The notes beneath the pieces are model-generated. The model was not told the DNA's origin and made no database searches. It saw only the letters and a list, made by a program, of their open reading frames with translations. Made by a program: the position numbers and the translations under genes. From Nitrospiraceae bacterium (GTDB lineage: Bacteria > Nitrospirota > Thermodesulfovibrionia > Thermodesulfovibrionales > Dissulfurispiraceae), in assembly GCA_021371915.1 (NCBI GenBank), contig JAJFVG010000031.1, forward strand, positions 1 to 32,767: a DNA stretch of 32,767 nt, written 5' to 3'. Shown here piece by piece: positions 1 to 32,767 of the stretch; the first letter of the stretch is position 1; each line of letters starts with the position of its first letter.

Positions 1-46
1 TATATGTTTGAAGCCTTGAACGCTTTTTCCTGAACTCTTTAAGCAT
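1..46 (-). CDS. 5' end of an unidentified CDS, cut by the window edge
   Basis: An ATG at 46 is preceded on the minus strand by a strong Shine-Dalgarno sequence (AGGAGG, 4 bases upstream), and the frame stays open to base 1. The visible product is only MLKEFRKKRSRLQTY, a short basic N-terminus, too little to name a family. It lies 126 bases downstream of the SAM hydrolase gene, behind an AT-rich spacer with its own possible promoter, so it may be a separate transcription unit. Confidence 0.6.
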   Translation of the reverse strand, partial: MLKEFRKKRSRLQTY

Positions 47-95
47 ATATCCTCCTGCTTCAAATCTGATATAAACCCATATAATTCATATAAAC

Positions 96-141
96 ATATT
101 ACTATTTGATTATATGATAAGTCAAGTTGACATATGACAAC
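96..141 (-). promoter_or_regulatory. Possible sigma-70 promoter with adjacent dyad
   Basis: On the minus strand TTGACT (125-120) is followed after 18 bases by TAATAT (101-96), a plausible -35/-10 pair for the CDS starting at 46. Directly upstream at 126-141 lies gttgacatatgacaac, an imperfect palindrome with 7 of 8 positions paired, which could be an operator. The spacer is very AT-rich, so chance matches are likely and this is a weak call. No other gene is visible between 47 and 172. Confidence 0.3.
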
Positions 142-172
142 ATTTCAACACTGATTAAAATGACCTGGAGAG

Positions 173-994
173 TTATTTCTTAATGAGTTTAACAACAGAC
201 CCGATGCGCAGGTCAAACATCTTTGCAGCACTGTATTGGTTCACAAAAAATTCGAGACAGCCGGAACTGTTCACGAGGCACGAGAGGCTGCCCTCCTCTG
301 CCTCAGCATAACATTTCATCGGAACGACCGGTATATCATCCACAAGCACAGCGGAGATTGTTTCAAAGAACTCGCAGCCTTTGCACTTTATGTTGGATAT
401 TGCATTGCCAAAGCCGTCAACATACTCGATCTCGCCTGATATCACACCATTGTCTTCAAACGGAGCGTTGAAATCGATCATTATAGGGTCTGTTATCCTT
501 TTTCCCAGTTCTTTGATATCTAATCCATTGGCCAGGTGAGCAGCAACAGGACCGAACACATCTCTTCCGTAAAACGTGGAGCTGTCAAACGTAAGCACAT
601 ATTTTTTGTTTGTGATCTGATGCAGTGCTGGCCTTGCTGTTCGCGCAAGTATTTTGGAAAAAACGCCATTGTCCGGGCCGATAAAATAACTGCCTCCTGC
701 CTTGATCGCGATCGGCCTTCTTGATGAGCCGACACCAGGATCAACTACAACAACATGCACTGTGCCTTTTGGGAAATATGCTGAAGCTGAATCAATAACA
801 ATGGCTGCATGCCGTACTGCATGTCTTTCTATATGATGGGTTACATCAACGAGTCTTGAATCAGGAGATATGCTGAGTATTACGCCTTTCATCTCTGCTG
901 CAAAACAGTCTGAATGGCCGAAGTCTGTTGTGAGGGTGACTATGCCGGAGGGTTTCTGAACTGTCCTATGTTTTGAGACTTCCGATAATCTCAT
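173..994 (-). CDS. SAM hydrolase / SAM hydroxide adenosyltransferase family protein (DUF62)
   Basis: The 273-residue product matches the family once called DUF62, whose characterised members hydrolyse S-adenosylmethionine to adenosine and methionine; close relatives are SAM-dependent fluorinases and chlorinases. Visible motifs are TTDFG (22-26), VDPGVG (84-89), GPDNG (106-110), FYGRDVF (141-147) and DGFGN (193-197). The start at 994 overlaps the 3' end of pyrD by 29 bases. No later ATG, GTG or TTG precedes the core TTDFG motif, so this start is well supported, although it leaves about 17 extra residues before the usual family N-terminus and has no clear ribosome site. Translation is probably coupled to pyrD. 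Halogenase activity is not expected, as the general family form is hydrolytic, but substrate specificity cannot be settled by eye. Confidence 0.85.
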   Translation of the reverse strand: MRLSEVSKHRTVQKPSGIVTLTTDFGHSDCFAAEMKGVILSISPDSRLVDVTHHIERHAVRHAAIVIDSASAYFPKGTVHVVVVDPGVGSSRRPIAIKAGGSYFIGPDNGVFSKILARTARPALHQITNKKYVLTFDSSTFYGRDVFGPVAAHLANGLDIKELGKRITDPIMIDFNAPFEDNGVISGEIEYVDGFGNAISNIKCKGCEFFETISAVLVDDIPVVPMKCYAEAEEGSLSCLVNSSGCLEFFVNQYSAAKMFDLRIGSVVKLIKK

Positions 995-1877
995 TTATGT
1001 TTGCTATACCATGTTCCTTAAGATAATCTTCCATGCCGGATATTATCTCAATAACAGCCTGAGGGTTTATAAAGTTCGCAGTGCCTACGGATACGGCTGA
1101 TGCTCCTGCGATCATAAACTCCAGGGCGTCCTGAGCTGTCATGATGCCCCCCATTCCTATTATCGGGATCATCACGGCTTTATGAACCTCCCATACCATT
1201 CTCACTGCAATGGGCCGTATGGCAGGGCCGGAAAGCCCGCCGGTCACATTCGCCAGCTTTGACCTTCTGCTGTTTATATCTATGCACATGCCTGTAATGG
1301 TGTTAATCAGGGAGACTGCATCAGCACCGCAGTCCTCAGCAACCTTTGCCATAAGGCCTATGTCTGTAACATTCGGCGAGAGCTTTACTATAAGCGGCAG
1401 GTCAGTGGCCTTTCTTACTGCTGTGACCACATCCTTCATAACAGCCGGATCTGTGCCGAATACTATCCAGCCTGCTTTTTTGTTCGGGCAGGAAATGTTC
1501 ATCTCAAGACCATGCACTCCGCCGGCTTTGGTGAGGGCTTCAGCTGCCATAACATATTCATCAATGCTGTCGCCAAAGAAGTTGGCTATGACATTAAGCT
1601 TAAGGGTGCGCAGATACGGCAGTTTATCCTTTATAAAAGTCTCTACACCAATATTTTGCAGGCCGATGGCATTTAACATGCCGGCAGGCGTCTCAACCAA
1701 TCTGGGAGGAGGATTGCCCTGGCGCGGCGAATATGAAAGCCCCTTTACAACAATTGCGCCGAGTTTTTCTATATCAAAAAATTCAGAGTATTCCTGTCCG
1801 TATCCAAAAGTGCCTGATGCTGTCACAACAGGATTTGGGAGTTTAAGTCCGCCTATGTTAACAGCAAGATTCACCAT
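966..1877 (-). CDS. pyrD: Dihydroorotate dehydrogenase B, catalytic subunit
   Basis: The product is a 303-residue class 1B dihydroorotate dehydrogenase, an FMN-binding TIM barrel that oxidises dihydroorotate to orotate in de novo pyrimidine synthesis. Family signatures include TASGTFGYG (19-27), VVKG with the FMN-contact lysine (43-46), and NISCPN (127-132). Cys130 is the catalytic base that marks class 1 rather than class 2 (Ser) enzymes. IIGMGGI and ASAVSVGTA near the C-terminus form the phosphate-binding part of the barrel. The ATG at 1877 overlaps the pyrK stop by 7 bases. The pyrK neighbour shows that electrons go to NAD+ through the FAD/2Fe-2S subunit. Length and motifs are complete. 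Confidence 0.95.
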   Translation of the reverse strand: MVNLAVNIGGLKLPNPVVTASGTFGYGQEYSEFFDIEKLGAIVVKGLSYSPRQGNPPPRLVETPAGMLNAIGLQNIGVETFIKDKLPYLRTLKLNVIANFFGDSIDEYVMAAEALTKAGGVHGLEMNISCPNKKAGWIVFGTDPAVMKDVVTAVRKATDLPLIVKLSPNVTDIGLMAKVAEDCGADAVSLINTITGMCIDINSRRSKLANVTGGLSGPAIRPIAVRMVWEVHKAVMIPIIGMGGIMTAQDALEFMIAGASAVSVGTANFINPQAVIEIISGMEDYLKEHGIANINEIIGSLKT

Positions 1878-2635
1878 TGTATTTCATCCATCGAAAAAAC
1901 AGGCCCCTCTTTGCAGACCCGCTTGTATTCATTAATGCCTTTTACAACACACCCAAGACATGCGCCAACGCCGCACGCCATATTTTCCTCGAGTGACACA
2001 TAACAGTTTACGCCTTTTCCAGCCAGTCTGGTATTCAGCGCCTTTAACATCGGATTTGGTCCGCAGGCATAAACATGCAGGCCTTTTAACATTGAATCAG
2101 TCACGCAAATCGCATCCGCGCATGCATCTGTAACAAGTCCGCCCACACCGCATGAGCAGTCCTGGGTCACAAGAGTAAGCTCCTTTGAGAGGGACCTGAT
2201 GTTATCCACAAGCACAAGCTCTTCTTTTGTCTTTGCTCCGTAAAAGAAGTGCGCCCTGCCTTTGTATTTTTCGATCAGATTGTAGAGTGATGCAACACCA
2301 ACGCCTCCGGCCACTGCAACAAAATCACCCTCAGGCTCAGGATAACTGCTGCCGAGCGGGCCGATAACATCAATCACATCTCCGGTATTGAGCCTGCTCA
2401 GTATCTGTGTTGCCTTGCCGCGTATTCTGAAGAGAAAACTGAGAGTGTCATCCGTTGATCTGAATATGCTGAAAGGCCTCTTGAGCAGTGGATCATAGCA
2501 GCTTATTGACTGAAGCATATAAAACTGGCCTGGCAGAGGAGTGTCATGGCTGCCCTGCGGTTTTATATCGAGTATGCAGAAGTCTGCGTTAAGCAGTTTA
2601 ACTCCTGTTATCTCTGCCTTAAAGAATCTGCTCAA
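1871..2635 (-). CDS. pyrK: Dihydroorotate dehydrogenase B, electron transfer subunit
   Basis: The 254-residue protein is the ferredoxin-reductase-like partner of PyrD. RPFS (53-56) is the FAD-binding motif, GGVGVASL (110-117) the nucleotide-binding loop, and four cysteines (221, 226, 229, 241) in a C-terminal cluster bind the 2Fe-2S centre. It passes electrons from PyrD-bound FMN to NAD+. The start codon is TTG at 2635, chosen because AGGAGA sits 6 to 7 bases upstream and the next in-frame ATG would remove the N-terminal barrel. It overlaps the greA 3' end by 17 bases, which suggests translational coupling. Confidence 0.93.
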   Translation of the reverse strand: MSRFFKAEITGVKLLNADFCILDIKPQGSHDTPLPGQFYMLQSISCYDPLLKRPFSIFRSTDDTLSFLFRIRGKATQILSRLNTGDVIDVIGPLGSSYPEPEGDFVAVAGGVGVASLYNLIEKYKGRAHFFYGAKTKEELVLVDNIRSLSKELTLVTQDCSCGVGGLVTDACADAICVTDSMLKGLHVYACGPNPMLKALNTRLAGKGVNCYVSLEENMACGVGACLGCVVKGINEYKRVCKEGPVFSMDEIQW

Positions 2636-3101
2636 AGGTTATCTCCTGTATTTCATACTCTATGGTTCTTGCCGGAGCCTTTACACTTGCAGTGTCGCCC
2701 ACCTCTTTGCCGATAAGCGCCTTGCCTACCGGAGAGGATATTGATATTTTACCTGCCTTCACATCTGCCTCGTCAGGGCCGACAAGCACAAACTCAAACT
2801 CCTCTTCAGCGCCGATATCATAGACTTTAACCTTTGCGCCAAACGCAACCCGCGACATATTCAGCCGTGCCGGATCTATAACATCAGCAAGAGATATCTT
2901 CGACTGGAGTTCCTGTATTCTGCCCTCTATGAAAGACTGCCTCTCGCGGGCAGCATGATACTCCGCATTTTCAGACAGGTCGCCGTGCGCTCTGGCTTCG
3001 GCAATGTCCTGTATATTTTTCGGCCGCTCCACCTTGAGCAGCCTGTCGAGTTCTTCCTTGAGTTTCTGGTAACCGTCCGGGGTCATTGGCACACGCTTCA
3101 T
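2619..3101 (-). CDS. greA: Transcription elongation factor GreA
   Basis: The 160-residue product has full GreA length. The N-terminal coiled-coil finger carries the conserved tip region HGDLSENAEYHAA (39-51), whose acidic residues enter the RNA polymerase secondary channel and promote transcript cleavage in backtracked complexes. The C-terminal FKBP-like domain ends in SISSPVGKALIGK and the following beta strands. The ATG at 3101 has AAGGAG upstream, though about 12 bases away. It is the first gene of a greA-pyrK-pyrD-SAM hydrolase block that appears to be separate from the flagellar operon upstream. Confidence 0.95.
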   Translation of the reverse strand: MKRVPMTPDGYQKLKEELDRLLKVERPKNIQDIAEARAHGDLSENAEYHAARERQSFIEGRIQELQSKISLADVIDPARLNMSRVAFGAKVKVYDIGAEEEFEFVLVGPDEADVKAGKISISSPVGKALIGKEVGDTASVKAPARTIEYEIQEITFEQIL

Positions 3102-3132
3102 CTAAAGATATGTCTCCTTGATTTTTATTTTT

Positions 3133-3161
3133 AAAATAACATGTCACTCTCTTTTTTTCAA
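3133..3161 (-). promoter_or_regulatory. Candidate sigma-70 promoter for greA
   Basis: Minus-strand TTGAAA (3161-3156, 5 of 6 to TTGACA) and TATTTT (3138-3133, 4 of 6 to TATAAT) are separated by exactly 17 bases. Transcription would begin near 3126, about 25 bases before the greA start. The tract is A/T rich, so the match is only suggestive. Confidence 0.4.
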
Positions 3162-3175
3162 AGATTGAAAAAAAG
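3151..3175. terminator. A/T-rich perfect inverted repeat between fliW and greA
   Basis: CTTTTTTTCAA (3151-3161) and TTGAAAAAAAG (3165-3175) pair perfectly over 11 bases around a 3-base loop. Because the stem is itself T-rich and A-rich, it could act as a weak intrinsic terminator closing the fliW end of the flagellar operon. It lacks a GC core, and its left arm overlaps the candidate greA -35 box, so an operator role is equally possible. Confidence 0.3.
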
Positions 3176-3204
3176 ATTTTTACTGATGAGTGCTACTTGA
3201 TCTG

Positions 3205-3627
3205 CTATTTTTTGTTTACAGCAGGCACCGGAGTTTTGAATGACAGCCTTTCATCATCAACAATGAGCTGGGCCGCCATACGGGATTTTGTATTTACAAG
3301 AATCGGCGCTCTCAGATTTGCTGAAAGAACACTGTCGGAAACAGACAGAATGACAAAAACGAGCGCCTCTGAGCTGTCGGTTATATTCAGGAATTTGAGC
3401 ACATCATCGCTCAGTTTGAGACTATAGGCCGGGAACAGCTGAAATGGATCTGATATGATAAAAGCCACTTCAGGATTCTCCGTGGACTGGAGCCAGCTGA
3501 CAGGATCCTTGTACTCGAGAATCACAAACTTTGTAAGGTCGCTGAAGCCCGGTATGCCTGACGCAAAATCAAGCAGCTTGTCTTCACCTATCTCAATCTC
3601 ACCGAACCTTGTTGTCTGTATTTTCAT
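3205..3627 (-). CDS. fliW: Flagellar assembly factor FliW
   Basis: The 140-residue protein has the FliW pattern: an N-terminal TTRFGEIEI strand, then GIPGF (24-28), and a central FIISDPFQLFPAYSL segment. In Bacillus and Campylobacter FliW binds both flagellin and CsrA; when flagellin is exported, FliW sequesters CsrA and relieves repression of flagellin translation. Its position 11 bases after csrA is the classic arrangement. The ATG at 3627 has AGGGGA upstream. It is the last gene of the flg operon here. The flagellin gene itself is not in the window. Confidence 0.93.
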   Translation of the reverse strand: MKIQTTRFGEIEIGEDKLLDFASGIPGFSDLTKFVILEYKDPVSWLQSTENPEVAFIISDPFQLFPAYSLKLSDDVLKFLNITDSSEALVFVILSVSDSVLSANLRAPILVNTKSRMAAQLIVDDERLSFKTPVPAVNKK

Positions 3628-3638
3628 TTGCTCCCCTG

Positions 3639-3866
3639 TCAGTCTTCTTTTATTTCGAGAAAGTCTTTCAGTTTTTCAATATCAAGCTGCGATGCTTCCT
3701 TGTTGAGCTGTTTTAGTTTTTCGTAAAGCTCTTCACGATACACAGGCATCTCTTTTGGAGCTTCAATGCCAAGCCTCACAAAGTTCTGTCCGATCTCGAC
3801 AATTTTGATCCTGATGTCATCGCCGATATTTATAAGCTGTCCCTGCTTCCTGGTAAGTACGAGCAT
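3639..3866 (-). CDS. csrA: Carbon storage regulator CsrA, translational repressor
   Basis: This 75-residue RNA-binding protein starts MLVLTRKQGQ and keeps the conserved IRIKIVEI and VRLGIEAPKEMPVYREELY blocks, the second containing the RNA-contacting loop. CsrA dimers bind GGA motifs in leaders and block ribosome access. Its C-terminal extension is longer than in the enterobacterial protein and resembles the FliW-regulated type, in which FliW binds this tail. The start at 3866 lies 7 bases after the flgL stop with only a weak ribosome site, so coupling to flgL is likely. Confidence 0.95.
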   Translation of the reverse strand: MLVLTRKQGQLINIGDDIRIKIVEIGQNFVRLGIEAPKEMPVYREELYEKLKQLNKEASQLDIEKLKDFLEIKED

Positions 3867-3873
3867 TTCAGTC

Positions 3874-4797
3874 TCAGCCCAGGAAGCTGAAAAGATTGGT
3901 TGACAAAAATTGTGTTGTAACCTGTCTCAGCCCCTCCAAAGATGTCTGGCGCTGAGCTATCTGGGTCACAAGAGTTGCCACATCAGCGCTCTGGTCAGTT
4001 GACAGATATTTGGTAACATTAAATTGTCTGTCATCAAGAAAATCAGCAATATTTGTAACCTTGTTGAGCTTTGCGCCCACTTCACCCATTTTCTGCGACA
4101 GCACATCTGACACACCGTCGATATACCCGATCGAATCCTGAAGATTCTGCGTGGTTGCATTTGGATCAGCCAGTGTCTGTTTGAGATAGTTCAATGCCTT
4201 CAGCACATACTGGCCGTTGGCAGCATTTGTATTGATGTTTGCTGGCAGTGCTGTTGAATCGTTAAAAAGCTCATTCGCGGGCATGTTAAGGCTGATATCT
4301 ATATTGTCGCCTATATTGATTTTTACGCTATTGGAGTCTGTTGCAAAAGCCCCTGTAGAATCAATCGGCGCTGTGTTTGACTGATAACCCGCAAATATAT
4401 ACCTGTTGCCCACCCTGGTGTTTGCCAGACCTATGGCTTCCTGCAAAATAACATCAGCCTCCTGAGCCATTATCGCGCGTGATTGTGCTGTTTCAGTGCC
4501 TGATGCTCCCTTGACAGCCAGTTCTTTGGCCCTTGACAGAACACTCGAAAGCGTAGTCAATGTTGAATCCATTGTTTCAAGGCTGTCTTTTGCAGTATTG
4601 ATGCCTCTTTTATACTGGGTGATCTGTGAGGTTTCCGTCTTGTAGCCAATAATCCTCGACATTGCCAGAGGATCATCGGAAGGCTTGTTTACTCTTTTCC
4701 CCGACGATATCTGTTCACTTGCATCAACAATCGCCTGAAGATTGGTATTCATACCGGCCAGAAAATTGTCATAAAACATCCTTGTCGTGATACGCAT
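3874..4797 (-). CDS. flgL: Flagellar hook-filament junction protein FlgL (HAP3)
   Basis: The 307-residue protein shows flagellin-like ends. The N-terminus is MRITTRMFYDNFLAGM, followed by SSGKRVNKPSDDPLAM (32-47), the signature of FlgL and flagellins. The C-terminus is a coiled-coil helix ending LSTNLFSFLG. It forms the second ring of the junction between hook and filament and is exported by the flagellar type III system with FlgN as chaperone. GGAGG precedes the ATG at 4797, 3 bases after flgK. Its place after flgK and its length separate it from a true flagellin. Confidence 0.93.
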   Translation of the reverse strand: MRITTRMFYDNFLAGMNTNLQAIVDASEQISSGKRVNKPSDDPLAMSRIIGYKTETSQITQYKRGINTAKDSLETMDSTLTTLSSVLSRAKELAVKGASGTETAQSRAIMAQEADVILQEAIGLANTRVGNRYIFAGYQSNTAPIDSTGAFATDSNSVKINIGDNIDISLNMPANELFNDSTALPANINTNAANGQYVLKALNYLKQTLADPNATTQNLQDSIGYIDGVSDVLSQKMGEVGAKLNKVTNIADFLDDRQFNVTKYLSTDQSADVATLVTQIAQRQTSLEGLRQVTTQFLSTNLFSFLG

Positions 4798-4800
4798 ACA

Positions 4801-6519
4801 TTACCTCCCTGTCATGCCTAATAAAGTCTGAAAAAGTTCATCAGCTACCGTGATCATCTTTGCAGCAGCCTCATACGACCTTTGATAATTGAGCAGCTTG
4901 GCTGCCTCTTCATCAAGACTTACGCCAGAGACATCCTGTCTTCTCGTCTCCAGCTCTTTTACGAGTCCATTCTGGAATTTAAGATTGCCGGCAGATGCAG
5001 CTGAGTCTGTGCCGACCGCTGTAACTATAGAGGTGTAAAAATCTGTTATTGTACTGCCCTCCATAAAGGTCTGGCTAAAAAGTCCTGCAATCGTTTTGGC
5101 ATTGGTATTGTCGCCGGGCAGAAGCGCTGAGTTTGTAGCCGCGGCTATTTTGTTAGGGTTTATGAGTGCAACACCCATTTCTGATGCAGCATTTGCACTG
5201 ATAGAAACATTGAAAGAACCGCTCGTGTCAGCAGCCAGGTTTGCCTGATCACCGTCTACCCTTACCTGTATTCCATTAAATGTAAGGGTTCTGAAGTCAG
5301 GAGTTGTTGATGTATCAGCGTTCAAAGCAACAGATGCAGCCGGTATGTCACTCCATGTTGTTCCATCATCGGATGATTCCCTCACCCGCCAGTATACTCC
5401 TGATGCGCCCTCCTGCTGGTAACCTGCGCCTCCGGTGGTGTTGTAATCTACCTGATATATCTTTCCGGTATTCTGTCCGTATATTGTAGTAGAATCTATC
5501 TTTACAGAAGACATCGCGCCGCTGGCTGAACTGTCTCCTATTGTGTACAGGTTGTTGAAAAAATTATTATTGGTGGATGAGTCAAGGCCATAGCCCTGCC
5601 TGTGATAGTAATTAACCTGATCCGTAATATTTATAGCCATGGCATTAAGCTTGGTCAGATAATTAGGTATAACCGTATCGCGCATCTGCAGATTTGCCTT
5701 GAGCTGGCCGCTGGTTATCGTGCTGGTTATATCAGAGTCGCCTGTAGGCAGCTCAACAGATACCCGCATGGAGCCTGATCCGGCAAGTTCAACCTTTATA
5801 TCATAGACCTTGCCCCCGTCAACAAGCGGCGTGCCTCCTATCAACACAGCATACCTGCCTGAATTGTCTTCGTAAGATGTAACATTCATTATTTTATTCA
5901 ACTGTTCGAGCGTATAGTCTCTCTGATCCTTAAGATCAAGCGCTCCTGGAGATGCTGCTATCTTTTCATTAAGGTCGTTCAACTGGCTCAGATATGTATT
6001 TGCCGTATCAACCAATTCCTTGGTGCTTTTTAATATTTCGCTCCTCTGGTTTGTGAGCGTGTTTGAAGCCTGGTTTATCCTGACTGTCATGGTCTCTGCC
6101 TGCTGTAGCAGCTGTGCCCTCTGGGCATACCCGTCCGGATATTGCGACACCTCATCCCATGCATTGAAAAATGAATTGATCGAAGGCGAGATGCCGTAAT
6201 CAGAAGACTCGTTAAATACATCTTCAAGCTGTGTTATAAGATTATTGTATGTGTCATAGTAAGAAAGCAGTGAAGATTCGTTTCTCATCTGCAAGTTTAC
6301 AAATGACGAGTACATCCTCTGAATATCAGAAATTCTGACTCCTCTGCCTGACAATCCTACTCGTGAAAACACACCAGAGGGTATATTCTCAAGTACAACC
6401 TCCTGCCTTGAATAGCCAGGCGTGGATGCATTTGCGATATTGTTCCCTACTGTATCGAGCGCCCTCCTTGTGGTAAGAAGTGCTGTCTTTCCGATGTCAA
6501 ACAGTCCTGAAATAGCCAT
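4801..6519 (-). CDS. flgK: Flagellar hook-associated protein FlgK (HAP1)
   Basis: The 572-residue HAP1 protein carries the axial-protein N-terminal motif ALDTVGNNIANASTPGYSRQ (20-39) and a C-terminal heptad region, EEAAKLLNYQRSYEAAAKM. Both ends form the D0/D1 coiled coils that pack against the hook. The middle (about 340-470) is a Ser/Thr/Gly-rich variable domain exposed on the surface, with little expected conservation. GGAGG lies upstream of the ATG at 6519, and the gene directly abuts flgN at 6520. FlgK is the first junction ring on the hook and an export client of FlgN. Confidence 0.95.
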   Translation of the reverse strand: MAISGLFDIGKTALLTTRRALDTVGNNIANASTPGYSRQEVVLENIPSGVFSRVGLSGRGVRISDIQRMYSSFVNLQMRNESSLLSYYDTYNNLITQLEDVFNESSDYGISPSINSFFNAWDEVSQYPDGYAQRAQLLQQAETMTVRINQASNTLTNQRSEILKSTKELVDTANTYLSQLNDLNEKIAASPGALDLKDQRDYTLEQLNKIMNVTSYEDNSGRYAVLIGGTPLVDGGKVYDIKVELAGSGSMRVSVELPTGDSDITSTITSGQLKANLQMRDTVIPNYLTKLNAMAINITDQVNYYHRQGYGLDSSTNNNFFNNLYTIGDSSASGAMSSVKIDSTTIYGQNTGKIYQVDYNTTGGAGYQQEGASGVYWRVRESSDDGTTWSDIPAASVALNADTSTTPDFRTLTFNGIQVRVDGDQANLAADTSGSFNVSISANAASEMGVALINPNKIAAATNSALLPGDNTNAKTIAGLFSQTFMEGSTITDFYTSIVTAVGTDSAASAGNLKFQNGLVKELETRRQDVSGVSLDEEAAKLLNYQRSYEAAAKMITVADELFQTLLGMTGR

Positions 6520-6957
6520 CTAAGCCTCCACTGACAGTCCTGCGCTGCCTGTCACATTGAAGCCAGCCAGAAAAGAGGCTGAGCCCTGCAGATGAAAAAG
6601 CGTACGTTTGATCAGTCTGCCGTTAAGCTTATTGAGCTCGGTCATGTCAGATACAACCCTGGCAAATTTTTCAGCCAGCACTGAGAAACTGCTCTTGTAT
6701 TGCGGCTCAGACACCTCTGCAAGATATGAAATAGTCTTGTTCGGATGGCCGAGCTGGCTCAGCAATGACTCGCGTTTGTGATCCGACTCTTTAAGCCTGT
6801 TAGTAACATTCATCTTTTTATTCATTAGTTCCTCAATCGCTGTTGCATTAAGCGACAGAATAACCTCCTGCTCTTTTCCGAGCAGCTCAAGCATTTCATT
6901 GCAGAGAACGAACTCATGCTCCAAAACAGAGAGAAGTTCGTCATACAATTGAGTCAA
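6520..6957 (-). CDS. flgN: FlgN-type export chaperone for FlgK and FlgL
   Basis: The 145-residue, mostly helical protein begins with a LYDELLSVLEHEF helix typical of FlgN. It has a middle segment of long amphipathic helices and sits immediately before its expected clients flgK and flgL. FlgN-family chaperones bind the C-terminal helices of the hook-associated proteins and deliver them to FlhA. The start is TTG at 6957, supported by AAGGAGG 6 bases upstream inside flgM, giving a 17-base overlap. Sequence conservation in this family is low, so the call rests partly on context. Confidence 0.82.
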   Translation of the reverse strand: MTQLYDELLSVLEHEFVLCNEMLELLGKEQEVILSLNATAIEELMNKKMNVTNRLKESDHKRESLLSQLGHPNKTISYLAEVSEPQYKSSFSVLAEKFARVVSDMTELNKLNGRLIKRTLFHLQGSASFLAGFNVTGSAGLSVEA

Positions 6958-7243
6958 TCAAGGCCTCCTTGATAAACTTGCCTGCCACAGCTTCACCTTT
7001 AACATTATATGTGTTTGTGCTTATGGCATTTTTCACTTCATTAACCTTGTCTGTCCTGACATCAGGGATGTTATTGACCTCTGTCCTGAGCCTGGATATC
7101 TCCTTTGCGCGATCCGAAACAGTAACCTGATCTTCTCTTCGCACTGCCTCAGCCTGCTGCGGCTGCTGAGCCTTTACTGCTGACTTGTCAGGGTTCTGAA
7201 AGTTGGGATCCTGAACATTTGATACGGCATCTGTGATCTTCAT
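6941..7243 (-). CDS. flgM: Anti-sigma-28 factor FlgM
   Basis: The 100-residue protein has a disordered, Gln/Ala-rich N-terminal half suited to export. The FlgM domain follows, with VTVSDRAKEISRLR (41-54), the spaced helix VRTDKVNEVKNAI (62-74) and GEAVAGKFIKEAL near the C-terminus. FlgM holds FliA inactive until the hook-basal body is complete and FlgM is exported. GGAGG precedes the ATG at 7243. A predicted sigma-28 promoter lies just upstream, so it would be produced both with the flg operon and in a feedback loop from FliA. Confidence 0.92.
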   Translation of the reverse strand: MKITDAVSNVQDPNFQNPDKSAVKAQQPQQAEAVRREDQVTVSDRAKEISRLRTEVNNIPDVRTDKVNEVKNAISTNTYNVKGEAVAGKFIKEALIDSIV

Positions 7244-7255
7244 CTCTGTACCTCC

Positions 7256-7276
7256 ATATAATAGAATCTATTATAT
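7256..7276. promoter_or_regulatory. 21-base palindrome over the predicted flgM transcription start
   Basis: The two 10-base arms (7256-7265 and 7267-7276) are perfect reverse complements around a single central base. The dyad runs from the last base of the predicted -10 box to just before the flgM ribosome site. It could be a repressor or activator site, or it could fold in the leader. All but two of the paired positions are A/T, so some chance similarity must be allowed for. Confidence 0.4.
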
Positions 7277-7302
7277 TATCGTGGATGCGTTCAAAAAATT
7301 AA
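7276..7302 (-). promoter_or_regulatory. Predicted sigma-28 (FliA) promoter for flgM
   Basis: On the minus strand TTAATTTT (7302-7295) and CACGATAA (7283-7276) are separated by 11 bases. Each box matches 6 of 8 positions of the enterobacterial FliA consensus TAAAGTTT-N11-GCCGATAA, including the key CGATAA core. The -35 box begins at the flgJ stop codon. Transcription would start near 7268, leaving a leader of about 25 bases. A FliA-driven flgM promoter is known from other bacteria. Confidence 0.62.
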
Positions 7303-8150
7303 CCCTTGGCCGTTGACTGCTCAAGTTCAGCTGCTTTTGCATAGGCCGTAGCTGCCTTGAGCGGGTTTAAGGGCGTACCATCCTGCCTAACCTCAAAATG
7401 AAGATGTGGCCCAGTAGACCTTCCAGTTGATCCGGAAAGAGCTATTTTTGTATTTTTATCAACAACATCTCCCTCTTTTACCAGATTTTGGGAGTTATGT
7501 GCGTAAATGCTCATAAAGCCATTTTCATGATATATAACAACCGTTTTGCCATAACCACCTTTTTCACCGCTAAAAACAACCCTGCCATCTGAAGCAGGCA
7601 TTACCGGTGTGCCCTCAGGCATTGGAATATCAATTCCATTATGTATTTTTGTCTTGCCTGTAAATGGGTCTGTTCTATACCCAAAGCTTGATGAAATACG
7701 TGACTTTTTATCAAGTGGCAGTTGAAATTCCGGACCATTATCCGTTGTTTTATCAGACTTATCAATATTTTCAATTTTTATTGATTGATTCTCTGCTGGC
7801 AATGCATTTTCATTTGACTTAAACAGTTTTTGAACACCAGGGTTGTTGAGGAAAAATTCGCTGATCCCTATACCCTTCTGACTAAAATCCTTGGCCATCT
7901 GCTCAGTAAAAACCGGCAGGTATGTGGAGATCGTCTTGTTCTTGCCTAACTCTGTTTGCTCAAGCATTACTTTAAGAAGCTCATTTAAAAAGACTCTTTC
8001 TATGTCCTTTGCAAAAGTCTGAGGATCTGAACTCTTATTCAGACCCTCAACTTTTTTAAGGCTTTGATACTGGGCAGAAACCTTTGCTGATTCAAGTTCT
8101 GTTGAACTTGATAAAGATGTCATGCCCATTATATCAAGAGAATTATTCAC
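7299..8150 (-). CDS. flgJ: FlgJ rod-binding domain fused to an M23 (LytM-type) peptidase
   Basis: Residues 43-103 match the FlgJ rod-binding domain (FAKDIERVFLNELLKVML, then YLPVFTEQMAKDFSQKGIG). After a linker rich in charged residues, 149-264 form a zinc metallopeptidase of family M23: H170 and D174 (HNGID), H218 (YAH), and the HLH motif with H249 and H251. The protein would cap the growing rod and cut peptide cross-links so the rod can pass the cell wall. The enterobacterial enzyme has a glucosaminidase domain instead. No signal peptide is visible, consistent with export through the flagellar channel. The start is GTG at 8150, overlapping the flgI stop as GTGA. Confidence 0.92.
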   Translation of the reverse strand: MNNSLDIMGMTSLSSSTELESAKVSAQYQSLKKVEGLNKSSDPQTFAKDIERVFLNELLKVMLEQTELGKNKTISTYLPVFTEQMAKDFSQKGIGISEFFLNNPGVQKLFKSNENALPAENQSIKIENIDKSDKTTDNGPEFQLPLDKKSRISSSFGYRTDPFTGKTKIHNGIDIPMPEGTPVMPASDGRVVFSGEKGGYGKTVVIYHENGFMSIYAHNSQNLVKEGDVVDKNTKIALSGSTGRSTGPHLHFEVRQDGTPLNPLKAATAYAKAAELEQSTAKG

Positions 8151-9289
8151 ATTATCACCAGTTCTGCTTTAAGGCTTCCGGATGCCTTTATCGCCTGAAG
8201 TATAGCTATAAGGTCCTTTGGAGAGACACCCAGTGCATTAAGTCCCTTCACGAGCTCTCCGATAGTAGCTCCTTTTACCTCTGTAAGAGCAGCCTTCTTC
8301 TCTTCTGCCTTTACTTCGGTTTTGGGCACAACAACTGTTTCAGCGCCTTTTGGAGCAAGCGGCAATGGCTGCGAAACAGCTACTTCGGTTTTAATCTCGA
8401 TAGTGAGCGCACCATGCGCCAGTGCAATCGGAGATATCTTCACATTCTCACCCATTACGATAGTACCTGTTCTTTCATTAACAACAACTTTTGCAGGCGC
8501 ATCAACCTCAACCTCCATCAGCTCAATCCTGGACATGAATTCCACTATCTTCTCAGCATATGCCTCCGGCACATTTATCGAAACTGATGAAGGCCCCTCA
8601 GCCTTTGCAACTTCAATATTCATATCCCTGTTTATCTTCTCAGCTATCCTTTTTGTTGTTGTAAAATCCTGCACCCCTGTGATCAGCTCAAGATGTCTCT
8701 TCCTGCTCAGCTGTATCGGAACCTCTTTCTCAACTATCGCGCCATTTGGTATTAACCCGGCATTTGGATGATTCTTGATTGTCTGCGCCCCTGCGCCTCC
8801 GGCTACGAACCCACCGATCGAGACTGCTCCCTGTGCAAGCGCATACACCTGATTGTCAGGGCCTTTTAATGGGGTCATAAGCAACGTACCGCCCTGGAGA
8901 CTCTTTGCATCACCGATTGACGATACCTGTACATCCACTTTTGATCCGGGCTTTGTCATTGTCTGGAGCTTGGCCGTAACTATCACTGCCGCTATATTCT
9001 TGGTCTTGCCTTTTATGTCAGCAGGATTTACATTAACCCCCATCCTTGTGAGCATATTGGCAAAAGGCTGAAATATGTATGTACCGTCCTTGTCGCCTGT
9101 GCCGTTAAGCCCAACCACAATACCGTATCCGATCAGCTCGTTTTCCCTGATGCCTGAAAATGTTGCCACATCCTTTATGCGTTCAGCATAGACAACAGTT
9201 GGAGCAGCTATCCATGCAATACACATGAAAACCGCAAGAATCACTGCCAATCCGTCAAGGCTCTGATTTGATGCTCTTAAAGGTCTCAT
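8147..9289 (-). CDS. flgI: Flagellar P-ring protein FlgI
   Basis: The product is a 380-residue periplasmic P-ring subunit. I chose the ATG at 9289 because AGGGTGA lies just upstream and it gives a proper signal peptide: a basic start, a hydrophobic stretch, and likely cleavage after VVYA near residue 35. A TTG at 9328 would add 13 residues ahead of the signal and overlap flgH. Mature-protein signatures include RIKDVATFSGIRENELIGYG, LVVGLNGTGD-type motifs (here IVVGLNGTGD) and the C-terminal LVKGLNALGVSPKDLIAILQAIKASG. The P-ring is the peptidoglycan bushing around the rod. Confidence 0.95.
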   Translation of the reverse strand: MRPLRASNQSLDGLAVILAVFMCIAWIAAPTVVYAERIKDVATFSGIRENELIGYGIVVGLNGTGDKDGTYIFQPFANMLTRMGVNVNPADIKGKTKNIAAVIVTAKLQTMTKPGSKVDVQVSSIGDAKSLQGGTLLMTPLKGPDNQVYALAQGAVSIGGFVAGGAGAQTIKNHPNAGLIPNGAIVEKEVPIQLSRKRHLELITGVQDFTTTKRIAEKINRDMNIEVAKAEGPSSVSINVPEAYAEKIVEFMSRIELMEVEVDAPAKVVVNERTGTIVMGENVKISPIALAHGALTIEIKTEVAVSQPLPLAPKGAETVVVPKTEVKAEEKKAALTEVKGATIGELVKGLNALGVSPKDLIAILQAIKASGSLKAELVIM

Positions 9290-9315
9290 TGTTTCACCCT
9301 TTTTGTTTCTCGTAA

Positions 9316-10056
9316 TTAAAACGGCCAAATCTTATCAAGCAATCTGACAAGCCATCCCTGTGACTGCTTGTCATCCAGCACCCCGTCGCCAACCAGATAT
9401 ATCTGTGCATCTGCAACATATTGTGAAAGGATCGTGTTGTTGGGTGTTATGTCATCAGGCCTGATTATGCCCCTGAGCACCAGTATCTCCTTTTCATTGT
9501 TCACAATAACTTCCTTTCTCGATTCAAGAACCATATTCTGGTTAGGCAGCACCTCTATAACCTTTGCAGTAATTGTGCCAACAAGTTTACCCTGCCTGCT
9601 TGTGTCTCCAGTGCCTTTAAAATCCGATGTTGCCGTACCGCTTGCCGATGGTGTAAACACATTGTTTGTGCCTTTATACAGCCCGTTGATGAACGGATAC
9701 TTCTGGATGCCAAAATCAGTAGCCATGCCGAAGATATTGCTCAATCCGTAATTGGCATCCGAGTTTCTTGCTGAATTTGTTGTAGCCTTTTTTGACGCAG
9801 TAGAGCTTTCGTTAATGATAATAGTGACCAGATCATTGACTCTTTTGGCCTTTCTGTCCTCATAAAAAGATGCTGTAGATGCCTTCCACAAAGAACCTTC
9901 GGTTACTGCATGTTCAGGCTGTTTTGTTTCAACATACTTTGGAGGCATAGGAGCCTCTTTGATATCCCGTGCATCCTTCAACCCGGAGCAGCCCTGCAAT
10001 GCAATGAAGCATGATGCTGCAAAAATGACTGAACATATCATGGAAGAATTTTTCAT
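9316..10056 (-). CDS. flgH: Flagellar L-ring lipoprotein FlgH
   Basis: The ATG at 10056 overlaps the flgA stop (ATGA), has GAGGA upstream and yields a 246-residue lipoprotein. A short hydrophobic signal ends in the lipobox LQGC with Cys23 as the lipidated residue. An upstream in-frame codon at 10122 would bury the signal behind 22 residues and is rejected. Mature motifs include KRVNDLVTIIINESSTASKKA and the C-terminal LVVGxGxL-like YLVGDGVLDD region. FlgH forms the ring in the outer membrane, so the cell has two membranes. Confidence 0.95.
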   Translation of the reverse strand: MKNSSMICSVIFAASCFIALQGCSGLKDARDIKEAPMPPKYVETKQPEHAVTEGSLWKASTASFYEDRKAKRVNDLVTIIINESSTASKKATTNSARNSDANYGLSNIFGMATDFGIQKYPFINGLYKGTNNVFTPSASGTATSDFKGTGDTSRQGKLVGTITAKVIEVLPNQNMVLESRKEVIVNNEKEILVLRGIIRPDDITPNNTILSQYVADAQIYLVGDGVLDDKQSQGWLVRLLDKIWPF

Positions 10057-10784
10057 ATCTTTATCCTCACTGTAGTTGGCGATACCAATACGCCGGTAAC
10101 CTCTTTTTTGGATGATTCGCACTGTACTGTTGCGGTTCCGCCCAGCACAGCATTGGCCTTTAGTACGCCTGAAGATGAGAGCTGCATATTTGCACCCTCG
10201 ACTACCACATTCACCTTATGCCCCCTTTTGAAGGTTAGGTGACTGGTCAGATAGTCAGTAAGTATTACAGATCCCTCATTGATCGAGGATTTTGCTATCT
10301 TCCCTGTTATATCTGATTTGTCGAGCGCAACGGACCTGGAAAGCCTTGATTTTTTCTGTTTTACAGCATAGAAATCCTCATCAGCTACTGTGTTGCCGCG
10401 CTGAATGTATTTTGAAGCCACATACACATCAACAAGCACGTCATAGACAACCTCGATCACTGACTCTGCGGATATCCCTTTTTTGTCCTTGATATAAACT
10501 GTTGTTGTAAATCTGCTCTTCCCTGCATACACCATTGGCGTAACTGATCTGAACTCAACCTTTCCAGGGCTATTGTTAAAATCGTAGCCTTTTACAATCC
10601 TTACACTGACAATCTCCGGATTCTCTCCAATGGACTTTGATATCTCCTTGACAAGCAGGCTGCCCAGTGCCGGATCTATCTCAGCCTCAGCTGCAAGAGC
10701 AGTACGGCAGAACAGCATTACCGAGCAAACTGCCATAACGCAGAACATCATCAGAGGAAATCTTTTAATTGATGCGTGCTTCAT
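10053..10784 (-). CDS. flgA: P-ring assembly chaperone FlgA
   Basis: The 243-residue secreted protein has an N-terminal signal peptide (hydrophobic segment about 9-30, likely cut near TALAA). The C-terminal half contains an SAF-like domain, with ASKYIQRGNTVADEDF and RGHKVNVVVEG marking its two conserved stretches. FlgA assists polymerisation of FlgI into the P-ring and is otherwise absent from the finished motor. The ribosome site AAGGAG overlaps the flgG stop. The position directly before flgH and flgI matches the job. Confidence 0.92.
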   Translation of the reverse strand: MKHASIKRFPLMMFCVMAVCSVMLFCRTALAAEAEIDPALGSLLVKEISKSIGENPEIVSVRIVKGYDFNNSPGKVEFRSVTPMVYAGKSRFTTTVYIKDKKGISAESVIEVVYDVLVDVYVASKYIQRGNTVADEDFYAVKQKKSRLSRSVALDKSDITGKIAKSSINEGSVILTDYLTSHLTFKRGHKVNVVVEGANMQLSSSGVLKANAVLGGTATVQCESSKKEVTGVLVSPTTVRIKI

Positions 10785-10788
10785 CTGC

Positions 10789-11577
10789 TTATCTCCTTAG
10801 TGCAGCAACTGTCTGGAGCATCTCATCCGATGTCTGGACAGCCTTTGAGTTCAGGTCAAATGCCCTCTGCGCGATTATCAGATTTGCAAGTTCTTCGACC
10901 ACGTTCACATTCGACGACTCCAGAATACCCTGGTTTATAGTGCCTCTGCCCTCTGTGCCGGGCGTTCCGGTTATGGCGTCGCCTGATGCGTCAGTAACAG
11001 TAAAAAGGTTTTTGCCGACAGCAAGCAGACCTGCCGGATTTATAAACCTTGCCAGCTCTATTGTGCCGATCTCAACCGGTGTTGTATTACCTGCCTGAAG
11101 AACTGTTATCTTGCCGTCTGTGCCTATTGTTATATTTGTAGCATCCGAAGGCACTGATATGGCAGGCTCCATAGGATAACCGTCAGGGTTCACTATCCTG
11201 CCGTCTTTATCGAGCTTGAAAGAACCGGCCCTTGTATATGAAATGGTTCCATCTGGCATTGTCACCTGAAAAAACCCGTCTCCCTCTATAACCATATCAA
11301 GGTTATTGCCGGTATTGAGAAAATCTCCCTGGGTAAAGAGCTTCTGCACAGAAGCAGGTTTTACGCCGAGACCCACCTGTATGCCGACCGGTATCTGCAC
11401 ACCCTCAGCTGACGGCGCACCTGGATTTCGCAGGTTCTGGTAGAGCAGGTCCTGAAAGTCAGCCCTGCTTCTTTTAAAACCAACTGTGTTTACGTTGGCC
11501 AGGTTGTTTGAGATTACATCAACATTCAACTGCTGAGCGTGCATTCCTGTTGCTGCTGTAAACAATGACCTTATCAT
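10789..11577 (-). CDS. flgG: Flagellar distal rod protein FlgG
   Basis: The 262-residue axial protein starts [16 protein letters not shown] and carries the rod/hook signature [18 protein letters not shown] (21-38). Its C-terminal helix ([29 protein letters not shown]) is nearly the canonical FlgG sequence. FlgG builds the distal rod across the periplasm and sets its length. GGGGGAAAT lies ahead of the ATG at 11577, 19 bases after flgF. No signal peptide is present, as expected for a type III export substrate. Confidence 0.96.
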
Positions 11578-11596
11578 ATTTCCCCCTGTCCTTTTG

Positions 11597-12331
11597 TTAT
11601 CTTACCTTGCCCAGTTCATTCACAACTCTCTGGGACAGATCATCAAAATTTTTTATCATTTTTATTGCAGACTCAATATTTCTTGAAGCAGTAATCATAC
11701 CTATCATTTCTCTAACGCCATTAACATTGGACTGCTCTACTGCTCCCTGAAGCACGTCTGCCTTTGAGGCACCCGCCTCTGTTCCCTTGTAAAGAGTGCC
11801 ACCGATATGTTCTGGATTTGAGAGGTTGACCACCTTGATCTTTCCAGCAAGAGTGCCGTTCGAATAAATACTGCCGTCTCTTGCTATGTTTATCTTTGCT
11901 GACGGATCATCCCTTGGTATGATTATTGGCTTGTTTGCAGCGTCGAGCACCTTTTGGCCGCTTTCATTCATAAGCGCTCCGTTGCGGTCCATGGTGAATA
12001 CCCCGTTTCTTGTATAGTATGTACCGTTGCTGTCCTGAACGCTGAAATACCCGCCCCCGGAAATAGCCAGATCAAATGTATTGCCTGTTGTCTTGATTGT
12101 GCCCTGGGCCTGGTCTATCTTGAAGTCTCCGTAGTATGCCATTGCCCTGGCATCAGGATAAGCAGCAGTAGCAGGACGATTCATATCCTGCATAATCGAG
12201 TACATATTTGATGCGAACGAACTTCTCTTGTATCCAGCGGTATTTACATTTGAAATATTGTTTGCCACATTGTCCATCTCGTGGCTTCTTAGTATCGCTC
12301 CGGTTAAAGCTACATATGCGCCTTTGTACAT
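11597..12331 (-). CDS. flgF: Flagellar proximal rod protein FlgF
   Basis: The ATG at 12331, with GGAGGG 4 bases upstream, gives a 244-residue rod protein starting [20 protein letters not shown], with the axial motif [17 protein letters not shown]. Starting further upstream would place the start inside the sigma-54 promoter, so the shorter form is preferred. The C-terminus ([23 protein letters not shown]) is the conserved D0 helix. Its length and pairing with flgG distinguish it from the hook protein FlgE. It is the first gene of the operon flgFGAHIJ-flgMNKL-csrA-fliW. Confidence 0.93.
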
Positions 12332-12354
12332 GAACCCTCCTTTTGACATTCTAT

Positions 12355-12371
12355 AAGCAAGGCGGGTGCCA
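12355..12371 (-). promoter_or_regulatory. Sigma-54 (RpoN) promoter for the flgF operon
   Basis: The minus-strand sequence TGGCACCCGCCTTGCTT fits the consensus TGGCAC-N5-TTGCW. The GG and GC dinucleotides are separated by exactly 10 bases. The C of the GC is at 12357, so transcription would begin near 12345, leaving a leader of about 14 bases that contains little besides the flgF ribosome site. Such promoters need an enhancer-binding activator of the FleQ/FlgR type, which is not in this window. Confidence 0.85.
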
Positions 12372-12454
12372 AATTCAGTAAGCGTAAGTACAATGGCGAA
12401 ACCGGCTAATTTTACGGTAAAAAACATAAAGATTTAAGGGGATTCTGGCGGTTT

Positions 12455-12538
12455 TGAGGAAAAAACGATCAGGATTCAGATGAATAACAGCTTTGATCAG
12501 GGAGTCACTGCTTACGGATAAATATCCTGAGGAAAAAA
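12455..12538. repeat. Short direct repeats upstream of the sigma-54 promoter
   Basis: TGAGGAAAAAA occurs at 12455-12465 and 12528-12538, and GATCAGG at 12467-12473 and 12495-12501. They lie about 85 to 170 bases upstream of the sigma-54 promoter, the usual distance for activator binding. I see no gene in 12372-12557. An enhancer function is only inferred, and one TGAGGAAAAAA copy doubles as the T-tract of the terminator-like hairpin. Confidence 0.25.
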
Positions 12539-12558
12539 TTTCCTGCTTAAAGGAAAAT
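12533..12558 (-). terminator. Weak intrinsic terminator after the chemotaxis operon
   Basis: Immediately after the stop codon of the small ORF, the minus strand forms TTTCC / GGAAA around an 8-base loop, followed by TTTTTT. The stem is only 5 base pairs, so efficiency is doubtful, but the location between the chemotaxis operon and the sigma-54 promoter is right for a terminator. Confidence 0.4.
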
Positions 12559-12758
12559 TATACCGTTATGTCCACACCCTCTGATTTTTCCTCAGGATGT
12601 TTTTCAGGGTTTTCCTTAACTTCTTCCATAGATTCTTTATGCAGGTCTGTTACCTTTGGTTTGCGTGCAAGTCTGACTATCGGGAATGCATGTCCCCTGC
12701 GTGTGCCGGCAGATATTGCTATGCCTGATACCCCTTTTATGCCTTCATCAGCTGCCAT
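12558..12758 (-). CDS. Small protein of unknown function (66 residues)
   Basis: I do not recognise a family. The N-terminal half (about 1-35) is Gly/Ala/Arg-rich with a GIAISAGTRRGHAFPIVRLA stretch. The C-terminal half is strongly charged with many Glu and Lys and no cysteine or membrane segment. It follows the HDOD gene by 47 bases, ends at a terminator-like hairpin, and has no Shine-Dalgarno sequence before the ATG. A sigma-28-like element ends about 6 bases upstream of the ATG, so a leaderless transcript is possible. The ORF could be real and flagella-linked, but its short length makes chance a serious alternative. Confidence 0.5.
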   Translation of the reverse strand: MAADEGIKGVSGIAISAGTRRGHAFPIVRLARKPKVTDLHKESMEEVKENPEKHPEEKSEGVDITV

Positions 12759-12764
12759 AATTAT

Positions 12765-12792
12765 TTATCGTTGAAATACTGCTAAATATTTA
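12765..12792 (-). promoter_or_regulatory. Possible sigma-28-like promoter for the small ORF
   Basis: TAAATATT (12792-12785, 6 of 8) and AACGATAA (12772-12765, 6 of 8 with the full CGATAA core) are spaced by 12 bases, one more than ideal. The start of transcription would coincide with the ATG at 12758. This is weaker than the promoters at 7276-7302 and 23215-23241. Confidence 0.3.
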
Positions 12793-12805
12793 ATACCCCT
12801 GACGG

Positions 12806-13654
12806 CTAAACCGCCAGAAGCTCTGCCATCTGCTCTTCTAAAGCAGTCTCAACCTCAGCGCCTATGGCATCCAATCCCTCTTTTGTGAGGCCAATTGCCT
12901 GTATATCTATGTCAGGTATTTCTTTGGAGAGCTGGAAGCCTATACCAAGGTTAAGACAGAGCGCATCAGCCACCTTGACCACATTGCACATAACCTCATG
13001 GCTGCTGTCATCCAGCACAGGCATCTCCTCGGAATGATGATACTCTATCACCACCTCCAGCCCCTTTGGCAGCTTCCATTTTCTGGCTATAAGACCTCCG
13101 ACATTGCAGTGGTTATAGCCGAGCATTTCCGTCTCAACAGATATAAAAGGGATGCCTTCTTCAAACACCCTTTCAACAACCAGCACATATTTGTCAGGCA
13201 GGTTGTTGTTAAGCACTGTCTTGCCTACATCATGAAGCAGTCCGGCTACCATCGCCTCTTCAGCATGCACAAGTCTTGTTTTTTTGGCTATCATGGATGC
13301 TGCAATAGAAACACCAAGGCTGTGTTCCCACAGCTTCTTCTCGAACAGTCCGAATCTGCTGTGCATATCTTTTATTGAAGCTGCAACAACAAGAGTCTTC
13401 ATTGTATTGAAGCCTATCATGATGATTGCGGATGATATTGTGTCAATTGCCCTGCCCCTGCCGTAATACGGAGAATTGGCCACCCTGAGCAATCTGGTGG
13501 AGAATGACTGGTCTTTTGCTATCAGGTCCTCAAGCTCGCTTACAGAGGAGCCATCCCTGTTCATCAGCTGGAGCACCTTGGATGCAACCGGCGGCAGACT
13601 CGGCAGGTCAACGGTGTCTAGTATAAGTTTTTCTATTGAATTATTCTGCATCAT
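12806..13654 (-). CDS. HDOD-domain signalling protein
   Basis: The 282-residue protein is an HDOD domain: LPSLPPVASKVLQLMN (17-32), DQSFSTRLLRVANSPYYG (48-65) and ISSAIIMIGFNTMKTLVV are its typical stretches. A metal-type HD motif is also retained (LLHDVGK, H141-D142), with H111 earlier and a YHH in the second half. HDOD proteins lack proven phosphodiesterase activity and act as scaffolds or regulators of c-di-GMP, chemotaxis and stress responses. It overlaps the receiver gene stop by 4 bases (ATGA), suggesting the two work as a pair. The catalytic status of the HD motif cannot be judged by eye. Confidence 0.85.
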   Translation of the reverse strand: MMQNNSIEKLILDTVDLPSLPPVASKVLQLMNRDGSSVSELEDLIAKDQSFSTRLLRVANSPYYGRGRAIDTISSAIIMIGFNTMKTLVVAASIKDMHSRFGLFEKKLWEHSLGVSIAASMIAKKTRLVHAEEAMVAGLLHDVGKTVLNNNLPDKYVLVVERVFEEGIPFISVETEMLGYNHCNVGGLIARKWKLPKGLEVVIEYHHSEEMPVLDDSSHEVMCNVVKVADALCLNLGIGFQLSKEIPDIDIQAIGLTKEGLDAIGAEVETALEEQMAELLAV

Positions 13655-14013
13655 AATGATAACAACTCAACCAGGCGTTTTATATCATCTCCGGTAAAGG
13701 GCTTCATCAAATAAGCGATATTTTCATTCTTCATAAACTTCATAAGGGATTGATCCACTACAGTACCGGTAACAAGCGCGAATCTCAACCTGTTGCCAGG
13801 TGAAAGAGACTTCAGGTTGATATAGGCGTCCATACCGGAACATTCAGGCATTTTGTAATCGCAAAATACAGCGTCAAACTTCTCTTTGCGGTATATCTCC
13901 TCAGCCTCTGAATATGATATGGCTGAGACTGCGTTATGTCCTAGACGGGAAAGAAAGATGGTGAGCAGTTCGCTCACCATCTCTTCATCATCGATGATAA
14001 GTATTTTTGCCAT
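13651..14013 (-). CDS. Single-domain response regulator (receiver only)
   Basis: The 120-residue CheY-like fold has an acidic pair D8-D9, the phosphoacceptor D52 (VFCDYKMPECSG), a switch threonine in VTGT and K104 in MKPF. No output domain is present. It sits 15 bases after the chemoreceptor gene and overlaps the HDOD gene, so it probably receives phosphate from CheA or another kinase and acts through its HDOD neighbour. It lacks the WNMPNM motif of true CheY, so motor binding is less likely. Confidence 0.9.
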   Translation of the reverse strand: MAKILIIDDEEMVSELLTIFLSRLGHNAVSAISYSEAEEIYRKEKFDAVFCDYKMPECSGMDAYINLKSLSPGNRLRFALVTGTVVDQSLMKFMKNENIAYLMKPFTGDDIKRLVELLSL

Positions 14014-14028
14014 CTCTCAGAAACAGCT

Positions 14029-15546
14029 TTATGCTTTGAATTCGTTGGCTGTATTTTTGAGCTTTTCAGCAACGCTTGCAAGAGATTTAACCTCTTCCAC
14101 AACTTCTACGGACAGAGTTTCTATCTGCTTGGCTGTTGCGAGTGTCTGCTCTGTATTCTCAGCAACCTCTGAAGAGGTTGCTGACTGCTGTTCGACCGCA
14201 GTAGCTATCTGGGTGATCTGGTCTCTCACCTTCTGCACTTCATTTACTATATGGTTAAGAGATACTCCCACCTCTTTGATAAATTCAGTTGCCTTTGTGA
14301 CTTCACTGGATGCATCTGACATGGATTTTGCAGTCTGTTCGGATTCTGCCTGCACAGAACCTATCTTGTCAGATATCTCCGCAGTTGCCTTTATTGTGCG
14401 TTCGGCCAGCTTTCTCACCTCATCCGCAACAACTGCAAATCCCCGGCCCTGTTCTCCTGCCCTTGCAGCTTCTATTGCAGCATTGAGCGCAAGGAGGTTG
14501 GTCTGGTCTGCAATGTCATTGATCACTGTAATTATCTCTCCGATCTCGCCCACCCTGTTATTCAGCTTTTCAACCATTGTGGCGAGTTCGATCGTGGATG
14601 TATAGACCCTGTTTACAGTCTCTACAGCGCCGTCAGCAATCTTCTGCCCCTGCTTGGCTGTCTCCATTGCCTGGCCTGATGTATCTGATGCAACTGACGC
14701 GTTTCTGGCAATATCGCCTATGGTATGGTTCATCTCTTCAGCAGCTGTTGCGATATTGGATGCCTGCATTGCCTGGTGCTTTGCCTTTTCTGCAGCATCA
14801 GCCCCCTTTGCGCTAAGAAGAGAAACAACACTGCCCACGCTCTCTGATGACGAGAACATCGCCTTGATGAGAGACTGGAATGAAGAAACCATCCTTCTGA
14901 CGCTTCCAGCCATGGAGCCTATCTCGTCATTTTTTGAATAATCAACAGTTACACGCAGATCGCCTGAGGAGATTTTTGATATCTTTGCCTCTATGTCAGC
15001 AAGTGGCCTTGATATGTTCGATCTGCTCTTGAGCCAGATAAAACAAACAACAGCAAGGTTGAGCAAGAAGAGGATAACTGCCATGTATCCGAGTCTGCCT
15101 GCCTTTTTCTCTGAATATGCCTCAGCAGCAGAAACCGCCTTGTTTGTCAGATCGAAATAAGCCTCGCTATCCTTGAGAAGCTCCGGTTTCAGCTCCGGCT
15201 TCTGCCTTGCATTCATCACGTCCTGTTTGAGCTTGTCCCAATATGTTTTCACCTCTTTCATGCTCGAAAGAAAAGTCTCGTCCTTGGCTTTTGGAAGTCC
15301 GAGTTCCTTGTTGCCTTCCATAAGTCCGGCAATAATGCTGTCGAGTTTTGCAATAAGTTTGTCCTGCGGCTGACCCGACATTTCAAGCTTTACAATTCTC
15401 TGGGTGGCACCCCGGACTATGCCTGAATAGTTCACAACCTTCCCATCGTCTTTCATATCGAGCTGCCAGAAAACAAAGAGTACATTGATAAGCGGGAAAA
15501 TCAATAAAAGTACTATAACAATCTGGAGCTGCCTGCTGATCTTCAT
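14029..15546 (-). CDS. Methyl-accepting chemotaxis protein with PilJ/NarX-like sensor region
   Basis: The 505-residue receptor has transmembrane helices at about 9-28 and 153-172, a periplasmic helical region between them, HAMP at about 173-225 and a cytoplasmic signalling coiled coil. The hairpin tip [21 protein letters not shown] to KLAERT (347-384) is the conserved CheA/CheW contact. The sensor region contains [20 protein letters not shown] (39-58), resembling the helix of the PilJ/NarX-type ligand domain. No C-terminal CheR-tethering pentapeptide is present. AGGAGGG precedes the ATG at 15546. Ligand unknown. Confidence 0.93.
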
Positions 15547-15582
15547 GTTCCCTCCTGAGGAATAATACGAAAATTATTTTAT

Positions 15583-16638
15583 CTATACCGAGTTAACTAT
15601 CTCACCTGCAATATCTTCCAATGCAAGTATCTTGTCCGCAGTGCCGGCATCCACAACAGCCTTGGGCATGCCGTACACCACGCATGTCTCTTCATTCTGC
15701 GCAAAAACCCTTGAACCGGTACTCTTCATCGCAGCAAGTCCCTTTGCTCCGTCAGCGCCCATGCCGGTCAGGATAACGCCTAATGCCCTGCCAGGGAAAA
15801 ATTCCGCTACAGAAAGCATGAGCGCATCAACAGACGGCCTGTATATATACTCCTCCTTGCTGCCCGGGGTTATATGCACTGTTGTCTCAATGCCGCGCAC
15901 GCGCTGCACCCTCATATGCCCCCAGCCGGGTGCGATCAGTGCAACTCCTGGCTTAAGGGACTCTCCGTCCTCTGCTTCCTTAACCGTAATGTTGCTGAGC
16001 TGATTCAGGCGCTCAGCAAACGGTCCGGTAAAGTTTGCAGGCATATGCTGCGCTATAACAATAGGAATCGGGAAATCCTTTGGAAGATGCGGAATTATCT
16101 CCTGAAGCGCCTTGGGCCCTCCTGTGGATGTGCCTATGGATACAAGCGTCACCTTGCGTTCGCCGGTTGATCTGACTTTTAGTTCCGGTTTTGGTGCAGA
16201 CTCAACGCCAGCTGACACAGGACGCGGCTTGCGCCGTACTACCCCGCGTTTTGCAAGATGCTTTACCTTCTCAATGAGAGACTCCTTGATCTTGACTATA
16301 TTGACCGAAAGATCAGAGAGGTTCTTTGGAATAAAGTCCACTGCTCCAAGATCAAATGCATCGAGTGTCTCTTTTGCGCCTTCAACCGTAAGAGAACTCA
16401 GCATGATTACAGGTACAGGAGTCTTCTCCATAATATGCTTCAGCGCAGTCAGTCCATCCATCCTCGGCATCTCTATATCAAGAGTAACCAGGTCCGGCTT
16501 CAGGAGCGCGACTTTCTCTATCGCCTCAAGCCCATCCTTGGCAGTGCCTACTATATTGATTTCGTGATCAGACGACAGCATCGATGAGATGGCATTTCTC
16601 ATGAATGCTGAGTCATCTACAATAAGAACCTTTACCAT
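15583..16638 (-). CDS. cheB: Protein-glutamate methylesterase/glutaminase CheB
   Basis: The 351-residue CheB has an N-terminal receiver with D8-D9 and phosphoacceptor D54 (TLDIEMPRMDG), a basic linker at about 127-162, and the C-terminal esterase. The catalytic triad is visible as S171 (SIGTSTGG), H198 (AQHMP) and D296 (GMGADG). It removes methyl groups from receptors, opposing CheR, and is activated by phosphate from CheA. The ATG at 16638 lies 4 bases after the CheW-CheZ gene. Confidence 0.96.
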   Translation of the reverse strand: MVKVLIVDDSAFMRNAISSMLSSDHEINIVGTAKDGLEAIEKVALLKPDLVTLDIEMPRMDGLTALKHIMEKTPVPVIMLSSLTVEGAKETLDAFDLGAVDFIPKNLSDLSVNIVKIKESLIEKVKHLAKRGVVRRKPRPVSAGVESAPKPELKVRSTGERKVTLVSIGTSTGGPKALQEIIPHLPKDFPIPIVIAQHMPANFTGPFAERLNQLSNITVKEAEDGESLKPGVALIAPGWGHMRVQRVRGIETTVHITPGSKEEYIYRPSVDALMLSVAEFFPGRALGVILTGMGADGAKGLAAMKSTGSRVFAQNEETCVVYGMPKAVVDAGTADKILALEDIAGEIVNSV

Positions 16639-16642
16639 TCGT

Positions 16643-17833
16643 TCAGAACCCCAGTTCCTTCAACAGGTCGTCAACATCTTCCTGTGACACTTTTTCTGCC
16701 TCTCCTGCAACAGCGCCTTTTACTGCGCTGTCCATCTTGAAGCCGAATGTGGTTATCATTTTTACAAGCTCTTCTTCTATGTCTCCAACCAGCTTTATCA
16801 CCTTCTTTATCGTCTGGCCAGTTATATCCTGAAATGATTGCGTAGTAAGAATCTCCGTAAGATTGTCCTCAAACTTGTTCTTGAAGTCCTTCAGATATGC
16901 AACTGACTCATCAGGCCCCTGAAGGTTTCTGATATGACCGGCCAGTTCGTCCATGGAAAGAATATGTGTCTCGACAATCTCCATGGTCTTGTTTGCAGCC
17001 TCTTCTGTCTTTGTTATGACGAACTGGAGCTTGTCCACTGCATTAGGCATTTCAGTTACAGCCATGTCCTTGAGTTTTGGATCAAGGGCCTCCTTGAAGC
17101 TCCTTATGGAATCATGCAGTTTTCTTGTTATCCTGCCCACCTCTTTAAACAGGTCGGACTGACCTGATTTGAGTATGTCCTGTATCATGATGTCAGCTTT
17201 CTCATAATCATTTCCGTTTACAGCATCCATAAACGAGACAAGCTTTTCTACGATCTGATACTTCGGGTCATCAGCAGACATGCCCTGCTTCTGGAAAAAT
17301 GCCTTTGCATCTACAACTTCTTTGACCAGCACCTCACCGCCAACCCCCTCGATCTTCTTGACTACTTCCAGCTTGTCGCTGCCCTCAATCTCCTTGTAGT
17401 CAAAAACCTGATCTTCGAACATGCTAAGATCTTCCACAGGTATGAGTTTTTTTGTATCGAGCAGCACAACGAGCTTGTCATCAACCCGCGCCACTCCTTC
17501 GATCTGTTCAAGGTTGGACTGCATGAAGTTCTCAGCAGGCTCGATCAAAGACTGTTCAATAGCCACCACGCCTGTGATGCTGTCCACCAGAATGCCGAAC
17601 ACGATCTTTCCGCTGGATATGACTATAACCTTGTCGCCGCCCTCGCCAGGCAGTCCGACAAGCTTCTTGAGGTTGACCACAGGAATGATCTTGCCCCTGA
17701 GATTGGTTATACCCTCTATATAATCCGGCGCCTGGGGCAGCTTGGTAACTGAAGGCACATTTACTATCTCCTGCACCTTCAGAATAGGAATTGAGTATTC
17801 GTTCGAATTCATCATGAAGCCTATATATTGCAT
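16643..17833 (-). CDS. CheW-CheZ fusion: coupling protein joined to CheY-P phosphatase
   Basis: Residues 1-135 form a CheW domain (SIPILKVQEIVNVPSVTKLP, then GITNLRGKIIPVVNLKKLVG), which links receptors to CheA. From about 180 the protein is a CheZ: NAVDKLQFVITKTEEAANKTMEIVE is the long hairpin helix. FQDITGQTIKKV holds D336 and Q340, equivalent to catalytic D143 and Q147 of the Escherichia coli enzyme. The last ten residues VDDLLKELGF closely match the E. coli CheZ tail that captures CheY-P. Residues 136-180 form an acidic linker. It is the only CheW-like gene besides cheA here and lies between cheA and cheB. GAGGAGA precedes the ATG at 17833. One continuous frame, with no stop or strong internal ribosome site seen. 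Confidence 0.95.
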   Translation of the reverse strand: MQYIGFMMNSNEYSIPILKVQEIVNVPSVTKLPQAPDYIEGITNLRGKIIPVVNLKKLVGLPGEGGDKVIVISSGKIVFGILVDSITGVVAIEQSLIEPAENFMQSNLEQIEGVARVDDKLVVLLDTKKLIPVEDLSMFEDQVFDYKEIEGSDKLEVVKKIEGVGGEVLVKEVVDAKAFFQKQGMSADDPKYQIVEKLVSFMDAVNGNDYEKADIMIQDILKSGQSDLFKEVGRITRKLHDSIRSFKEALDPKLKDMAVTEMPNAVDKLQFVITKTEEAANKTMEIVETHILSMDELAGHIRNLQGPDESVAYLKDFKNKFEDNLTEILTTQSFQDITGQTIKKVIKLVGDIEEELVKMITTFGFKMDSAVKGAVAGEAEKVSQEDVDDLLKELGF

Positions 17834-17845
17834 GCTGTCTCCTCT

Positions 17846-19687
17846 TTATTTGGATGATGCGGCAAACAGTCCGCGCGCCATTACAGCAAGGTCGATTATC
17901 AGCACCACTGTGCCATCGCCTGTTATTGTGGCTCCGAGTATGCCGCATTCATCAGAATCAATACCGTTTATCGTCTTGATCACAACCTCTTCCTGCCCGA
18001 GCAGTTCGTCAACAGATATGCAGAATCGTCTGTCTCCGACAACCATCACAAGTATGTATGTGTGGTCTTTGTCTTCTACAACACCTTTTCTGACATTGAG
18101 CACTGCTGCCATGTCGTACATGGGCAGCACGCGTTCGCGTATTGTGAGCACCTTCTGCCCTGCTATGTCTTTTATGTCCTGTTTCTTTATTCTTATGGTC
18201 TCTTCAACCATGGACTGCGGCACAGCGTACACCTCGTTGCCCACCTTTATCATCATTGCCTGCAGAATTGCGAGGGTCAGAGGCAGGCTTATTCTGAAGG
18301 TGCTGCCCACATCCTTTTTGGTTATAACCTCAACATATCCGTTTAGCTTGGCAACATTGGTCTTGACCACATCCATGCCAACGCCCCTGCCGCTGAGTTC
18401 AGTGGATACCTCTTTGGTCGAAAAGCCTGGAAGGAATATCAGATTGATGATCGCATCCTCAGACATCTTCAAGGCTTCTTCCTCTGTGATAAGCCCTTTG
18501 CTTATGGCCTTTTTCTTTACGACCTCAAGATCAATTCCCTTGCCGTCATCAATAACCTCGATGACAATAAGAGTTCCCTTCTGGAATGCGCTTATTATTA
18601 TCCTGCCCTTTGGAGGTTTGCCTTTGGCAACCCTGTCATCAGAAAACTCTAGTCCATGGTCAATTGAATTTCTGATTATATGAACAAGCGGATCACCGAT
18701 ATTCTCGATAACGCTCTTGTCCACTTCTGTATCTTCGCCGAATATCTCCAGGTCTATGTCCTTGCCAAGGTTGCGGGACATATCCCTGACCATTCTGGGG
18801 AACTTGCCGAACACCTTGGATATGGGCTGCATCCTCATCTTCATGACCGCGAGCTGAAGGTCAGAGGTTACTCTGTCGAGAAATGCCGTTGTCTCGCTCA
18901 GATTTTCAACAAGCGGATCACCTGCATGGGTGGTATCGAGTCTGGCAGCTATATTAAGCAGCCTGTTTCTTGCGAGCACTATTTCGCCTGCAAGGTCCAT
19001 AACCTTGTCTATTCTGGCTACATCAACTCTGAGGTTTGCTACAACATCTTTATCTTTGTCTTTGGCTGTTTGCTGAGCTGCTGCTTCATCAGCAGCCGGA
19101 GCTGTAATGGTCTGGACATGCGGCTTTTGCTGCGGATGCGCTGCTGCATGTTCAGGCTCGTGATGAGGCTGGACAACAGAAGGTTCCGGCTTGTGAGGCT
19201 CTGGAGCTGGTTTTTCAACAACAGGTTCTTTCGGCTGTTCAGCAGCAGCTGCCGGTGGTGCTTCAGCAGGTTTTTCAGCGACCGCTGCCTCACCGCTTGT
19301 TGCTGCTTCAAGGGCAGAATCCTGCTCTTGAAGCAGTGCTGATACGTCTTCATCAACGCCGTCTTTCAGCTTTATGTGAGAGATCAACAACCTGAGGGCG
19401 TCAACACTCTTGAGGATAACATCCATCAATGGCGTTGTCATCGAAATCTCGCCATCGCGCACCTTCTTCATTATGCTTTCAGAACGGTGAGCAACATCAA
19501 CTATCGACTGAAAACCTAGAAAGCCTGCAGCGCCTTTAAGGGTGTGCATGCCGCGGAATATTTCATTCAGCAGATCCTTGTTGTAGCCCTTTGTCTCAAG
19601 CTCAATAAATAACGGGTCAATCCGCTCGAGAGTCTCTTCAGCCTCTGTAACGAATTCGTTTATTATTTCATCCATCTCATCAGCCAT
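17846..19687 (-). CDS. cheA: Chemotaxis histidine kinase CheA
   Basis: The 613-residue kinase has a P1 domain with phosphorylated H48 (MHTLKGAAGFLG). Residues 125-215 are a low-complexity linker of Pro, Ala, Glu and His with no recognisable P2 domain. P3 (about 216-280) is followed by the P4 ATPase with N box (HIIRNSIDHGLE, 336-347), G1 (DDGKGID, 380-386), GFST (421-424) and G2 (GRGVGMD, 433-439). P5, the CheW-like regulatory domain, occupies about 470-613. It passes phosphate to CheY and CheB. The loss of P2, which docks CheY and CheB, is known in some CheA proteins and may slow transfer. GGGGGAT lies upstream of the ATG at 19687. Confidence 0.96.
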   Translation of the reverse strand: MADEMDEIINEFVTEAEETLERIDPLFIELETKGYNKDLLNEIFRGMHTLKGAAGFLGFQSIVDVAHRSESIMKKVRDGEISMTTPLMDVILKSVDALRLLISHIKLKDGVDEDVSALLQEQDSALEAATSGEAAVAEKPAEAPPAAAAEQPKEPVVEKPAPEPHKPEPSVVQPHHEPEHAAAHPQQKPHVQTITAPAADEAAAQQTAKDKDKDVVANLRVDVARIDKVMDLAGEIVLARNRLLNIAARLDTTHAGDPLVENLSETTAFLDRVTSDLQLAVMKMRMQPISKVFGKFPRMVRDMSRNLGKDIDLEIFGEDTEVDKSVIENIGDPLVHIIRNSIDHGLEFSDDRVAKGKPPKGRIIISAFQKGTLIVIEVIDDGKGIDLEVVKKKAISKGLITEEEALKMSEDAIINLIFLPGFSTKEVSTELSGRGVGMDVVKTNVAKLNGYVEVITKKDVGSTFRISLPLTLAILQAMMIKVGNEVYAVPQSMVEETIRIKKQDIKDIAGQKVLTIRERVLPMYDMAAVLNVRKGVVEDKDHTYILVMVVGDRRFCISVDELLGQEEVVIKTINGIDSDECGILGATITGDGTVVLIIDLAVMARGLFAASSK

Positions 19688-19688
19688 G

Positions 19689-20102
19689 CTATCCCCCGGC
19701 TTTCAGTGAAGTTCTCTTATCAGCGATCTTCTCGAGCTTCTCTTTGAGTATCTCAGCGGTAAACGGTTTGACTATATAGTTGTCCACGCCCGCTTTAATA
19801 GCCTCAATAACCTTCTCCTTCTCTGCCTCGGCAGTGACCATAAGAAACGGAGTATCCTTGAGCGCAGCGTCAGCCCGCACATTCCTCAGGAGCTCGATGC
19901 CCTCCATGTTGGGCATGTTCCAGTCTGAGACCACGAGTCCGTAAGTAGTGCTTCTCATCTTGTTGAGAGCCATATTGCCGTCTTCAGCTTCATCTATGTT
20001 CTCAAACCCCAACTGTTTAAGCAGGTTTTTGACTATGCGCCTCATTGTTGGAAAGTCGTCCACAACAAGAACTTTTATCTTGAAATCAAACACCAGCTCC
20101 AC
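19689..20102 (-). CDS. cheY: Motor-binding response regulator CheY
   Basis: This receiver (up to 137 residues) closely follows enterobacterial Che[19 protein letters not shown], then [15 protein letters not shown] with phosphoacceptor D60, T90 in MVTAEA and K112 in VKPFTA. CheY-P binds the FliM N-terminus and changes rotation. Two GTG codons compete as starts, at 20102 and 20093. The purine-rich run GGGGGTGGAG lies better for the later one, which would give 134 residues. The gene overlaps the preceding receiver gene by 17 bases. Confidence 0.93.
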
Positions 20103-20478
20103 CCCCTTTGCTGAAAATCTGTTTTATTATCCGTTTTATGCTGTCAGTTATCTGTTCTGCGTTGGAAGGCTTGACAAGATAGTCGTTGACCCCGGCTTCA
20201 AATGCCCTCTTTTTCTCTTCTTCATCAGCTTCAGTGGTCAGCATTATTACCGGCATTTCCGCCAGTACCGCATCATTGCGCATATTCTTCACAAGCTCAA
20301 TGCCGTCCATAAAAGGCATGTTCATGTCACTGACCACAAGATTCACATTCTCCGTGCCAAGCTTTTCCATTGCTTCAAGGCCGTTTTCAGCGGCAACAAC
20401 CTCATATCCCTTTGCCTTGAGATACAGGGTCAGCAGCTTTCTGGTGGTCTTGTCGTCATCAACTATCAGAATCTTCAT
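20086..20478 (-). CDS. Second CheY-like receiver
   Basis: The 130-residue single receiver has acidic residues D7-D9, phosphoacceptor D51 ([12 protein letters not shown]), a threonine pair in MLTTEA and K104 in LVKP. It is more like the generic PilG/PilH or environmental CheY type than the motor CheY next door: it lacks the DFPTMRRIV stretch and ends in a Gly-rich tail. It could be a phosphate sink, as in two-CheY systems, or a separate output. GAGGGGATG precedes its ATG at 20478. Confidence 0.9.
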
Positions 20479-20493
20479 ATCATCCCCTCGTAA

Positions 20494-21324
20494 CTACACT
20501 TTCTGATATATAATCACTTTATTAATAACCACAGGTCTGAATGCTCTTGTCACGCTGTGCAGGCTCTCTGATGTGCCTATTATAAGATAACCTCCGGGCC
20601 TTAGAGCATCGTAAAGGTGAGAGACCACCTTCTGCTTTGCCTTGTCATCAAAATAAATGAGTACATTCCTGCAGAAAACCACATCCATGCCGCGCAGCGC
20701 TTTCACATCCTTTTCTTCAAAGAGATTGACCTTGGAAAACTTGACCATCTTTTTGATGGCAGGCGAAAGCTGATACTGCTGGTTATTGTCCGTAAAGTAT
20801 TTCTTCAGATACTGTTCAGGGACGTTTCTTATGGAGTATGATCCGTAAAGAGCATTTTTTGCCGAGGCCAGTACAGAGTCACTTATATCCGAGGCGTATA
20901 TGTCTGCTGTAAACGGTTTGATATCCATTGACTCGTTCAATAAAATTGCCACTGTGTAGGCCTCTTCACCGGTTGAGCTGGCAGCAGACCATATTTTGAT
21001 GTCCTTTCTGCCTGATTTTGTATTCTCAGCCTTTAGCCGCGTAAGCAGTTCGCCTGTGAGCAGTTCAAACTGAAGAGGCTCTCTGAAAAAAAAGGTCTCG
21101 TTGGTGGTGACCATATCAAAGAGCTTGTTGTATTCAGGCTTATCATTTCCGTACTTGAGTATGTAGAGATAGTCGTCATATGACTTGAGGTTCTTCTCCT
21201 GAATTCTTCTGCCGAGCCTGTTCTCAAGAAAATATTTTTTGTTGTCAGGTATGAATATACCGCTCTTTTCATATATGAAATCTCTGAGTTGTCTGAAGAC
21301 TTCTTCAGTTAGCGCTGGAGTCAT
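20494..21324 (-). CDS. cheR: Chemoreceptor glutamate methyltransferase CheR
   Basis: The 276-residue CheR has an N-terminal helical domain (FRQLRDFIYEKSGIFIP to RLGRRI) and a SAM-binding methyltransferase domain: TTNETFFFRE, IWSAASSTGEEAYTVAI (the SAM loop), FCRNVLIYFD and GGYLIIGTSESL. It methylates receptor glutamates to raise CheA activity, opposing CheB. The ATG overlaps the stop of the HEAT-repeat gene as ATGA, so translation is coupled to that gene. Confidence 0.96.
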   Translation of the reverse strand: MTPALTEEVFRQLRDFIYEKSGIFIPDNKKYFLENRLGRRIQEKNLKSYDDYLYILKYGNDKPEYNKLFDMVTTNETFFFREPLQFELLTGELLTRLKAENTKSGRKDIKIWSAASSTGEEAYTVAILLNESMDIKPFTADIYASDISDSVLASAKNALYGSYSIRNVPEQYLKKYFTDNNQQYQLSPAIKKMVKFSKVNLFEEKDVKALRGMDVVFCRNVLIYFDDKAKQKVVSHLYDALRPGGYLIIGTSESLHSVTRAFRPVVINKVIIYQKV

Positions 21325-23174
21325 ATCGTATCCAATGCCTCTCTTATCTTTTCTTTGATATCGTCGTTCGGATGTTCCGCAAGCGGACTCAGCGCTTCAT
21401 ATGCCTCTGCTCCACCTATCTCTTTTATTGCATCTATGGCTGACATAACAACGGGTATGAACTCGTCATTAAGCATTTTTGACATCAGATGCACAAGCTG
21501 TTCCCTGTCATCACATGTCTGCGCGACTGATTTGACAGCATAGAACCTGACCCACTGGTCCTTGTCATCAAGGGCTGAAATCAGCTCCTGCGAGCATATT
21601 CCAGCATTGCCGAGACCTGCAACAGCAGCCTTGCGTATCTCAGGATTCGTATCAGACAGGAAGGCTACCAGCCTGTTTGCCGCCTGTTGTCCGGTCACAA
21701 AACCGAGTCCCTTGACAGCAGCAATCTTTACGCGCTCATCAGGATCATTGGCGAGCTGTATAAGCAGATCAGCATCCCTGACTATGCCGGCTGTTATCTC
21801 TTTTACGGAATTATTGTAAACACCGAAGCCGTCAATGAACGCCTTCTGGTCTATCATCATCAGGGCTTTTACTATCTCTTCTTTCACATCAAAGTATTTC
21901 TCCACCTCAAGCAGACTCATAAGAGGAGCAAACGCCTCGCGTGTGCCTATATTGCCGAGCGCCTGGATTGCAGCCTTTCGCACATGAGCGTCAGCATCAG
22001 TCTGCGAAGCATCAAGCAGGCTGCCTACACTCTCGTGCGAGCCAATGTCACCAAGCGCCTTTGCAGATGCCCTTCTCATATCCCTGCTGGTGTCTTTCAG
22101 ATTCCTAAGTATCGCAGGAACCGCTTTTACGCTCTTCATCTCGCCAAGAAGCCCTATCGTAAGAGATCTGCCGCGATACCGGGTCTGATCATCCTCGAGT
22201 ATTTTAAGGAGTTCATCTTCCGAATCTATGTTTTTTATCGCATTGCGTATCTGCTCGACCTTTTCTTCATTGCCGAGTATCGATATATCAAGAGAACCGG
22301 CCAGGTTGATAAGATCACGCACAGCAGCTTTGCAGTTGAGGTCAATAATACCCCTGAGCGTAATCTCCAGATCTTCATCATCGCTCTTTTGGAGCATCAC
22401 CAGCAGGTGATCCGTAAGATCAGCCATATCAGGAGTAATGCCTATCTGTATCATGCTTTTTATAATTGCGTTTGTCTCGTCGCTGTCAGCATCCGAAAGA
22501 TAGCCCATCAGGTATGGGATGGCCTTGCCTGAACCAATATTGCCGAGCACCTCTATAGCCGCAAACCGCACGGCAGGACTTGTATTATCATTGAGCAGCG
22601 CACCGATTGCCGGAACCGAATCCTCTGCCCTCATCTCACCAAGCGATTCAAGGACTGAGAAGCAGACCCACTCCTCATCATTGATAGCCTGGATCAACTG
22701 AGGCACAGCATCCGCGTAGTTGAGCAGGCCTATGGTCTTGGCAGCAGCTGCCCTTACATTGGGGTTTGAGTCCTTGAGCATAGGGACAACCAGCTTCACA
22801 TCAACGCCGGTCTTTATCTCTCCCATAAGATCAAGCCCGAACTTTCTTACATCATCATCCTTGTCATTCAAAAGATTGTAAAGAAGCGGCACGCTGTGTT
22901 CACCGATTGAGGTGAGTATTATTAAAGCAGTATTTCGTATGAAAGTGCCTTCCCTCAGAAGCGGGATCACCATGTAAGCGGTAGTTTCTCCGCCTATAGC
23001 CATAAGCGACCGCATGGCAGCATCCTGAACGCCAGCATTTGTATCACTCAATGCCTTGATCAGCGGATAAACAGCCCTTTCATCTCCATTTGAAAGTTCC
23101 TCAGCTGCGCTTCTTCTTACAGCCGGATCTTTGTGCGAAAGTTTTTTAAGGAGATTCTTCAATTGCCTGGCCAT
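21321..23174 (-). CDS. HEAT-repeat protein (all-helical scaffold), first gene of the chemotaxis operon
   Basis: The 617-residue protein consists almost entirely of HEAT/PBS-lyase-like repeats of about 30 residues. Units such as DPAVRRSAAEELSNGD, NPNVRAAAAKTIGLLN, SPAVRFAAIEVLGNIG and NPEIRKAAVAGLGNAG share the D/N-P-x-V-R-x-A-A-x-x-L-G pattern. No signal peptide, membrane segment or catalytic motif is seen, so it is probably a cytoplasmic binding scaffold. AAGGAG precedes the ATG at 23174. The stop overlaps cheR, and the gene follows a predicted sigma-28 promoter. Its role in chemosensing is inferred from context only; partner candidates are CheR, CheA and the receptor. Confidence 0.9.
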   Translation of the reverse strand: MARQLKNLLKKLSHKDPAVRRSAAEELSNGDERAVYPLIKALSDTNAGVQDAAMRSLMAIGGETTAYMVIPLLREGTFIRNTALIILTSIGEHSVPLLYNLLNDKDDDVRKFGLDLMGEIKTGVDVKLVVPMLKDSNPNVRAAAAKTIGLLNYADAVPQLIQAINDEEWVCFSVLESLGEMRAEDSVPAIGALLNDNTSPAVRFAAIEVLGNIGSGKAIPYLMGYLSDADSDETNAIIKSMIQIGITPDMADLTDHLLVMLQKSDDEDLEITLRGIIDLNCKAAVRDLINLAGSLDISILGNEEKVEQIRNAIKNIDSEDELLKILEDDQTRYRGRSLTIGLLGEMKSVKAVPAILRNLKDTSRDMRRASAKALGDIGSHESVGSLLDASQTDADAHVRKAAIQALGNIGTREAFAPLMSLLEVEKYFDVKEEIVKALMMIDQKAFIDGFGVYNNSVKEITAGIVRDADLLIQLANDPDERVKIAAVKGLGFVTGQQAANRLVAFLSDTNPEIRKAAVAGLGNAGICSQELISALDDKDQWVRFYAVKSVAQTCDDREQLVHLMSKMLNDEFIPVVMSAIDAIKEIGGAEAYEALSPLAEHPNDDIKEKIREALDTI

Positions 23175-23214
23175 AAATTCTCCTTCGGATCAACCTAAAT
23201 TAATTGTTATATAT

Positions 23215-23241
23215 ATATCGGACGGTACTTATCAATCTTTA
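23215..23241 (-). promoter_or_regulatory. Predicted sigma-28 (FliA) promoter for the HEAT-cheR-cheA operon
   Basis: TAAAGATT (23241-23234, 7 of 8 to the FliA -35 box) and TCCGATAT (23222-23215, 6 of 8) are separated by exactly 11 bases. The -35 box overlaps the final codons and stop of fliA itself. Transcription would start near 23208, about 33 bases before the HEAT gene. This makes chemotaxis genes late, FliA-dependent genes. Confidence 0.68.
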
Positions 23242-23960
23242 CAAACAAACTCTTTTAGTGTGCTCTTTAATTTTATGAGGGCCTTGCCATGCAGCTGGCA
23301 TACCCTCGACTCGCTTATATCAAGGACTTTTCCGATCTCCTTCATGGTCAGTTCGTCATAATAGTATAACGATATTATAAGCCTCTCCTTCTCTGCAAGC
23401 TCATCTATTGCTGCACCCAGGGTGTCTCTCATCTCCTTCAGGTCCAGCTCTTCAAGGATATCCCTTTCTCCCTCTTTTGATATGCATTCGAGTATATCCA
23501 GGGCTTCTCCTTCCTTGTTGAATCCAAGGTCTTCGATACTGACCATATTGATGGTGCCTGCAATGGAAAGGGTCTTGTGTAGGTTTTCAAGAGGCATATT
23601 CAGCTTCTCAGCCACCTCTTCATCAGTAACGCTCCTGTTAAGGGTCTTTTCCATTTCAGAGTAGGCGTTGCGTACCTCTTCGAGCTTTTTTCTGGCATCC
23701 TTGGATGCCCACTGCATTGATCTGACTTCATCTATCATCGCGCCCCTTATCCTGAAGTCAGCAAACGTGCTAAGGGTTGTATTCATTGCAGGATCATAAC
23801 GCTCAATCGCCTCAAGCAGACCTACTATGCCGGCTGAAACCAGGTCTTCGGAACTCAGCTCCGCTGGCAGACAAAACGCGTATTTGTTGGCGTAATACTT
23901 TACGCGCGGCAGAAACTGTTCAACAGCCTGTTCTTTTTGTTTTTTTGTCATTTTTGCCAT
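23232..23960 (-). CDS. fliA: RNA polymerase sigma-28 factor FliA
   Basis: The 242-residue sigma factor has region 2 (AGIVGLLEAIERYDP, then STFADFRIRGAMIDEVRSMQW), region 3 (KTLNRSVTDEEVAEKLNM) and region 4 with the helix-turn-helix LTMKEIGKVLDISESRVCQLHGKALIKLK. This is the FliA/WhiG group that drives late flagellar genes and is held by FlgM. The ATG at 23960 has only AGGG about 11 bases upstream. A second ATG at codon 4 (23951) is possible. It follows flhG by 41 bases. Confidence 0.95.
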   Translation of the reverse strand: MAKMTKKQKEQAVEQFLPRVKYYANKYAFCLPAELSSEDLVSAGIVGLLEAIERYDPAMNTTLSTFADFRIRGAMIDEVRSMQWASKDARKKLEEVRNAYSEMEKTLNRSVTDEEVAEKLNMPLENLHKTLSIAGTINMVSIEDLGFNKEGEALDILECISKEGERDILEELDLKEMRDTLGAAIDELAEKERLIISLYYYDELTMKEIGKVLDISESRVCQLHGKALIKLKSTLKEFVCKD

Positions 23961-23963
23961 GTT

Positions 23964-23991
23964 TTATCCGACCCTGTCCAATTAAATTTTA
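23964..23991 (-). promoter_or_regulatory. Possible sigma-28-like element directly upstream of fliA
   Basis: TAAAATTT (23991-23984, 7 of 8) precedes TCGGATAA (23971-23964, 6 of 8) by 12 bases, one more than ideal, and the core reads CGGATAA rather than CGATAA. The -10 box ends 4 bases before the fliA ATG, so a transcript from it would be nearly leaderless. It could be an autoregulatory promoter or a chance match in an AT-rich gap. Confidence 0.28.
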
Positions 23992-24001
23992 GTCCGCTGC
24001 A

Positions 24002-24808
24002 TCAGACTCTCAAAGCCTTGCGCAGGAAAAACTGAATATTGCCCTTTACAGTGCCCTGCGGCAGATCGAGCAACTTTCTGCCTATCTGCCCGAGATGCTT
24101 TGAAAAGCTGCTGTTGGGATAAAGCGCTATATAGCCTTTCTGTGCGATTATCGCGTCCTTCACATTCTGGTCGAGCGGCAGATAACCAAGATAGTCTATC
24201 GAAATATTAAGGAATTTGTCAGCTACTATTGCAAGCTTCCTGAAAGTATCAAACGCCTCTTTCTCCGACCTTGCCGTATTGACGAGAATCCTGAACTGTT
24301 TCTCACCGAAATCCCTAGAAAGCACCTTGATAAGGGCATAGGCATCAGCTATGGATGTTGGCTCCGGTGTGACTATGACGATCGTCTCCTGTGCTGCGCT
24401 GCAGAAAAAGAGTACATTGTCTGATATCCCGGCGCCCGTATCTATGAGAAAAATGTCAAAAGGCGTGTCAAACGAATCGAGCTCCGATACCAGTTTAAGC
24501 CTCTGCTTGTCATTAAGTTTGGTCAACTCTCTTATGCCAGAGCTGGCAGGCAGTATCATAACCCCGAGCGGCCCATTCACTATTGTGTCCTTCAGCTTCT
24601 TTTCACCCAGCAGAACATGCCTGAGGTTGAATTTTGGAGCCAGGCCGAAGAGTACATCTATGTTGCTCAGGCCGAGGTCAGCATCCAGTATCAGGACTCT
24701 TTAGTTGAGGCTGGCGTAGAAGAGCGCAAGGTTGGCCACAAAGTTGGTCTTGCCCACCCCACCCTTGCCGCTCGAAACAGCGATTATTCTTGGCATCTTA
24801 GAGTCCAT
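24002..24808 (-). pseudogene. flhG: flhG (fleN, MinD-like ATPase) interrupted by one in-frame stop
   Basis: From the ATG at 24808 (GGAGG upstream, overlapping the flhF stop as TAATG) the frame encodes a Walker A motif SGKGGVGKT (13-21), then meets TAA at 24703-24701 (codon 36). It continues in the same frame with RVLILDADLGLSNIDVLFGL through IDTGAG to a normal end at 24002. Together the parts make a standard 268-codon FlhG. The stop replaces the residue usually Lys or Gly-Lys in this loop; one base change from AAA would explain it. FlhG controls flagellar number with FlhF. Possibilities are a true nonsense mutation, a sequence error, or readthrough. A restart at GTG 24580 would lack the ATP-binding site. 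Confidence 0.88.
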
Positions 24809-25833
24809 TAAACACCTCCAATGATCAAATTCGCGAGGAAATCGGAATTGGGCACCTTGATGTCGTCCGGCACATCCGGCCCTGTTGTAAGAAAAGACAT
24901 CGGTCTGCTTGTGAGCATGGAAAGATTATAAAGAGGCCCGTATTGCGTGGCCATATCGAGTTTGGTAAAAGCTATCGAATCGATGGTCTCTGAACTGCCG
25001 TTCTGCCAGAAGTTCAGCGCAGTGTTCGTATTCATCGTAGAGTCCATCATATAGCATCTTTTTACGCTGGAATTGCCAGGGAAAAAGTCTTTCAGGTCTT
25101 TTGATATGTCCTTATAGCCGTAGCCTGGAGTATCAACGAGTATGGTGCTCCTTTCCGCCTCTTTGTATATAAGGCGCGGCAGTTCGCTCACATTTCTTAT
25201 AACCCTCAACTGACACTTCAAATGCCTTGAAAGATCTTTAAGCGCTGCCACTGATCCGATCCTCTGATGGTCAAGAGAAACAAGGCTGACCCTCTTTTTC
25301 CTGGCTGCCATCATATACGCTATTTTTGACATCGTTGTGGTCTTGCCTGCGCCTGATGGGCCGAGGAAGACCATTGCATCGCAATCCGCTGATGCAGCAT
25401 CCTGCACCTTGATATCCTTTTTGATAACATTCTTGAGACTGTCGATTGAGTCATTGGCCCTCTCAACAAGTATCATCGCAAACTGCGGATCAACACCCTG
25501 GCTTATAAGCAGGTTGAATATGCCTTTTTTATTGCGGCTGATCCTTAGCGTAGGCACAATGGGTCTGAGAGTCTCCTTGAGAAAGCCTATCTCATCCCTG
25601 AGTCCTCTCAGCTCTTTGAGTATCTCATCCTTTTCATTCGCAGGCTCGCCCGACCTGACAAGGGCTGTATCATCGATCGCTGCCGTCACCTCAACAGCAT
25701 CCTTGTTGAGAATGCCGAATGGCCCGCTCTTGACAGACTTGCTCGAAAGGATGATCGCATCAGGCCCAAGCTCTTTTTTAACCAGGTCTATCGCTTCCTT
25801 GAAGGTCTGGCCAACAAACTTCTTCATTTTCAT
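24808..25833 (-). CDS. flhF: Flagellar SRP-type GTPase FlhF
   Basis: The 341-residue protein has the FlhF N-terminal B domain start (KKFVGQTFKEAIDLVKKELGPDAIILSSK), an N domain, and a G domain with Walker A GPSGAGKTTT (158-167), DHQRIGS (188-194), DTPG (234-237) and TKLD (290-293). FlhF marks the site of flagellar assembly, usually the pole. Two motifs differ from common forms: DTYRIG is replaced by DHQRIG and DTAGR by DTPGY. ATG at 25833 with GGAGG about 10 bases upstream; MKK at codon 3 is an alternative start. It lies 30 bases after flhA. Confidence 0.93.
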   Translation of the reverse strand: MKMKKFVGQTFKEAIDLVKKELGPDAIILSSKSVKSGPFGILNKDAVEVTAAIDDTALVRSGEPANEKDEILKELRGLRDEIGFLKETLRPIVPTLRISRNKKGIFNLLISQGVDPQFAMILVERANDSIDSLKNVIKKDIKVQDAASADCDAMVFLGPSGAGKTTTMSKIAYMMAARKKRVSLVSLDHQRIGSVAALKDLSRHLKCQLRVIRNVSELPRLIYKEAERSTILVDTPGYGYKDISKDLKDFFPGNSSVKRCYMMDSTMNTNTALNFWQNGSSETIDSIAFTKLDMATQYGPLYNLSMLTSRPMSFLTTGPDVPDDIKVPNSDFLANLIIGGV

Positions 25834-25863
25834 CGAGTCGCGTCCTCCTCTATCAGGCTGCTG

Positions 25864-27906
25864 TTAGTCAATTGATATTGTCCCTACGGAAAATATCCTG
25901 GTGTTCGGAGCGATCTCGTTGTGTGAGATCACCATTATGCCGAATGAAACTCTTTCTGCGAGTTTTTTCACGAATCGTCTTATGCTTGGGGAGCAGATTA
26001 TCACGGGCTGATAGCCCTTTACAGCTCCGCCCTCCGAGCTTCGTCTTATGCTGTCTATTACACGCTCCATGGTTGAAGGGTCAAGCGCCAGATATGAACC
26101 CTGCTGCGTTGTCTGCACAGCCTCTATGATGGAACGCTCTGTGTTGGGGTCCATCAATATTACGGAAACAGAGCCGTCAGGGTTCTGAAGCTGTTTTGTG
26201 ATGCTCCTTGAGAGCGCCTGCCTGACATATTCAGTGAGCACATCAGCATCTTTGGTCATGACGCTGTAGTCTGAAAGCGTCTCCAGTATTGTCTGGAGGT
26301 CTCTTATGGATATGCGCTCCTTGAGCAGGTTCTGGAGCACTTTATGCACAGCGCCCAGGCTCAGGAGAGAAGGCACAAGGTCTTCAACAACCTTTGGCTG
26401 TGCCTTTGCAATATTATCGAGCAGCTTCTGCACATCCTGTTTGCCGAGCAGGTCCTGAGCAAAATTCTTGATTATCTCTGTGAGGTGAGTCGTGATAACC
26501 GACGGCACATCAACAACCGTATACCCGCTGAACTGCGCCCGTTCAACATCCTTCTCCTCTATCCATATGGCCTGAAGCCCGAATGCAGGGTCTTTTGTCG
26601 GGATGCCGTCAATTTTGTCGCCTTCTGTGCCGGGCAGTATGGCCAGATACCTGTTAAGCATGATCTCGCCAGAGGCTATCTCCACTCCCTTGATCAGCAC
26701 AGAATACTCGGTCGGTTTGAGCGAAAGATTGTCCTTTATATGCACAGGCGGCACGAGAAAGCCCATCTCTGTTACCATCTGCTTTCTTATCGCCTTGATC
26801 CTGGCCAGCAGCGGACCGCCCTCCTCAACAAGCGGGATGAGGCCGTAACCTATCTCAAGAGATAGCGGGTCAAGCGGAAGAAGCGCCTCAAGAGGCTCAG
26901 GCTCTTTAACAGCCTCAGCAGGCGCAGCCTCCTCAACAGCAGCAGGAGCGTTCTTGCTCAGAAAATATGCGCCAGTGCCTGCAATAGCTGCTATTGTCAG
27001 AAATGGAAAGTGCGGCAGTCCGGGGATGAGGCCGAAAAATCCGAGTATCGCAGCAGCTGTGCCGAGTGTCTTTGGGCTTATGAATATCTGTCTTACAAAA
27101 TCAGCGCCGAGATTAGCCTCTGATGCAGCCCTCGTTACAATAAGACCTGCTGCGGTTGAGGTGATGAGCGCAGGTATCTGCGCAACAAGCCCTTCGCCCA
27201 CTGTCAGTATGGTATAAGTCTTGGCAGCTTCAGCAATGGGCATACCCTTCTGGAGCACGCCTATGAAAAATCCGCCGATTATGTTTATGACCATGATTAT
27301 GACTGCGGCAATGGCATCGCCCCTGACAAATTTGCTCGCACCGTCCATTGCACCGTAGAAGTCAGCCTCTCTGCTCACATCCTGTCGCCGCCGGCGAGCT
27401 TCATTCTCATCAATCAGGCCTGCATTAAGGTCAGCGTCTATGCTCATCTGTTTGCCGGGCATTGCATCAAGGGTAAACCTGGCAGCCACTTCCGCTATGC
27501 GGCCAGCGCCCTTTGTTATGACAACAAAGTTGATTACTACAAGTATGGTGAACACGACAAATCCAACAACATAGTTGCCGCTGATGACAAATTCTCCGAA
27601 CGACTTGATAACCTTTCCGGCAGCATCTATGCCTGCATCGCCATGCGTGAGAATCAGTCGCGTGGATGCTATGTTAAGCGCAAGCCTCATGAGCGTTGCA
27701 ATAAGCAGCACTGACGGGAATGCGGAAAACTCAAGCGGTCTTGTTATGTATGAGGACACCAGCAGAATAAGTATCGCAAGCGTCATGCTGAATGTGAGGG
27801 TCATGTCGAGCATTATTGGCGGTATCGGTATGATCATGAGACCGAGGATCACCACTATGCCGACAGTGAGCAGCAGATCGCTTCTTTTTAGTATCTGGTC
27901 AATCAT
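25864..27906 (-). CDS. flhA: Flagellar export gate protein FlhA
   Basis: The 680-residue protein has about eight N-terminal transmembrane helices (within 1-320) with the FHIPEP-family signatures RLALNIASTRLIL and VVITKGAGRIAEVAARFTLDAMPGKQMSIDADLNAG, the most conserved stretch of the family. The cytoplasmic C-terminal domain (about 350-680) docks chaperone-substrate complexes such as FlgN-FlgK. An Ala/Glu/Pro linker joins the halves. The start overlaps flhB as ATGA. It forms the nonameric ring of the export gate. Confidence 0.97.
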   Translation of the reverse strand: MIDQILKRSDLLLTVGIVVILGLMIIPIPPIMLDMTLTFSMTLAILILLVSSYITRPLEFSAFPSVLLIATLMRLALNIASTRLILTHGDAGIDAAGKVIKSFGEFVISGNYVVGFVVFTILVVINFVVITKGAGRIAEVAARFTLDAMPGKQMSIDADLNAGLIDENEARRRRQDVSREADFYGAMDGASKFVRGDAIAAVIIMVINIIGGFFIGVLQKGMPIAEAAKTYTILTVGEGLVAQIPALITSTAAGLIVTRAASEANLGADFVRQIFISPKTLGTAAAILGFFGLIPGLPHFPFLTIAAIAGTGAYFLSKNAPAAVEEAAPAEAVKEPEPLEALLPLDPLSLEIGYGLIPLVEEGGPLLARIKAIRKQMVTEMGFLVPPVHIKDNLSLKPTEYSVLIKGVEIASGEIMLNRYLAILPGTEGDKIDGIPTKDPAFGLQAIWIEEKDVERAQFSGYTVVDVPSVITTHLTEIIKNFAQDLLGKQDVQKLLDNIAKAQPKVVEDLVPSLLSLGAVHKVLQNLLKERISIRDLQTILETLSDYSVMTKDADVLTEYVRQALSRSITKQLQNPDGSVSVILMDPNTERSIIEAVQTTQQGSYLALDPSTMERVIDSIRRSSEGGAVKGYQPVIICSPSIRRFVKKLAERVSFGIMVISHNEIAPNTRIFSVGTISID

Positions 27907-28970
27907 CTAGCGGCCAATACCCTGTTTTTAAGTTTGTACACATTCGCCAAAATAGTGGCTACTGCCTTGTACATCTCTTCCGGTATCTCCTGTCCTATGT
28001 CGAGCAGGTAGAGCGTCCTTGCAAGTGGTTTGTCCTCAAACACAGGCACCCTGTTTTCCTTGGCAATCTCTTTTATCTTTTGTGCAATAAGGTTCGCTCC
28101 CTTTGCAATAACCTTGGGAGCTCCCATGGCTTTTGAATCGTACTTGAGAGCCACTGCATAGTGAGTCGGGTTGGTGATGACAACGTCGGCCTGGGGCACT
28201 TCCTGCATCATCCTCTTTCTCATCATGTCGCGCTGCAGAGACCTGACCCTCGCCTTCACCCTCGGGTCTCCTTCCATCTCCTTGTACTCGTCCTTGACCT
28301 CCTGCTTTGTCATGCGCAGATTCCTGTTGCTGTACCACATCTGGTAAGCGAAGTCCGCCCCGGCAAACACTGTAAGCGCGAGCGCTGATACGAGCACCAG
28401 CTGCTTGACCTGGCTGAATGAAAAATCCGTGACAGCTGAAATATCCATATCAACAAGCATGGGAAGATTGAACAGCTCCTTCTTGATTAACAAATAGAGG
28501 AGCAGGCCGAGTATGAACAGTTTGAGCACTCCCTTTATAAGCTCAACTATTATGTTTATGTTGAAAAACCTTTTTACTCCCTCAATAGGGTTCAGCCTTT
28601 CAAACTTGGGGGTCAGCGGCTCCATTGTGAACAGAAACCTTGTCTGCACCAGATGCACAATGAGTATCACTAGAACCATCACTCCGAAAAGAGGCATCAT
28701 TATCATGCCAACCTGAGCGCTGTCAGATACGAAAATATCCGTAATGCTGTCCTGTGTAAGTTCATATTTGAAGCTTCTGGACATGGCGGTGCTCAGATAG
28801 CTGGCGAGCGAAGAGTACATAAAGCTGCTGAACGAGAGAAAGGCAAAGACTACCCATATCGGCACAATGGCTGTAAGGTCCCTGCTCTTTGGGACATCAC
28901 CCTTCTCCCTCGCCTTTTGCTTTCGTTGCGGGGTCGCTTGTTCGGTTTTTTGGTCCTGGTCTTCTGCCAT
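27903..28970 (-). CDS. flhB: Flagellar export switch protein FlhB
   Basis: The 355-residue protein begins with the usual cytoplasmic DQDQKTEQATPQRKQKAREKG segment, has four membrane helices between about 33 and 210, and ends with the autocleaving cytoplasmic domain. The NPTH motif (267-270, in VITNPTHYAVAL) is the self-cleavage site that switches export from rod/hook to filament substrates. The start at 28970 is 3 bases after fliR, with a weak GAGATAAGAG purine run. Confidence 0.97.
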   Translation of the reverse strand: MAEDQDQKTEQATPQRKQKAREKGDVPKSRDLTAIVPIWVVFAFLSFSSFMYSSLASYLSTAMSRSFKYELTQDSITDIFVSDSAQVGMIMMPLFGVMVLVILIVHLVQTRFLFTMEPLTPKFERLNPIEGVKRFFNINIIVELIKGVLKLFILGLLLYLLIKKELFNLPMLVDMDISAVTDFSFSQVKQLVLVSALALTVFAGADFAYQMWYSNRNLRMTKQEVKDEYKEMEGDPRVKARVRSLQRDMMRKRMMQEVPQADVVITNPTHYAVALKYDSKAMGAPKVIAKGANLIAQKIKEIAKENRVPVFEDKPLARTLYLLDIGQEIPEEMYKAVATILANVYKLKNRVLAAR

Positions 28971-28973
28971 CTC

Positions 28974-29711
28974 TTATCTCAGGAACACCCTTATTGCATC
29001 TTTGAAGTGCATAAAGCTGTTCGAAAAAATTGTTATCGTTATCGGCATGGATATCGCCATTACAAGAAGCCCTATGAAAATAAGCACAGGGAAACTGATA
29101 AAGAATATGTTTGCCTGCGGCATTGCCCGCGAGAGAAAACCCATGCCTATGTTTATAAGCGCCTGTATCAGTATCACAGGCACGGCAATCTTCAGGGCAA
29201 GCGGAAATATCATGGAGCTGAATTTGACAACAGCCTCGAATATGTTGTTGTACGCAAGCTGGCTTGATGTAAAGCTCAGAGCTATCGCCTCTATAAAGTA
29301 GTGATGAATATCCAGCATGAAAAATAGCACCAGGGTAATCAGACTGTAGAGCAAACTGACAGGGCCCAGCACCTCGCCAAACTGGGGATTGAACACGCCT
29401 GCTATGCCAAACCCCATCTGCAGGCTGATCCACTGTGCAGCCATCTCCATTACAGAAGCTATAAGCCTGTAGCAGAGCCCGAGGGCAAACCCTATGAATA
29501 CAGCATCCAGAACAGCCCTGACCTGGTTTTTTGCATCAATGTTCACAACAGGCATAAACAGCAGCGTAAAAGCGAGCATGAGCCCGATCTTAGCTATCAT
29601 CGGCACGGACTTGCCGCCAATGAATGGGATGAAGGTAAATAGTATCGCCACCCTTATAAACACGGGCACGAACCTCTCGGAGTAGATGTTTATGAGATTA
29701 TAAAGTTCCAT
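28974..29711 (-). CDS. fliR: Flagellar export apparatus protein FliR
   Basis: The 245-residue polytopic membrane protein has the FliR pattern. It opens with FVPVFIRVAILFTFIPFIGGKSVPMIAKIGLML, and the mid-section EMAAQWISLQMGFGIAGVFNPQFGE is characteristic. It forms the export pore complex with five FliP and four FliQ subunits. No clear ribosome site precedes the ATG at 29711, which comes 3 bases after fliQ, so translational coupling is likely. Confidence 0.95.
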   Translation of the reverse strand: MELYNLINIYSERFVPVFIRVAILFTFIPFIGGKSVPMIAKIGLMLAFTLLFMPVVNIDAKNQVRAVLDAVFIGFALGLCYRLIASVMEMAAQWISLQMGFGIAGVFNPQFGEVLGPVSLLYSLITLVLFFMLDIHHYFIEAIALSFTSSQLAYNNIFEAVVKFSSMIFPLALKIAVPVILIQALINIGMGFLSRAMPQANIFFISFPVLIFIGLLVMAISMPITITIFSNSFMHFKDAIRVFLR

Positions 29712-29714
29712 TTT

Positions 29715-29984
29715 CTAATTCACGTAAGTAGGTATGTTCAAAAATATGTTCCTTGTAAATTCAAGCAGCACCTTCACCATCCAGGGAAGCGCCACCATTA
29801 TCGTCAGAAAGACAGCAATAATCTTTGGCACAAAAGTCATGGTCATTTCCTGCAGCTGCGTTACTGCCTGAAATATACTGATGAATATGCCGACCACAAG
29901 ACTTACAAGCAGCACCGGCCCGCCAACGAGCATGATCGTCTCGAATGTCTGCCTTGATATCTGGTTCAACAGTTCTACTGTCAT
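29715..29984 (-). CDS. fliQ: Flagellar export apparatus protein FliQ
   Basis: The 89-residue protein has two membrane helices (about 16-38 and 52-75) with the conserved GGPVLLVSLVVGIFISIFQA and FVPKIIAVFLTIM segments. FliQ surrounds the FliP pore. The ATG at 29984 overlaps the fliP stop as ATGA. The length is standard for the family. Confidence 0.96.
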   Translation of the reverse strand: MTVELLNQISRQTFETIMLVGGPVLLVSLVVGIFISIFQAVTQLQEMTMTFVPKIIAVFLTIMVALPWMVKVLLEFTRNIFLNIPTYVN

Positions 29985-31057
29985 CTGTACCCCGCAATAA
30001 GAGAGCCTATTACCAGCTGCCAGCCGTCAACCAGCACAAACAGCAGCAGTTTGAACGGCAGCGACACCATTACAGGCGGCAGCATCATCATTCCCATTGA
30101 AAGCAGCACGCTCGCCACCACCATGTCTATGACAAGAAACGGCATGAAGATGAGAAAGCCTATCTCAAAGGCCTTTTTAAGCTCTCCTATGGCAAAGGCC
30201 GGTATGACAACGCGCATCGATAGGTCCATAGGAGTTGCAGGCCTCTCCATCTTCGACATCTTCAGAAAGAGAGCCAGGTCTTTTTCTCTGGTCTGCTTGA
30301 GCATGAACTCCTTCATCGGCACGCTCGCATTGTTCATAGCCTGCTCAAGATTTATCTGTTTGCTGGAGTACGGCACATATGCTTCGGAGTAAACGCGGTC
30401 TATGACCGGAGACATGACAAAGATGGTTATAAAAAGCGACAGACCCACTATCACCTGCGTAGGCGGCACCTGCGCAGTGCCGAGCGCCTGCCTCAGAAAT
30501 GAGAGGACAACCACAATTCTTGTAAAGCATGTGGTCATCATAAGAATTGCCGGCAGAAATGAAAGCAGTGTGAGAAAGACCATTATCTCCAGCGGAGTGG
30601 AGAGTCCGAACAGCGTGCCAGTAGGAGCAGGCTGCGGAGCTGCACTTGCAAGAGACGGAGCGATTAACGGAATTATCAGGCAAGCAAGAGGAAACAGCAT
30701 CATGTTTTTGCTGAATAATCCCTTGATTTTTGAAAACAGGCCGTCAAACCTGAATTGCCCGGCCTGCATCCTCACAATGTCATGATCCCTGAGATACTGC
30801 TCTATTTCAGCTGCGTTCAATTTGGCCAGAAGCGAGATATGATCATCTGTCATGCCGAGCAGCAGATAATCCTTGAGCACCTTCACCACAGCTACGCCCT
30901 TCTTCGTGCCGAGCGGCTGATAATGCACTATCTGGAGCATGCCCTTTGAAGGCATTATGCGCGATTTTAAAATCCTGAGCACAAAATAGAGCGCGCCTAT
31001 CAGGGCGATAAATATGAATGACAGTTTTAAAAGCTCTATTATCAGATTGTCTCCCAC
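29981..31057 (-). CDS. fliP: FliO-FliP fusion, export pore protein with built-in assembly factor
   Basis: Residues 1-115 look like FliO: one membrane helix (about 8-28), then a small cytoplasmic domain with MLQIVHYQPLGTKKGVAVVKV and YLLLGMTDDHISLL. Residues 119-358 are a full FliP, starting with a signal-like segment (MMLFPLACLIIPLIAP, then ASA before AP) and containing FLPAILMMTTCFTRIVVVLSFLRQALGT and PFKLLLFVLVDGWQLVIGSL. FliO normally stabilises FliP during pore assembly. Frame is open throughout; an internal ATGATG at 30703 has AAGGG only at a poor distance (about 16 bases). Start GTG at 31057, 1 base after the fliN stop. Signal peptidase could separate the parts. Confidence 0.93.
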   Translation of the reverse strand: MGDNLIIELLKLSFIFIALIGALYFVLRILKSRIMPSKGMLQIVHYQPLGTKKGVAVVKVLKDYLLLGMTDDHISLLAKLNAAEIEQYLRDHDIVRMQAGQFRFDGLFSKIKGLFSKNMMLFPLACLIIPLIAPSLASAAPQPAPTGTLFGLSTPLEIMVFLTLLSFLPAILMMTTCFTRIVVVLSFLRQALGTAQVPPTQVIVGLSLFITIFVMSPVIDRVYSEAYVPYSSKQINLEQAMNNASVPMKEFMLKQTREKDLALFLKMSKMERPATPMDLSMRVVIPAFAIGELKKAFEIGFLIFMPFLVIDMVVASVLLSMGMMMLPPVMVSLPFKLLLFVLVDGWQLVIGSLIAGYR

Positions 31058-31058
31058 G

Positions 31059-31385
31059 TTACTTGAGCTGCCTCACTCTTTCTGTAGGGCTGACGATATC
31101 CGTAAGCCTGATGCCGAACTTCTCGTTCACAACCACAACCTCGCCCCTGCCGATCAGCTTGTCATTCACAAAAACCTCCATGGGCTCTCCGGCAAGTTTT
31201 TCGAGTGCGATAACAGACCCCTGTCCGAGCTGCAGGAGCTCCTGCACCAGTATCTTTGTCCTGCCGATCACCACAGAAAGTTCGAGCGGCACATCGAGAA
31301 TGAAATTTATGTCCCGCGGAGGAATTGCCACCTCGCCCTCTGACCTTATCTCCTGCATATCGAGGTTCTTCACTTCATCTGCCAT
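31059..31385 (-). CDS. fliN: Flagellar motor switch protein FliN
   Basis: The 108-residue protein has a SpoA (surface presentation of antigens) domain: INFILDVPLELSVVIGRTKILVQELLQLGQGSVIALEKLAGEPMEVFVNDKLIGRGEVVVVNEKFGIRLTDI is split over 26-97. It forms the lower C-ring with FliM. AGGAG precedes the ATG at 31385. There is no N-terminal CheC-like extension as in FliY-type proteins. Confidence 0.96.
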   Translation of the reverse strand: MADEVKNLDMQEIRSEGEVAIPPRDINFILDVPLELSVVIGRTKILVQELLQLGQGSVIALEKLAGEPMEVFVNDKLIGRGEVVVVNEKFGIRLTDIVSPTERVRQLK

Positions 31386-31417
31386 TTTTCTTCTCCTGGA
31401 ATTTGATGTTTATAAAT

Positions 31418-32392
31418 TTATGCGCCGACTCCAAGAACCCTTTTGACCTTGATGCCGTAAGAGCCCCTGTGCACCCCGAATCTGCCTGTAAACTTGCGCA
31501 CTCCTTCAATCGTTATATACTGGTCATCATCCACCCTTGAGTTCAGCAGTATCACATCACCAATCTTCATGGAAAGTACATCATCCACGTTCACCGATGT
31601 CCTCCCGAGTTCTCCTGTCAGGGTTACCGGTATGCGCTTCAACCCGTCATTAAGCCGCTCGATCCATTTTGTGTCCAGCTCATCCCTGTCAGCTGAAAAA
31701 GCGCTATAGAGCTTTTCCTTGATCGGTTCAACAGTGCCGTAAGGTATGCAGAGCAGCACTTTGCACTGCTTTGCTTCGATCTCGAGTATGAATTCAACTT
31801 TTATTATCACGTCAACCGGAGTGACTATTGTGACGAACTGCGGATTCATCTCAGCCCTTACATAAGTCGGGATGATGGGGTATATCGGCTTCCATGCCTC
31901 TTCCATGTCATTAAAGAACATCATGACAACCTTGTGTATGATCTTCTGCTCTATGGGAGTAAATTCACGGCCTTCAGGCTTGTAGTAGCCCTTGCCTGTG
32001 CCTCCGAAAAAGAACTCAATAAGGCTGAATATCATAGGCGCGTCAAATACGAGCAGACCGAACCCCCTGAGAGGCTCCATCTTGAAGATGTTTATGCTCG
32101 ATGGAAACGGTATGCCGCGCATAAAGTCATAGAACTTTGTGATGTTGACATTTACGCTCGTAACTTCAACCATGCGCCTTATTGCAGCTGAAAGAGAAAG
32201 CCTGAAGTTGCGGGCGAGCCTTTCGTTGGCAATATCGAGAGAGGGCATGCGGCCCCTTACGATCTTCTCCTGTGCTGTAAAGTCGTAGGCGCGTACGCCT
32301 GCAACCTCTTCAACTTTTTCGGTCTCTACCTCGCCGTCTGTTATGCCTTTTAATAGGGCATCAACTTCTTCTTGCGATAGTATGTCTTCCAT
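31418..32392 (-). CDS. fliM: Flagellar motor switch protein FliM
   Basis: The 324-residue FliM starts MEDILSQEEVDALLKGI, whose EVDALL portion is the CheY-P docking peptide. The middle domain (about 40-230) includes FFGGTGKG and FTPIEQKII, and a C-terminal SpoA domain follows (about 240-320). It sets motor rotation direction in the C-ring. AGAGGAA precedes the ATG at 32392. The intact docking motif agrees with the presence of CheY and CheZ in the same cluster. Confidence 0.97.
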   Translation of the reverse strand: MEDILSQEEVDALLKGITDGEVETEKVEEVAGVRAYDFTAQEKIVRGRMPSLDIANERLARNFRLSLSAAIRRMVEVTSVNVNITKFYDFMRGIPFPSSINIFKMEPLRGFGLLVFDAPMIFSLIEFFFGGTGKGYYKPEGREFTPIEQKIIHKVVMMFFNDMEEAWKPIYPIIPTYVRAEMNPQFVTIVTPVDVIIKVEFILEIEAKQCKVLLCIPYGTVEPIKEKLYSAFSADRDELDTKWIERLNDGLKRIPVTLTGELGRTSVNVDDVLSMKIGDVILLNSRVDDDQYITIEGVRKFTGRFGVHRGSYGIKVKRVLGVGA

Positions 32393-32431
32393 CGGATTCC
32401 TCTGTTTACCCTTTTGTCACAAGATTGGATA

Positions 32432-32767
32432 CTACTGCATCACAAAATCGGTCAGAAACACGTTTTTTACTGAATTCTCACCAAGCACCTGAGTAGCCCT
32501 CAGACTTATTTCATCCTTGATCTGGAGCTTGCCTTCCGGAGACATCACTGTATCAGATGTCTTTGATGTAAGCAGCGTTATAACCGAATCTCTGAGCTGG
32601 GGAATTCTGGCTTTTGCCTTTTCAAGAAGCGCTGCGCTTGAAAGTTCAAGCTGTATGCTTACCTTTAGAAATCTGGTTCCTGACGGATCATTCAGATTAA
32701 CCACAAAAGGTTCGAGAACAAGCATTGCAGGCGCCTCATCCTTTTTGGTCTCTGCTTTTTTTTCAGC
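32432..32767 (-). CDS. fliL: Flagellar basal-body protein FliL, 3' part (N-terminus outside the window)
   Basis: The frame is open from 32767 to the stop at 32432, giving the last 111 residues. A Lys/Glu/Ala-rich linker comes first. The periplasmic FliL domain follows, with PFVVNLNDPSGTRFLKVSIQLEL, PQLRDSVITLLTSKT and the C-terminal VKNVFLTDFVMQ. The membrane helix lies beyond the edge. An internal ATG at 32725 is not the true start, since linker coding continues upstream of it. FliL supports stator function around the motor, and its place ahead of fliM is usual. Confidence 0.94.
   Translation of the reverse strand, partial: AEKKAETKKDEAPAMLVLEPFVVNLNDPSGTRFLKVSIQLELSSAALLEKAKARIPQLRDSVITLLTSKTSDTVMSPEGKLQIKDEISLRATQVLGENSVKNVFLTDFVMQ

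Follow-up and report, generated by a model that had tools for sequence, protein, structure and literature searches.

Relation to described chemotaxis proteins

For decades there has been dispute over where CheY-P is destroyed, a matter that determines whether every motor of a cell receives the same signal. In E. coli, some of the CheZ is tethered to the receptor array through CheA-short; to our knowledge, the placement of CheZ in bacteria without the CheA-short-binding tip is mostly unknown. Colocalised CheZ sharpens responses in E. coli (PMC2673030), and the binding to CheA-short is made through an aromatic hairpin tip (PMC7750401), with the residues W94, W97 and F98 in the K-12 record. The stretch analysed here (the window, 32,767 nucleotides of a Nitrospiraceae genome) encodes a protein in which a CheW domain and a CheZ phosphatase are joined. 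E. coli CheZ (1kmi) shares with it the catalytic D/Q motif, the helical hairpin, the flexible spacer and the CheY-binding tail, but is a free protein without a CheW domain, localised by CheA-short via its tip. The CheW proteins of E. coli, T. maritima and T. tengcongensis share the full CheW fold and the E38/R62 pair, but are stand-alone proteins of 140-170 aa that carry no enzyme.

Two further systems combine an array protein with a domain acting on CheY-P. CheV, an additional adaptor proposed as a phosphate sink (PMC4742279), is likewise a CheW-type second adaptor with a domain proposed to lower CheY-P; however, that domain is a receiver acting as a sink, whereas the fusion appears to carry a CheZ phosphatase domain in its place, and neither Pfam nor NCBIfam detected a receiver domain in the fused protein, which therefore lacks the CheW plus receiver combination of CheV. 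The CheA-CheC/CheX fusions of Leptospirae (PMC10542144) also hold a CheY-P phosphatase domain within a core array protein, but it belongs to another phosphatase family and sits on the kinase rather than on the adaptor. No account of a CheW-CheZ protein turned up in a text search of the open-licence literature, and the term 'undescribed' is used provisionally. Each part is already known; what seems new, on the same provisional footing, is the combination and its spread.

A single gene for CheW and CheZ

The two domains are encoded in one frame on the minus strand (Table 1), running from an ATG at 17833, with a strong GAGGAG ribosome site upstream, to a stop at 16643. The protein comprises CheW at residues 2-131, a linker of ~50 aa and a complete CheZ at about 190-396. 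The single frame proposed in the sequence-only reading was exact in its coordinates, and both Pfam families score far above their cut-offs.

Table 1. Features of the che locus in the window, and loci of fused CheZ in other families.
Feature	Position or locus	Strand	Basis
Chemoreceptor (MCP) gene	14029..15546	-	Pfam
cheB	15583..16638	-	Pfam, NCBIfam
cheW-cheZ fusion gene	16643..17833	-	One frame, 396 aa; 60 distinct homologous fused frames
CheZ part, residues 190-396	16646..17266	-	PF04344 127.9 bits; AlphaFold2 helices
C-terminal CheY-binding helix VDDLLKELGF (predicted), residues 387-396	16646..16675	-	8/10 identical to E. coli CheZ tail
Phosphatase motif FQDITGQ, residues 334-340	16811..16831	-	D336, Q340 invariant in 47 homologs
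Linker, residues 136-189	17267..17428	-	Low confidence in model
CheW domain, residues 1-135	17429..17833	-	PF01584 113.7 bits; model matches to CheW structures; E22, R46 invariant
cheA (Hpt, dimerisation, ATPase, CheW-like P5)	17846..19687	-	Pfam
cheY, E. coli-like ([10 protein letters not shown]...NYIVKPF)	19689..20102	-	Pfam and sequence comparison
Second CheY-like receiver protein	20086..20478	-	Pfam and sequence comparison
cheR	20494..21324	-	Pfam
HEAT-repeat protein, 617 aa, between fliA and cheR	21321-23174	-	Pfam
Fused CheZ, f22	L042, L050, L051
Fused CheZ, f28	L114, L116, L117, L121, L125
Fused CheZ, f30	L109, L110, L119, L129

Frameshift or assembly error and internal initiation had been named at the outset as objections to a single protein. 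The window genome is fragmented (152 contigs), which might suggest that two genes were joined in error during assembly or annotation; however, 59 further frames from other assemblies, including the single-contig genomes G014, G079, G083 and G312, carry the same fusion and refute this explanation, whose probability we put close to nil. It is also very unlikely that cleavage or internal initiation yields CheW and CheZ as two proteins in the cell, with the joined gene serving translational coupling only. The AlphaFold2 model predicts a partly disordered linker, some homologs have scattered internal starts with Shine-Dalgarno-like sites, and the frame of L106 is broken inside the linker, all of which would suit separate products. 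However, residues 125-240 of the window protein contain no start codon preceded by a Shine-Dalgarno-like site, and the commonest such start among the homologs occurs in only 8 of the 60 frames, none being conserved. The interval 136-214 is held at 75-82 aa in most homologs, and the break in L106, which comes after a run of A in a draft genome, resembles a sequencing error.

CheW domain and linker

The PF01584 profile matches residues 2-131 at 113.7 bits (cut-off 23.5), covering positions 1-134 of 138. E22 and R46 correspond to E38 and R62 of E. coli CheW, and the Thermodesulfovibrionia fusions keep G57 and G99 of CheW as well. NCBIfam agrees with the Pfam domain calls on the fused protein, with scores below its equivalog cut-offs, and sequence matches in the PDB were to CheW structures and to E. 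coli CheZ (1kmi). In the AlphaFold2 model (mean pLDDT 71.6), the CheW barrel is confident and matches CheW structures with Z values of 12.6 to 20.9 (2qdl, Z 20.9; 8c5v, Z 18.9). The profile, the E22/R46 pair and the modelled fold agree with the N-terminal coupling domain that had been proposed from the letters. Linker residues 142-176 are poorly modelled. Residues 190-226 look like the N-terminal helix of CheZ itself, and on this reading the linker proper spans about 50 aa.

CheZ part

PF04344 matches residues 227-396 at 127.9 bits (cut-off 30.7), and the segment 180-396 first assigned to CheZ does match that family. The match falls into two pieces (profile positions 2-77 and 108-203) since the protein lacks a portion of the hairpin. 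The model contains helices at 190-249, a long hairpin at 252-362, a disordered spacer at 364-383 and a tail helix at 384-393, all at modest confidence; it matches 1kmi only weakly by structure (E 0.21), so membership in the CheZ family rests on sequence. Structural matches of the long hairpin to PI3K, VIPP1 and other proteins were set aside as common helical arrangements.

D336 and Q340, correctly picked out beforehand as the catalytic pair, align with D143 and Q147 of E. coli CheZ. All 47 aligned homologs (47/47) match both Pfam families, and E22, R46, D336, T338, G339, Q340, Q384, L391 and G395 are invariant among them. The pattern [FY]QD[ILV]TGQ was found in every fused frame that reaches the active site, and the C-terminal tail of every complete fused frame fits (V/I/L)(D/E)..L...G(F/L). 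The likeness of this tail to the CheY-capturing tail of E. coli, also noted earlier, holds in the comparison with VDDLLDSLGF.

The aromatic CheA-short-binding tip is missing from all aligned Nitrospirota CheZ, both fused and free, and the window type is about 11 residues shorter still. Tip loss as a special consequence of the fusion was rejected, since free Nitrospirota CheZ also lack the tip. The earlier remark on recruitment of CheZ by a short form of CheA in other bacteria applies to enterics but not to Nitrospirota.

Operon context and distribution

The gene belongs to a flagellar che operon. In the window, cheA lies directly upstream of cheW-cheZ with a 12-base gap, and cheB begins 4 bases downstream, followed by the MCP gene. 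Further upstream are the two cheY-like genes, cheR, the HEAT-repeat gene, fliA, flhF, flhA, flhB and fliR. The first of the CheY-like proteins (19689-20102), strikingly close to that of E. coli, is likely the substrate of the fused CheZ. The fused frames usually sit in a conserved che operon, and the order HEAT-cheR-cheY-cheY-cheA-cheWZ-cheB (or with cheWZ before cheA) is kept across many families.

Close-match patterns run against 84,980 genomes picked up five homologs, 66-88% identical, in MAGs assigned to Nitrospirae and Thermodesulfovibrionales. CheZ was present in 234 of the 396 Nitrospirota genomes scanned; the CheZ-containing frames are mostly 395-480 aa long in the class of the window and about 200-275 aa in family f29. 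Nitrospirota genomes yielded 60 distinct fused frames, the one in the window included, nearly all from the class Thermodesulfovibrionia. Plasmid records contained CheZ as separate matches only, none covering 80% of the fusion.

Other CheW proteins and phosphatases of the fusion genomes

The sequence-only reading had stated that the window holds no separate cheW, which is literally true, but the genome carries one on another contig (G000:C74:26051-26455, 142 bits) and, on contig C5, a further CheA accompanied by another CheW. The canonical stand-alone CheW on C74 overturns the further suggestion that every array CheW from this locus could carry a phosphatase. In the tree it groups with the stand-alone CheWs found in or beside the same che operon of relatives, many of which have a stand-alone cheW adjoining cheWZ or cheB. 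CheW matches beyond the fusion and the P5 domain of CheA were found in all of the 26 fusion genomes checked (26/26), including genomes with a single CheA, with at least one frame of stand-alone size among the matches listed; the numbers for each genome are minimum values. Six fusion genomes gave a single CheA match (G203, G079, G168, G047, G146 and G227). The idea that the fusion is the only CheW was rejected by these genome searches. The phosphatase is probably carried by only part of the array's CheW, and the array of the window species likely mixes ordinary CheW with CheW-CheZ.

A profile search of the window genome found no second CheZ, and neither this genome nor the tested genomes of f1 and f5 gave a match to CheC or CheX. 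With CheC and CheX not found, CheW-CheZ is the only recognised CheY-P phosphatase of the window genome.

History of the fusion

In the CheZ tree, the fused proteins form four separate clades among free CheZ, namely Thermodesulfovibrionia, f22, f28 and f30; in families f29 and f32, CheZ is free. When only Thermodesulfovibrionia and f22 were compared, a single fused clade had a p-AU of 0.021, and one clade of all fused CheZ, with f28 and f30 added, was strongly rejected (p-AU 7e-52). In the CheW tree, each fused group has its own clade, and Thermodesulfovibrionia, f22 and f28 come together at a support of 47, too low to decide on a shared origin; compared with stand-alone CheW, the fusion CheW is a separate, fast-diverging lineage. 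Rejection of a single CheZ clade is compatible with an early fusion followed by later separations, and the history could be either three or four fusions or one early fusion with several separations.

The CheZ at L107:1006-1746, which follows fliA and cheY, keeps the fusion linker and has no CheW, a clear case of secondary loss of the CheW domain. At L098:7755-8240 (G154), a window-type fusion CheW without CheZ lies after cheA, and the fused cheWZ of the same genome precedes cheA; the former may derive from a fusion by loss of CheZ. The CheW of the f30 fusions is decayed, scoring 13-29 bits and lacking the conserved NLRG motif. Two of the f28 fusions (Table 1) show a weak match to HAMP in the stretch that separates CheW from CheZ. 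The free f22 CheZ of L087 looks gammaproteobacterial in both arrangement and sequence and may be contamination.

Proposed role of the fused protein

Taken as a whole, the fused protein is probably a second adaptor of the array, working alongside ordinary CheW and keeping CheZ in place there. Its CheW part would take CheW (or CheW-ring) positions between the receptors and CheA P5, beside stand-alone CheW, and the CheZ parts of two copies would form the four-helix dimer typical of CheZ. CheY-P would be caught by the flexible C-terminal helix, with D336 and Q340 speeding its dephosphorylation. Kinase and phosphatase would thus be held together at the array without the enteric CheA-short bridge, the off-switch being fixed at the sensor array by the adaptor-phosphatase fusion, so that CheY-P would be spatially even, at a level set by the composition of the array. 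The expected array binding, dimerisation and phosphatase activity follow what is known of the two families; localisation at the array and the effect on CheY-P are likewise predictions, as is the permanent tie to the array proposed in the sequence-only reading.

Alternatively, the CheW domain might be mainly a docking or regulatory handle rather than a structural part of the array, sensing the state of the array (or competing with CheA P5) and switching the phosphatase on or off; the protein would then act as a regulated phosphatase. The constant presence of stand-alone CheW, with which an array can do without the fused one, would fit such a handle, as would the fast divergence of the fusion CheW and its decay in f30 to below or near the Pfam cut-off. 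However, the E38/R62 equivalents, G57 and G99 are conserved in the Thermodesulfovibrionia fusions, as for a working adaptor, and we regard the handle as improbable. The decayed CheW of f30 and the loss of CheW in L107 imply that array binding is not needed everywhere, and the fusion CheW, being a distinct lineage, may no longer bind one of its partners.

Within the preferred reading of a second adaptor, a more speculative design can be drawn. The CheZ dimer, by joining two CheW domains, may act as a two-handed part that bridges neighbouring CheW sites, with the kinase-to-phosphatase ratio set by array composition; this design, arising (or being kept and lost) several times in Nitrospirota, is possible but rather doubtful. 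A phylum with an adaptor-borne phosphatase offers a natural test, since fused, free and secondarily separated forms occur in the same clade. If array binding is true, CheW would serve to carry output enzymes, beyond its part as a scaffold.

Neighbouring genes

The HEAT-repeat gene is kept in the che operon of most fusion genomes, and we know of no chemotaxis role for its product. The flhG/fleN (MinD-like) gene at 24002-24808 of the minus strand has an in-frame TAA at 24701-24703, either a genuine interruption or a sequencing error in this draft genome; it lies between the P-loop SGKGGVGKT and the remainder of the protein, of which the later 192-aa piece alone is listed as a frame.
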